A stretch of DNA of 55,717 nt, from positions 1 to 55,717 of the forward strand of contig JACSRI010000192.1 of assembly GCA_014879845.1 (NCBI GenBank), given 5' to 3'. Origin of the DNA: Opitutaceae bacterium. Lineage in GTDB: Bacteria > Verrucomicrobiota > Verrucomicrobiia > Opitutales > Opitutaceae. Both the position numbers and the translations under genes were made by a program. Shown here one piece after another: positions 1 through 55,717 of the stretch. Numbering within the stretch: the first letter of the stretch is position 1; each line of letters starts with the position of its first letter. The notes beneath the pieces are model-generated. The model was not told where the DNA came from, ran no database searches, and was given only the letters and a program-made list of their open reading frames with translations.

Positions 1-2
1 TG

Positions 3-737
3 ATCGGCCGCGTGCTGGGCAAGTACTACAAGGGCGCAGTGGGCAGCCTCGCCTTCTCCATCCTGCAACTGCGCATGTTCCCGCCGATGGCGATCCTGAT
101 CCCCACCGTCGGCAAAGTCCGCGAAACCGCGCGCCGCACGGTCGACAGCTCCGACGTGCGCCAGATCGTGCAAGCCTCGCTGCTCTACGCGGCCGAGCAC
201 GACGGACGCCTCCCCGGCCTCAGCATCGCGAGGGATGGCAGCGCCGAAGGCACGCGCGAACTGGCGACGATCCATCTCGTCGCCGCAGCGCTCGCGCGCG
301 ACGGCGGACTGAACGACACGTCGGTCTGGTTCTCGGCCGAGGATCGCGCCGCGGCGCTCGCACCGGCTGCGGCCATCGCGGCCCCGGTGATGTTCGACGA
401 CGGCACGCTGAACACCGACTTCCTCCAGGAGAAGGCGCTGGCATGGGACTATGTCACCGGCCTGCACACGTCGCATCCCATCACCACACCGGTCGCCTGG
501 ACGCGCGGACTGCGGCGCGATGGCACCTGGGATCGCCGTGGTGTCTACGGCGCGGACGGTGGATATATCGCCTTCCTCGGCGGGAATGTGCAGTTCTTCA
601 AAAACCTCCATGACACGCCGTTGGTGACGCCCGGCGGCGAACGCACCAGCGACATCCTCAAGGCCCTGCCCGCCGGACGACGCATCGTGGGATCGGGCCC
701 GGCCACGCTCGGCGGGACGGAAAGCGACAGTCCCTAG
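3..737 (+). CDS. pseudopilin-like protein, 5' end cut by window edge
   Basis: The frame is open to the left edge, so the gene begins outside the window; the GTG at 12 is probably internal. The visible part starts with a hydrophobic stretch, then a segment of the type SDVRQIVQASLLYAAEHDGRLP. This resembles the part that follows the cleaved N-terminal helix in type II secretion/type IV pseudopilins. The C-terminal part has a GVYGADGGYIAFLGGNVQFFKN-like segment (near 543-606), the usual ending of the many H-X9-DG-type pseudopilins of Planctomycetes and Verrucomicrobia. Family assignment rests on these two segments. No secretion partner gene is visible. A weak GC hairpin follows the stop. Confidence 0.6.
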   Translation: MGRVLGKYYKGAVGSLAFSILQLRMFPPMAILIPTVGKVRETARRTVDSSDVRQIVQASLLYAAEHDGRLPGLSIARDGSAEGTRELATIHLVAAALARDGGLNDTSVWFSAEDRAAALAPAAAIAAPVMFDDGTLNTDFLQEKALAWDYVTGLHTSHPITTPVAWTRGLRRDGTWDRRGVYGADGGYIAFLGGNVQFFKNLHDTPLVTPGGERTSDILKALPAGRRIVGSGPATLGGTESDSP

Positions 738-769
738 CGGCAATTCACCTCGGACCTTCGTCTCGGGCG

Positions 770-794
770 CCGGCGGAAGCATCGCCTTCGCCGG
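770..794 (+). terminator. weak GC hairpin after the pseudopilin-like gene
   Basis: CCGGCG (770-775) pairs with CGCCGG (789-794). AAG/CTT adds three pairs after one bulged base. A short CTTTC follows but there is no real T-run, so this may be only a 3'-end stabilising hairpin. Confidence 0.3.
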
Positions 795-922
795 AGCCTT
801 TCGCGTCGCGCCCCCCGGCCGTGTCATTCGCTCAAGTCAACACCGCCCGCGATCGCACGCGCGCCCGCCGTGTCCTGCTCGGGAGTTGACCGGTCGGACG
901 GCCCGCCAAGACTGGGGCGACC

Positions 923-1867
923 ATGTGGCGGCGATCGATTCGTGCAGTCGGGCTTGGGATGCTCGCGGGCTGGAGCGTGGCGCTGGGAGCCATCGATCCG
1001 CAGGACGCGGAGGGAAGCGAGGATCCGCCGGTGTTTCGCCGGATGGCTGGCTATCATATCTACCGCTCCGATGTGGCCGACCGTGACCGTCGCGAGATGC
1101 TCGTCGCCCCGGGAGAGAGCCGGCGCGTCGAAGGACGCGTCCATCGCACGATCTACTACGCCAACGAAGACAGCCGTCGACCGGGCGGCCTGCAGATCAC
1201 GCGCACCTACGCCGAGGCGGCGAAGGCCGCCGGCGGGAAGGTGATTCATGAATACGAGGATGGGGGCGTGCATCACGTCATCGTCTCGGTGCCTCGCAAC
1301 GGAACGGAGGCATGGTTCGACGTCTTCGCCCCGACTGTCGATTCCTACGTGGTGGACATGGTCGAGATCGACACGACCCCGACGACCACGGCGACACCGA
1401 TCCGCGTGACACCCACCGAGCGGAACGGCATCCGTCCGGAGGCCCGATCAGCGATCGATCCGACCGCGACGGTCGAGCCATCCAGCACCACCGCCACCAC
1501 CACGGCACCAGCGACGACCGCGCCGACGACGACCGCTCCCGCGACGACGAACACGACTCCCGCGAGTTCCGCAACCCCGGCCGCGAGCACGCCGTCCGTC
1601 AGCAGCGTGCGCGTGATCCAGGTCGCCAGTGACACCGCCATCCGGGCGACGGACAGCGTGCTCATCATCCACTCCAGCACCTCGCTGCGTCTGCAACTGC
1701 CCGCCGCGAGTGATGGCCGCACGCTCATCGTCAAGGCACACGTTGCCAGCAAGCCGGCGTTGATCGAGGAGATCGACCTCGGCTCCTACTCCTTGGAGGC
1801 GGGCCATGCGGTGACTCTCGTCTACAGCACCGCGCTCCACACCTGGTTCATCGTCGGCAAGGTCTGA
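923..1867 (+). CDS. secreted Thr/Ala-rich protein of unknown function
   Basis: 314 residues. The N-terminus (RR, then a hydrophobic run ending near GWSVALGA, residues 1-23) looks like a Sec signal peptide, so export is likely. Residues 25-150 form a probable folded domain (MAGYHIYRSDVADRD...). It is followed by a long low-complexity Thr/Pro/Ala/Ser stretch (about 165-220) and a C-terminal beta-rich module (about 225-314). I do not recognise either domain. The Thr-rich stretch reads as a flexible linker in a surface or periplasmic protein. ATG at 923 is chosen because it gives the signal peptide directly; an earlier start lacks one. It stands alone between two unrelated genes. Confidence 0.6.
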   Translation: MWRRSIRAVGLGMLAGWSVALGAIDPQDAEGSEDPPVFRRMAGYHIYRSDVADRDRREMLVAPGESRRVEGRVHRTIYYANEDSRRPGGLQITRTYAEAAKAAGGKVIHEYEDGGVHHVIVSVPRNGTEAWFDVFAPTVDSYVVDMVEIDTTPTTTATPIRVTPTERNGIRPEARSAIDPTATVEPSSTTATTTAPATTAPTTTAPATTNTTPASSATPAASTPSVSSVRVIQVASDTAIRATDSVLIIHSSTSLRLQLPAASDGRTLIVKAHVASKPALIEEIDLGSYSLEAGHAVTLVYSTALHTWFIVGKV

Positions 1868-1933
1868 CGCGCGCGACGCGAGGGCGCCTCACATTCGGCT
1901 TTCGCACCGGGCGCGCGCGCCCATGGTCGGGCC

Positions 1934-2647
1934 ATGCATTCCCCCGCACCCGTCACGACCCTCGGCTTCGACGCCGACGACACGCTCTGGCACAACGAGT
2001 CGATCTTCGAGGAGGCCCATCGCCGCTACTGCGGGCTTCTCTCGCGCTGGCATGACACCGAGACGGTCGAGCGCACCCTCTTCGCCACGGAGATGCGCAA
2101 CCTCGAACTCTTCGGCTACGGCATCAAGTCCCACGCGCTCTCCTCCATCGAGACGGCGATCGCGATGACGCAGGGGCAGATCAGCAGCGAGGAGATCCGC
2201 GCCATCGTCGATCTCGCCAAGGGCATGCTCGCGCATCCGGTCGAGCTGCTCGAAGGGGCCGCGGAGGTCGTACCCGCGCTGGCCCGACGCTACCGGCTCG
2301 TCCTGCTGACCAAGGGCGACCTGCGCGACCAGGAGCGCAAGCTGCGCAAGAGCGGGCTCGAGCCGCATTTCGCGCAGGTGGAGATCCTCTCGGAGAAAGA
2401 TACGTCGATCTACCAGCGCGTCTTCGCACGCCACGGCATCGCCCCGGAGCAGTTCCTCATGGTGGGCAACTCGCTCAAGTCCGACATCCTGCCCGTGCTC
2501 GATCTCGGCGGCCGCGCCGTCTACGTGCCGTATCGCATCACCTGGCAGGCCGAGCGGGCCGAGCCACCGAAGGATCCCGCGCAAGCCTCGCGGTTTTTCC
2601 AGATTCAGTCGCTGCGCGAACTGCCCGATCTGTTGGCGCGCCTTTAG
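1934..2647 (+). CDS. HAD-family hydrolase
   Basis: 237-residue cytosolic haloacid-dehalogenase-type hydrolase, probably a phosphatase of a small phosphorylated metabolite. Motif I is F-D-A-D-D-T (nucleophile Asp13, acid/base Asp15). The Thr of motif II is in LLTKGD (about residues 123-128), the motif III Lys in SEKDTSIY, and the motif IV acid in GNSLKSD. The long helical insert after motif I marks a type-I cap (YjjG/phosphoglycolate-phosphatase-like). The substrate cannot be told from sequence. The stop overlaps the stop of the convergent kinase gene by 4 nt (2644-2647), so the two transcripts share their 3' ends. Confidence 0.85.
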   Translation: MHSPAPVTTLGFDADDTLWHNESIFEEAHRRYCGLLSRWHDTETVERTLFATEMRNLELFGYGIKSHALSSIETAIAMTQGQISSEEIRAIVDLAKGMLAHPVELLEGAAEVVPALARRYRLVLLTKGDLRDQERKLRKSGLEPHFAQVEILSEKDTSIYQRVFARHGIAPEQFLMVGNSLKSDILPVLDLGGRAVYVPYRITWQAERAEPPKDPAQASRFFQIQSLRELPDLLARL

Positions 2648-4146
2648 GCCTCCGGCTGGCGCAGCAGTGCCACGAGATCCGCCGCGGCAAACGGCTTGGG
2701 CAACACATGCACCGGGCCGTGCTGGGTCTGCTGCACGCCCGGACGCGCGAGCGAGCCGGAGACGAGCACGATCGGCAGCCCGCGCCTGACCGTGCGCAGA
2801 TAGCCGACGAGCGCACACTCCTTGACCGCGCCCACGGAATCGAGCACGGCCGCCGCCAACTGGTCGCGGAACTGCTCGGCCAGCAGGATCGCATCGTCGG
2901 CCGCGCCGGCGGAGATCGTCCGGAATCCCGATTCACGCAACCCCGCCTCAAGCATGCCGAGAAACTCCCGGTCATCGTCGGCGAGAAGGACGAGACCACC
3001 CTGCGGGACGGCCACCGCGCCGGCATCAGCCACTGGCGTGGCCTCCGGCACCCGGGTCGCGGCCGGCAGCGTGAGCCGGAAGCACGCGCCAGCGGTCGCC
3101 GTCACTTGCACGAGATCCCCCCCGAGCCCGCGCGCGAGGCGGCGCGCCGCGGCGAGGCCCACGCCGCGTCCGCGGCCCTTGGAGGAGACGAACGGCTCGA
3201 ACAGCCGGCCCGTGACGGCCTCAGGCACGCCCGGGCCGTTGTCGGTAATGGTGAGATGGAGACGGCTGCGGTTCGCGTCGAGCGACGCGGTCGCTTTGAT
3301 CGCGGGCTCGGGATGCCCGGTGAGCGCCTCGACCGCGTTGGTGAAGAGGTTGAGCACGATCTCGAGGAGCTGCGCCTCGTTGACCCGCACGGTGCAGCCC
3401 TCGGCCGCACGCGCATCGATCTCGATCGTCACCTCGCGCTCGCGCCGTGCCACGTGGGAGGCGAGGCGGCAGGCCTCGGTGAGGGCGCGAGCAGCGTCAC
3501 ACACCTTCATCTCCGGCGCCCGGCCCGTGGAGAAGTCCCGGACGTTGCGGATGAGCTGGGCCATGCGCCGCAGGAACGTGCGCTGCTCCTCGACATCCTG
3601 CGGCGTGTGATCGCCGATGTCGGTGAGCATCATCGCGCCGCCGAGCAGGTTGTTGAGATCGTGCAGGATGCCGTCGGCCATGCGACCCAACGACTCGAGA
3701 TGGCGGCGCTCGGCGTTCTGCTCCATCGCATCGAGCAGGCGCTGCTGGGCCTCCTTGCGTGCGGTGATGTCGATGCGCAACGCGCAGTAGTGCGTGATCC
3801 GTCCGGTGGAGTCGCGCAGCGGCGAGATCGTCGACTCGACCCAGTAGAACCGCCCGTCGCGCGCGCGGTTGCAGATCTCGCCCGTCCACACCTCCCCGTG
3901 CGCCACCACGCGCCACATCTCGCGATAGAACTCCGCGGGATGCTGGCCGGACTTGAGGATCCGGTGGTTCTGCCCGATCAACTCCTCCCGCGGATACCCG
4001 GAGATGCGGGCAAACGTCTCGTTCGCGTAGACGATCGTGCCCTTCAGATCGGTGATCGCGATGATGCCGGTCTCGTCGAAAAACCGCAGCGTCGCCGCGC
4101 GCACGTGATCGGGAAGCTGACCGAGATCCTGATAGAGGCCGCTCAT
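2644..4146 (-). CDS. soluble hybrid sensor histidine kinase (PAS-HK-REC)
   Basis: 500 residues counted from the ATG at 4146; a TTG 13 codons upstream (4185) is a weaker alternative. No membrane segment. Order: PAS with PAC (about 15-130, WVESTISPLRDSTGRI), a HisKA-type dimerisation region with phospho-acceptor His162 in GILHDLNNLLGG (the ntrB/zraS-like HDLNN form), and HATPase (N-box LFTNAVEAL near 267, G1 DNGPGVP near 302, G2 GRGRGVGLA near 325). A C-terminal receiver has acid pocket 390-392, Asp436 and Lys484. Asp436 is followed by SVGA rather than the usual xxMP, so the receiver is divergent. It lies downstream of the motor operon on the same strand, behind a probable terminator, so a link to motility is only suggested by position. 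Confidence 0.85.
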   Translation of the reverse strand: MSGLYQDLGQLPDHVRAATLRFFDETGIIAITDLKGTIVYANETFARISGYPREELIGQNHRILKSGQHPAEFYREMWRVVAHGEVWTGEICNRARDGRFYWVESTISPLRDSTGRITHYCALRIDITARKEAQQRLLDAMEQNAERRHLESLGRMADGILHDLNNLLGGAMMLTDIGDHTPQDVEEQRTFLRRMAQLIRNVRDFSTGRAPEMKVCDAARALTEACRLASHVARREREVTIEIDARAAEGCTVRVNEAQLLEIVLNLFTNAVEALTGHPEPAIKATASLDANRSRLHLTITDNGPGVPEAVTGRLFEPFVSSKGRGRGVGLAAARRLARGLGGDLVQVTATAGACFRLTLPAATRVPEATPVADAGAVAVPQGGLVLLADDDREFLGMLEAGLRESGFRTISAGAADDAILLAEQFRDQLAAAVLDSVGAVKECALVGYLRTVRRGLPIVLVSGSLARPGVQQTQHGPVHVLPKPFAAADLVALLRQPEA

Positions 4147-4219
4147 CGGGGTGTTCTGGGATGGCCATTCCGCAGGCTTTCCCAAGCCATTTCTACGTCT
4201 AATGACGGCGCAGCTGGAG

Positions 4220-4244
4220 TGGGAAAAGCCGCCCGAGGGGCTGC
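4220..4244 (-). terminator. intrinsic terminator at the end of the motor operon
   Basis: Read on the minus strand, GCAGCCC-CTC-GGGCGGC (6 of 7 pairs, 4244 to 4228) is followed directly by TTTTCCC. It lies 20 nt after the stop of the 123-aa gene and before the PAS kinase, so it probably ends the fliA-motA-motB transcript. Confidence 0.5.
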
Positions 4245-4263
4245 TGGCCGACGTCGAGCCTGC

Positions 4264-4635
4264 TCAATACTGGCAGGCGATCTCAGTCACCTTGCCGCAG
4301 GTGCAGGTGACGATGATCTTCACCACGCGTCCGCGCTCGACGATCGTCTGCACCTTGGTGCCGTGCTCGCCCTTGAGCGACTGCGGCTGGGCCGGTGCGC
4401 CCGACGACGGGTCGGCCGGGGCCCCGGGCGCGCCGCCGGAGGGCCGTGCGGTGGGCTTGCCCGCGGCGGCCTGTGTGGCCGGTTCGCGACGCAGCGAACC
4501 GAACGGACCCTCGGAGGCCGCGGGCGCAGAGCCGGCGGGCGGCTTGACCGCGGCGACCGCGGGCTTGGGCTCGGCCGCGAGCACGAGGGTGCTCTTGGGG
4601 TCGAGGACGGGACGGTCTTTGAGAAAGTCTTCCAT
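4264..4635 (-). CDS. unknown 123-aa protein at the end of the motor operon
   Basis: Begins 17 nt after motB and is probably cotranscribed with it. The N-terminus (MEDFLKDRPVLDPKSTLVL) is followed by an Ala/Pro/Gly-rich disordered stretch (about 22-85). A compact C-terminal tail of about 35 residues follows, with regular alternation (KVQTIVERGRVVKIIVTCTC, then GKVTEIACQY). Three cysteines (C-x-C ... C) sit in the last 15 residues. No signal peptide or membrane segment. I do not recognise the family. The position next to motB and the short beta-rich Cys tail suggest a small accessory motor or regulatory protein, but no function can be assigned. Confidence 0.7.
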   Translation of the reverse strand: MEDFLKDRPVLDPKSTLVLAAEPKPAVAAVKPPAGSAPAASEGPFGSLRREPATQAAAGKPTARPSGGAPGAPADPSSGAPAQPQSLKGEHGTKVQTIVERGRVVKIIVTCTCGKVTEIACQY

Positions 4636-4652
4636 CGGCGGCGGGTGCGGTC

Positions 4653-5399
4653 TCAGGTATCCGTGCGCTGGATCGGCGGGATGAGCACGAAGCTGAGCTC
4701 GACGCGATCGTTGGCATTGTTGGCCGGCGGCTTGCCGGGCAGCGGCGCCGTGTCGGCAAAACCCGTCACGCGCTCGAACTTGTCGGCGGGCACGGCGAAG
4801 TGCTGGAGGGCGCGGCGCATGGCGTTGGCGCGGTCGGCCGAGAGTTCCCAGCCTGTGTATTCAGGTCGTGGAGGCTCGAAGCCCGCGGCCACGTGGCCGT
4901 CGATGCGCACGGAGAAAGGCCGCTGCGCGAGCATCCAGGCGAGATTCTGCACCACGAAGGTGCCCCACTCCGTGAACTCGGCGGAGCTGTCCTTGAAGAC
5001 GGGCCGGTCGGCGCGGTCGTAGACGGTGACACGCAGGCCGTCGTTGGTCACGGTGACGTCGACGGGCGTGTTCGTCTGCGTGTCCTCGATCGCGAGCATG
5101 CGGTAGAAGTCGCGCGCGAGCTTGTTGAGCAGCGTCACCTCGTTGAGCGAGGACTCGCTGTTCTCGTCCGGGGCGGAACCCTGGGCGTTGCCCTCGCCGG
5201 CGCCGGCCGTGAGCACGCCGGCGGAGTTGTCCATGGGCGAGTCGAAGGGGTTCTGGAAGTAGCGCGAGGTCGCGATGAGGATCTCTTTGTCCTGCGCGGA
5301 AATCCACAGCACCATGAACAGCGCCATCATGGCCGTGACGAAGTCGGCATAGGCCACCTTCCACGCACCGCCGTGATGCTCGTGCTTCTTCTTGGCCAT
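4653..5399 (-). CDS. motB: flagellar motor stator protein MotB
   Basis: 248 residues; the peptidoglycan-anchored half of the stator ion channel. The N-terminus is basic, then WKVAYADFVTAMMALFMVLW gives the single membrane helix with Asp19, the ion-carrying acid. A linker rich in small residues (about 50-85) leads to an OmpA/MotB-type peptidoglycan-binding domain (about 120-240: IDGHVAAG, ELSADRANAMRRAL, NDRVELSFV). The usual NRR is replaced by NDR. It lies 12 nt after motA, as is normal for the pair. Confidence 0.93.
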   Translation of the reverse strand: MAKKKHEHHGGAWKVAYADFVTAMMALFMVLWISAQDKEILIATSRYFQNPFDSPMDNSAGVLTAGAGEGNAQGSAPDENSESSLNEVTLLNKLARDFYRMLAIEDTQTNTPVDVTVTNDGLRVTVYDRADRPVFKDSSAEFTEWGTFVVQNLAWMLAQRPFSVRIDGHVAAGFEPPRPEYTGWELSADRANAMRRALQHFAVPADKFERVTGFADTAPLPGKPPANNANDRVELSFVLIPPIQRTDT

Positions 5400-5411
5400 G
5401 GCGCGCGAGCC

Positions 5412-6275
5412 TTACTTGGCGGCGAGGGCGGCCTTCAGCGCGTGCTCGAGCTCGTCGGACGGCGGCACGAGCGAGGCGTCGAGGCTGCGGCGTGCGATCT
5501 CGATCGCCATGATCGGGGCGAGGCCGCGGGCAAATGACGAGATCGCCGTCGCCATCGCCTGGAAATACTTGGTCTCGGACTCCTCGTTGAACTTGATGCG
5601 GTTGGCCAGGGGATTGACGAACCCGTAGGCGCCGAGCACGCCGAGGAACGTGCCGGTGAGCGCGGCCGCGACCTTCTCGCCGACGGCCTCGGGGCCCTCG
5701 GCGATGGCGCTCATCGTGTTGATGATGCCGAGCACCGCGGCGACGATGCCGATGCCGGGGAGCGAGTCGCCCACAAGCTGGAGCACAGTGATGGGCGCGT
5801 GGCCCTCCTGCTCCTTCGTGTCGATCTCCGCCTGGAGCAGCGGCTGGAGCTGGTCGGGCTTGATCTTGCCGTCGATGATCGGCTTGAGGCCGTTGCAGAG
5901 GAACTCGAGGCGGTGCTTGTTGGCGAGGAACCGCGGGTACTTGCGGAAGATAGCGCTGTTCTCGGGATTGGAGACGTGCTCGTCGAGGGCGATGAGGCCG
6001 CTCTTCTTGCCCGTCATGAACAGCTCATAGAGGATCTTGAAGAGGTCCAGGTAGTCATCGCGCCCGGGCAAGCCGCCCTTGATCGCGACCATGACGCCGT
6101 GGATCACATCCATGAGCACCTTCTTCGGGCTGGCGATGATGAGCACGCCGCCCGCGATGCCGCCGATCACGATGAACTCGGATACGTGCAGCAGCAACAC
6201 GGGCTGGCCGCCGGCGACCATGAAGCCACCGAGCGTGGCTCCAAGGACGACAAGATATCCGATCAGGATCAGCAT
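5412..6275 (-). CDS. motA: flagellar motor stator protein MotA
   Basis: 287 residues with four membrane helices: two at the N-terminus (residues 1-22 and 33-50) and two near 155-215. Between them is a long cytosolic loop containing KKSGLIALDEHVSNPENSAIF-like sequence, the region that meets FliG. The prolines and glycines of GDSLPGIGIVAAVLGI line the channel in the family. The N-terminus (LILIGYLVVLGATLGGF) is close to the proton-type MotA of enterobacteria, so proton drive is likelier than sodium; this is inference. It is 20 nt behind fliA in one operon. Confidence 0.95.
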   Translation of the reverse strand: MLILIGYLVVLGATLGGFMVAGGQPVLLLHVSEFIVIGGIAGGVLIIASPKKVLMDVIHGVMVAIKGGLPGRDDYLDLFKILYELFMTGKKSGLIALDEHVSNPENSAIFRKYPRFLANKHRLEFLCNGLKPIIDGKIKPDQLQPLLQAEIDTKEQEGHAPITVLQLVGDSLPGIGIVAAVLGIINTMSAIAEGPEAVGEKVAAALTGTFLGVLGAYGFVNPLANRIKFNEESETKYFQAMATAISSFARGLAPIMAIEIARRSLDASLVPPSDELEHALKAALAAK

Positions 6276-6295
6276 GGTGGGAAATCAGGCACGCC

Positions 6296-7099
6296 TTACT
6301 TGTGCATGATATTCGTCAGATACGTGCGCAGGCTGAGGATGGCCTGGGAATGGATCTGGCAGATGCGCGACTCGGTGAGGCCGAAGACCGCCGCGATTTC
6401 CGCCAGGCGCATGTCCTCGTAGTAGTACATCGCGAGCACCTTGCGCGGCACCTCGGGAAGCTGGTTGATGCGCTCGGCCACGAGGACCTTGAGCTCATCC
6501 TTCTCCATCTTGTCGGTGACGGTGGTGAGCGTGTCGTCCGCGATGACCTCGTAGAGATTGGTGTCGTCGCCGTCGTCGCCGGACGGGCTGTGGTCGAGCG
6601 GCAGGAAGCTGATCGGGCGCACCTCGTCCATGAGCTCCTCGTACTCCTGGGGCGAGAGCTTGAGCTCGCCGCGGACCTCCTCCTCGCTGGCGGGTCGGCC
6701 GAGCTTTTGCTCGAGTTCCTCGACCGTCTTGCGCAGGCGCTTGAAATTGGTGCGGGCGTTGCGCGGCATCCAGTCCATGCGGCGAAGCTCGTCGAGGATC
6801 GCACCGCGGATGCGCATGGCTGCGTAGGAGCCGAAGGACTTCTTCTGCGTGGGATCGTACTTCTTGAGCGCCGCGATCAAGCCCGCCAGACCCACGCTGT
6901 AGAGGTCCTCCTCCTCGATGTGGGGGGGCAGGTTGATTTTGATGCGGGCGACGATGGACTTCACGATCGGGAGGTAGAGTTGGAGCAACTCTTCCTGGGA
7001 CTCGGGCGGCGTGGCGGTGGCCTTCTTGTAGGCCTTGGCGACGCGGGAGCGGCTGGCAGGGGCTTCGGAGGTTTCGGACGGATGATCGGCGCGCTTCAT
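6296..7099 (-). CDS. fliA: flagellar sigma factor FliA (sigma-28/WhiG family)
   Basis: 267 residues from the ATG at 7099, which has GAGG seven bases upstream; an upstream start at 7153 adds 18 unconserved residues. Region 2 (ELLQLYLPIVKSIVARI, EEDLYSVGLAGLIAALKKYD, SFGSYAAMRIRGAILDELR) recognises the -10 element. Region 3 follows (RKTVEELEQKLGRPASEEEV). Region 4 (LPEVPRKVLAMYYYEDMRLAEIAAVFGLTESRICQIHSQAI) carries the -35 helix-turn-helix. It heads fliA-motA-motB. A candidate FliA-type promoter in this window is in front of cheR. The anti-sigma gene flgM is not here. Confidence 0.93.
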   Translation of the reverse strand: MKRADHPSETSEAPASRSRVAKAYKKATATPPESQEELLQLYLPIVKSIVARIKINLPPHIEEEDLYSVGLAGLIAALKKYDPTQKKSFGSYAAMRIRGAILDELRRMDWMPRNARTNFKRLRKTVEELEQKLGRPASEEEVRGELKLSPQEYEELMDEVRPISFLPLDHSPSGDDGDDTNLYEVIADDTLTTVTDKMEKDELKVLVAERINQLPEVPRKVLAMYYYEDMRLAEIAAVFGLTESRICQIHSQAILSLRTYLTNIMHK

Positions 7100-7456
7100 G
7101 GATCCTCGGTGGGTTCCAGGGATTGGATTGGGTGGGACGGGTGGATGTGTCATCCGGTGCGATCCGTCGCTCGCTCACACGCCGCCTGGCGGGGGATCTG
7201 CGTGTGTGGGAAGATGGCGTTCCGTGCCGGTTTCACGTCTACGGGTTTGTAAAAGCAGCGGCGATGCCAGCAAGAAGCATCCTTCGATAACCGTTTTTAT
7301 TACAGTGAGTTAAACAGGTTTGAGTAATTTCCTCTATGCTCAGGGCTCCGGAGGGCGGGCAGAAAGTTCCCTCAACGCCGGAGCAAAGTGCCGCATGGCT
7401 GACCGGCACTTCCCCGCGAAACCCTTGGTGGAATGACTCCATGACCGGACCTCGGT
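7100..7456. other. 357-bp gap with AT-rich patch and nested hairpins upstream of fliA
   Basis: No convincing gene. The stretch 7280-7335 is much more AT-rich than its surroundings and is the best place for the fliA promoter; a weak minus-strand pair is TTACTC (7327-7322), 17 nt, TGTAAT (7304-7299). Next to the end of the preceding gene is a structured block. CTCCGG (7346-7351) pairs with CCGGAG (7378-7383), with inner AGGG/CCCT. Then AGTGCCG (7387-7393) pairs with CGGCACT (7404-7410). On the minus strand the last hairpin is followed by TTG, so it could be a weak terminator or processing hairpin of the flhF operon. Confidence 0.4.
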
Positions 7457-7717
7457 TTACGATTTCGGGCCGGCCGGGGCCGCTTTCTTCATGGCCTCGG
7501 CCGTGGCCTCCTGAATCTGGGCGGTGCGCTTTTCCTCCAGGGAGGCCTTCACCGAACGCGCCATCAATCCGTACAACCACCGTATGAGCAAAGCGGCGAC
7601 GACCGCGGCGATCGCGGCCTCCATCACGATGCGCCCGGGATCGCGGCCCACGACAAAACCCGCCGCGCTCACGCCCGCGAACGCGACAAAACCACCGATG
7701 GCCATGAGGAACTTCAT
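7457..7717 (-). CDS. 86-aa two-helix membrane protein coupled to flhF
   Basis: The ATG at 7717 has a perfect AAGGAGG six bases upstream, lying inside the flhF coding sequence, and overlaps the flhF stop as ATGA. The protein has a first hydrophobic helix (about 1-22, MAIGGFVAFAGVSAAGFVVG), a second (about 29-47, MEAAIAAVVAALLIRWLYG) and a charged Lys/Glu/Ala-rich cytosolic tail (about 50-86, VKASLEEKRTAQIQEATAEA) that is probably helical. I do not recognise the family. It occupies the position where flhG lies in fla/che-type operons. The long gap to fliA makes it the last gene of the upstream operon. Confidence 0.75.
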   Translation of the reverse strand: MKFLMAIGGFVAFAGVSAAGFVVGRDPGRIVMEAAIAAVVAALLIRWLYGLMARSVKASLEEKRTAQIQEATAEAMKKAAPAGPKS

Positions 7718-8862
7718 GCGCGGCCTCCTTCCGTCCCAGCTCCCTGCGCGAGACCGCGCGGGAACGTGCGCGCGAGCAGCGCGCCGAAGACATCCTCCTC
7801 GATCTCGCCCGCCGGACTCGGGCCGGCGCTGAGGAAGAGCGGACGCAGCCCGCTCTGCAGGACGTAGCGCCAGAGCTTGCCCGGGCGGCGGACCTCGTCG
7901 AGATGCGTGAAGACCAGGTGCGTGGCGCCGCACGCGCGGCCCATCTCGATCGTGTCGGCGATCACCTCGGCCTCGCTCGCGGCATTCACGACCAGGATAC
8001 GCGTGTCGACGCGCAGGGCGTCGAGCATGCCGGCGAGATGCTTGTGCTCGGCATGCGCGTCGAGACCGACGCCGGGGACGTCGACATAGAGCAGGCTGGA
8101 TCGGTCAAACTCCTCGACCTCGGCGGCCGAGCGCAGGAGCGGCGCGCCCAGCACGTCGCTGAAGGCGGCGAGACCGTCGCTCGCATTCGGCTGGTCGCCG
8201 TCGAGCTTGAGGATCGCGGGCTTGCGGCCGTGGACGAACACGTCGAGGGCGATGGCCTTGCACAGCGCGGTGGTCTTCCCCACCCCGCAGGTGCCGAGGT
8301 AGACGCGGCGCGGGCCGGCGGGACGACGCGGCACGCGATCGTAGTTTTTCCTCAACCACGCCACGAGGTGCGCGAGCGCCTCGGGCAGCGGCGTGCGGTC
8401 CCAGTCGAGGTCGGGAGTCTCGGCGCGGACGCGGTCGATGAGCGTCTCATCCAGCCCGCTCGCGCGCAGCAAGGAAACCGAGCGGCGCGGAGCCGCGGGC
8501 TCGGCCGGGGCCTCCGCGCGCGATTCCGCCACCGGACGCACGAACGCGGCCGGCGCAGCGGAGGCGGCCAGAAGCTGCTCGGCGGCGGAGTCGCCCTCGG
8601 CGAGGGCCGGCGCGGCCGCACTCGTCGCGGGAGCCCCACCCACCTCGACGATGACCTCAAGGCGCGGCTTCTGCAGGAAGCGTCCGAGTCCGCCGGCCTC
8701 GATCTGGCGCACGGCGAGCACGCGGGCGCCTGCGCCAAAGCGCTCCTGCACGAGACGGACGGCCTCGGCGGCCGAGCGCACAACGAGGCGGTACTGCACC
8801 GGCGCGGCGGCAGGCTGGGTCTGCGGGGCGGAGGATTCGGGTTTCCGTGAGGCCTGGGTCAT
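7714..8862 (-). CDS. flhF: divergent FlhF-like SRP-type GTPase
   Basis: 382 residues. FlhF is an SRP-related GTPase that sets flagellar position and number. The N-domain (about 22-75) has the usual YRLVVRSAAEAVRLVQERFG pattern, then an Ala-rich linker and the NG domain from about 130. The P-loop is intact (GTCGVGKTT, 190-198). Other motifs have drifted: the G2 DTYR-type motif reads DGDQPNAS, the G3 DTAG reads DVPG (261-264), and the G4 TKLD reads THLD (319-322). GTP binding may be altered. It lies 42 nt after flhA. No flhG follows; the 86-aa gene takes its place. Confidence 0.85.
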   Translation of the reverse strand: MTQASRKPESSAPQTQPAAAPVQYRLVVRSAAEAVRLVQERFGAGARVLAVRQIEAGGLGRFLQKPRLEVIVEVGGAPATSAAAPALAEGDSAAEQLLAASAAPAAFVRPVAESRAEAPAEPAAPRRSVSLLRASGLDETLIDRVRAETPDLDWDRTPLPEALAHLVAWLRKNYDRVPRRPAGPRRVYLGTCGVGKTTALCKAIALDVFVHGRKPAILKLDGDQPNASDGLAAFSDVLGAPLLRSAAEVEEFDRSSLLYVDVPGVGLDAHAEHKHLAGMLDALRVDTRILVVNAASEAEVIADTIEMGRACGATHLVFTHLDEVRRPGKLWRYVLQSGLRPLFLSAGPSPAGEIEEDVFGALLARTFPRGLAQGAGTEGGRA

Positions 8863-8904
8863 GGGACAGTTGTGTTGGCTGCGATGAACGGTTCAGCGTG
8901 TGGA

Positions 8905-11124
8905 TCAGGCGGCGGCCGGCACGGCGGCCGGGGTGCTCACGGGCATGGGGGCACCGCGCAGGCCACCCGGCGGCAGCGAGACGATGCCGAAGGTCCGTAT
9001 CTCGATCTGCGACGGAAGCTCCTGGTAACTCAGCACGATGAGCTTGGGGAGCGACGGCTCGAAGAAGCGCTTGAACGCGAGGCGGATCTCCGCCGTCGTG
9101 ACCAGGATCGGCTGCATGCCCTTGCCGGTCATGTCGGCCACGCGCGTGTTGAGCTCGTTGAGCAAGTGCTGCGCGAGCTGCGGGTCGAGCGTGAGCGTGA
9201 TGTCGTAGGGCGTGCGCTGCACGCGCGAGAGCAGGTGCTGCTCGATACGCGGGTCGAGCGTCACGGCCTCGAGCACACCGGGCGAGGTCTCGAGTTCGGC
9301 CACGAAATACTCGCCGAGGCGGCGGCGGACCTGTTCGGCGAGGTCGTCGGGATTCTTCGAGATGTGGGCGTTGTCGGCCACGGCCTCGAGCACGAGAGGG
9401 AGATTGCGCACGGAGACGCCCTCGCGCAGGAGATTCTGGATCACACGCTGGATCACGCCGATGTTGACCAGGTCGGGCAGCAGCTCGGCCACGAGCGTGG
9501 GGTGCTTCTGCTTGACCACGTCGACCAGCGCCTGGACGTCCTGGCGCGTGAGCAGGTGGTGCGCGTGCTGGCGAATCGCCTCGGAGAGGTGCGTGACGAG
9601 CACCGAGCTGGCGTCGACCACGGAAAAGCCGTTGATCTCGGCCGACTTCCGCTCCTCCTCGCCGATCCAGACCGCGTCGATGCCGAAGACCGGCTCGACC
9701 GTCGGGATGCCGCGCAGCTGCACCTTGCTGCCAGCGACATTCATGGCGAGCCAGCGCTTGGGCATGAGACGGCTGCGGCCGATTTCCTTGCCGCGCAGGA
9801 GGAAGCGGTACTCGTTCGTATCCAGTTCCAGGTTATCGCGCACGGCGATGGGCGGCACGACGAGGCCGAGCTCGCGGGCGATCGTCTTGCGCACGCCGGT
9901 GATGCGGTCGAGCAGGTCGCCGTTCTGCGCGCGGTCGGCCAGGGCCACGACATTGTAACCGAGCTCGATGGCGAAGGGCTCGCTCTCGATGAGCTTCTCG
10001 AACTCGGCGCCGATCGTGCCGGGCGCGGCGGCGGCGGGAGCGGCCCCGGCGGCCTGCGGTGCACCCGCGGGCGCGGCACCGGCGCGGGCGCCCTCGGCCT
10101 TGGCCGGCGCGGCAGACTCGGCGGCCGCGGCCGCAGCGAGCGCCGCCTGCTTCTTGCGCAGCACCCAGCCGACGTAGCCGGTGATCGCAGCCGTGACGAG
10201 GAACGGCACCATCGGCATGCCGGGCACGATCGCGAACACGCCGAGCATCGCGGAGAGCACGAGCATCGCGCGCGGGTAGGCGGTGAGCTGCTGGGTGATA
10301 TGCGAGCCGAGGTCGTCCGTGTCGGACGTGCGCGTGACGAGCACGCCGGCCGCGAGCGAAACAATGAGGGCCGGGATCTGCGACACGAGGCCGTCGCCGA
10401 TGGAGAGCAGCGTGAACTTCTGCAGCGACTCCGTGAGCGAGAGGTCCATCTGCAGCACGCCGATGATGATGCCGCCCACGACATTGATCAGCGTGATCAC
10501 GATGCCCGCCATGGCGTCGCCGCGGACGAACTTCGAGGCGCCGTCCATCGCGCCGTAGAAGTCGGCCTCCTTCTGGATCTTCAGGCGGCGCTTCGTCGCC
10601 GTGCCCTCGTCGATCAGGCCGGCGTTGAGCTCGGCGTCGATCGCCATCTGCTTGCCGGGCATGGCATCGAGCGTGAAGCGCGCGGCCACCTCGGCGATGC
10701 GCCCCGCGCCCTTGGTGATCACGACGAAATTGATCACCACGAGAATGAGGAACACAACCGAACCCACGACGTAGTTGCCGCGCACGACGAAGTTGCCGAA
10801 CGCCTCGATCACGTGGCCGGCGAAACCGTCGAGCAGGATGAGTCGCGTCGACGCGATGTTCAGGCCGAGCCGGAAGAGCGTCACGCCGAGCAGGATTGTC
10901 GGGAAACTGGAAAACTCCGGCGCATCCTTCACGTAGATGATGGTGAGGAGGATGAGCAGCGAGATGCCGATGCTCGCCGCGAGCAGCACGTCCAGCAGCG
11001 CGGACGGCACCGGGATGATCATCAGCACGACCGTGCCGAAGAGGGCGCCGGTGAGCAGCAGGTCGCCGCTGGTGAACAGGCCGGCGAGTCCGCGACGCTT
11101 GGTTTGGGGAGTGGTGGTGCTCAT
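8905..11124 (-). CDS. flhA: flagellar export gate protein FlhA
   Basis: 739 residues; the largest component of the flagellar type III export gate, in the inner membrane under the basal body. The N-terminal part (about 20-325) has eight hydrophobic segments with the FHIPEP-type cytosolic loop (KGAGRIAEVAARFTLDAMPGKQMAIDAELNAG). The C-terminal cytosolic platform runs from about 375. The linker at about 328-370 is a long Ala/Gly/Pro-rich stretch, which makes the protein longer than the usual 690-700. The start ATG at 11124 overlaps the flhB stop by 4 nt; a far longer frame upstream is only flhB antiphase. Confidence 0.95.
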   Translation of the reverse strand: MSTTTPQTKRRGLAGLFTSGDLLLTGALFGTVVLMIIPVPSALLDVLLAASIGISLLILLTIIYVKDAPEFSSFPTILLGVTLFRLGLNIASTRLILLDGFAGHVIEAFGNFVVRGNYVVGSVVFLILVVINFVVITKGAGRIAEVAARFTLDAMPGKQMAIDAELNAGLIDEGTATKRRLKIQKEADFYGAMDGASKFVRGDAMAGIVITLINVVGGIIIGVLQMDLSLTESLQKFTLLSIGDGLVSQIPALIVSLAAGVLVTRTSDTDDLGSHITQQLTAYPRAMLVLSAMLGVFAIVPGMPMVPFLVTAAITGYVGWVLRKKQAALAAAAAAESAAPAKAEGARAGAAPAGAPQAAGAAPAAAAPGTIGAEFEKLIESEPFAIELGYNVVALADRAQNGDLLDRITGVRKTIARELGLVVPPIAVRDNLELDTNEYRFLLRGKEIGRSRLMPKRWLAMNVAGSKVQLRGIPTVEPVFGIDAVWIGEEERKSAEINGFSVVDASSVLVTHLSEAIRQHAHHLLTRQDVQALVDVVKQKHPTLVAELLPDLVNIGVIQRVIQNLLREGVSVRNLPLVLEAVADNAHISKNPDDLAEQVRRRLGEYFVAELETSPGVLEAVTLDPRIEQHLLSRVQRTPYDITLTLDPQLAQHLLNELNTRVADMTGKGMQPILVTTAEIRLAFKRFFEPSLPKLIVLSYQELPSQIEIRTFGIVSLPPGGLRGAPMPVSTPAAVPAAA

Positions 11125-12221
11125 GCGACGAGGCCAAGGCGGCGGGCCTTGAGACGGTGGAAGTAGTAGCGGTGCGTGCGGTAGACGAAGCCGAGGATCT
11201 CGGCCACGGCCTGGTAGAGCTGGACGGGGATCTCCTTGCCGACCTGGCCGTACTTGTAGAGGGCGCGGGCGACGGGCTTGTTCTCGACCATCGGCACCTC
11301 GTGCCGGGCGGCGAGTTCCTTGATCCGGCGCGCGAATACATCCCGGCCGCGGGCCACGACGACCGGGGCGCGGTCGCGGCCGCGTTCGTATTTCAGCGCG
11401 ACGGCGAAGTGGGTCGGGTTGGTCACGACCACGTCGGCCGTGGGAACGGCCTGGAGCATCTGGCGCTGCAGGAGCCGGCGCGCGAGGGCGCGCTGCGCGG
11501 CCTTCACGTGCGGGTCGATCTCCTGGTTCTTCCGCTCCTGTTTGACCTCCTCCTTGGTCATCATGAGGTCCTTGCTGGACTTGCGCCAGGCATGGAAGAA
11601 GCTGATCGCCGCGATGACCGAGACCGCGATGGCGATGCGCACGAGCATGTAGAGTGTCGTGTCGCCGATGAACGCGCCGACGTGGCCGACCGCCACGGGC
11701 GTGTAGAAGATCGGGTCGTCGAGGATGCGGCTGATCGCGGCCCAGAGCACCGCGCCGATGGCCCCGAGCTTGAGCAAGTCGATCCCGAGCCGCACGAAGA
11801 CATCCTTCGAGACGACGCGCTGGAAACCGGTCACGGGGTTGAGCCGCTCCCACTTGAACTCGAGGACTTTCGGCGTGAGCCGGAAACCCGTCTGCAGGCC
11901 GCCCGCCGTGATGCCGGCGAAAATCGCGGCCGCGACGATCGGAAACGCGAGCGAGCCCATGAAAACCATCGCCTGCTGCACCCAGTATTGGAGTCCCGAG
12001 GACGAAACCTCGAAGCGCTGCAGGTTGCCAAAGATGTAGGCGCCGACCTCCATCACGCGGCCGGCCACCCCCGGGGCGGCGAAGAGCAGCGCGACGAACG
12101 CCGCGATCAGGCTGAAGGCGATGGCCACGTCGGGAGACTGCGCAAACTGGCCATTCTCGAACGCCTCCTGCCGGCGCTTCGGCGTCGCCTCCTCGGTCTT
12201 GCTGGCTTGGTCCTCGGCCAT
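11121..12221 (-). CDS. flhB: flagellar export switch protein FlhB
   Basis: 366 residues. The N-terminus is typical (EDQASKTEEATPKRRQEAFENGQ), followed by four membrane helices (about 30-210) and the cytosolic autoprotease domain. The NPTH motif (Asn268-Pro269) is present. Self-cleavage there switches export from rod/hook to filament substrates after contact with FliK. It is 4 nt after fliR and overlaps flhA by 4 nt. Length and motif are normal for the family. Confidence 0.95.
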   Translation of the reverse strand: MAEDQASKTEEATPKRRQEAFENGQFAQSPDVAIAFSLIAAFVALLFAAPGVAGRVMEVGAYIFGNLQRFEVSSSGLQYWVQQAMVFMGSLAFPIVAAAIFAGITAGGLQTGFRLTPKVLEFKWERLNPVTGFQRVVSKDVFVRLGIDLLKLGAIGAVLWAAISRILDDPIFYTPVAVGHVGAFIGDTTLYMLVRIAIAVSVIAAISFFHAWRKSSKDLMMTKEEVKQERKNQEIDPHVKAAQRALARRLLQRQMLQAVPTADVVVTNPTHFAVALKYERGRDRAPVVVARGRDVFARRIKELAARHEVPMVENKPVARALYKYGQVGKEIPVQLYQAVAEILGFVYRTHRYYFHRLKARRLGLVA

Positions 12222-12225
12222 GGCG

Positions 12226-12990
12226 TCAGCGCAGCCCGAAGGGCAGGAAGTGCAGCATCAGCTCGGGTGCGGCGTCGAGCTCCTGCACGATGTAGTGGGC
12301 GATCAGCCCGATGGAGAGCGCGAGCATCGACATGCCGGCCACGATGCGCGCGGAGAAACTGAGGATGAAGACGTTCATGCGCGGCACGACGCGGCCGAGC
12401 ACGGAGAAGGTGAGATTGACGAGGAAGTTCGTCGCCATGACCGGCGCCGCCATGAGCAGGCCCAGCACGAAGAGCCGCGAGGTGTGGCGCACGACGGTGT
12501 CGACGAACGCGCCGTCCGGCGTCTGGAGGCCGGGCGGCACCAGTTCCAGGCTGCGCGCGAAGGCGAAGAAGACGGCGTAATGTGCTCCGGATACGAAGAT
12601 GAGCAGGCCGAGGTAGAAGAGACCGGTACCGAGGGGGTTGCCGGCCACGCCCGCGTCGGGATTGAACTCCGGGGCCGGGCTCAGACCGATCTCCACCGCG
12701 AGGATCTGCGTGGCGATATCGAGCGCGAAGAAGACCAGGCGCACCGCGATGCCCATGAGCAGGCCGATCGAGATCTCCTTGGCCACGAGCAGGAGCACCT
12801 CGAACATCCCGGTGGGATAGACCGCCGCCGCGTCGGCGTACGGCATGACGATCCAGCCGAGCAGCGCGGCGAACGCGATACGCAGCGTCCGCGGCACCGA
12901 GCGCACGACGAAGAGCGGGAGCACGATCATCAGGGCGCCGGCCCTGAAGCTCGTGAGCATCCACAGAAACATGTCGGCGCTGTCGAACAC
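12226..12990 (-). CDS. fliR: flagellar export gate protein FliR
   Basis: 254 residues, strongly hydrophobic with about six membrane segments; part of the FliP5-Q4-R1 export channel. The family segment EISIGLLMGIAVRLVFFALDIATQILAVEIGLS is clear (about 88-120). The order fliP-fliQ-fliR-flhB-flhA is the classic one. The 50-nt gap to fliQ is the longest inside the export block. Confidence 0.93.
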   Translation of the reverse strand: MFDSADMFLWMLTSFRAGALMIVLPLFVVRSVPRTLRIAFAALLGWIVMPYADAAAVYPTGMFEVLLLVAKEISIGLLMGIAVRLVFFALDIATQILAVEIGLSPAPEFNPDAGVAGNPLGTGLFYLGLLIFVSGAHYAVFFAFARSLELVPPGLQTPDGAFVDTVVRHTSRLFVLGLLMAAPVMATNFLVNLTFSVLGRVVPRMNVFILSFSARIVAGMSMLALSIGLIAHYIVQELDAAPELMLHFLPFGLR

Positions 12991-13040
12991 GGGAAAGGGA
13001 GTAAGAGACTAGGAGGGACGGGGGGCCGAGGGATGCGGCG

Positions 13041-13310
13041 CTACCGCGTGATCTCGGGAAAGCGGTGGATCACCTGCACGGTGAACTCCATGAGCGTGCG
13101 CATCAGCCAGTGCGCGGAGACGAGCATGACCGCGGCGACGGCCACGAGCTTGGGCACGAAGGCGAGCGTCTGCTCGTGGATGCTGGTGACGGCCTGGATC
13201 AGGCTGACGACGAGGCCCACGGCCATGGCGGTGACGAGGATCGGCGCGACGAGCAGCAGCGCGTGCGTGATCGTGAAGCGGAACATCTCGATGCCGGCTT
13301 CGATGTTCAT
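13041..13310 (-). CDS. fliQ: flagellar export gate protein FliQ
   Basis: 89 residues with two membrane helices (about 15-40 and 53-75) and the conserved VVSLIQAVTSIHEQTLAFVPK hairpin region of FliQ/SctS proteins. It forms the channel with FliP and FliR. Its start overlaps the fliP stop by 4 nt (ATGA), suggesting coupled translation. Confidence 0.94.
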   Translation of the reverse strand: MNIEAGIEMFRFTITHALLLVAPILVTAMAVGLVVSLIQAVTSIHEQTLAFVPKLVAVAAVMLVSAHWLMRTLMEFTVQVIHRFPEITR

Positions 13311-14113
13311 ACGTGAAAGCTCTCCACCAGCGAGCGCACGACCAGCGACCAGCCGTCGACGAGGACGAAGAGCAGGAGCTTGAACGGGAGCGCGACCACC
13401 GTCGGGGGCATCATCATCATGCCCATGCTCATGAGCGTGGTCGCGACGAGGAAATCGATGATGATGAAGGGAAGGAAGACGAGGAACCCCATCTGGAAGG
13501 CGTTGCGCAGCTCGCTCATCACGAAGGCCGGCACGACGATGCGCATGGGCAGCTCGCTCGCGCGCGTCGGGCCCATGCGCGCGAGTTCGAGGAAGAACTC
13601 GATGTCGGAGACCCGCGTCTGTTTCAGCATGAACTGCTTGAGCGGCTCCGAGCCTTTCTCCAGCGCCTGCTGCGTGGTCATCTCCTTGGCGAAGTAGGGC
13701 TCGATCGCCTCCGTGTTCATGCGGTCAAACACCGGTTGCATGATGTAGAAGGTCAGGATGAGCCCGAGGCCGACGATGATCTGATTCGAGGGCGCCTGGT
13801 GCACGCCGAGCGCGGTGCGCACGAAGCCGAGCACGATCACGATCCGGGTGAAGCTCGTCATGAGGATGACGATCGACGGCCCGAGCGTGAGCAGGGTCAT
13901 CAACAGCAACACCTGGATGGATACGCCGAGGTCCGGCGTGGCCCCCTGGCCGCCGCTGAGCGAGATGTTGATCTGCGCGCTGCCGCCGGCCGCCCCGGGC
14001 GTGGCCGCCTCGGGGAGCGTGGGCGCGGGCGGCGTGGCCGTCTGCGCGAGGGCCGGGCCGGCGAGGAACACCGCGGCCAGCGCGAGCACGAGGATGGAGG
14101 CGAGGCGGCGCAT
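13307..14113 (-). CDS. fliP: flagellar export gate protein FliP
   Basis: 268 residues. FliP proteins carry a cleaved signal peptide, and residues 1-23 (MRRLASILVLALAAVFLAGPALAQ) fit. Then come four membrane segments and the family signatures LLMTLLTLGPSIVILMTSFTR (about 71-91), PSNQIIVGLGLILTF and MMMMPPTVVALPFKLLLFVLVDGW near the end. ATG at 14113 is chosen for the signal peptide; a GTG far upstream lies in fliO antiphase. It is 4 nt after fliO. Confidence 0.95.
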   Translation of the reverse strand: MRRLASILVLALAAVFLAGPALAQTATPPAPTLPEAATPGAAGGSAQINISLSGGQGATPDLGVSIQVLLLMTLLTLGPSIVILMTSFTRIVIVLGFVRTALGVHQAPSNQIIVGLGLILTFYIMQPVFDRMNTEAIEPYFAKEMTTQQALEKGSEPLKQFMLKQTRVSDIEFFLELARMGPTRASELPMRIVVPAFVMSELRNAFQMGFLVFLPFIIIDFLVATTLMSMGMMMMPPTVVALPFKLLLFVLVDGWSLVVRSLVESFHV

Positions 14114-14117
14114 CGGT

Positions 14118-14627
14118 TCAGGCGTGGTGCGAACCCGGATGGAAGGGCTGGCGGCGCTCCTCCTCCTCGATCGAGGCGGCGGCCGCGGCGAGCGGGTGGC
14201 CCGCGAGCGGGGTGAGGTAATCAATGCGGCCCTGGCAGACGCCCAGGAGCATCTTCGCATCCTCATATTCGACCACCATGAGGAACTGGCGGTTGCCGAG
14301 CATCTTTGTCTCCAAGACCTTGAGACGGCCCTCGCTGCGCGCGAAGGGCTTGGGAAGGGAGCCGCGCTTGACCAAGAGCCAGGCGCCACCGACGAGCAGG
14401 CCGAGGACGACGACGTAGGCGACCGCCTGCGAAAGTCCACCGCTCGACGAGGGCGGCGAGAACGGGCTCGGGCTGTTGGCGCCCTGGGCCGGCTGCTGGG
14501 CGGCCGGTGCGGAACCGCGCGGGTAGACCACGTCGGACGGGTCGGTGCCGGCCGGCGTCTGGGCGCGGCCGGTGAGCCCCGCTCCGAGCATGAGTGCCAG
14601 GAACGCGGCGTGGATCACGGCCTTCAT
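14118..14627 (-). CDS. fliO: flagellar biosynthesis protein FliO
   Basis: 169 residues. A probable signal peptide (1-23) is followed by a Pro/Ser/Ala-rich segment, one membrane helix (about 68-88, AVAYVVVLGLLVGGAWLLVK) and a FliO-type cytosolic domain (LKVLETKMLGNRQFLMVVEYEDAKMLLGV). FliO assists assembly of the FliP ring. The start ATG overlaps the fliN stop as ATGA. Assignment rests on the conserved domain and on its place between fliN and fliP. Confidence 0.9.
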   Translation of the reverse strand: MKAVIHAAFLALMLGAGLTGRAQTPAGTDPSDVVYPRGSAPAAQQPAQGANSPSPFSPPSSSGGLSQAVAYVVVLGLLVGGAWLLVKRGSLPKPFARSEGRLKVLETKMLGNRQFLMVVEYEDAKMLLGVCQGRIDYLTPLAGHPLAAAAASIEEEERRQPFHPGSHHA

Positions 14628-14887
14628 GACGACGCCTGGCCGATGATTTCCGTGATCTTGATGCCGAAGGCTTCCTCGACCACGACGACCTCGCCGTAGG
14701 CGATGAGCTTGTCGTTGACGTAGAGTCCCACGGGATCGCGGGCCTGCTGGTCGAGTTGTATGACGGTGCCCGGCGTCATCTCCAGGATCTGCTTCATCGG
14801 AAGCTGGCAGGAGCCGAGCTTCACGGTGAGCTTCACCTTGACGTCGAGTACGAGTTCCAGGGCTTTTGGGTCCAACGTGGCGTCCAT
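14624..14887 (-). CDS. fliN: flagellar C-ring protein FliN
   Basis: 87 residues, essentially one SpoA domain: LDVKVKLTVKLGSCQLPMKQIL ... GTVIQLDQQARDPVGLYVNDKLIAYGEVVVVEEAFGIKITEI. It builds the bottom of the switch complex with FliM. It lacks the N-terminal extension of many FliN proteins. Its start shares one base with the fliM stop (TAATG), so translation is probably coupled. Confidence 0.95.
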   Translation of the reverse strand: MDATLDPKALELVLDVKVKLTVKLGSCQLPMKQILEMTPGTVIQLDQQARDPVGLYVNDKLIAYGEVVVVEEAFGIKITEIIGQASS

Positions 14888-15924
14888 TACACGTCCTCCG
14901 GGTGGAGTATTTGATCGATGCGGATGGCGAGGCGGCCGTCTTCGACGCCGACCTCACCGATGAACTTTGTCGCGTCGGCGACGCGCATGCGCGTGTCACC
15001 GAGGATCTCGCGGGGCAGGCGCAGCACATGGCCGGCCTTGAGCGCGATCACCTCGCGCAGCGTGAGCTCGCACGCATCCCACTCCGCGCTCATGCGGATC
15101 GGGATGGCGTTGTAAGTCGGGCGCCAGGCGCCGTGGCGCTTGGCCCGGCCATCGGCCGAGGCGTCGGGCACGCGCGCGGCGGCGATCGAGCGGAGAAACC
15201 CTTCGACGGAAGGCAGCGGGATCGCGATCTGCACGCGCTCGGTGCAGTCGCCGATCGAGCCCTCAAGCACGACCACGAGCATGACCGTGTCGCTGGCGGA
15301 CGACTGCAGGTAGCGGCCGCCGCTTTCGCGCCCGACGATGGCGGGGTTGAGCTTGTGCTCGGAACCCCACATGCGGCACCACTCCTCCAGGATGACCAGG
15401 AGGGTGTCGTCGAGCAGGTTCATCTCGATCTCGGTCATGTGCTCGGGAATCTTCACCGAGTGGCCCTTGCCGCCGAGCATGCGGTCGACGATGGTGTGGC
15501 CGAGGCGCAGGCTCGTATCCAGCACGCCGACACCGGCGAGCGGGTCCATCTTGAAAAGGACGACGTGGCTCGGGTTGGCCACGGTGGCGGAAAAGCGCTT
15601 GTAGACCGCCGCGGCGATGCGCTGGACCTTCAGGGTGAAGTCCATGCGCAGGAAAATGGAAAGGCGCGCCGAGACGAAGGAGACAAACTCGTCGTGCTTC
15701 TGGCGCAGCACGCGCAGCACGGGCTCGTCGATGGCGAGCGGGTTGGAGAAGTCGTGGCTCTCGACGCGCGGCGGCGTCTCCTCGGGGAAGACCTCGCCGG
15801 AGTGGCGGAAGATCGGCGGAGCCTTCTCGACCGCACTGGCGGCCTCGGCCATCAGCCGGTCGATGTCGCTCTGGCTGAGGACGTCGCCGCCGCCACCGGG
15901 CATGTTCTGTTCGGGTCCGGCCAT
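14887..15924 (-). CDS. fliM: flagellar switch protein FliM
   Basis: 345 residues. Begins with the CheY-P-binding peptide LSQSDIDRLM (about 16-25), which is the docking site for CheY. A CheC-like middle domain follows (GHTIVDRMLGGKG, LLDDTLLVILEEWCRMW), then a C-terminal SpoA domain (PIRMSAEWDACELTLREVIALKAGHVLRL). The intact CheY-binding segment implies that a CheY exists elsewhere in the genome, since none is in this window. ATG at 15924 is 5 nt after fliL. Confidence 0.95.
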   Translation of the reverse strand: MAGPEQNMPGGGGDVLSQSDIDRLMAEAASAVEKAPPIFRHSGEVFPEETPPRVESHDFSNPLAIDEPVLRVLRQKHDEFVSFVSARLSIFLRMDFTLKVQRIAAAVYKRFSATVANPSHVVLFKMDPLAGVGVLDTSLRLGHTIVDRMLGGKGHSVKIPEHMTEIEMNLLDDTLLVILEEWCRMWGSEHKLNPAIVGRESGGRYLQSSASDTVMLVVVLEGSIGDCTERVQIAIPLPSVEGFLRSIAAARVPDASADGRAKRHGAWRPTYNAIPIRMSAEWDACELTLREVIALKAGHVLRLPREILGDTRMRVADATKFIGEVGVEDGRLAIRIDQILHPEDV

Positions 15925-15929
15925 GCGTG

Positions 15930-16499
15930 TTACTGGATGACGAACTCCGAGAAATAGATCTCCTCGACCACGCGCTCGTGGAGGACGGCCTCCATGGCGT
16001 AGATGATCTCGTTGCTCACCTTGCTCTTCGCGGCCGGATCCTCGAGGTCGGCGAGCGAGAGGCGCGCGAGCACGCCGATGGTGGCGTCGAGCATCTTCGC
16101 GCGGTTCTCCTCGGCGATCTTCGGGAACTCCGCGTTGGAGCTGTAGGCGGTGAAGGTCACCTTGATGTAGCGCGAGCGCATCGAGCCCGCGAGGTTGCTG
16201 ACGATGTCCTTGAACTCGTAGGCGATGGTGGGCTTCCCCTTCTCGCCGCCCTCCTTGCCGTGCTCGCCGGCCTTGGCCGGGGCACCGTGGCCGGACTCGG
16301 CGGCGCCGCCCGCGGCAGCCGCGGCGGCGAAGCGCTTCTCGAGCTGCGGGGCGATGACGAACATCGCCATCGCGTAGGACAGGACGGGAACGAGCACGAC
16401 GACGGCGATGACCGGCATCCACGCCGACATGCCTCCGCCGCCTGCCGCGGCGCCCGCTGGCGCCGCACCTTTGTCGCTGGGAGCTTCCTTCTCCGCCAT
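15930..16499 (-). CDS. fliL: flagellar basal body-associated protein FliL
   Basis: 189 residues. A short cytosolic N-terminus rich in Ala/Gly is followed by one membrane helix (about 25-50, AWMPVIAVVVLVPVLSYAMA). A Gly/Ala/His/Lys-rich linker leads to the periplasmic FliL domain (about 90-189, ending YAMEAVLHERVVEEIYFSEFVIQ). FliL surrounds and supports the stator. Located between flgE and fliM, as in many flagellar operons. Confidence 0.9.
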   Translation of the reverse strand: MAEKEAPSDKGAAPAGAAAGGGGMSAWMPVIAVVVLVPVLSYAMAMFVIAPQLEKRFAAAAAAGGAAESGHGAPAKAGEHGKEGGEKGKPTIAYEFKDIVSNLAGSMRSRYIKVTFTAYSSNAEFPKIAEENRAKMLDATIGVLARLSLADLEDPAAKSKVSNEIIYAMEAVLHERVVEEIYFSEFVIQ

Positions 16500-16532
16500 A
16501 AGTGCCCTTTCCCTGGATACGAGCGGTGGGTG

Positions 16533-17522
16533 TTACCGCTTGAGGTTGACGACCTCCTGGAGGATGTCGTCGGAGACCGTGATGATGCGCGAGCCCGCCT
16601 GGAAGCTGCGCTGGGTGGTGATCATGTTCGCGAACTCCTCGGTCAGGTCGACGTTGGAGAGCTCGAGCGTGCCGCCGCGGATCTCGCCCAGGCCGTAGCT
16701 GCCCGGTGTGTTGTCGGCCACCGTCATGTCGGCGCTGCCGATGACGCCGGCGGCCTCGAAGCCGGTGAAGAGGTTGGCGCCCTCGCGCACGAGCGCGGTC
16801 GGGTCGCGGAAGTCCATCACGAGCACGCGGCCGGCGACGAACTCGTCGCCGTTGGTGAAGCGCACGTTCAGGTCGCCGTTGGGATTGAACGCGAAGGAGA
16901 CCATGCGCGGGGCCTGCTCATAGATCTCCTGGTCGGTGTAGGCACCGCCGGTGTTGTTGGTCAGACGGCCGTTCGCGAAGGTGGGATTGAGGTCGACCTG
17001 CATGTCGCCGACCGCGGAGGCCGGTGTGATCGCCTGCGTGAAGGTGAGCTGGCCGTTCACGACGGTGGCGTCGTAGCTGACGTAGCCACCGGTGAGGCCC
17101 TGGAGCCGGTAGCCGTCGTTGGTCGTCAGATACCCGCGGTCGTCGGTGCGGAAGTCGCCGGCGCGCGTCGCGTAGGTGCGGCCGCTGCGCGCGTCCTGCA
17201 CCTGGAAGAAGCCCGCGCCCGAGATGGCCAGGTCGGTGGACTGGCCGGTGGTGGTGAGGCCGCCCTGGAGGAAGCTGGTCTGCACACCGGCGATCTGCAC
17301 GCCGAGACCGACCTGTGCGGCCGGGGCGTTGGAGCCGTTGCCGTCGGCCGGCGAGGTCGAAGGCTGGCGCAGGAACTGGCTGAAGGAGTCGGTGTACTTG
17401 GTGCGGGCGCCCTTGAAGGCGGTGGAGTTGACGTTGGCGATGTTGTTGCCGATCACCTCGAGTCCGCGCGCGAAGTTGCGCAGGGCGCTGATGCCGCTGT
17501 TGAGTGAACCGATGAGTGCCAT
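16533..17522 (-). CDS. flgE: flagellar hook protein FlgE
   Basis: 329 residues, short for a hook protein. The N-terminus (LNSGISALRNFARGLEVIGNNIANVNSTAFKGARTKY) and C-terminus (GTLELSNVDLTEEFANMITTQRSFQAGSRIITVSDDILQEVVNLKR) form the D0/D1 helices shared by rod and hook proteins. The middle (about 95-260) has the FlgE-type core but lacks a large D2 insertion. It follows flgD and fliK, which scaffold and measure the hook, so FlgE rather than FlgG is the best call. Confidence 0.92.
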   Translation of the reverse strand: MALIGSLNSGISALRNFARGLEVIGNNIANVNSTAFKGARTKYTDSFSQFLRQPSTSPADGNGSNAPAAQVGLGVQIAGVQTSFLQGGLTTTGQSTDLAISGAGFFQVQDARSGRTYATRAGDFRTDDRGYLTTNDGYRLQGLTGGYVSYDATVVNGQLTFTQAITPASAVGDMQVDLNPTFANGRLTNNTGGAYTDQEIYEQAPRMVSFAFNPNGDLNVRFTNGDEFVAGRVLVMDFRDPTALVREGANLFTGFEAAGVIGSADMTVADNTPGSYGLGEIRGGTLELSNVDLTEEFANMITTQRSFQAGSRIITVSDDILQEVVNLKR

Positions 17523-17566
17523 GGTGGGATAAGTGGGTGGTTGGGTTTCGGGGGGCGGTCGCCGAA

Positions 17567-17989
17567 TCAGCCGGCGACCTCGACGCGGAGGATGTTCATC
17601 GCCGGGTAGTCGGTGCCGTCGATGGTCACCTGCGTCGTGCCATCGGTGACATGCACGGCGGTGGCGATGCCGGAGACTGTGTTGTCGCCGTCCTGGACGG
17701 TGACCTCGCGACCGAGCACGCTCTGCATGGTCATGAAGCCCTGCTGCGCGGAGAACGCGCTGAAGCTCGAGGCGAGCGAGCTCATCGACTCGAGCGTGCT
17801 GAAGCTCGCCATCTGCGCGATGTACTCGGTGTTCTCCATCGGGCTGAGCGGGTCCTGGTTGGCCAGCTGCGTGGCGAGGAGTTCGAAAAAGTCCTCCTGC
17901 CCGAGCGCCTTTTTTACCGTGCGACCGGTGTCGGTGGACGCTGCATACGCGCTGGCGTTGGTGGCGGAACTGGTGGCGTCGACGGCCAT
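17567..17989 (-). CDS. flgD: flagellar hook capping protein FlgD (short form)
   Basis: 140 residues. The conserved FlgD N-terminal region is clear: LGQEDFFELLATQLANQDPLSPMENTEYIAQMASFSTLESM (about 29-68), followed by a VLGREVTV segment and a short domain to the end. The Ig-like and tudor domains of enterobacterial FlgD (about 230 residues) are absent or very reduced. GGAGG lies 9 nt upstream of the ATG at 17989. It caps the growing hook. Confidence 0.92.
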   Translation of the reverse strand: MAVDATSSATNASAYAASTDTGRTVKKALGQEDFFELLATQLANQDPLSPMENTEYIAQMASFSTLESMSSLASSFSAFSAQQGFMTMQSVLGREVTVQDGDNTVSGIATAVHVTDGTTQVTIDGTDYPAMNILRVEVAG

Positions 17990-18014
17990 GGGAAAATCCT
18001 CCGAGGGTTGCGGG

Positions 18015-19655
18015 TCAGGCCCAGGTGTGGATGCCGCGGCGGGCGAGGGCGGCGGCGCGCAGGGCGTCGAGACCCGAGAGGGCGACGGCACCCGCGTGCT
18101 TGAGGCGCGCGGGCGAGAAGGCGCGTCCGCCAAAGTCCGGCGCCTCGTCGGCGTCCTGGCGACCCTGGCGGCCGGCGCCGCGGCCGTCGGCCGTGGCGCT
18201 GTCGTCGCGCTGATGATACGTCGGCGTGCTGGCGGCGAACTCGGGCTGGCCGAGTTTCCAGCCGCGGCTGTTCCAGTCCTGCGCGAGGTCGCCCCAGGCG
18301 GACTTGAGTGCGGCCTCGAGGCCGGGGACGTCGGTCTGGATCTGCGTGGCGATCTCGCCCTGGCTCATCGCGAGCTTGATCGAGAGCGAGCCGCCCTGCT
18401 CGAAGCGCACGGTGAGAGCGAGCTGGTCGCGGCCGTGCAGGACGAGGCGCTCGATGGCCGAATGGATCGGAGCGAGGGCCTCGGCCGCGTCGGCCGGGAC
18501 GGTCGGAGCGACCGGCGCGGCGACCTGCACGGCCGGGGTGGCCGTGCGCGCGACCGTGGCATTCGCCGGGGTGGCGGCGATGCCGAGATGGTTGAGCTTG
18601 TCACCCAACTGGGAAAATTGGGCGGCGGTGGAGCTACGCTCCCCGCCGCCGTTGGTCCAACCCTTCCAATCAACCGAAACTGTCTCCGTCCAAGCCCCCT
18701 GCCCTGCCGTCGTCGACGATGCGGTCGCGAGGACCGGGCTCTCGGCGTGGCGGGCGGCGGTGTGCGTGGACGAACTCATGGTGGCCGCGGGAATAGCGCT
18801 GCGCGTGCCAGCCGAGCGTGATGACGTCGCAACAAACTGTTCATCAGCGACTAAAAACTTATTTTGTCCGGAGGCGTTTTGCGCGGTCTGCGCGGCAGTC
18901 GCCTGGGCGGCAGATTTTTCCGCCTGGCCTTTGGCCTGAATCAACCGGGCGATCGCCGGTTGGACCGCCGTCTCGTCCCCAGCGGCATTCCCGGACTTGG
19001 CCGTGACAGAGGCCGGCGTGGCAGCCGCCACCTCGCCCGAGGCGGGAGTCGCTCCGGCGCCCGGCGTTGCCGTGGGTGCGGCAGCGCGCCGACCGGTGGC
19101 GGAATCGGAAGCTCCTGTCTGCTCAGCCGCATGGGTCGCGCGCCCGCGCTGCCGGGCCGCATGGGCGGTCGTCGCGGCGGCGATCTCGGCACCCGCGGAG
19201 GCCTGGCGCCCATCATTACGCACGGAAGTCGCTGGAGTTTCGCCTGTTGCGGTGCTGCCGGCATTTTCTGCCGAGCCGGCTGTACCGGGTGCAGGCGTCG
19301 TGCGCAGGCTCGCGAGAAGGGTCTGGATGATGGAGGGCGACTCCAGCACGACGGACGCAGCACGGCGCTCGGCTTCTTCGGTCTCCTCATCGTCGTCGTG
19401 ATCACACGCCTCGTCGGCGGGCTTCGGCTCCTGGTCGGCGCGGTGCTCGCCGGCGGCCTCAGCTCCCAATTCGTTCTCGTGGTGGACGTCCGCAGCATCG
19501 GCATCGCCGCGCGCGTCGTGCTCGGAGCAAAGCTCCTCGAAGCTGCGTGTGTCGGACGACTCGGCGGCCGAGAGCGAGGCGGCCGTGTCGGGAGAATAAG
19601 CGGCTGTGCCCGCGCGCGTGGCGGCGGGGATGAAGGCGGAAGTCGTGGAGGTCAC
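18015..19655 (-). CDS. fliK: flagellar hook-length control protein FliK
   Basis: 546 residues. Long disordered Ala/Thr-rich N-terminal ruler (about 1-420) with an acidic patch (HDDDEETEEAERR, about 86-98). The C-terminal domain (about 425-500: LTVRFEQGGSLSIKLAMSQG, EIATQIQTDVPGLEAALKSA) is the FliK export-switch domain that touches FlhB. Only the C-terminal domain is conserved in the family, so the call relies on it and on the place upstream of flgD. It starts 1 nt after the upstream gene stops. Confidence 0.87.
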   Translation of the reverse strand: MTSTTSAFIPAATRAGTAAYSPDTAASLSAAESSDTRSFEELCSEHDARGDADAADVHHENELGAEAAGEHRADQEPKPADEACDHDDDEETEEAERRAASVVLESPSIIQTLLASLRTTPAPGTAGSAENAGSTATGETPATSVRNDGRQASAGAEIAAATTAHAARQRGRATHAAEQTGASDSATGRRAAAPTATPGAGATPASGEVAAATPASVTAKSGNAAGDETAVQPAIARLIQAKGQAEKSAAQATAAQTAQNASGQNKFLVADEQFVATSSRSAGTRSAIPAATMSSSTHTAARHAESPVLATASSTTAGQGAWTETVSVDWKGWTNGGGERSSTAAQFSQLGDKLNHLGIAATPANATVARTATPAVQVAAPVAPTVPADAAEALAPIHSAIERLVLHGRDQLALTVRFEQGGSLSIKLAMSQGEIATQIQTDVPGLEAALKSAWGDLAQDWNSRGWKLGQPEFAASTPTYHQRDDSATADGRGAGRQGRQDADEAPDFGGRAFSPARLKHAGAVALSGLDALRAAALARRGIHTWA

Positions 19656-19656
19656 G

Positions 19657-20271
19657 CTAGGGGGAGGAACTCGTGCCGGCTCGCACCTGGTGTAGCAGCC
19701 GGAGCTTGTTTGATATGACCGCAGCCCGTCCCGCGAGTGTGCCCTCGCCCTCCTTGGTCCGGGCCATCTCCTCGAGGATCTGGCCGACCGGGTCCGGTTT
19801 CATGTACGAAAGGATCTTGGTGACCGTGTCGTCGTCCATCTCGCGGAAGATCGCGAGGACGGCGGTCGGGGTCATCGTGGAATAGGTCGTGGCGAGCGTC
19901 TTGAGGTTCTTCTGCTCGACCGTCTCGACCGACGTGATGGTGTTCTCGACTGCGGCGCGCATCCGGTCGACCTCGCGCTTGATCTTCTCGATCTCGGCGC
20001 GCTCGGCCTTCAGCCGCAGCTCATAGTCGCGCAGCTCGCTCTCGCGCGCGTCGAGCGCGGCGAGACGGTCCTTGAGCTCCGTGCGCATCGCCTCGATCTC
20101 CGGGGTGATGAAACTCCAGTCCACGAACTTGGGCGGCTCGGGCGCGGCGTGCGGGTCGACCGCGGGCTCCGGCGGGTGGGCCATGCGCATGAGGACAAAC
20201 GCCTGCGTGCCGACGCCGAGGACGATGGCGATCATGGCGATGAGCCACGGGTTGCGGAGGAGCTTTTGCAT
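19657..20271 (-). CDS. MotE/YlxF-like coiled-coil flagellar protein
   Basis: 204 residues. One membrane helix at the N-terminus (about 8-30, PWLIAMIAIVLGVGTQAFVL), a coiled coil (about 55-118: ELRDYELRLKAERAEIEKIK), and a C-terminal MgtE_N/FliG-like helical domain (about 128-195: MTPTAVLAIFREMDDDTVTKIL, MKPDPVGQILEEMA). This is the architecture of YlxF of Gram-positive bacteria and MotE of proteobacteria, a chaperone-like partner of the stator or basal body. It sits between fliJ and fliK exactly as ylxF does. Assignment by architecture and synteny. Confidence 0.8.
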   Translation of the reverse strand: MQKLLRNPWLIAMIAIVLGVGTQAFVLMRMAHPPEPAVDPHAAPEPPKFVDWSFITPEIEAMRTELKDRLAALDARESELRDYELRLKAERAEIEKIKREVDRMRAAVENTITSVETVEQKNLKTLATTYSTMTPTAVLAIFREMDDDTVTKILSYMKPDPVGQILEEMARTKEGEGTLAGRAAVISNKLRLLHQVRAGTSSSP

Positions 20272-20273
20272 GG

Positions 20274-20717
20274 TCAGAGGTCGGGCTGAAAGCGGGCGTT
20301 GACGATGTCGTCGATCTCGCGCTCCTCGCGGCGGCGCTGCTCGGCGGTGTGGGCCTGGCTCTGCTTGTCGCGCAGCGTCTCCAGGACGCGGACACGGCGG
20401 TGGGCGTCGACGAGCCCCTTCATCTTCTGCTCGCGGATGCGGCGGGCGGAGGCGAGCTTGCCGGCCACGTCGGTGCGCTCGCGCTCGAGGGAGAGCAGGT
20501 GCTGCCAGCGCATGGTGCGGTCGGAAGGGTGCGTCGGGCGCGCGCTGAGCGCGCGCCACTCGGCCACGCCGGCCTCGATGCGCACCTCCACTGCGCGCAG
20601 CTCGCCGGCGATGCGGCGCTCCTGCTGGAGCGCCTGCCCGTAGGCGGTCTTGGCGCGCTCCTCCTCCCAGTTGCGCACGGTGAGGACGGGATCGAGGCGG
20701 AAGCGGAAGCGTTTCAC
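20274..20717 (-). CDS. fliJ: flagellar export chaperone FliJ
   Basis: 147 residues, almost entirely charged coiled coil, beginning KRFRFRLDPVLTVRNWEEERAK, the typical FliJ opening. It couples the FliI ATPase ring to FlhA. Translation starts at GTG (20717), which overlaps the fliI stop as GTGA. It ends 2 nt before the MotE-like gene. Confidence 0.9.
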   Translation of the reverse strand: MKRFRFRLDPVLTVRNWEEERAKTAYGQALQQERRIAGELRAVEVRIEAGVAEWRALSARPTHPSDRTMRWQHLLSLERERTDVAGKLASARRIREQKMKGLVDAHRRVRVLETLRDKQSQAHTAEQRRREEREIDDIVNARFQPDL

Positions 20718-22036
20718 TTGAGCACCTCCGCGAGCCGGGTGAAGCAGTCCTTGCGCGGGCTCAGCTCGGTGGGCCGCTGCTTGAGGAACGCGTTGATGCG
20801 GTCGTGCAGCTCGATCGAGCGGTCGATGCGCGCGTTCACGCCCTTGTTGTAGGCGCCGAGGTTGATGAGGTCCTCGTTCTTGCGATAGATGGCGAGCAGG
20901 TCGCGCGCCTCGCTCATCGTCGTCCACTCCTGCGGGGTGCAGACATCCTGGCTGAGGCGGCTGACGCTCTCGAGCACGTCGATGGCCGGGAAATGGTTGG
21001 CCGTGGCAAGCGCGCGGTTGAGCACGATGTGGCCGTCGAGGATGCCGCGCACGCTGTCGGCGATGGGCTCGTTGAAGTCGTCGCCCTCGACGAGCACGGT
21101 GTAGAAGGCCGTGATCGAGCCCGTCTCCGAGGTACCGGTACGCTCGAGCAGGCGCGGCAGCACCGAAAAGACCGACGGCGTGTAGCCGCGGCTGGTCGGC
21201 GGCTCGCCCACGGCGAGGCCGATCTCGCGCTGCGCCATGGCGAAGCGGGTGACGGAATCGAGCAGGAAAAGCACGCTGGCGCCCCGGTCGCGGAAACTCT
21301 CGGCGATGGCCGTGGCGAGGTAGGCCGCACGCAGGCGGACCGGCGCGGACTGGTCGGACGTGGCGACGACGACAACGGACCTCGCCAGGCCCTCGGGCCC
21401 GAGGTCCTTCTCGATGAACTCGCGCAACTCGCGACCGCGCTCGCCGACGAGCGCGATGACATTGACGTCGGCCGACGCGCCGCGCGCGAGCATGCCGAGC
21501 AGCGTGGACTTGCCGACGCCGGAACCGGCGAAGATACCGAGGCGCTGGCCGCGACCGACCGGACAGAACGCGTCGATCGCACGCACGCCCGTCTCGAGCG
21601 GGGCGTCGATACGGCGGCGCAGGAGCGGATTCGGCGGCTGGCGGCGCAGGGCGTTGCTCTTCTGCGCGCCGAGCGGGCCGCGGTCGTCGATGGGGCGGCC
21701 GAGACCGTCGAGCACGCGGCCGAGGAGCGCGTCGCCCTCGGGCACGGTGTTGAGCTGGGCGCCGACGCGCACCTCGCAGCCGGGGTGGATGCCGTCCATC
21801 TCGCCCAGCGGCATGAAGAGCACGCGGTGCTCGCGGAAACCGACCACCTCGGCGAACACGCTCATGCCGTGGCGCGGCGAGCGGATCTCGCACACGTCGC
21901 CGAGGCGCACGTGCGGGCCGTCGGACTCGATGAGCAGACCCGTCACCTGGGCGACGCGGCCGATGCGCTCCAGCGTCGTGCCGGTGTCGAGGCGGCGCGT
22001 GAATTCGGCGATCCAGTCTGGAGGATTGTCGATCAT
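20714..22036 (-). CDS. fliI: flagellum-specific ATPase FliI
   Basis: 440 residues; export ATPase related to F1-beta. The N-terminal beta domain is followed by a Walker A GSGVGKST (171-178), a Walker B in VLFLLDSVTRFAMAQREIGLA (about 254-274), and a C-terminal helical domain. Length and motifs are normal. It starts 11 nt after fliH and is coupled to fliJ by a 4-nt overlap. Confidence 0.96.
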   Translation of the reverse strand: MIDNPPDWIAEFTRRLDTGTTLERIGRVAQVTGLLIESDGPHVRLGDVCEIRSPRHGMSVFAEVVGFREHRVLFMPLGEMDGIHPGCEVRVGAQLNTVPEGDALLGRVLDGLGRPIDDRGPLGAQKSNALRRQPPNPLLRRRIDAPLETGVRAIDAFCPVGRGQRLGIFAGSGVGKSTLLGMLARGASADVNVIALVGERGRELREFIEKDLGPEGLARSVVVVATSDQSAPVRLRAAYLATAIAESFRDRGASVLFLLDSVTRFAMAQREIGLAVGEPPTSRGYTPSVFSVLPRLLERTGTSETGSITAFYTVLVEGDDFNEPIADSVRGILDGHIVLNRALATANHFPAIDVLESVSRLSQDVCTPQEWTTMSEARDLLAIYRKNEDLINLGAYNKGVNARIDRSIELHDRINAFLKQRPTELSPRKDCFTRLAEVLK

Positions 22037-22047
22037 CGTCGGGTCGC

Positions 22048-22626
22048 TCAGTGGCCGGCGAGGGCCGCGCCGATGCGGGCGAGCTTGTTCTCGAGACGGG
22101 CATCGACCTTGCCGAAGCGCGTCGAGGCCTGGGCATCGCCCCGCGTGAGCGATTCGTCGGCGACCAAGCGCAGGCCGGGATGGAGGCCGGCGAGATTCGA
22201 CTCGAGATCGTGCACGAGCTTGAGGTCGTCGGGATGCAGGCGCAACTCGACGGGTCCCACGTCGGGGCCGATCTCGGTGAGCAACTCGTTGACCACGCCC
22301 TCGACCATCTCACGCGTGACCTCGACGCGGGCGATGACGCGGCGCAGGGCCTGGATGGTCAGGTAGGGGAGCACGCTGCGCACCTCGGCGGCGGCCTGGG
22401 CCGCGGCCTGCTCGAGCGCGCGGAAGAGGTGCTCGCGCATGTGGTTGGCGTCGGAGCGCTGCTCGAGGAGCTGCTGGTTGATCAGCGCGGACGCGGCGTC
22501 GTATCCCTTCTGATACGCGGCGCGCTCGCGCTCCTCGACTTGCGCGGGCGTGGGTGCCGGCGGGCTGTCGCGCTCGATGCGCACGGCCAGGAGCGGCTGG
22601 AAGACCTGGATGACCTCAGACGCCAC
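22048..22626 (-). CDS. fliH: flagellar export apparatus protein FliH
   Basis: 192 residues. The GTG at 22626 lies inside the end of fliG (11-nt overlap) with GGGAGG five bases upstream; no in-frame ATG is better placed. A charged, Ala/Gln-rich helical region (about 35-95: ERERAAYQKGYDAASALINQQ) is followed by the FliH/HrpE-type C-terminal domain (about 105-190). It regulates FliI and tethers it to the C ring. Position between fliG and fliI supports the call. Confidence 0.9.
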   Translation of the reverse strand: MASEVIQVFQPLLAVRIERDSPPAPTPAQVEERERAAYQKGYDAASALINQQLLEQRSDANHMREHLFRALEQAAAQAAAEVRSVLPYLTIQALRRVIARVEVTREMVEGVVNELLTEIGPDVGPVELRLHPDDLKLVHDLESNLAGLHPGLRLVADESLTRGDAQASTRFGKVDARLENKLARIGAALAGH

Positions 22627-23626
22627 CCGAACCTCCCTTCTCCAAGGAAATCTCCTCCTGCTCCTCGAGGCGGCGGACCACGGCGATGATGCGGTCCTGG
22701 GCGGCCTCGATGTCCTTGAGGCGGACGGAGCCGAGCATCTCGAGCTCCTCCTTGAGGGTGTCGGCCGCGCGCTTCGAGAGCGACCCGAAGATCGCGTCGC
22801 GCAGGAGCGGCGTGGCGGGCTTGAGGGCGAGGACGAGATCGTTCGTGTCGACCTCGCGCATGATGCGTTGGAGGTCCTTCTGCTCGAGGCGGACCATGTC
22901 GGCGAAACCGAACATCTTCTTGCGGATGGCGGCGCCGAGCTCGGGGTCCTTCTGCTCGAGTTGCCCGAGGATCTGCTTGCTGGTCTCACGGTCGAGCGTG
23001 TTGAGGATCTCGGCCGCGACGCGCACGCCGCCGGAGGAGTGCATCGTGACCTTTGTCTGCTGCACGTTCTGCGTGAGCGCGCGGGCCACCTTGTTGACCA
23101 GCTCGATCGAAGTGCTGCTCAGCGTGCTGAGGCGCTCGACCACCTCCTCGCGTGGTGCGGGCGGGAAGAGCGCGAGGATCTGGGCGGACTTCGGCGGCTC
23201 GAGATAGGAGAGGATGAACGCGACGGTCTGCGGCTGCTCGTGCTTGAGCAGGTTGTAGATCTGACGCGGCTCCATCAGCTCGATCTCCTTGATGCCGTCG
23301 GCGGAGTGGCCGCCGGGTGAGATGCGGTCGAGGATGGAGGCGGCCTTGGAATCGCCCTTGGCCAGCTCGAGCGTGCGGCGGGCGAACCCGGCGCCGCCGG
23401 AGACGGCGCTCGCGCTGGCGCCGAGCACGTCGGCGAACTCGCGGATCGTCTGGGCCTGCATGTTCTGGTCGATGACCTGGAAGTTGGTCATCTCCTTGCA
23501 GATCGCCTCGATCTCGGCGTCCTCGAACTGGCGCAGCACCTCGGCCGCCGTCTCGGGTCCGAGCACGATCAGGAAGATGGCGAGCTTCTGCCTCTTCGAG
23601 AGATCATCGTATATCGCGGTGGCCAT
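22616..23626 (-). CDS. fliG: flagellar motor switch protein FliG
   Basis: 336 residues. Shows the N-terminal FliF-binding domain (LSKRQKLAIFLIVLGPETAAEVLRQF), the middle domain (ALTQNVQQTKVTMHSSGGVRVAAEILNTLDRETSKQIL) and the C-terminal torque domain (MFGFADMVRLEQKDLQRIMREVDTNDLVLALKPATPLLRDAIFGSLSKRAADTL). A short Gly-Ser-Gly-Gly-Val tail encodes the fliH ribosome-binding site. Confidence 0.96.
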   Translation of the reverse strand: MATAIYDDLSKRQKLAIFLIVLGPETAAEVLRQFEDAEIEAICKEMTNFQVIDQNMQAQTIREFADVLGASASAVSGGAGFARRTLELAKGDSKAASILDRISPGGHSADGIKEIELMEPRQIYNLLKHEQPQTVAFILSYLEPPKSAQILALFPPAPREEVVERLSTLSSTSIELVNKVARALTQNVQQTKVTMHSSGGVRVAAEILNTLDRETSKQILGQLEQKDPELGAAIRKKMFGFADMVRLEQKDLQRIMREVDTNDLVLALKPATPLLRDAIFGSLSKRAADTLKEELEMLGSVRLKDIEAAQDRIIAVVRRLEEQEEISLEKGGSGGV

Positions 23627-23655
23627 GGCGGGATGTCAGGGGTGTATCGGGAAAA

Positions 23656-25245
23656 TCACTTCTGCTCGGCGGACATCCATTGCTTGAGCGTGATGCCGAC
23701 GTTGTCGGGCTTCTGCTTGATCAGCTCGTTGAGCAGCTCGGGCGTGACGGAGCCGCCCTCCAGGTCGATCTTGCGTGGGCCCGCGCCAGCGCCGGCGGGG
23801 TTGTAGACCTCGAGGGAAATTGCCTCCGCCTTGCTGTTTTTCAACAGGCGCACGAAGTAGAGCAGCGCGCCGATGGCCACGACGATGGCGAGGGCGTTGC
23901 GACCGATGTCGAACCAGTTGCGCATCTTCGCATCCTTGGCCATCTCGACGGTCTGGTCGGCGAAGGGATCCGGCGCGAAGTCGACCTCCTGGATCGTCAC
24001 GGCCTGGTCGGCGGGCTGGGCGCCGCTCGCCGGCACGCCGAGGGCGGTCACGACCATGCGGCGGAGATTCTCCATCTCATCGGCGGTCCTCGGCTGCGTC
24101 TGGCGCGCGTCGCCCGAGCCGGTCGCGCGCATCGCGACGAACACGGCGGCGGAGATGCGTCGGATCTCACCAGGATTTTTCACCGTGTTGATCGTCGAGC
24201 GGGCGATCTCGTAGGCCTCGGTCTTGGACGTGCGTTTCTGCTGCGAGCTGGTCGTCGGTCCGGCGCCGGCACCTTCGGCTCCCGGGGCCGTGCCCTGGGC
24301 CGTCGGCGTGTTGGCCGTGGCGCCGACCACACGCGTGTCGCGCGTCTCGGAGGAAACGTTGCTGTCCTCGGTCACCGTGGAGCTGCGCAACACCTGGCTC
24401 TCGGGGTCGTAGCGCTCCTCGACCACCGTGGAGGCCGTGGTGTCGACGTCGACGGAGACGCGCACGACGGCGTTGCCCGGCCCGAGCACGGAGGAGAGCA
24501 TGCTCTCGACCTTGCGACCGAAGTAGTCCTCGAGGCCCTTGCGGGCGCGGATCTGGCCGGCGGTGAGGCCGGCGGCGGGCGAATCGCTGCGCAGCTCCTC
24601 GCTCAGCACGTTGCCGCGGTTGTCGACCACGACGACATCGTCGATCTTCAGGCCCTCGACGGCGTTGGCGACGAGGGAGCGGATGGAATTCACGGCCTCG
24701 GTGGCGAGGCGGTTGCCGCCGGTGTCGACGAGGACGGAGGCGGTGGAGCGACGGCCCGCGTCGGTCACGAGCAGGCGGTTTTCCGGCATCACGACCATGA
24801 CGCGCGCGGCGCGCACGCCATCAAGCTGGGAGATGGTGCGGCCGAGTTCGCCCTGGATCGCGCGCAGGTAGTTCGTGCGCTGCACGAAATCGGAGATGCC
24901 GAAGTTGCCGCGGTCGAAGATCTCGAAACCGACCGAGCCGCCCGAGGGCATGCCGCGGGAGGCGAGGTCCATGCGAACCTTGTAGACCTGCTCGCGCGGC
25001 ACGTGGATCGTCGTGCCGCCTCCGGTGAGCTGATACGGGATGCCCTGCGCGTCGAGCGCGGCCACGATGTCGCCCGCATCCTTCGGATCGAGGCGGCCAT
25101 AGAGCAGCTGCATGTCGGGGCGCGAGGACCACACGAGCATGCCGGCCATGGCTGCGACGACCACGAGGGTCGCGAGGACCAGCGAGATCTTCTGATTGAT
25201 CCCAAGTTGTTTCCAGAGCTCGAGGAGCTGGGCGAGGATGCGCAT
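23656..25245 (-). CDS. fliF: flagellar MS-ring protein FliF
   Basis: 529 residues. Membrane helices at about 22-44 (SLVLATLVVVAAMAGMLVW) and about 432-452 (IGRNALAIVVAIGALLYFV) flank the periplasmic ring-building motifs (GIPYQLTGGGTTIHVPREQVYKVRMDLASRGMPSGGSVGFE and PGNAVVRVSVDVD). The C-terminal tail (about 470-529) is the FliG-binding part. A Gly/Ala/Thr-rich insertion lies near 310-335. Confidence 0.96.
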   Translation of the reverse strand: MRILAQLLELWKQLGINQKISLVLATLVVVAAMAGMLVWSSRPDMQLLYGRLDPKDAGDIVAALDAQGIPYQLTGGGTTIHVPREQVYKVRMDLASRGMPSGGSVGFEIFDRGNFGISDFVQRTNYLRAIQGELGRTISQLDGVRAARVMVVMPENRLLVTDAGRRSTASVLVDTGGNRLATEAVNSIRSLVANAVEGLKIDDVVVVDNRGNVLSEELRSDSPAAGLTAGQIRARKGLEDYFGRKVESMLSSVLGPGNAVVRVSVDVDTTASTVVEERYDPESQVLRSSTVTEDSNVSSETRDTRVVGATANTPTAQGTAPGAEGAGAGPTTSSQQKRTSKTEAYEIARSTINTVKNPGEIRRISAAVFVAMRATGSGDARQTQPRTADEMENLRRMVVTALGVPASGAQPADQAVTIQEVDFAPDPFADQTVEMAKDAKMRNWFDIGRNALAIVVAIGALLYFVRLLKNSKAEAISLEVYNPAGAGAGPRKIDLEGGSVTPELLNELIKQKPDNVGITLKQWMSAEQK

Positions 25246-25285
25246 CGTCTAGGGGAAGTGGGAGGGCTGGAAGCGGGAAAGGGGG

Positions 25286-25642
25286 TCAGACCGCCATGCG
25301 CATGAGCTCCTGGTAGGAGTCGACGAGCTTGTTGCGGACCTCCACGAGCAGGGAGAAGGCGAGTCCGGACTCCTGCATCGCGATCATGGATTGGTGAATG
25401 TTGTCGGTCTCGCCGAGCATGAGGCGGCGGACCTCGGTCTCGGCGACCTTGCCCTTCGCGTCGACCTCGCGGACCAGGCCGCCAACGAGTTCGGAGAAGG
25501 AGCCGGCCTTCTTCATCCCGTCGACCGAGCCGGCGCTGTCCGGCGCGATGCCGCGTCCCGGAGCGAGGCGCTGCGGCGCATCGAGGTCGGTCGCGCGCAG
25601 GAGGCTCTGCGGCATGATCTGCGTGGATACAGGGTCGATCAT
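25286..25642 (-). CDS. fliE: flagellar hook-basal body protein FliE
   Basis: 118 residues. The C-terminal half is typical: FSELVGGLVREVDAKGKVAE, MLGETDNIHQSMIAMQESGLAFSLLVEVRNKLVDSYQELMRMAV. FliE joins the MS ring to the rod. The N-terminal 40 residues are unconserved. Located between flgC and fliF as in fla/che-type operons. Confidence 0.93.
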   Translation of the reverse strand: MIDPVSTQIMPQSLLRATDLDAPQRLAPGRGIAPDSAGSVDGMKKAGSFSELVGGLVREVDAKGKVAETEVRRLMLGETDNIHQSMIAMQESGLAFSLLVEVRNKLVDSYQELMRMAV

Positions 25643-25698
25643 GGAGGCGGATGGAGCGGGTCAGTGCGGTGGTGGTGAGAGGCGGGGGCGGCGCGGGC

Positions 25699-26127
25699 TC
25701 AGCGACCGATCGCCATGGCGCGCTGGGCCATCTGGCGGGCCGTGCGCACGACCGAGAGGTTGGCCTCGTAGGAGCGCGAGGCGGTGATGAGGTCGACCAT
25801 CTCGGTCTGGAGATTGACGTTGGGCATGTGGACGAGGCCGTTCTCGTCGGCGTGGGGGTGGCCGGGGTTGAAGATCGAGGCTCCAGGCGTGCGGTCCGAC
25901 TGGATACTGGCCACGCGCACGCCCGTGCGCGTCGAGAGGTCGTCCGCGCCGGCGCCGGTGACGGCATGCAGTTGCGTCTCGAACGTCACCATCTTGCGCT
26001 GGTAGGGCAGGCCGTCCGGGCCGCGGGTCGTGTTGGCGTTGGCGATGTTCTGGCCGATCACGTCGAGCCGGGTCTTCTCGGCCGCGAGTGCGTCGGAGGT
26101 GACGGAGATGGCGGGAAGGATGTTCAT
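25699..26127 (-). CDS. flgC: flagellar rod protein FlgC
   Basis: 142 residues. Rod-protein N-terminus SVTSDALAAEKTRLDVIGQNIANANTTRGPDGLPYQRKMV, and C-terminus PNVNLQTEMVDLITASRSYEANLSVVRTARQMAQRAMAIGR. Normal length. Cotranscribed with flgB (34-nt gap). Confidence 0.95.
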   Translation of the reverse strand: MNILPAISVTSDALAAEKTRLDVIGQNIANANTTRGPDGLPYQRKMVTFETQLHAVTGAGADDLSTRTGVRVASIQSDRTPGASIFNPGHPHADENGLVHMPNVNLQTEMVDLITASRSYEANLSVVRTARQMAQRAMAIGR

Positions 26128-26161
26128 GCGGCTGGGGAACGCTCAGGGGACTGGGTGCGGA

Positions 26162-26548
26162 TCACTGCACGCGACCGGTGATCGCGGTGCGCAGTCGCTT
26201 GATCGAGTCGCTGGCAAACTGGGAAAGGAAATCGTACTCGAGGGTGTTGCGGCTCAGCTCGATGAGTTCGCGATCGAGTTCCACGCTGTTGCCGTCGGGA
26301 CGGACGGCGCGGGCATTGAGGTCCTGGACAACGGTGGGTGTGAGTCGGAGCGGTTCGGCGGAGGCCGGGCCGGCGGCGGCAACTTTTTCGAGCTGGAGGG
26401 CGAAGTCGGGACTGAGATCGAGGCGCTTGAAGCCGGGGGTTTCGAGGTTGGCGATGTTGGTCGCCAGCGCCTCGTGGCGCAGCGACGCGGCGTCGAGCAG
26501 ATGCTTGGCGAGCTGGTAGTTCTGGTGCCCCAGCAGTTGATCGATCAT
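26162..26548 (-). CDS. flgB: flagellar rod protein FlgB
   Basis: 128 residues from the ATG at 26548 (MIDQLLGHQNYQLAKHLLDAASLRHEALATNIANLETPGFKR). An ATG 16 codons upstream would add residues unlike the family. The C-terminus (LDRELIELSRNTLEYDFLSQFASDSIKRLRTAITGRVQ) is typical. First gene of the main flagellar operon; its control region is shared with the divergent cheR. Confidence 0.93.
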   Translation of the reverse strand: MIDQLLGHQNYQLAKHLLDAASLRHEALATNIANLETPGFKRLDLSPDFALQLEKVAAAGPASAEPLRLTPTVVQDLNARAVRPDGNSVELDRELIELSRNTLEYDFLSQFASDSIKRLRTAITGRVQ

Positions 26549-26612
26549 GCCGCTCGCGATAGCAGGGCATGTGCCCGGGGCGGGCAAAGGCATCACAGGA
26601 TATTGATGGTCA

Positions 26613-26634
26613 ACGCGTAGAGAATTTTACGCGT
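26613..26634. repeat. inverted repeat upstream of flgB
   Basis: ACGCGTA (26613-26619) and TACGCGT (26628-26634) are perfect 7-bp inverted copies separated by an 8-bp AT-rich spacer. The site begins 65 bp upstream of the flgB start codon, so it could be an operator for a regulator of the flagellar operon, or a hairpin in its leader. Inference from symmetry and place only. Confidence 0.4.
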
Positions 26635-26675
26635 GCCGGCCTATCCTGGTCGCTCGGCCAGACCGGCATTTTTTT
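26635..26675 (+). terminator. terminator-like hairpin with T-run in the divergent region
   Basis: On the plus strand GCCGG ... CCGGC with an inner CTGG/CCAG stem is followed by ATTTTTTT (up to about 26678). The form is that of an intrinsic terminator pointing toward cheR, yet no plus-strand gene precedes it. It may insulate cheR from antisense transcription or end a short RNA. Confidence 0.35.
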
Positions 26676-26800
26676 CCCAAGCCCTCTGGGCCGGCAAATC
26701 CAGCCGCCCTCAGGATCAAGGCCCGCGAACGGGCCCCGAAGCGAACAAGGCACTGAGTAGATTCGCGCACCTCCCCGCGGGGTGAATCTGGCGAATGACC

Positions 26801-26828
26801 TAAAGTCGGACCGCGCGGTCCACGATAA
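26801..26828 (+). promoter_or_regulatory. FliA (sigma-28) type promoter of the chemotaxis operon
   Basis: TAAAGTCG (26801-26808) and CACGATAA (26821-26828) match the family consensus TAAAGTTT / GCCGATAA, with a 12-base spacer against the usual 11. It is 55 bases upstream of the cheR ATG and points toward it. The spacer with flanks contains a perfect 14-bp palindrome GGACCGCGCGGTCC (26808-26821), a possible operator. fliA itself is in this window. Confidence 0.6.
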
Positions 26829-26882
26829 ACGGAAGGTGCCGGACGCCGTTTGCGCCTGGCACCTCGCACGCGCTCTCCCCAC

Positions 26883-27770
26883 ATGGCCTTTTCGCTTCTC
26901 CACCGTCACCGACATCCCGCTCCTCCGGCCGAACCGGCCGAGAAGGGCATCAGCGACAAGGACTACGGCTTCATCCGCGACCTCGTCTACCAGCGCAGCC
27001 GGATCAACCTCGGCGAGAACAAGCGCGAGTTGGTCAACGCCCGCCTGGTCAAGCGCCTGCGCGCCACCGGCCTGCCGACCTACGCCGCCTACATCGCGTT
27101 CATCCGCACGCCCGCCGGCGACGAGGAGCGCATGCACCTGATCGACGCGATCTCGACGAATCACACGTCGTTCATGCGCGAGATCGACCACTTCCGCTTT
27201 CTCTCACGCGAGATCCTCCCGGCCGCGGTGCAGGGCGCGTATCGGGAAAACGAATTCCGCATGTGGAGCGCCGCCTCCTCGACCGGCGAGGAGGCCTACA
27301 GCGCGGGCTTGGTCATGGCCAACGCCCTGGGCGAACCGCCGAAGATGCGCTGGACCTGCGACTGCTCGGACATCTCCACGCGTGTGCTGCAAACGGCGAA
27401 GAACGCGACCTACGACGCCTCCCGTCTGCAACAGGTCCCGCCCGACTGGGTGCGCCGCTACTTCACGCAGGCCTCGACCAAGCCCGGCGAGTCGCTCTTC
27501 CAAGTGCGCCCGGAACTGCGCGCGCACTACCGCTTCCACCATCTCAATCTCCTCGGCGCGGCCTACCCGTTCACCAAGCCGTTCCACCTCATTTTCTGCC
27601 GCAACGTGATGATCTACTTCGATCGTCCGACACAGGAGGAACTCGTCGACCGCCTCACGCGCATCCTCGCGCCCGGCGGCTACCTGCTCATCGGGCACGC
27701 CGAGAGCCTGACCGGCGTGAAGAACCAGCTGAAGAACGTGCGTCCGGCCATCTATCGAAAACCCGAATGA
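26883..27770 (+). CDS. cheR: chemotaxis protein methyltransferase CheR
   Basis: 295 residues from the ATG at 26883; an upstream TTG is unlikely. The enzyme methylates receptor glutamates using SAM. An N-terminal helical domain (ISDKDYGFIRDLVYQRSRINLGENKRELVNARLVKRLR) precedes the SAM-binding domain (FRMWSAASSTGEEAYSAGLVM, about 129-149; LIFCRNVMIYFDRPTQEELV near 238; PGGYLLIGHAESL). Normal length. It opens the chemotaxis operon and overlaps cheB by 4 nt. Confidence 0.95.
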   Translation: MAFSLLHRHRHPAPPAEPAEKGISDKDYGFIRDLVYQRSRINLGENKRELVNARLVKRLRATGLPTYAAYIAFIRTPAGDEERMHLIDAISTNHTSFMREIDHFRFLSREILPAAVQGAYRENEFRMWSAASSTGEEAYSAGLVMANALGEPPKMRWTCDCSDISTRVLQTAKNATYDASRLQQVPPDWVRRYFTQASTKPGESLFQVRPELRAHYRFHHLNLLGAAYPFTKPFHLIFCRNVMIYFDRPTQEELVDRLTRILAPGGYLLIGHAESLTGVKNQLKNVRPAIYRKPE

Positions 27771-28873
27771 ACACGCCCGTCCCCAACCCGGTGGCCGGCC
27801 GCAAGATCCGCCTGCTCGTGGTCGACGACTCGCCGACGGTGCGGATGCTCGTGACGCGTTCGCTCGTCGACGATCCCGACATCGAGGTGGTCGCGGGCGC
27901 GGCCGATCCGTACGAGGCGCGCGACCGCATCCTCGAGCTGCAGCCCGACGTCATGACGCTCGACCTGGAGATGCCGCGCATGGACGGGCTCACGTTCCTG
28001 CGGATCCTGATGCAGAAGCGGCCCATGCCCGTCGTGGTCATGAGTTCGCTCACGCAGAAGGGCTCGGAACTCGCCCTCGAGGCCCTGCAGTGCGGCGCGG
28101 TCGACGTGCTGGCCAAGCCCTACGGCTCCAACTCCACCGCGCTGCTCGGCCGCCAGCTGGCCGAGCGCGTGAAGATGGCGGTCGGCTGCCGCGTGCGCCT
28201 GCCCGGCCAGGCCGGCCCGGCTCCGCGTATCGGATCCTCGGATGCGCCGGCGGTGATCAAGAACCGCCTGCATCCCAAGCAGATCATCCTGCTCGGCGCC
28301 TCCACCGGCGGCACCGAGGCGCTGCGCGAGGTGCTCATCCGCCTGCCGAGCAACTGCCCGCCGATCGCGATCGTCCAGCACATCCCCGCGGGGTTCTCCC
28401 GCGCGTTCGCCGAGCGCATGAACAAGACCTGCAAGATGGAGGTCCGCGAGGCCGTGCACGGCGACACACTGCGCACCGGCCTGGCCCTCATCGCCCCCGG
28501 CGACTACCACATGACATTGCGCTGGGCCGGCGCGCACTACGAGGTCGGCCTGCGCCAGGGTCCGCCCGTCTGGCACCAGCGCCCGGCCGTTGACATCCTT
28601 TTCAAATCCGCGGTCGAGGCCGCCGGGCACCACGCCGTGGTCGGCCTGCTCACCGGCATGGGCCGCGACGGCGCCGACGGCATGCTCAAGCTGCGCGAGG
28701 CCGGTGCGTTCACCGTCGCCCAGGACGAAGCCACCTGCGTCGTCTACGGCATGCCCAAGGCGGCGGTCGAGCTCGGCGCCGCGGCCAAGATCGCCCCGCT
28801 TTTGCAGATTCCCCACCTCCTCGCCCAGGCGCTCGCGGAACCCGCGTCCGCCCCGGAGAGAGTCACCCGCTGA
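27767..28873 (+). CDS. cheB: chemotaxis response regulator/methylesterase CheB
   Basis: 368 residues. Receiver domain 14-130 (VVDDSPTVRMLV, phosphorylated Asp66 in LDLEMPRMDG, Lys117) is joined to the methylesterase domain with catalytic Ser179 (GASTGGTEA), His205 (VQHIPAGFS) and Asp301 (GMGRDGADG). It removes receptor methyl groups when phosphorylated by CheA. ATG overlaps the cheR stop as ATGA. Confidence 0.96.
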   Translation: MNTPVPNPVAGRKIRLLVVDDSPTVRMLVTRSLVDDPDIEVVAGAADPYEARDRILELQPDVMTLDLEMPRMDGLTFLRILMQKRPMPVVVMSSLTQKGSELALEALQCGAVDVLAKPYGSNSTALLGRQLAERVKMAVGCRVRLPGQAGPAPRIGSSDAPAVIKNRLHPKQIILLGASTGGTEALREVLIRLPSNCPPIAIVQHIPAGFSRAFAERMNKTCKMEVREAVHGDTLRTGLALIAPGDYHMTLRWAGAHYEVGLRQGPPVWHQRPAVDILFKSAVEAAGHHAVVGLLTGMGRDGADGMLKLREAGAFTVAQDEATCVVYGMPKAAVELGAAAKIAPLLQIPHLLAQALAEPASAPERVTR

Positions 28874-28920
28874 TCCTGCGCAAGACTGCTCACCATTCCT
28901 TTTCAGCAACGCGAGGCGTT

Positions 28921-28928
28921 GCCGATAC
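28921..28928 (+). promoter_or_regulatory. possible FliA -10 element upstream of cheW
   Basis: GCCGATAC matches 7 of 8 bases of the sigma-28 -10 box and lies 40 bases before the cheW ATG. The -35 position (TTCAGCAA) does not match well, so a separate cheW promoter is only a possibility. Confidence 0.25.
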
Positions 28929-28968
28929 CTAACTGTCCATCTTCACCGCCATCTCCGGTCTACTCCCG

Positions 28969-29460
28969 ATGCAACCCACCGCCACCGAAAACGTCACCGC
29001 CACCGAACGCCGCGCGCTCCAGAAATTCCTCACGTTCGTGCTGGATAATGAACACTACGGCGTGGAGGTGATGAAGATCCGCGAGATCATCCGCATGCAG
29101 AAGATCACGCCCGTGCCACAGATGCCGCCGCACGTGAAGGGCGTGATCAACCTGCGCGGCAAGATCATCCCTGTCATGGATCTGCGGCTACGATTCGACC
29201 TCGTGGCCAAGGATGCCGACGACAATACCTGCATTGTCGTGGTGAACCTCGTCCGCAACGACGGCAGCAACGCCCTCACCGGACTGGTCGTCGACAATGT
29301 CGAGGAGGTGCTCAACATCAACACGGCTGAGATCGAGGACGCCCCGGAAGTCGGCACGCACGCCGCCGGCGAGTGCATCCTCGGCCTGGCCAAGACCAAG
29401 AACACCGTCATCACGCTGCTCGCGATCGAACGCGTGGTCCTCGGAGAAGACGCCGCCTAA
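28969..29460 (+). CDS. cheW: chemotaxis coupling protein CheW
   Basis: 163 residues, a single CheW domain: KFLTFVLDNEHYGVEVMKIREIIRMQKITPVPQMPPHVKGVINLRGKIIPVMDLRLRF, then GLVVDNVEEVLNINTAEIEDAP and ILGLAKTKNTVITLLAIERV. It bridges receptors and CheA. It follows a 95-nt gap that may contain its own promoter. Confidence 0.95.
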   Translation: MQPTATENVTATERRALQKFLTFVLDNEHYGVEVMKIREIIRMQKITPVPQMPPHVKGVINLRGKIIPVMDLRLRFDLVAKDADDNTCIVVVNLVRNDGSNALTGLVVDNVEEVLNINTAEIEDAPEVGTHAAGECILGLAKTKNTVITLLAIERVVLGEDAA

Positions 29461-29532
29461 GCCAGCCGCCGCCAGGCCGCGCGGGACGCGCCGAACCACC
29501 GTCCCCGCTTCCCACCCGGCGGCTTCCCCCGT

Positions 29533-30054
29533 ATGGCCGGTTCTCCCACAGTTGGCGCGTTTTTCACCCAGCGGGTTGTGGTCGGTGTAGGCGACATGGC
29601 CGCGGGCAACAACAGCAGCATCATCCTCAGCACCTTCGCGCTCGGCTCGTGCATCGGTGTCGTGATGCACGACTCCGCCACCAAGGCCAGCGCCCTGCTC
29701 CACTTCATGCTGCCCGACTCAACCATCTCGCCCGAAAAGGCCGCGAAGCAGCCCGCGATGTTCGCCGACACGGGATTCCCGCACATGATGAAGGCGTTCC
29801 TCGGCCTCAAGGGCGCGGCCAATCGCGCCAAGTGCTACATCGCCGGCGGCGCCGGCGTGATCAGCGGCACCGATGCCTTCAAGATCGGCGAGCGCAACAT
29901 CGCCGCCGCCCGCGTGTTCGTGCAGCGCCTCGGCCTCACCGTGGTCGCCGCCGACGTCGGCGGGATCAACAACCGCACGCTTCACCTCAATATCGGGACC
30001 GGCGAGCTCACGATGAAGTCTCCCGTCGAGACACGAACCATCCAGCTGCGATGA
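29533..30054 (+). CDS. cheD: chemoreceptor glutamine deamidase CheD
   Basis: 173 residues. CheD deamidates receptor glutamines. The catalytic Cys40 lies in LGSCIGVVMHD and His57 in LLHFMLP, as in the family, followed by CYIAGGAGVISG and a GERNIAAARVFVQRLGLTVVAADVGGINNRTLHLNIGTGEL. ATG at 29533 keeps the VVVGVGDMAAG strand; the later ATG (29596) would cut it. The stop overlaps the HDOD gene by 4 nt. No cheC is present. Confidence 0.94.
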   Translation: MAGSPTVGAFFTQRVVVGVGDMAAGNNSSIILSTFALGSCIGVVMHDSATKASALLHFMLPDSTISPEKAAKQPAMFADTGFPHMMKAFLGLKGAANRAKCYIAGGAGVISGTDAFKIGERNIAAARVFVQRLGLTVVAADVGGINNRTLHLNIGTGELTMKSPVETRTIQLR

Positions 30055-30893
30055 ACCTCCAGGAGCTCGTCTCTTCCGTCAAGTCCCTGCCCCCCGCGCC
30101 CCGGGTGCTGGTGCGCCTGCTCGAGGTCGTGCGCGATCCCGATGCCGACAGCGACCGCGTGCTCGAGGTGCTGCAGATGGACGCCGCGCTCACCGCCGAG
30201 ATCATCCGCACGTCGAATACAGCCTACTTCTCCTCGTCCACGCCGGTGTCCTCGCTCGACGAGGCCGTCGCCCGGCTCGGTTACCTCGAGGTCTACCGCA
30301 TGGCCGCACGCGTGCCCGCCGGCAAGATGTTCGGCGGCGCGATCGACTCGATGGGCATCGCCGCGGGCGAACTCTTCGAGCACAGCCTCGCCTGCGCCAT
30401 CGTGGCCGACGAACTCGGCCAGCGCATCGACATGGAGTCGGGCGTGGCCTACACCACCGGCCTGCTCCACGACATCGGCAAGCTCGTGCTGCACGAGCGC
30501 TGCGCCGACAAGTACGAGAAGGTCTTCACGCTCATCGAGGCCGAGCAGATGACGCTCATCGACGCCGAGCGCACGGTGCTCGGCTTCGACCACGCCGAGG
30601 TCGGCGGCGCCCTGCTCGAACACTGGAAGTTCCCCGCCGACATCCACAACGCGGTGCGCTACCAGTACCGCCCGAAGGATTGTCCCGAGCCGAAGTTCCT
30701 CGCGGCCGCGCTGCTCATCGCGAACTGGGCCGCCGGCGCGCTCGGCTGCAACCACGGCCGCGATGTCTGGGCCATCTCGATCGACGACGAGGTGCGCCAG
30801 CTCGCCCGCCTCGAGCCCCACGACATCGAACTGCTCGTCGTCAACAGCACCGCCCGCCTGCACAGCGCCATAGCCGCCGTGGCACGCGAGTGA
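30051..30893 (+). CDS. HDOD domain signalling protein in the chemotaxis operon
   Basis: 280 residues. The HDOD (HD-related, non-catalytic output) domain covers about 12-210: LPPAPRVLVRLLEVVRDPDADSDRVLEVLQMDAALTAEIIRTSNTAYF and TTGLLHDIGKLVLHE. HD-like pairs survive (LLHDIG, FDHAEVG), but HDOD proteins generally do not hydrolyse nucleotides. No receiver or EAL domain is attached. Its start overlaps cheD (ATGA) and cheA follows 42 nt later, so it is part of the chemotaxis operon. Its role there is unknown. Confidence 0.88.
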   Translation: MNLQELVSSVKSLPPAPRVLVRLLEVVRDPDADSDRVLEVLQMDAALTAEIIRTSNTAYFSSSTPVSSLDEAVARLGYLEVYRMAARVPAGKMFGGAIDSMGIAAGELFEHSLACAIVADELGQRIDMESGVAYTTGLLHDIGKLVLHERCADKYEKVFTLIEAEQMTLIDAERTVLGFDHAEVGGALLEHWKFPADIHNAVRYQYRPKDCPEPKFLAAALLIANWAAGALGCNHGRDVWAISIDDEVRQLARLEPHDIELLVVNSTARLHSAIAAVARE

Positions 30894-30935
30894 CCCACCG
30901 TCGCTAACGTCAGCCCCACCTGCCCACGCATTCCC

Positions 30936-33158
30936 ATGAAACTCGACCCGCACCAAGTCACCGCCCTTGAGGAGTTCAGCGGCAAGATCGCCGCCGAGCT
31001 CGTCTTCGCCGAAGCCGGCAAGGACGAAGGCTTGATTCCCGCCTACAGCCTGCTCGGCGAACTGATGGACCAGATCGATTCGTGCGACGAGGTGATGAAG
31101 GCCGCCAAGGCCATGCAGGCGTTGCTGGGCGAACATCTCGATCAAGGCAAACCCTGGGAGACGGCGACGATCAACCGGCTCACCGCGTTCAACTGCTGGT
31201 GCGAGGCGCTCCACGCCGCCACGGAGACCGGCGAGAAGTGCAAGCCGTTCGACCAGTATGTGGCCGATGCCGAGGCCGCCGCCGCAGCTGACGCAGCCGC
31301 CGTCGCCGCGCCCTCGGCGAAGCCTTCGAATCCCAGGGCCGAGACTCCGGCTCCCCAACCCGTCGGCACCATCCCTCCGGAACTGCTCGAACTCGACCGT
31401 ATCCAGACGATCGATCTGAGCGAGAACGCCGAGCTGCTCGGTGAATTCCACATCGAGGCCGTCGACCATCTCGGCCAGATCGAGGCCGCCGTGCTCCAGC
31501 TCGAGGGCGACCCGGGCAATCGCGACGCGATCAACTCGGTCTTCCGCTCCTTCCACACGCTCAAGGGCGTGGCCGGCTTCCTCCATCTCAAGCCGATCAA
31601 CCGGCTCGCGCACGAGATCGAGTCCGTGCTCGACGATGTCCGCACCGACAAGCTGGAATTCCACCAGGGTATCACCGACGTGGTGCTCGCCGGCCGCGAC
31701 TTGATCGAGAAACTCGTCGCGCAGGTCGGCGACGTCATCCACGCCAATCGCCAGCCCGACACCGCGATTCCCGTCAGCCAGCTGATCGTGCGCGTGCGCG
31801 CCGTCGCCAAGCGCGAGACGGCCGCGGCCAGTCCCGCCGCCGCCGAGGCGCCCGTCGCGCCGGTGGCCACGCCGAGCGCTCCGGCTCCGGTGGCCACCAC
31901 CGAGGCCGCCGTCGTCCCCGCGCCCGAGGCTCCGACCAAGGTTGCCGCGCCCGCGCCCCAGACCGGCAACTCCGCCGGCGCCACCGCCGCCTCGCGGCAG
32001 GAGTCGAACACGATCCGCGTGCAGACCGGCAAGCTCGACAGCCTCATGGATCTCGTCGGCGAGCTGGTCATCGCCCAGAGTCAACTCGTCGAGGGCGCGC
32101 GCGAGGCCGGCAACGGCTCCGGCACCCTCCACCGCACGGTCGGCCACCTCGCACGCATCTCCAAGGAGCTGCAGCACACGGCCATGTCGCTGCGCATGAT
32201 CCCGATCAAGCCGACGTTCCAGAAGATGGCTCGCCTCGTGCGCGACCTCGCCGTGACCGCCGGCAAGCAGGTCTCCTTCGAGATGCACGGCGAGGACACC
32301 GAGCTCGACCGCAATATGGTCGAGGAACTCGGTGATCCGCTCGTGCACATGATCCGCAACGGCCTCGACCACGGTCTCGAGCCACCGGCCGAGCGCGTCG
32401 CCGCCGGCAAGTCCGATACCGGCCACATCCGCCTCTCCGCGTATCACCAGGGCGGAAACATCGTGGTCGAACTCAAGGACGACGGCCGCGGCATCAATCC
32501 CGAGAAGGTCTTCAAGAAGGCGGTCGAGAAGGGCCTGGTGAACCCGAACCAGCGCCTCACTGACGAGGAGATCTTCAAGCTCATCTTCCTGCCCGGCTTC
32601 TCCACCGCGGAGAAGATCACCGACATCTCCGGCCGCGGCGTCGGCATGGACGTGGTGAAGCGCAACATCGAGCGCCTGCGCGGCTCGGTCGAGATCCACT
32701 CCGAACTCGGGAAGGGCTCGACGTTTCGCATCATGCTGCCGCTGACGATGGCGATCATCGACGGCCTGATCGTCCGCGTCGGCCAGGATCGTTTCATCCT
32801 CCCGACCACGAGCGTGCAGGTCGCCCTGCGCCCGCAGGCCGACATGCTTGCGACGATCCAGGGTCGCAGCGAAGTCATCGTGGTGCGCGGCAAGACCATC
32901 CCGGTCGTGCGCCTGCACCGCCGCCTCGCGATCGAGAGCGATGTGACCAACCTCGTGGACGGCACGGTCGTGATCCTCGAAAACGCCGGCCGGCCCTGCG
33001 GGCTGTTCGTCGACGAGATGGTGAGCAAGCAGGAGGTCGTGGTGAAGAGCCTCGGCAGCACGATGCGCAACATCCCGGGCATCTCCGGCGGCGCCATCCT
33101 CGGCGACGGCAGCATCGCGCTCATCCTTGACCCGGCCAGCTTGATCAAGGCCGCCTGA
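30936..33158 (+). CDS. cheA: chemotaxis histidine kinase CheA with extra N-terminal domain
   Basis: 740 residues. Residues 1-110 are a helical domain without phospho-accepting His context that I do not recognise. After an Ala/Pro linker comes the Hpt domain with His207 (FRSFHTLKGVAGFL), a P2-less Ala/Pro linker, dimerisation (TIRVQTGKLDSLMDLVGELVIAQSQL), HATPase (HMIRNGLDHGLE, DDGRGINPEKV, GRGVGMDVVKRNIERLRGSVEI) and a CheW-like C-terminus. The Hpt is therefore about 200 residues in from the start, whereas CheA usually begins with it. The likely response partners are CheB here and a CheY elsewhere. Last gene before a strong terminator. Confidence 0.95.
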   Translation: MKLDPHQVTALEEFSGKIAAELVFAEAGKDEGLIPAYSLLGELMDQIDSCDEVMKAAKAMQALLGEHLDQGKPWETATINRLTAFNCWCEALHAATETGEKCKPFDQYVADAEAAAAADAAAVAAPSAKPSNPRAETPAPQPVGTIPPELLELDRIQTIDLSENAELLGEFHIEAVDHLGQIEAAVLQLEGDPGNRDAINSVFRSFHTLKGVAGFLHLKPINRLAHEIESVLDDVRTDKLEFHQGITDVVLAGRDLIEKLVAQVGDVIHANRQPDTAIPVSQLIVRVRAVAKRETAAASPAAAEAPVAPVATPSAPAPVATTEAAVVPAPEAPTKVAAPAPQTGNSAGATAASRQESNTIRVQTGKLDSLMDLVGELVIAQSQLVEGAREAGNGSGTLHRTVGHLARISKELQHTAMSLRMIPIKPTFQKMARLVRDLAVTAGKQVSFEMHGEDTELDRNMVEELGDPLVHMIRNGLDHGLEPPAERVAAGKSDTGHIRLSAYHQGGNIVVELKDDGRGINPEKVFKKAVEKGLVNPNQRLTDEEIFKLIFLPGFSTAEKITDISGRGVGMDVVKRNIERLRGSVEIHSELGKGSTFRIMLPLTMAIIDGLIVRVGQDRFILPTTSVQVALRPQADMLATIQGRSEVIVVRGKTIPVVRLHRRLAIESDVTNLVDGTVVILENAGRPCGLFVDEMVSKQEVVVKSLGSTMRNIPGISGGAILGDGSIALILDPASLIKAA

Positions 33159-33191
33159 ACCACCACCGGCCGACCGATCCGCACTCGTCCA

Positions 33192-33226
33192 CGCGCGCCC
33201 GCGAGCCGGGCGCGCGTTTTTGTTTC
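33192..33226 (+). terminator. strong intrinsic terminator after cheA
   Basis: CGCGCGCCCG (33192-33201) and CGGGCGCGCG (33207-33216) form a perfect 10-bp stem with a 5-base loop, followed by TTTTTGTTT. It starts 33 nt after the cheA stop. Confidence 0.9.
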
Positions 33227-33339
33227 ATCCGCCGCCCCTCGACGCCCTGAGCCAACTTCATGCGGCCGCTGGATGCGCGGTGGATCGACGCGTCTTTGGC
33301 TCGTCGCACCGAGGACGATCCGAGGCAAACGCCCGCGGC

Positions 33340-33683
33340 ATGGGCATGTTCGATACCACCGGAACGCCTGCCGCCGCCGCTCCCACCGGCGAAAGGAAGA
33401 AACTCTCCGCAGACTCGAGCGCCTGAACAAGGCGCTCCGTCACGAGGAGCCCGACCGTGTGTCGGTCAGCGACTTCTTCTGAAACGGCTTCACCGAGCGC
33501 TGGCGCCGCGAACTCGGGCTGCCGTCCGAAGCGAATCCGCGCTCTGGCTGCGATCTCGATTGGATCGTCACCGTTCCGAGCATGGATCCCTGGATCCGGT
33601 CGTTCGGCACGCTCACGGAGACGCAAGACGAGGTCGTCGTGCGCACCGGTTTCGTCGAGACCATGCACAAGCTCTCCACCCGG
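33340..33683 (+). pseudogene. URO-D-like (uroporphyrinogen decarboxylase family) pseudogene fragment
   Basis: Translation gives a family N-terminus broken in three places. ATG 33340 starts MGMFDTTGTPAAAAPTGE. A frameshift near 33390 moves the reading into LRRLERLNKALRHEEPDRVSVSDFF. A TGA at 33480-33482 sits where a Trp is expected (FF-W-NGF). The text resumes as NGFTERWRRELGLPSEAN ... LDWIVTVPSMDPWIRSFGTLTETQDEVVVRTGF and stops at about 33683, where rhamnose-transporter-like sequence begins. The opening RLNxALRHEEPDRVxVSDFF is typical of COG0407 proteins near rhamnose genes. The gene cannot make a full product. Confidence 0.75.
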
Positions 33684-34034
33684 GGCGACAACCCGATCGC
33701 CGAGGTCGCCTCCGCGCACGGCGCCGGCGTGGCGCGCGGAAACGGTGTCAGCATCTTCTCAGACACCGGCGCGTTTCTCACGACGGCGATCTGCTGCCTG
33801 GGAATCCACGCGCGGCACCGCACGCTCGGTGAGGCGATCGACCTGCCGGCCGGCGAAGGGAAGGCCAGCCTGCCGCTCAACTGGGCGATGGCGATCGTCA
33901 TCGGCTGTTCTGGTACGGGCGGTCCTTTTTCTACAGGCTCGGTCAGGCACACGACGATCGCCGCGGCACACGTGATCCTCGTGGGCGCCGTGCTCGCCCT
34001 CACCTACGGCAACCATCTCGGCGAGTTTGGGTGA
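33684..34034 (+). pseudogene. RhaT-like rhamnose transporter remnant
   Basis: Fused in frame to the end of the URO-D remnant. The translation reads NPIAEVASAHGAGVARGNGVSIFSDTGAF, then LTTAICCLGIHARHRTLGE, then ASLPLNWAMAIVIG. This follows the RhaT (L-rhamnose/H+ symporter) pattern of small residues, TGAFxTTxxYCL and RTLGE. The next stretch matches the family only in the +1 frame (LFWYGRSFFYRLGQ), which indicates a one-base deletion near 33905. Matching sequence seems to return to the first frame (AHVILVGAVLALTYG), ending at a TGA at 34032. Only the C-terminal third of the protein is represented. Confidence 0.65.
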
Positions 34035-34124
34035 GCGCTCCTCATGGCGAAACGCGCGCATCGAGCGACTGGCTCGGCGGGCTCGGAGAGCCCGTCCGAC
34101 CTCACCAGCCTGCTTCGGCAGAAT

Positions 34125-35165
34125 CTAGCGTCTTGTCTCTTGTAGGGCCGCCAGCACGACGGGCATGGACTGCTTCCAGTTGGCCGGGTACTGCTCGGAG
34201 ACCTCGAAGGCGAGGCGCCGGCCGTCGGGAGCCGCCTCGGCGACGCGTTGCAGCACGAGCTCGCGCAGCTCGGCGGGCGGCAGCTCGTAGCAGCTCACGT
34301 TGAGGTTGGACCAGAAGAGCTTGTCGGGCCAGGCGGCGCGGGCCTGCGCGAGCGTAAGGTCGCCCTCGGGCGGAGGAGTCAGCGACTCGATCAGGTCGAT
34401 CGGCGCGCGCGCGATCAGGTCGCGGCACACCGCGAGCTGGCCGTCGTAGTGGCAGCCCACGAGCTTGCCGGCGGCGTGCAGGACCGGGAAACACTCCTCG
34501 TAGACCGGGACGATGAACTCGCGAAACCGATCAGGGCCGAGCGTATTGGCCATGAAGTTCTCGAGGTTGGAGACGTACCGCCCCGGACCGGCGGCGACGA
34601 TCTCGGTGATGCGGCGGAATTGACGCAGGAGCGCGTCATACAGCGCGCGCACCTCCTCCTCGTACTCGATCAGGTGGTAGCTGAAATTCTCGAGGCCGGC
34701 GAAATCCACCTGGATCTGCTGCAGCGGCGTGCGCCAGAGCTCGGGGATGGCGATGCCCCAGGGTGGAAGTGCCTCGGCCTTGGCCCGATAGTCCTCGTAG
34801 GCGGGCACGACCGTCGTGCGCTCGATGATGTCGGTGAGCACGCGGTAGTCCTCGGGCGTCTCGAGGAAATACTTCTGGCGCCACCCGTCCTCCCAGGTCG
34901 TGACGATCTCGCCCGCGGGCGAGCGGCGGACCTGGCGCCGCAACTTGCTGCCGCCCTCCTCGACCGTGACATCCTCCGTCACGACATCGCGCACCGTCGA
35001 GGTGAAGGAGCGGAGATACCACGTCACGCCCAGACCCTGGCGGTAGAGCTCGTGCCACGCCGGATCGTCGGCGGTGTGACGCCACTCGTTCCAGTAGATC
35101 GTATAGGGAATGCAGTCCGGCCTCTCGCCGGACCAGAAGGCGTCGATGCGTTCGCGGATGGTCAT
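34125..35165 (-). CDS. URO-D superfamily protein (uroporphyrinogen decarboxylase-like)
   Basis: 346 residues from the ATG at 35165 (MTIRERIDAFWSGERPDCIPYTIYWNEW); a TTG five codons upstream is weaker. It has the URO-D-type TIM barrel layout, with ending segments VGCHYDGQLAVCRDLIARAPIDLIESLTPPPEGDLTLAQARAAW and ANWKQSMPVVLAAL. Members of this group outside heme synthesis include cobalamin-dependent methyltransferase partners and uncharacterised proteins near sugar genes. True heme HemE signatures (N-terminal PVWxMRQAGR) are absent, so it is not HemE. It follows the Gfo/Idh oxidoreductase on the same strand (105-nt gap), suggesting a sugar-related role. Confidence 0.8.
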   Translation of the reverse strand: MTIRERIDAFWSGERPDCIPYTIYWNEWRHTADDPAWHELYRQGLGVTWYLRSFTSTVRDVVTEDVTVEEGGSKLRRQVRRSPAGEIVTTWEDGWRQKYFLETPEDYRVLTDIIERTTVVPAYEDYRAKAEALPPWGIAIPELWRTPLQQIQVDFAGLENFSYHLIEYEEEVRALYDALLRQFRRITEIVAAGPGRYVSNLENFMANTLGPDRFREFIVPVYEECFPVLHAAGKLVGCHYDGQLAVCRDLIARAPIDLIESLTPPPEGDLTLAQARAAWPDKLFWSNLNVSCYELPPAELRELVLQRVAEAAPDGRRLAFEVSEQYPANWKQSMPVVLAALQETRR

Positions 35166-35270
35166 GGGGTATCGCGCCAAGGCTGGTCCCTCACGCCAGC
35201 CGGGGGAAGCGCGCGGAGTTCTTCCCGTTCGACCCGGACGAGCCCAGCCCCGGCGCCCCTGGACCGTACG

Positions 35271-36656
35271 TTACACCGCGTAGGCGCGTCGCATCGGGCG
35301 CGTGAGCAGCGCGTTGGCCGCCTCGTCGCCGACCACGCGCTCGGTCGCCGGATCCCACTCGAGCGTGGAGCGGCCGAGGCGGATCGCGATGTTGGCGAGG
35401 TGCGAGATGCTGATCGCACGATGGCTCACCTCGATCGGCGTGATCGTCGGTGCCCCGGTGTAGATGCCGTCGACAAAGTTGCGCTCGTGCAGCTTGCTCT
35501 CATAGAGCCGGATCTCCCCTTCCTGGATACGCTCGCGGCGCAGCTCCTCCGGCGTGGTCTCGATGCCGCCGCGGTTGACGAAGAGGCTGCGGCCGTCCTC
35601 GCCTTCGAAGCGGATGCCGTTCGGGTGCTTGTCGGAGACGTTCACGCGCAGGCCGCTCGGGTAGACGACGTCGAAATCGTAGGCCGAGACGGTGTTATAG
35701 ACGGCGTCGGCGGGCGGGAGCACGGCGCTGCGGATCTCGATGCGCGCCGGACCGCCCGCATCCATGCCGAGCGCCCACTGCACGATGTCGAGGTGATGCG
35801 CGCCCCAGTCGGTGATCATGCCCCCGGAGAAGGCGAAGTTGTGCCGCCAGTTGAGCTGGAAGAGAGCGGGGATGTAGGGTCGCTCGGGCGCGGGTCCGAG
35901 CCAGAGATCGTAGTCGACCCCGCGCGGCACGCGTTCGGCCTTCGTGCGGGAGGCGAGCCGCGACCAGTCGGTGTGGCCGCCCGGCAGGCCGACGCGCACG
36001 GACTGGAGTTTTCCCAACCGGCCGTTGCGCACGAACTCGCACGCGGTCCGGAAATAGACGCTGCTGCGCTGCTGACTGCCGGTCTGCCAGGTGATGCCGG
36101 CAGCCGCGACCTCCTGCGCCATGCGCCGGCCCTCGCCGACGGTGAGAGCGAGCGGCTTCTGGCCATAGATGTGGAGCCGGCGGCGGGCCGCGTGCACCGC
36201 GACCGCGCAATGCCAGTGGTCGGGCGTGTTGATGACGATGCCATCGAGGTCCTCGCGATCGAACATGTCACGAAAGTCCTCATACACGCGGCACCCGCGA
36301 TACTTGCCGCCGGCCTGCTGCGCGTAGTGGGCCTCGACCGTGCGGCGGCCGACGAGCCGGCCGCCGGTGCGCTCGCCCTTGTATCCGTAGTTGGGGAGTT
36401 CGCGCACGGGGTCGGCCACGGCCACGACCTGCACGCGCGGGTCGGCGAGGAAGTTGCCGATCGTGTCCTGGGCGATCGTGCCGAAGCCGACGAGGCCGAG
36501 CGTCACGCGATCGGCGGGCGCCGGGCGCGCCGGGGTGGCGCGAACGGCCGCCTTGCGCGGCGGGGTGGCGCAGCCGGCGAGGCCGGCGAGCGAGAGGCCG
36601 GCGGCGAGCGTGGCGGAGTGCCTGAGGAAATCACGACGGTCGAGGGAGCGGGACAT
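35271..36656 (-). CDS. Tat-exported Gfo/Idh/MocA family oxidoreductase
   Basis: 461 residues. The N-terminus is a twin-arginine signal (DRRDFLRHSATLAAGLSLAG) ending in a lipobox-like LAGC (Cys29), so the protein is probably exported folded and possibly lipid-anchored. The Rossmann fold starts with TLGLVGFGTIAQ (52-63). The catalytic Lys167 is in GQKP (EKP in most members). DHWHCAVAV and DWGAHHLDIVQWALG are conserved. Secreted members act on sugars or glycosides using a bound NAD(P) carried through Tat. The substrate is unknown; URO-D and pectin-type neighbours hint at rhamnose-containing glycans. Confidence 0.88.
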   Translation of the reverse strand: MSRSLDRRDFLRHSATLAAGLSLAGLAGCATPPRKAAVRATPARPAPADRVTLGLVGFGTIAQDTIGNFLADPRVQVVAVADPVRELPNYGYKGERTGGRLVGRRTVEAHYAQQAGGKYRGCRVYEDFRDMFDREDLDGIVINTPDHWHCAVAVHAARRRLHIYGQKPLALTVGEGRRMAQEVAAAGITWQTGSQQRSSVYFRTACEFVRNGRLGKLQSVRVGLPGGHTDWSRLASRTKAERVPRGVDYDLWLGPAPERPYIPALFQLNWRHNFAFSGGMITDWGAHHLDIVQWALGMDAGGPARIEIRSAVLPPADAVYNTVSAYDFDVVYPSGLRVNVSDKHPNGIRFEGEDGRSLFVNRGGIETTPEELRRERIQEGEIRLYESKLHERNFVDGIYTGAPTITPIEVSHRAISISHLANIAIRLGRSTLEWDPATERVVGDEAANALLTRPMRRAYAV

Positions 36657-36844
36657 GGACGGGGAGGTTTTTTGAGATGGGCGAGCACGGCGAAGCGTGG
36701 CCACCGGGGATCGAGATCGGTGGGCGCGCGCCGCGTGAACGCGAAACCAAAGACGCGCGTGCAGCCCGTTGCGTTGCAGGAATGGTAGACCGGGCATTTC
36801 CGTCGACTCATGGCTCCTGGGACGCACGCTCGCCACCCGACGAC

Positions 36845-38083
36845 ATGAGCACGACGCGGCGCATCGCGGTGATCGGCGGCGGAGCCGCGGGATTCTTCGG
36901 GGCGATTCGCGCCGCGGAGGTCGACCCGACGGCACAGGTCACGATCCTCGAGGCGACCGATCATCCCCTGGCCAAGGTGCGAGTCTCGGGCGGCGGGCGC
37001 TGCAATGCGACGCACGCCTGCTTCGAACCGCGCGAACTCGTGCAACGCTACCCGCGGGGCTCGCGCGAGCTGATCGGGCCGTTCTCGCGCTTCGGCCCGC
37101 GCGAGACGATCGCATGGTTCGCGGCGCGCGGCGTGGAGCTCAAGACCGAGGCCGATGGCCGCATGTTTCCCGTCACCGACGACTCGGCCACGATCGTGGA
37201 CTGCCTGCAGCACGCGGCGCTGGCCGCCGGCGTGCGCCTGCGCACGCGTACGGGCGTGAGTGCGATCGCGCGCGCCGCCGACGGGACTTTCGCTCTCACG
37301 CTGCGCGACGGCGCGAGCGCGGCGGCGGACTGCGTTCTCCTTGCCTGCGGGGGCACCAAGGGCACGGGCGGCGCGACCCTCGCCCAGGGACTCGGCCATG
37401 CCATCGAGCCCCAGGTGCCCTCGCTCTTCACCGTCCACATTGACGATCCGCTGCTCAAGGGCCTCGAGGGCCTGGCCGCACCGGCCGCCGCCGTCCAGGT
37501 CCCCGGCACGAAGCTGCGCGCGGAGGGACCGGTGCTGGTCACGCACTGGGGGCTGAGCGGGCCCGCCATCCTGCGGCTCTCGGCCTGGGGCGCTCGCGAG
37601 CTGCATGACATGGACTACACGTTCACGCTGCAGCTCGCGTGGTCGGCCGTACACGCACCCGCCCAGGCGGCGGCCGCCCTGGCCGATCAACGCACGGCGC
37701 AGGCGCGCAAGCAAGTTGCCTCGATCAACCCGTTCGGCCTGCCGGCTCGATTGTGGGAGCGGCTCGTGGCCGCGGCCGGTGTGCCGGCGGGTGGGACATG
37801 GGCCGGACTCTCGAAGGCGCAGGCGGACAAGCTCGCGGGCCAGGTCACGACCACGCGCCTCGCCGTGACGGGCAAGAGCATGAACAAGGAGGAGTTCGTC
37901 ACTTGCGGCGGCGTTCGGCTGCGCGAGGTGGATTTTCGCACGATGGAGAGCCGCGTGTGCCCGCGGCTGTATTTCGCGGGCGAGGTGCTGGACATCGACG
38001 GCATCACGGGCGGGTTCAACTTCCAGGCGGCGTGGACCACGGGCTGGCTGGCGGGTTCCGCGATGGCGGGGCCGCGGGACTGA
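36845..38083 (+). CDS. BaiN/HI0933-family flavoprotein
   Basis: 412 residues from the ATG at 36845 (STTRRIAVIGGGAAGFFGAIRAA, FAD dinucleotide-binding GxGxxG). RVSGGGRCNATH, GRMFPVTDDSATIVDCL, THWGLSGPAILRLS, GKSMNKEEFVTCGGV and YFAGEVLDIDGITGGFNFQAAWTTGWLAG are signatures of the HI0933/TIGR00275 flavoproteins, putative NAD(P)H- or quinone-linked FAD oxidoreductases (BaiN in bile-acid metabolism). Normal length. Divergent from the oxidoreductase gene across 188 bp. Its physiological substrate is unknown. Confidence 0.9.
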   Translation: MSTTRRIAVIGGGAAGFFGAIRAAEVDPTAQVTILEATDHPLAKVRVSGGGRCNATHACFEPRELVQRYPRGSRELIGPFSRFGPRETIAWFAARGVELKTEADGRMFPVTDDSATIVDCLQHAALAAGVRLRTRTGVSAIARAADGTFALTLRDGASAAADCVLLACGGTKGTGGATLAQGLGHAIEPQVPSLFTVHIDDPLLKGLEGLAAPAAAVQVPGTKLRAEGPVLVTHWGLSGPAILRLSAWGARELHDMDYTFTLQLAWSAVHAPAQAAAALADQRTAQARKQVASINPFGLPARLWERLVAAAGVPAGGTWAGLSKAQADKLAGQVTTTRLAVTGKSMNKEEFVTCGGVRLREVDFRTMESRVCPRLYFAGEVLDIDGITGGFNFQAAWTTGWLAGSAMAGPRD

Positions 38084-38090
38084 GGACAGG

Positions 38091-38105
38091 CACCCGGGGT
38101 GTTTT
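38091..38105 (+). terminator. weak hairpin with T4 after the flavoprotein gene
   Basis: CACC-CGG-GGTG (38091-38101) is followed by TTTTCCC, 7 nt after the stop. The stem is only four pairs. Confidence 0.3.
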
Positions 38106-38222
38106 CCCTAAAAGAACCGCGGCCGAAGCGTCGCGTATCTCGCTCAACCTCCGGCTCTCTCGGGTCGATTGATCTAGGGCGATTCCCCAACACGCCCGCT
38201 CCCCGGCCGGCGTGTCGCCCCC

Positions 38223-41200
38223 ATGACGATCGGATTCTTCACGCACACCGAGGGCCACCTCACCCGGCCGCTCCTGCTCGGCGCGCGGCAGGCCGCCCTC
38301 GATCTCGGCCTGCAGCTGGTCGCCTACACGACCCCGACCGCCAAGGCCCACGCCCAGCTCGATGCCGCACGGGTCACCCGGCACTTTGCCTTTCGCCGCG
38401 AGGCCATGAAGGGCGTGATCATGGCCTACTGTGGCGAGGGCCTGCAGGAGTTTGGCGTGCAGCTCCATCGCGACGGCTACCCGGTCGTCTTCATCGCGCG
38501 CCAGCGCGATGACGTGCCGTGCGTGCTCATGGAGAATCGCGAGACGGTACGGCAGCATACCCGTCGCCTCATCCAGTGCGGACACCGGCGCATTGCGTTC
38601 CTGCTCGGCACGCGCGGCAACAGCAGCGGCGAGGCGCGCTTCACCGGCTACCGCGAGGCGCTGCGCGAAGCCGGCATCGAGGAGGATCCCGCGCTGCTCA
38701 TCCCGGGCGAATACGACCAGAAGCAGAGTGCCATCTCCGTCGAGACCGCCTGGCGCGGTGGCCGCCAGTTCTCCGCCCTGGTCTGCGCCAACGATGCGTG
38801 CGCGCTCGGCGCACTCGAGGCCCTGCATCGGCTCGGGGTGCGCGTGCCGGAGGACGTGGAGGTGACGGGCTTCGACAACGAGTACCGCACCCGCTGGGCC
38901 TCCCCACCCCTTTCCACCTTCGATCTCGTCCCGTTCGAGCAGGGCTACGCGGCGGTCAAGCTGCTCACCGCACGCATCGACGGCGATCGCGCCACGCGCG
39001 AGGTCGTGCTTCCGGTCGAGCCCGTGCCACGCGCCACGACCCGGCCCGACACCATGCCCGTCTCGCGCGAAACCGCGCCGGCCGAGCCGTGGGCGGTCGC
39101 CCCCTTCGAGGCCGCGATCCGGCTGGCCGCAGTCGGCCGCGACCCGCGGGGCGCGCGCCTGCTCACCGAGGCGCGGGCTGCCCGCGACGCCGACTACCTG
39201 GCCGCGGTCGCGCGACTCATCCGCTGGCACGAGCAACGCCAGCTCGATCCGGCGCCCCTGCAGCAGTTCCTGCAGATCGAGGCGCAGCGTCACGCCACGC
39301 CCCTGACCCCGGAGACCCAGCAGCAGGCCCGGGCCCTCCTGCGCGCGGCGGTGTTCGACGCGCACGAGCGATCCTCCGAGAGCGTCAGCGTATTCAACGA
39401 GGCGATGCGCGGCCTCCGCGAGCTCACCTTCGAGGCGGCCGATGAGGAAAGCGTCATCGCCACGCTCAAGGCCGCGCTCTCCCGCATCGAGATGCGCCGC
39501 GCCGTGCTCTTCCTGCGCCGGGCCGCCGCGGCCGGGGAACACGACACCGGGTGCTGCGTCGTCTGGGAGCGCAACGGACCGGAGTTGCTGCTCACCGAGG
39601 TGCGGCATCAAGACGACTCGTTTGACCTCACGCGGCTCACCCGCGGGGCCCGGACTCACGCCTGGTTTGTCGCCCCGCTCTCCTACCAGGAGACGCCGTT
39701 CGGCGTGCTCGCGCTCGACTACGAGAACCCGCACTGGCGAATGTACCACGATCTCGTGCGCCAGCTCGCCACCGCGCTGCACGGCACCCACACCCACGTC
39801 GAGCTGCTGCGCGCGCGCCAGGTGGCCGAGGCGGCCAACCGCGCCAAGAGCGAGTTCCTCGCCAACATGAGCCACGAGATCCGCACACCGATGAACGGCG
39901 TGATGGGGATGATCGAACTCGCCCAGGGGCTCGCCACGCCGGGCCTGCAGGCGGAATATCTCAAGACCGCCGCCGGCTCGGCCGAGGCGCTGCTTGCGAT
40001 CATCAACGACATCCTGGATTTCTCCAAGATCGAGGCCGGCAAGTTCACGCTCGAGCAGACGCCGTTCAACCTGCGCGAGTGCATCGACGCGGCCGTCGAC
40101 CTGCTCTCGCCCAAGGCCGGCGCGAAGGGACTCGAGATCCTCTGCCACATCCCGCCCGACGTGCCCGCCGACATCGTCGGCGACCCCACGCGCCTGCGCC
40201 AGATCGTGATCAATCTCCTGGGCAACGCCCTCAAGTTCACCGACCACGGCGACGTCGGTGTCGCCGTGCAGATCGTCGAGAACGACGCCGACGGCGTGCT
40301 GCTCGAGTTCACCGTGCACGACACCGGCGTCGGCATCGCCCCGGAGAAGCAGGCTGAGATCTTCAAGCCCTTCACCCAGGCCGACAGTTCGGTGACGCGC
40401 AAGTTCGGCGGCACGGGCCTCGGGCTCGCCATCTCGGTCCACCTGGTCGGCGTGATGGGCGGCCGGATGACGGTCGCCAGCACCCCGGGCGAGGGAAGCC
40501 GTTTCACGTTCACGGCGAGGTTTCAACACGTCACAGATCTTCAAATACAGCGATCCACGGCGCCGGCGATGGCCGGCCGCACGATCCTGGTGGTCGATGA
40601 CAATGCCACGAACCGCCGCATCGCCGCGGAACTGCTCACCCTCTGGGGCGCGGTGGCTGTCGGGGCCGCCGACGCCGCCTCGGCCATGGTCGAGCTCGGC
40701 CGGCGGCGTTTCGACCTCATGCTGGTCGACGCGCTCATGCCCGCGACCGACGGCGTGGCCTTCATCCAGCAGGCCCGGGCGCGCTACGGCTCGGACACGC
40801 CCCGCGCGGTGCTCATGCTCTCCCCGGCCGACCATCCGGGGGAGATCGACCACGCGCAGCACGCCGGGGTGCATCTGCACATGCGCAAGCCCATCCTGCG
40901 CACCCGCCTGCTCGACGCGCTCCTGCACGCGCTCAAGGTCGAGTCGTCCCTTCCGGCCGCCAGCGCGCCCGTCGCGCCGGCCGTGTCCGCGGCCCGCCGG
41001 CTGCGCATCCTGCTCGCCGAGGACGATCCGGTGAACACGCGCGTCGCGACCGCGCTGCTCACACACCGCGGCCACGAGGTGACACACGCGCGCAACGGCC
41101 ACGCCGCGGTCGAAACCTACATGTTCGGCAGCTTCGACCTGGTGCTCATGGACGTGAACATGCCCGAGATGGACGGGCTCAAGGCGACCAAGAGCATCCG

Positions 41201-41384
41201 CGCGGCCGAGAAGCATACCGGCGCGCACGTGCCGATCATCGCGGTGACGGCCAACGCGATCAAGGGCGACGACCGCAAGTGCCTCGCCGCCGGCATGGAC
41301 GGATACATCTCCAAGCCGATCCGCGCGTCCGATCTCATCGCGATCGTGGAACGCTACGCGGAGCCGGCGGTGCACGCCTCATAG
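38223..41384 (+). CDS. LacI-type sugar-binding domain fused to hybrid histidine kinase with two receivers
   Basis: 1053 residues, no signal peptide or membrane helix, so cytosolic. Residues 1-270 are a LacI/GalR ligand-binding fold without the HTH ([88 protein letters not shown]). About 290-395 is helical. About 395-525 is GAF-like. HisKA has His551 ([12 protein letters not shown]). HATPase spans about 655-770 ([29 protein letters not shown]). Receiver 1 has Asp836/Lys889; receiver 2 has Asp977 ([13 protein letters not shown]). It probably senses an intracellular sugar and phosphorylates an unseen partner; no Hpt or output gene is adjacent. Confidence 0.92.
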
Positions 41385-41443
41385 GGCGCTGGCGAGGCGG
41401 GGATGCACAACTTGGGCGCAACCCCAGGCTCGCTGAGGCATGC

Positions 41444-42871
41444 CTACCGCGGGATGTAGTGGTGCGTCCGCCACTGGTAGCGGATCTCGACCTTCGGGTT
41501 CTGCAGCAGGCGGATCATCTCCGCACCGGCCATGAGCGTGGGCCCGATCGAGTGGTTCGCGTCGGAAGGCTGCGGGCGGCTGTAGTAGTAGACATTGTCG
41601 CTCGCAAACGTCGTGCCCACGCAGGTGGACTCGATACGTCCCTCAGGCGTGACCATCATGGCCAGTCCGTTCCAGCCGACCTGCGCGACCGAGCCGTAGC
41701 TCACCGGGCTGATCCAGCCCTCGTTGATCGCGTGCGCGATGGCATAGACAAACATCGCGGTGCAGGACGAGTCCTCGAAGGAGTCGGCCTTGTCCAGGAG
41801 GTTGCGCCAGAGGCCGCGAGGACTCTGGAGCGAGGCAAGGGCCTGCAGGTGCTGCTGGAAGAGATCAAGGATGGCGGCGCGATCCGGGTGGTCGGCCGGC
41901 ATGACGTCGAGCAGCTCGACGATGGACATGGCGACCCAGCCGTTGGCGCGCCCCCAGTAGAACTGCGGATTGTAGGGCTGGTTGGCGTTCCATCCGTGCG
42001 TGTAGAGCTGCGTACGCGCATTGAACAGGCGCGGCGCCGTGCGCAGGACATGGCGGGCCGCGTCGTCGATGTATTTGCGATCCCCTGACAGGCGTGTCAT
42101 CTGCGCCATGAAGGGCACGCTCATGTAGTGGTCGTCGGCCCAGAGCGAGACCGGCTGCGGCCGCCGGCGCGCCCAGCAGCCGTCCTCGAGCCGGAACTGC
42201 TTGTTCGCGACCCAGTCGGCGAGGTGCTCGATGAGCGCGAGGTTGTCCGGGCCCACGCCGGCGAAACGCGCCTTGATGAGGGCGGCGCCCATCGCGCCGG
42301 AGTCGTCGAGGCTCTCGGTCGCGATGGCGCCGCGGAAGCTGTTGTGGCGGATGCCGTGCCCGCGGTGCTCGGCCCCGGGCTCGATGGCCACGAGTTCCGC
42401 CTGCTTCTGGAAATAGGGCAGCCAGTCGTGGATGAACTGCACGTGCCGCCGGACAAACCCGGAGTAGCGCGCATCGCCCGTGACAGCCGCGGCGCGAAGC
42501 ATGCCGGCATGCGTGACGCCCATCGTGTACTGCCAGGGGTTGAAGGCGCCGCCATCACCGCGGTCGGCGATGGCCGACTCGATCACCCGTGTGCGGTCGG
42601 TGATCTCGGCGCCGGTCGTCTCGTCGATCACACGCGTCGGGCTGGCGTGGTCGACGAACGCAAAGACGCGCTCGATGACCGCACGCACTTCGTCGACGGT
42701 CGGACGATGGTAGGGCACGCGGTAGACGCCGGCCCCGGCGTCGCCGCGCACCGTGTTGTCACGGTCGGGAAAGACCGGCTCCTCCGGCCCGGAGGCCGTC
42801 GCGAGCGTGGTCAGGAGCAGGACGCATCCGGCGGCGAGGGCCGGACGCAGGTGTGTCGTCAGCGGGAGCAT
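41444..42871 (-). CDS. GH105 unsaturated rhamnogalacturonyl hydrolase-like enzyme
   Basis: 475 residues with a Sec signal peptide (1-26, LAAGCVLLLTTLATASG), so periplasmic or secreted. The (alpha/alpha)6 fold and motifs resemble YteR/GH88-105: WADDHYMSVPFMAQMTRLSGDRKYIDDA (catalytic Asp region), LYTHGWNANQPYNPQFYWGRANGWVAMSIVELLDVMP, and SFEDSSCTAMFVYAIAHAINEGW. These enzymes remove the unsaturated uronic acid left by pectate or rhamnogalacturonan lyases, releasing rhamnose-containing products. Longer than the bacterial average (about 370), due to an N-terminal extension. No lyase is adjacent. Confidence 0.88.
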   Translation of the reverse strand: MLPLTTHLRPALAAGCVLLLTTLATASGPEEPVFPDRDNTVRGDAGAGVYRVPYHRPTVDEVRAVIERVFAFVDHASPTRVIDETTGAEITDRTRVIESAIADRGDGGAFNPWQYTMGVTHAGMLRAAAVTGDARYSGFVRRHVQFIHDWLPYFQKQAELVAIEPGAEHRGHGIRHNSFRGAIATESLDDSGAMGAALIKARFAGVGPDNLALIEHLADWVANKQFRLEDGCWARRRPQPVSLWADDHYMSVPFMAQMTRLSGDRKYIDDAARHVLRTAPRLFNARTQLYTHGWNANQPYNPQFYWGRANGWVAMSIVELLDVMPADHPDRAAILDLFQQHLQALASLQSPRGLWRNLLDKADSFEDSSCTAMFVYAIAHAINEGWISPVSYGSVAQVGWNGLAMMVTPEGRIESTCVGTTFASDNVYYYSRPQPSDANHSIGPTLMAGAEMIRLLQNPKVEIRYQWRTHHYIPR

Positions 42872-42945
42872 GGGCGGAGTAGGCGAAGGGAGGATACGTG
42901 TCCGAAAACGGAGCGGGTAGCGTCGCGCAGTCGAATCGACGGAGT

Positions 42946-43800
42946 TCAGGCCAGCTGGAGGAGCGCCCGCGTGCGCGAGATCTGGTAGCGCAGTTCCGGC
43001 TCCAGGGCGGCGAACTGCTCCTCGGTCAGGCCGGCGATCGCGAGGCCCTCGGCCGAGGTGCGAAACAGGCCGCTCTCCGGTGCGAGACCGGCCGAGGCGC
43101 GTTCGGCCAGGCAGCAGGCGAGATGGAGGACGCCGGCGGGCGACTTCGCCGCCGCGAGGCTGGGGGGCGGGATGTAGCGGTCGGCCACGGCCCGGCGCAA
43201 CGACTCGGGAAACTTCCAGTAGTGCAGCACGCGCTCGGCCGCCGCGGCATTGTCGATGCCGAACGTCTCGCGCTCCCAATCGAGCAGCGGTACGGCCGGG
43301 TCGCGCGGGGCGATGCCACGCGCGGCGGCGACATTGTCGAGCGCGACGATGCCGATCGAGTGCAGGATGCCGCCAAGGTAGGCGATGCTGTCGTCGGCCT
43401 CGAGCCGGGAGGCGACGACCTCAGAGCCGACGGCCACCGCGAGCGTATGATGCCAGAGAAGCGGCGCGGAAATGACGTAGTGATCGAGGGCACGCTCGAA
43501 AATGCGCCGGCCGCCCAGCGAGGTGACGAGGCGCTGCACCTGGGTCAGGCCGATGTGCTGGATGCCCTCCTCGACCGTCGCGACGCGCTCGACCAGGCCG
43601 AAGTAGGCGCTGTTCGCGAGGCGGAGGACCTGCGTGGCGAGCGCGGTGTCGATGCGCACGAGGGCGGCGACGTCGTCGATGCCGCTGTCCGCATCCTGCA
43701 GGACGGCGAGAAGGCGCTGCATGACCGACCCGACGGGCGGGAGCTTGTCGACGGCGGCGGCGAGTTCCTGATCAGAGACGAGGACGGGCGAGGACATCAT
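42946..43800 (-). CDS. HDOD domain signalling protein
   Basis: 284 residues. HDOD domain at about 15-215 (ELAAAVDKLPPVGSVMQRLLAVLQDADSGIDDVAALVRIDTALATQVLRLANSAYFGL, GGILHSIGIVALDNVAAARG, LHYWKFPESL). The HD pair of the middle helix reads HS, so no phosphohydrolase activity is expected. It lies 82 nt after the 1452-aa kinase on the same strand, so it is likely its cotranscribed output or partner. It is a close relative of the HDOD gene at 52737. Confidence 0.88.
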   Translation of the reverse strand: MMSSPVLVSDQELAAAVDKLPPVGSVMQRLLAVLQDADSGIDDVAALVRIDTALATQVLRLANSAYFGLVERVATVEEGIQHIGLTQVQRLVTSLGGRRIFERALDHYVISAPLLWHHTLAVAVGSEVVASRLEADDSIAYLGGILHSIGIVALDNVAAARGIAPRDPAVPLLDWERETFGIDNAAAAERVLHYWKFPESLRRAVADRYIPPPSLAAAKSPAGVLHLACCLAERASAGLAPESGLFRTSAEGLAIAGLTEEQFAALEPELRYQISRTRALLQLA

Positions 43801-43882
43801 CCGGAACGGGGTGGCGGGGTCGATTCAGGAGGCAGGTTTGCAGGGCGATTCGTGGTTGTCGACGCTGGGCTGCACACGGGAC

Positions 43883-48241
<4,359 letters not shown>

Positions 48242-48271
48242 GATGGGTATCGCCCCAGGCCGGAGGGGGCG

Positions 48272-48310
48272 CCCGGGCGGGGTACTATCCCCTCATCGGC
48301 TCCGCCCGGG
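48272..48310. repeat. long hairpin upstream of the 1452-aa kinase
   Basis: CCCGGGCGG (48272-48280) and CCGCCCGGG (48302-48310) are perfect 9-bp inverted copies; GGGG/CCCC can pair inside the 21-base loop. It lies between the rhomboid-like gene and the kinase start. There is no T-run, so it is more likely a leader structure or operator than a terminator. Confidence 0.4.
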
Positions 48311-48382
48311 ACCGCCTTGACCCCCGGACGTGCCGCCCTCGGCGGCTCGCCATGTCGGAAACACCGTAGGGCCGCGGTCGGT

Positions 48383-49195
48383 CTACTTCTTCTCGGCCGG
48401 GGATTCGGCCTCGCCGACCACGTGCTGGTGGTTGCGGATGTGGTCGGGGCAATAACACTGCTCGCCCGCGCACTTCGAACAGTAGCGGAAGTCGAGATCG
48501 GGGTGCGTGTTGCTGTTCTTGCCGCAGATCACGCAGATGTGCCGGGGCGCGTCGGGCTCGGTCGGGCGCATACGCTGGGCATGGGAGAGGCGACGACTGC
48601 GACCCTGCAACGCCGCGAACACATCCCGGCCGATGAACAGCCCCAACGTCGCGATCGAGGCGGCGAAGGCCAGGCGGACATTCCAGCCGTTCACCGCGCA
48701 CAGGTAGAGATCCAGCACGAGGTAGAACAGCGCCAGCCACTTGATGCGCACGGGAATGACGAGCAGCAGGATCTCGAAATTTGGCGCCAGCCAGGCGAAC
48801 GCGAGCGTGATGCCGCCGAGCAGGAAGGCGTTGGTCGTCACCTGCATCGGCGTGAGAAATGAGACCGCCACGGTCAGCGCCCACCCGGTGAAGATGAACA
48901 AGTTGAACCGCACCGTGCCCCAGGTCTGCTCCAGGCCGTTGCCCAGCAGGTAAAGGAAAAGGAAGGCGAAGAGCGCGAAGATCGGCGACATCGACACCGG
49001 CTGGAACATGAAGCTGACGAGGCGCCACCACTGGCCCTCCAGCACCGCCGCGGGAACGAGCACCAAGGCATTGGGCGAAAACGCCCCGGCCATGAGTCCG
49101 ACGAAAACGAGCGCCTGCGCGACGACGAGGTAAAGCGTCAGGTTGGGGATGGCGACAGCCTCGAGAAATCGGTTCAGGCGTTGGCGTGGCGTCAT
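48383..49195 (-). CDS. rhomboid/Derlin-like membrane protein with C-terminal zinc ribbon
   Basis: 270 residues. About six membrane helices (about 18-190: LTLYLVVAQALVFVGLMAGAF, WWRLVSFMFQP, FALFAFLFLYLLGNGLEQTWGTVRFNLFIFTGWALT) follow the rhomboid layout, including the WRLVSFMF(x)P and G-x-x-LEQTWG loop. The catalytic GxSG reads GGITLAF and no matching His is seen, so it is probably an inactive rhomboid or Derlin relative. The cytosolic tail has four Cys (ICVICG ... YCSKC) plus CYCPDHIRNH, a zinc-binding ribbon. Divergent from the MATE gene. Confidence 0.75.
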   Translation of the reverse strand: MTPRQRLNRFLEAVAIPNLTLYLVVAQALVFVGLMAGAFSPNALVLVPAAVLEGQWWRLVSFMFQPVSMSPIFALFAFLFLYLLGNGLEQTWGTVRFNLFIFTGWALTVAVSFLTPMQVTTNAFLLGGITLAFAWLAPNFEILLLVIPVRIKWLALFYLVLDLYLCAVNGWNVRLAFAASIATLGLFIGRDVFAALQGRSRRLSHAQRMRPTEPDAPRHICVICGKNSNTHPDLDFRYCSKCAGEQCYCPDHIRNHQHVVGEAESPAEKK

Positions 49196-49273
49196 GCGTC
49201 GGGAAACCGCGACACTGCACGCGCGGACCGGGGTTTGACAAAGGCCTTTTTCACCCGGCCCGCGATTCGCAGG

Positions 49274-50689
49274 ATGACCCGCACCTCTCGCGCATTGACC
49301 CCTCTGGCCGTATGGCGATCACTGACCGTTTCCTCCCGTGTCGTGAGCTCGACACCCTCCATCCTGCGCGAACTGCGCCCCACGTTCCTGCTGGCCCTGC
49401 CGATCACCGCCGGGCACGTCGGGCAGATCGTGCTCGGCCTGACCGACAGCATCATGGTCGGCCGCATCGGTGCGGTGCCGCTGGCGGCCTCGACCTTTGC
49501 CAACTCGATCTTCAGCACCGTCTTCATCGTGCTGATCGGCCTGCTCACCAGCGTGTCGGTGCGCTCGGCTTTCGAGCACGGCGCGGGCCGTCCGGCCGCC
49601 GCGGGCGAGGTGTTGCGGCACGGGCTTGCGATCGGCGCGGTGGCCGGCGTGCTCGGCGGCGCGGGACTGCAGGCCCTGGCCGGCCGGCTCGCGTGGTTTG
49701 ACCAGCCACCGGAAGTCACTGCCGCGGCGCGCGAGTATCTCACCATCGTGGGTTGGTCGCTCGTGCCGGTGCTGCTCAAGCTCGCGCTCAAGAACCATCT
49801 CGAGGCGCTACACCGGCCCTGGATGCCGCTGCGTTGGGTGCTGGTCGGCGTGGTCCTCAACATCTTCCTCAACTGGGTGCTGATCTACGGCCATCTCGGG
49901 GCGCCGGCGCTCGGCTTGGTCGGCGCAGGATGGGCGACACTGATCTCGCGCGTGCTCGGGCTCGTCGGACTGGCCGTCGAATACAGGTGCTCGAGCGCAT
50001 TGGCTCTGGCGCGGCCGCAGCACTGGCTCGCGCGCCTGCAGCGCGGGGAGTTCCGCCAACTCTTCGCCCTGGGCTGGCCGCCGGCCGTGCAGCTGCTCTT
50101 CGAGGCCGGGCTGTTCAACCTCGCCGCCGTGATGATGGGCTGGCTGGGCGTGGTGCCGCTCGCGGCGCATCAGGTCGCGCTGAGCTGCGCGGCGACCACG
50201 TTCATGTTTCCGCTCGGGATCTCCCAGGCGCTCTCCGTGCGCGTGGGCAACGTGCGCGGGGCCGGCGAGCCGTGGCGCGCACGCGCGATCGGCTTCGGCG
50301 GGATCGGCGCAGGCGCGGTCATCATGCTCGCGTTCGCCGGCGTATTCATCGTGGCCGGACGCCCGATCGCGGGGTTCTTCATCGACGACCCGGCCGTCGT
50401 CGACCTCGCCACGCGGCTGCTCCTGCTCGCCGCGCTCTTCCAGCTCTTCGACGGCACGCAGGTGACCTCGATGGGCGCGCTGCGCGGGCTCGCCGACGTG
50501 CGTTTTCCGACGGCGATCACCTGCCTGGGCTACTGGCTGCTCGCCCTGCCGGCCGCGCGCTATCTCGGCTTTCACACGCCGATGGGGCCGGAGGGGATCT
50601 GGACCGGACTGGTCGTCGGGCTGGTCACGTGCGCCATCCTGCTGCTCGCACGTTTTGCGCGGCTGACGCGCACCCCCCGACCGGCCTGA
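49274..50689 (+). CDS. MATE family efflux transporter
   Basis: 471 residues with about 12 membrane helices. N-terminal family sequence LRELRPTFLLALPITAGHVGQIVLGLTDSIMVGRIGAVPLAASTFANSIF and the second half LFALGWPPAVQLLFEAGLFNLAAVMMGWLGVVPLAAHQVAL are typical of NorM/DinF-type MATE exporters driven by Na+ or H+. ATG at 49274 is preferred; earlier starts overlap the divergent gene, and a GTG near 49343 is possible. Cargo is unknown. Confidence 0.9.
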   Translation: MTRTSRALTPLAVWRSLTVSSRVVSSTPSILRELRPTFLLALPITAGHVGQIVLGLTDSIMVGRIGAVPLAASTFANSIFSTVFIVLIGLLTSVSVRSAFEHGAGRPAAAGEVLRHGLAIGAVAGVLGGAGLQALAGRLAWFDQPPEVTAAAREYLTIVGWSLVPVLLKLALKNHLEALHRPWMPLRWVLVGVVLNIFLNWVLIYGHLGAPALGLVGAGWATLISRVLGLVGLAVEYRCSSALALARPQHWLARLQRGEFRQLFALGWPPAVQLLFEAGLFNLAAVMMGWLGVVPLAAHQVALSCAATTFMFPLGISQALSVRVGNVRGAGEPWRARAIGFGGIGAGAVIMLAFAGVFIVAGRPIAGFFIDDPAVVDLATRLLLLAALFQLFDGTQVTSMGALRGLADVRFPTAITCLGYWLLALPAARYLGFHTPMGPEGIWTGLVVGLVTCAILLLARFARLTRTPRPA

Positions 50690-50702
50690 GGCGCGCCCCG
50701 CC

Positions 50703-51509
50703 CTACTGGAACGAGCGCCACACCAGGCGTGCGATCGTCGCGCCGACCACGAGCAGGAAAACCACGCGGATAAAGCCCGCGCCGCGCCGGATCGCGAGCG
50801 TCGAACCGGTGAGCGCACCCGCGATGTTGGCCGCGCCCATGAGCAGCCCCGCCAGCCAGGCCACGTCGCCGTGCCACGCGAACCAGGCCAGCGACGCGAC
50901 GTTGCTCGTGAGGTTCATCACCTTGGTGTGCCCGGTGGCGTGCGGCAGCGTGAAGCCCATGAGCATGACGTAACCCATGGTCCAGAATGTCCCCGTGCCG
51001 GGCCCGAAGAAGCCGTCGTAGAATCCCAGCACGAGCCCGAACAGACCGTGAAACGCCGCCGGCGCCAGGCGCGCGTGGCGGCGCTCGTCTCCGATTCGTG
51101 GAGACACGAGCACGTAGACGAAGATCGCGCCGAGCAGCCAGGGGATGACACGCACGAGCAGGTCACCGGGCAGGCGCGTGACGGCAAAGGCCCCGAAGAA
51201 TGCCGCCGGGCCGGTGATGCCGACGCCCAGCGCGAGCCCCTCGCGCGTGATCAGGCCGCGCCGCGCGTAGTTGGCCGTGGCGAAGGTCGTGCCCATCGCG
51301 GATTGGAGCTTGTTGGTGCCGAGCGCGAGGTGCGGCGGCATGCCGGCGGCGAGCAGCGCGGGCATGCTGATGAGCCCGCCGCCTCCGGCGATCGAGTCGA
51401 CGAACCCGGCGCAGAATCCCACCAGCACGAACAGGAGGACGACGGTGATGCTGATCTCGAAGGCGGCCACGGCGGCGCCGAGCACGACGTCAACGGGCCG
51501 ATCGGGCAA
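50703..51509 (-). CDS. TSUP (TauE/SafE/YfcA) family membrane transporter
   Basis: About 268 residues from a TTG at 51509; GTG at 51485 or 51467 is equally possible. Eight or so membrane helices. The signatures GFCAGFVDSIAGGGGLISMPALLAAGMPPHLALGTNKLQ and FYDGFFGPGTGTFWTMGYVMLMGFTLPHATGHTKVMNLTSN identify the TSUP family (exporters or importers of sulfite, sulfonates or organic sulfur compounds). Convergent with the MATE gene (13 nt between stops). Confidence 0.9.
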   Translation of the reverse strand: MPDRPVDVVLGAAVAAFEISITVVLLFVLVGFCAGFVDSIAGGGGLISMPALLAAGMPPHLALGTNKLQSAMGTTFATANYARRGLITREGLALGVGITGPAAFFGAFAVTRLPGDLLVRVIPWLLGAIFVYVLVSPRIGDERRHARLAPAAFHGLFGLVLGFYDGFFGPGTGTFWTMGYVMLMGFTLPHATGHTKVMNLTSNVASLAWFAWHGDVAWLAGLLMGAANIAGALTGSTLAIRRGAGFIRVVFLLVVGATIARLVWRSFQ

Positions 51510-51695
51510 GGGAATCCCGGGCGCCGTCCCACTTGTGGGATCCGCGTGTTCTGTCCGCGCGACACATCAGCCGCGCCCCAGCGTCGCGGATACGGCCCCC
51601 CACAGGAGAATTCATCTGAACATCAGGTCCTTGCGCACAACCTGCAACTTTCGGCATCCCGCGTGGTTAATGTCCCACATCCAGCCACATTGAAC

Positions 51696-51974
51696 ATGAA
51701 CAAGACTGCCCACACCCTCATCGCCACCTCCATCGCTTCCGCGCTGGCGCTGTTCACCGCACTCTCCACCGTCATCGCCGGGCTCGGCTCGACCGCCACG
51801 ATCACCGGGATCTCGCTCTTCGTCGCCTTCGGCATGATCGAGATCATGATCCAGTCCTACGCCGAACCGAGCGACGTGCTCGGCCGCATGCGCGAGTCGA
51901 GAAACGTGCCGCCAGTGGCCGACAAGCTCGTCGCCTTCGAGACCGAGACCGAATCCGGCCGCAAGGCCGCCTGA
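51696..51974 (+). CDS. small 92-aa membrane protein, unknown
   Basis: Two hydrophobic segments (about 8-30 and 33-52: LIATSIASALALFTALSTVIAGLG and TITGISLFVAFGMIEIMIQSY), then a charged cytosolic tail (DVLGRMRESRNVPPVADKLVAFETETESGRKAA). Not recognised. No clear ribosome-binding site upstream. It stands alone, followed by a strong hairpin, which favours a real monocistronic gene. Divergent from the TSUP gene. Confidence 0.7.
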   Translation: MNKTAHTLIATSIASALALFTALSTVIAGLGSTATITGISLFVAFGMIEIMIQSYAEPSDVLGRMRESRNVPPVADKLVAFETETESGRKAA

Positions 51975-51998
51975 CGGCCGCGCGCGCCCTGCTTTTCC

Positions 51999-52045
51999 CG
52001 GGACCGCCCCTCCGCCCCCCAGCGGCCGGGCGGTCCCGCCGTTTT
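51999..52045 (+). terminator. long hairpin terminator after the 92-aa gene
   Basis: CGGGACCGCCC (51999-52009) pairs perfectly with GGGCGGTCCCG (52028-52038), with an inner CCGC/GCGG stem, followed by CCGTTTTCG. The T-run is short but the stem is very stable. Confidence 0.65.
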
Positions 52046-52111
52046 CGCCGCCTGCGCTCAGGTCGCCCGGCGTGCGTCCGATGGCTCTCTGCGGGCCTCC
52101 TGCCGCGCGTC

Positions 52112-52720
52112 ATGAAAAAACGGATTCTCCTCACCGCCCTCACGGCTGCCGCCGCCTGGTGGTGGTATGCGCGCGCCCACGCGCCCGCCGACTGGCCAGG
52201 GCAACCCGCGGCCGAACCGCCCCACCAGGACATCCGGGGCCTGCCCGCAGCGTGGCGGCACGCCGACTACACGATCGCACCGCTCGCCCGATTCACCGCG
52301 AGGGCGGTCGTGCTCTCGCGCTGCGACTACAGTGGCGGGCACGACGGCGAACTCGCGCCCACGGACTTCGCGCTCGGCTGGGGTCGCATGAGCGAGGCAG
52401 GACTGATCAACCGCCTCAACATCAGCCAGGACATGCGCTGGTTTCTCTACTCCTGGCGCGGCGAACTGCCCGTCGCGGGCCACGAGATCGCGCGTTCCTG
52501 CGCAAACATGCACCTGATCCCCGGCAGCGACGCCGTGGCCCGCGAGCTCGCGCGCACACGACGGCACGACCTGGTCGAGCTCTCCGGCTACCTCGTGGAA
52601 GCGCGGCACGCGGACGGCTGGACCTGGCGCAGTTCCCTCTCGCGCGAGGACTCCGGCGCGGGCGCGTGCGAAGTCGTATGGGTCGAGAGCGTCAATCGCA
52701 TGCGACCCGCCCCTCCCTGA
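52112..52720 (+). CDS. exported protein of a conserved uncharacterised family
   Basis: 202 residues. A short basic start and hydrophobic run (MKKRILLTALTAAAAWWWYARA) suggests a signal anchor. The body carries a recognisable uncharacterised family pattern: PLARFTARAVVLSRCDYSG, LAPTDFALGWGRMSEAGLINRLNISQDMRWFLYSW, ARSCANMHLIPGSDAVAR and WRSSLSREDSGAGACEVVWVES. I have seen this D/LGWG...ISQ...HSANMHLIPA pattern as unannotated proteins in many bacteria but know no function. Convergent with an HDOD gene. Confidence 0.7.
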   Translation: MKKRILLTALTAAAAWWWYARAHAPADWPGQPAAEPPHQDIRGLPAAWRHADYTIAPLARFTARAVVLSRCDYSGGHDGELAPTDFALGWGRMSEAGLINRLNISQDMRWFLYSWRGELPVAGHEIARSCANMHLIPGSDAVARELARTRRHDLVELSGYLVEARHADGWTWRSSLSREDSGAGACEVVWVESVNRMRPAPP

Positions 52721-52736
52721 GCGGCGCGGCGGGCCG

Positions 52737-53573
52737 TCAGGCCAGGCGCAGCAGCGCGCGGGCGCGGTCGAGCGCCTGGCGTGCATCGAGTTCCGCCTCG
52801 GAAAAGTCCTCGAGCGGCACGCCCGCCGCCGCAATGAGCTCGGTGGGCGCACGGAACAGGCCCTTCTCCGCCACGAGGCCGACGCCGAGCCGGTCGGCCA
52901 GGACGCTTCCGAGGTGCAGGACGGCCGCCTCGGGGGCGCCGCTGGTGTGCGGCTGATACCGTGCGGCGACGACCTCGGTCACCGATTCCGGAAACTCCCA
53001 GATGCGCAGCACCCGGGCCGCGATCGTGGCGTTGTCGGTGCCGAAGTGCTCCCGCTCCCAGCCATCGAGCGGTGCGTCGCGGTCGCGCGGATGCAGATGC
53101 CGCGCCGCGGCGACGCGATCGAGCGCGACAAATCCCACCGAATGCAGGATGCCCGTGAGGTAGGCCAGGCCGCGATCCGAACCGGCATAACGCGCACACG
53201 TCTCCGCGCCCACGGCGACGCCGAGGGCGTGCTCCCAGAGCGCGTCGGCGAGAATCCCATACGCCAGCAGCGGGCGCAGGAAGAGCTGTCGGCTGCCCAG
53301 CGCCGTGACCAGGCGCTGCACCTCGAGGATGCCGAGGTGTTGCACCGCCTCATGGATGGACGTCACGCGCTCGGGCAGGCCATAGAGCGCGCTGTTGGCC
53401 AGGCGCAGGACCTGGGCCGCGAGCGCGGTCTCCGTGCGCACGAGCCGGGCGACGTCGTCGACGTCGCTGCGCGGATCCTGCAGCACCGCGAGGATGCGCT
53501 GGATGACGGCGGACACGGGCGGCAGTTCGGCTATCGCCGCCCGCAGTTCCTGTTCGGATACGGGTGAACTCAT
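52737..53573 (-). CDS. HDOD domain signalling protein
   Basis: 278 residues, an HDOD domain over most of its length (LPPVSAVIQRILAVLQDPRSDVDDVARLVRTETALAAQVLRLANSALYGLPERV, TGILHSVGFVALDRVAAARHL). It is nearly colinear with the HDOD protein at 42946 and shares the N-terminal SSPVxxxQELxAA and the C-terminal RARALLRLA-type ending, so the two are recent paralogs. Not in an obvious operon with a sensor; its 3' end meets a convergent gene after 16 nt. Confidence 0.87.
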   Translation of the reverse strand: MSSPVSEQELRAAIAELPPVSAVIQRILAVLQDPRSDVDDVARLVRTETALAAQVLRLANSALYGLPERVTSIHEAVQHLGILEVQRLVTALGSRQLFLRPLLAYGILADALWEHALGVAVGAETCARYAGSDRGLAYLTGILHSVGFVALDRVAAARHLHPRDRDAPLDGWEREHFGTDNATIAARVLRIWEFPESVTEVVAARYQPHTSGAPEAAVLHLGSVLADRLGVGLVAEKGLFRAPTELIAAAGVPLEDFSEAELDARQALDRARALLRLA

Positions 53574-53642
53574 GGGGAGCGCGGGATGACGCGCGGCAGT
53601 GAAGTCGATGCCGGCGGGCGGGTCCAACCCCGAACGCAGGCA

Positions 53643-53673
53643 CAAGAAAGGCCGTGGCGGCTAGGCCACGGCC
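53643..53673 (-). terminator. terminator of the outer-membrane protein gene
   Basis: On the minus strand GGCCGTGGC (53673-53665), a six-base loop and GCCACGGCC (53658-53650) are followed by TTTCTTG. Lies 34 nt after the stop of the gene at 53708. Confidence 0.7.
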
Positions 53674-53707
53674 CGGAGGTGGCGCGCGACCAAGCGCGCA
53701 GGCGCAC

Positions 53708-54325
53708 TCAGAAGCGCGCGAGCACGCCGACTGAAAGCGTGACGTTGTAGTGGTGGTCGCCCTCGAGGCGGAGGTTGACGCCCACCTTCTCGGTCGCGGC
53801 GAACACGCACTGCAGGCCGTAGTGGAAGGTCGTCGTCTCGCTGTCGTCGAGCACGTCGCTCCAGCCGAGGTAGGGATGGAGCACCGTCTTCTCGCCGAGC
53901 GTGTACTCGCTGCCGATCAACGCGGACCAGCAGAAGTTGGTCTCGTCGTCGTCACCGTGCTCGACCATGCCGACGCCGGCGCCAAAGCGCACCCAGACGC
54001 GATCCAGCTGCGGCATCTCGTAGGCCGTGACGAGCAGCTGGAAACGCTGGTCGGAAAAATCACCCACCTCGTCGCGACCATCGGCATCGCCGTAGCCCAC
54101 GTGGGTGTAGCTGCCGCCGATGTCGACCGTGTCGCACAGCGGCTGGTTGTAGACGAGGGTCAGGCCGTCGCCATCGTCGTAGGCGGCGGATTCGACGAAG
54201 GTGTAGTCGTATCCGAGAGCGGCATAACGCTCGCCGAGCAGACCGGCGGCGGACGCAGGCGCGGCGGCGAGGCAAAGGCCGAAGGCGACCGTGGCGCCGA
54301 GTTTTGAGCAGAGGCTTCGATACAT
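53708..54325 (-). CDS. small outer-membrane beta-barrel protein
   Basis: 205 residues. Signal peptide 1-26 (FGLCLAAAPASA). The remainder is alternating aromatic and polar strands (GYDYTFVESAAYDDGDGLTLVYNQ, TVDIGGSYTHVGYG, RVWVRFGAGVGMVEH), about eight strands, ending in an aromatic residue (VLARF) as outer-membrane barrels do. GGAG lies nine bases before the ATG, and TTGACA (54419-54414) is a good -35 but with no clear -10. Function unknown; a porin-like or OmpW/OmpX-type protein is likely. Confidence 0.75.
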   Translation of the reverse strand: MYRSLCSKLGATVAFGLCLAAAPASAAGLLGERYAALGYDYTFVESAAYDDGDGLTLVYNQPLCDTVDIGGSYTHVGYGDADGRDEVGDFSDQRFQLLVTAYEMPQLDRVWVRFGAGVGMVEHGDDDETNFCWSALIGSEYTLGEKTVLHPYLGWSDVLDDSETTTFHYGLQCVFAATEKVGVNLRLEGDHHYNVTLSVGVLARF

Positions 54326-54499
54326 GGCTGGTTCTCCGTGGTTGTGTTTGAGACCGGAATCGGGGTCCGGACCTTAGGCATCGGCCGGGCGTCCGCCGCG
54401 TTCATCCGTCGCGTGTCAAAACGATGTGAGTTTGAGGGAAACCCCCCGGAAAATGCCCAGGCCGGGCCCAGCTGTCCGCGACGCCCCGGAACGAGGGCG

Positions 54500-55447
54500 T
54501 CATGGGAACATGAGTGCCTGAACGGCGGGATCACGAAGGTTTTCCTTCGTGATGACCTGGAAGGGTATCGTGACGACGCTCTCGACCGCCTCGCCCTGGA
54601 TCAGCGCCATCGCAGCCTTCACCGCCTCCTCGCCCATGCGGCCCGGAAGCTGCGCGATCCAGCCGTCCATCACGCCCTGCTCGAGCGCGTCGGCCACAGG
54701 GCGATTGAGGTTGTACCCGAAACCCACGAAACGCACCTTGCCCCCGAGTCCGCGGTCGCGCAGCACGTGCAGCATCGCCATCGTTCCCGGCGTGCCGGAG
54801 GCGAGCACTGCTTTCACATTCGGGTCCTGATTGAGCAGATGGTTCGCACGCGCCGTCTCCATGCCCTTCTCGGTGCTCGCGTAGATGCTTCCGTGCAGCA
54901 CGAGCCCCTCGCGTGCGGTGCGCAAGGCCTCGAGGGCGCCATTCTCGCGCTGTTCGGTGGCGCCGCTGGTCTGGTTGTGGCGGAAGAGGCACACGGTGTC
55001 GCCATCGGCCACGAGACTCGCCACGAGCCGCCCCGCCGCCCGCCCGGCCTCGAGCTGATCGGTGCCGACATAGACCGGAGCCACCTCCCTGGCCAGTTGC
55101 GTGTCGATGATGACGACCTTCACCCCTCGCGCCACCGCGCTCGCCACGGGATCGACCAGGGTGTCCTTGCTGCTCGGCGCGATCACGATCGCCTCGCATC
55201 CCTGTTCCACGAGCGACGCGAGCATCTGCACCTGCGCGCCGATCTCGCTTTCGCTCTGCGGCGCCTTGGCGACGAGTTCGGCACCCAGCGTCTCCGCCAC
55301 GCCGCGGCCGCCCTTCTCGGCCGCATCCCAAAAACCCGATCTCGCCTTCAGGACCATGCCCACTTTGGGGCCCGCCTGCATCACCGGGGCGACCACGAGG
55401 ACCACGGCCACCGCGACGACGCGTTTCATCCACATCGAGGTATTCAT
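54500..55447 (-). CDS. periplasmic sugar-binding protein (ribose/galactose type)
   Basis: 315 residues from the ATG at 55447; ATG at 55429 is possible. Signal peptide 1-25 (MKRVVAVAVVLVVAPVMQA). Type-1 periplasmic-binding fold (Peripla_BP_4, RbsB-like): KVGMVLKARSGFWDAAEKGGRGVAETLGAEL, EQGCEAIVIAPSSKDTLVDPV, VKVVIIDTQL, YVGTDQLEAGRAAGRLVA, LASGTPGTMAMLHVL. The ligand is probably a pentose or similar sugar. No ABC permease or ATPase is adjacent, so it might serve a distant transporter or a sensor. Confidence 0.88.
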   Translation of the reverse strand: MNTSMWMKRVVAVAVVLVVAPVMQAGPKVGMVLKARSGFWDAAEKGGRGVAETLGAELVAKAPQSESEIGAQVQMLASLVEQGCEAIVIAPSSKDTLVDPVASAVARGVKVVIIDTQLAREVAPVYVGTDQLEAGRAAGRLVASLVADGDTVCLFRHNQTSGATEQRENGALEALRTAREGLVLHGSIYASTEKGMETARANHLLNQDPNVKAVLASGTPGTMAMLHVLRDRGLGGKVRFVGFGYNLNRPVADALEQGVMDGWIAQLPGRMGEEAVKAAMALIQGEAVESVVTIPFQVITKENLRDPAVQALMFP

Positions 55448-55641
55448 GATGGTGCGCCCGGGGTCGCACGTCCCCTGGGAACGACCAACGCGCGCAGAGC
55501 AGGCGTGGCCCCGGGAAATCGGCCCGGAGTATACGATCCGCGGCGACACCATTCAACCCTCGTCTGCGCGCCGCGCCGACTCACGGTGATTTCACGCTCG
55601 CGGATTGCCGCCAACGGCGGCTGGCGCATGCTACCTCTCCG

Positions 55642-55717
55642 ATGAAAACCGATCACACCATGCTGCCCCGCATCGTCGTCGCGACGGCCGCGGCCTGCGC
55701 GCTCTTTGCCGCCGGCT
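55642..55717 (+). CDS. N-terminus of a secreted protein, cut by window edge
   Basis: ATG at 55642 begins MKTDHTMLPRIVVATAAACALFAAG, a typical basic plus hydrophobic signal-peptide start, running off the right edge. The 194-bp divergent gap to the sugar-binding gene probably holds both promoters. No more can be said. Confidence 0.5.
   Translation, partial: MKTDHTMLPRIVVATAAACALFAAG

Follow-up and report, generated by a model that had tools for sequence, protein, structure and literature searches.

FlhF with eroded GTPase motifs, no detected FlhG and a FlgV-like neighbour in a class of Verrucomicrobiota

FlhF, an SRP-type GTPase, is described as one half of a conserved molecular switch whose other half, FlhG, triggers its GTPase activity; according to a 2025 review, flhG is consistently located directly downstream of flhF (PMC12826062). 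The N-terminus of FlhF binds FliG, and the hydrolysis stimulated by FlhG allows assembly to proceed (PMC11236974). In Vibrio, FlhF shows GTPase activity only with FlhG. The R334A variant has no GTPase activity, yet its localisation and flagella resemble the wild type, GTP-binding mutants have no or fewer flagella, and GTPase mutants of FlhF in C. jejuni are altered in flagellar number and place (PMC6092412). In P. aeruginosa, contact with FliG persists in FlhF alleles that fail in hydrolysis or in binding, but R251G leads to the absence of swimming (PMC6855561). Among the titles and abstract openings of the literature searched, no report was found of an FlhF that lacks FlhG or is a pseudo-GTPase, nor of FlhF or FlhG in Verrucomicrobia.

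Another known flagellar protein is FlgV, described by Zamba-Campero et al. in 2024, which has two TM helices, the second of them with a conserved arginine, and a polar cytoplasmic tail. Its gene is reported to lie always within the flagellar superoperon, flanked by the FlhF-FlhG module and the sigma-28 module, and homologues are reported in PVC bacteria including Verrucomicrobia. FlgV of Borrelia forms a basal-body ring at the MS/C-ring junction, and the C-terminus of type 1 members bears a conserved peptide that combines hydrophobic residues with a basic one (PMC11607428).

The locus considered here is part of a window of 55,717 nucleotides from an Opitutaceae bacterium (contig JACSRI010000192.1). 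Our preferred reading, with a probability of roughly 0.7, is that FlhG was lost early in this class, that FlhF now acts as a switchless adaptor for FliG, and that an 86-aa protein encoded beside it is a retained FlgV. The novelty would lie in the class-wide erosion of FlhF together with the absence of FlhG, as the small protein looks like the already known FlgV. The window carries a minus-strand flagellar block encoding FliP, FliQ, FliR, FlhB, FlhA, FlhF, the 86-aa protein, a sigma factor, MotA and MotB, which includes the following features.

4656-5399, minus strand: motB, stop excluded (PF13677)
5415-6275, minus strand: motA, stop excluded (PF20560, PF01618)
6299-7099, minus strand: sigma factor of the FliA/WhiG family, sigma-28 type, the next gene downstream of the flgV-like gene; start codon chosen by us, stop excluded (TIGR02479, 236.5 bits, cut-off 189.6)
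7457-7717, minus strand: flgV-like gene, 86 aa; predicted helical hairpin and charged tail, Arg46 in TM2
7714-8862, minus strand: flhF variant, 382 aa; FliG-interaction-like domain at 22-74, variable linker, N domain, G domain
8908-11124, minus strand: flhA, start chosen by us, stop excluded (PF00771, 857.2 bits)
11124-12221, minus strand: flhB, stop excluded (PF01312)

The original prediction, made from the letters of the window, described an FlhF with an intact P-loop and three deviant motifs, followed by a small gene whose start overlaps the flhF stop and whose ribosome-binding site lies inside flhF. All of these features are present: the P-loop reads GTCGVGKTT (Lys196), the G2, G3 and G4 regions read LDGDQPNA, VDVPGVG and FTHLDE, the overlap is ATGA, and AAGGAGG stands six bases ahead of the small gene's ATG. 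The canonical motifs DTxR, DTxGR and TKxD are absent from the window FlhF. With an intact P-loop, yet neither Thr nor Arg in G2, no Arg in G3 and no Lys in G4, the protein may bind nucleotide but is unlikely to hydrolyse it. Its score against the FlhF model TIGR03499 is 48.6 bits, below the cut-off of 174.15, and PF00448 (SRP54) gives 29.9 bits, above the cut-off of 22.7. Its AlphaFold model has an SRP54-type NG fold, with PDB fold matches that include FlhF (2px0, 2px3, 8r9r). At the N-terminus of the model, strands 22-28, 47-54 and 67-74 and a main helix at 31-42 make up the three-strand, one-helix arrangement of a FliG-interaction domain (FID), for which FliG binding is predicted.

FlhG was searched for with a profile built from six outgroup proteins. 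The outgroups came from a phylum sample of 288 genomes, read at matches of E <= 1e-25 only, in which seven genomes outside the class have a motif-canonical FlhF, each with FlhG. The profile scored 379-470 bits in all seven, six of which had supplied it and one of which (G516, 379 bits) had not. In the window genome (277 contigs, 99.43% complete) it had no match at E <= 1e-12. Among the matches listed for the 55 family genomes with the FlhF variant, the window genome included, none exceeded 51.0 bits, and in 41 further class genomes no match exceeded 71.5 bits. Seven genomes with FlhF and no FlhG match are single contigs (G003, G004, G013, G020, G047, G308, G324). The absence of flhG beside flhF, as first claimed, is borne out, with none found by profile search in 96 class genomes; in neither the window nor the class is flhF directly followed by flhG. 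The original prediction would have fallen had flhG been found elsewhere in the window genome; none was, and it survives its own refutation tests. Given the rule that flhG follows flhF directly (PMC12826062), a class without FlhG is a notable exception.

A copy of flhG hidden elsewhere was rejected because profile scores were low in family and class genomes, with the exception of G069. This genome, a MAG of 75% completeness, gave the sole strong match among 100 family genomes (230 bits), the seven other listed matches being at or below 51.0 bits. Its contig of 3,475 bases holds a canonical FlhF, FlhG, an 86-aa two-TM-like frame and FliA; it is likely to be foreign contamination, and was excluded from the FlhF set described below. 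PF13614 has six matches in the window genome, four above the cut-off, and the best of them is nearest to RepA/ParA partition models, under their cut-offs.

The class set of FlhF comprised 96 related, non-independent sequences, 57 from the family and 39 from elsewhere in the class. Six outgroup FlhF sequences and that of the G069 contig, used for comparison, all have canonical motifs. The question raised at the outset, whether DVPG and THLD are lineage-wide, is answered by the loss of the G3 Arg (DTxGR) and the G4 Lys (TKxD) in 96/96, the latter being replaced by His in 91 and Gln in 5. The G2 Thr is kept in two sequences and lost in 94, and the G2 Arg is kept in 45. The TIGR03499 cut-off was reached by FlhF in none of the 286 genomes of a class sample, eight candidates being scored per genome, and was passed in only two of the seven outgroup genomes. 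Compared with the TIGR03499 family, the class FlhF shares the FID-like N-terminus, the variable linker, the NG fold and the position after flhA, but differs in its sub-cut-off score, the missing Arg and Lys, the lack of a detected FlhG and the replacement of the P-loop Lys in 45/96. Named records matched by the FlhF alignment belong to Opitutaceae/Opitutales and to Chthoniobacterales/Spartobacteria. In G027, the FlhF frame is split across two contigs.

The best-surviving rival, which we still regard as unlikely, is that FlhF, its motifs rewired, remains an active GTPase and is stimulated either by some other MinD/ParA-like protein or by no partner at all. By alignment, the P-loop Thr/Ser is retained in 96/96, the G3 Asp in 95 and the G4 Asp in 93, residues that we take to be Mg and guanine sites; such selective retention, and a P-loop that is intact in 47/96, the window FlhF included, would suit an active enzyme. 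Against it stand the absence of the G3 Arg and the G4 Lys from every sequence and the state of the remaining P-loops: 49 are broken, 45 by replacement of the Lys (Arg 34, Ser 5, Cys 3, Ala 2, Thr 1) and 4 by destruction of the whole loop. An intact P-loop occurs together with the G2 Arg in only 8/96. In a quickly built tree from which the motif columns were omitted, class and outgroup FlhF separate with support of 98, subject to the caution that a long branch of the class (G124, G141) joins the outgroup. P-loop loss requires at least four changes on this tree, 36 of whose 100 inner branches are open, and is concentrated in two clades, one of 7 rows and one of 44; two rows within the larger one retain the Lys and an intact loop. 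The window FlhF is placed in a clade that has kept the Lys.

The second component of the locus is the small gene. The two membrane helices and charged tail first ascribed to its product are matched by a predicted helical hairpin, with helices at 2-23 and 27-79 in the model and a predicted topology of two TM segments plus a polar tail. Hydropathy gives two segments for the window protein and only one for some relatives. Arg46 in TM2 is R in 26/30 and 29/32 aligned relatives (alignments A2 and A5), and the position of Glu33 is D/E in 25/30 and 11/32, respectively; the C-terminal tails vary among relatives. Class and outgroup small proteins align in hhalign with a probability of 95.3 (E 2.4e-8, 64 columns), and the TM2 arginine is present in only 4/7 of the outgroup proteins. 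Assignment to a Pfam or NCBIfam family was rejected, SseC scoring 21.3 bits against a cut-off of 30.2, and MFS and others also staying below their cut-offs. A fold search with the small protein gave nothing at E <= 0.001. A further comparison is FipA, which differs from the small protein in being a single-TM DUF2802 protein. Like the small protein, this gamma-proteobacterial partner of FlhF is linked to that GTPase and to the formation of polar flagella (PMC11620751). FlgV type 1, the BB0268 family, shares two TM helices, the TM2 Arg, a polar tail and a location next to sigma-28 and the FlhF/FlhG module; it differs in that the class locus has no flhG between flhF and flgV, and the window protein is the shorter of the two, with 86 aa compared with a Borrelia gene of 480 bp (PMC11607428). 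Judged by features and position, the 86-aa protein fits this known basal-body ring protein.

The distribution of the small gene bears on whether it belongs to flhF. Alignment searches of the 100 family genomes found the small protein in 56, FlhF in 56 and both in 55, the single finds being G052 (small gene only) and G069 (FlhF only). In all of the first 30 loci, ours among them, flhF is immediately followed by the small gene in the same orientation, with a -4 overlap in nine. In G051 the small gene lies in two frames. In the 286-genome class sample, 101 genomes matched FlhF at E <= 1e-12, of which the 58 above 140 bits were counted and the rest (at or below 64.5 bits) taken as Ffh or FtsY. The small gene was found in 60 genomes and together with FlhF in 57, many of which had supplied rows to the search profiles; G259 has FlhF without it. 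The expected co-occurrence holds in the family, where the two genes adjoin in 57/57 genomes read with both (30, a further 25, G308 and G321), but only in part beyond it: they adjoin in 25/39 other class genomes and do not in 14, of which 13 carry a copy elsewhere.

The small gene tracks fliA more faithfully than flhF. Of 100 genomes examined, 96 have it immediately upstream of fliA, including four in which FlhF was not found: G114 and G131, where it precedes fliA-motA-motB, G247, where motB lies further on, and G052. The exceptions are G014 and G055, short loci that end soon after the small gene; G004; and G259, in which no small gene was found. In L235, the G052 locus, C-runs of at least 12 bases lie between flhA and the small gene, at the expected flhF site; as these make assembly collapse likely, G052 was set aside. 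In the outgroups, a small two-TM gene lies directly after flhG in 7/7, with FliA next in 4/7; the G516 contig begins within flhF, so that just the tail of FlhF precedes FlhG.

These positions weigh on the idea that the 86-aa protein took the place of FlhG and serves at the membrane as an anchor or regulator of FlhF. Adjacency to flhF throughout the family and in 25/39 further genomes, and presence in 57 of the 58 strong-FlhF genomes, many of them profile sources, would agree with it. The order found in the outgroups contradicts this part of the original prediction, since a gene that already follows flhG came first and is no substitute for it; the 13 class genomes with a copy away from flhF and the constant site before fliA, even where FlhF was not found, also oppose it, and we consider it very improbable, although the small protein may still act as an anchor or partner of FlhF. 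The broader proposal of a reworked flagellar module is supported by the altered FlhF, the lack of FlhG and the small gene beside flhF. Least probable of all is that FlhF is decaying toward loss with no role left, as the lack of detected FlhF in G114, G131 and G247 (MAGs of 85-94% completeness) might suggest, against which stand a frame present in 96 genomes and a mean pairwise identity of 43% in the FID and 40% in the G domain versus 15% in the linker (N domain, 25%).

Under the preferred reading of a switchless adaptor, the ancestral operon would have been flhB-flhA-flhF-flhG-flgV-fliA(-motA-motB), from which flhG disappeared at an early stage of the class, presumably in a single event. With FlhG, the known activator of the FlhF GTPase, lost, the catalytic parts of FlhF would therefore have decayed, probably first the G3 Arg, the G4 Lys and the G2 Thr, and later the P-loop Lys, which would have disappeared in two separate clades, provided that a lost Lys was never regained. 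Conservation and the model show that class FlhF keeps the FliG-binding-like N-terminal domain and the SRP-GTPase fold; it probably works as an adaptor, switchless or nucleotide-locked, through which FliG reaches the MS-ring. The 86-aa protein would be FlgV, an inner-membrane basal-body ring protein inherited from the ancestor. Because the P-loop Thr/Ser, the G3 and G4 Asp, 47/96 P-loops and 40% identity in the G domain are kept, nucleotide binding, and perhaps an unusual GTPase, may persist. The importance of the GTP switch in Vibrio, C. jejuni and P. aeruginosa counts against a switchless FlhF.

A further step, which we regard as speculative and rather doubtful, is that the whole class controls the placement and number of its flagella with FlhF as a pseudo-GTPase scaffold and without FlhG. 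In that case the GTP switch would have been abandoned, and the release of FliG for completion of the C-ring would be driven otherwise, possibly by FlgV at the MS/C-ring junction, the place at which FliG bound to FlhF must be handed over. With FlhG dropped and the catalytic and, in half of the class, nucleotide-binding motifs of FlhF eroded, these bacteria offer a natural experiment on the purpose of the GTP cycle. Opitutales include motile cocci, and one isolate, outside the genomes examined here, is described with one or two flagella (PMC13274419), so that flagellar number may stay low without FlhG.

Further FlgV-like copies occur in L248, L257, L258 and L259 (G329, G306, G217 and G128, respectively), with no FliA or MotA within about 1.5 kb on either side. 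Close to the copy in L258, the plus-strand frame at 2009-3211 starts with what we take to resemble a Cas9 RuvC-I segment. These second copies contrast with the published rule that all FlgV members lie in flagellar superoperons (PMC11607428). Within the window genome (G000), PF00448 was matched only by Ffh and the window FlhF, and FtsY was not found, probably owing to an assembly gap; at least three SRP-type matches are present in 14 of 19 FlhF-bearing family genomes, versus two here. Finally, flhF lies apart from flhA in L172, L173, L175, L176, L178, L179 and L180, in all seven of which the P-loop Lys is replaced by Ala or Ser. In L172, L173 and L180, a presumably flagellin-like frame is located near flhF.
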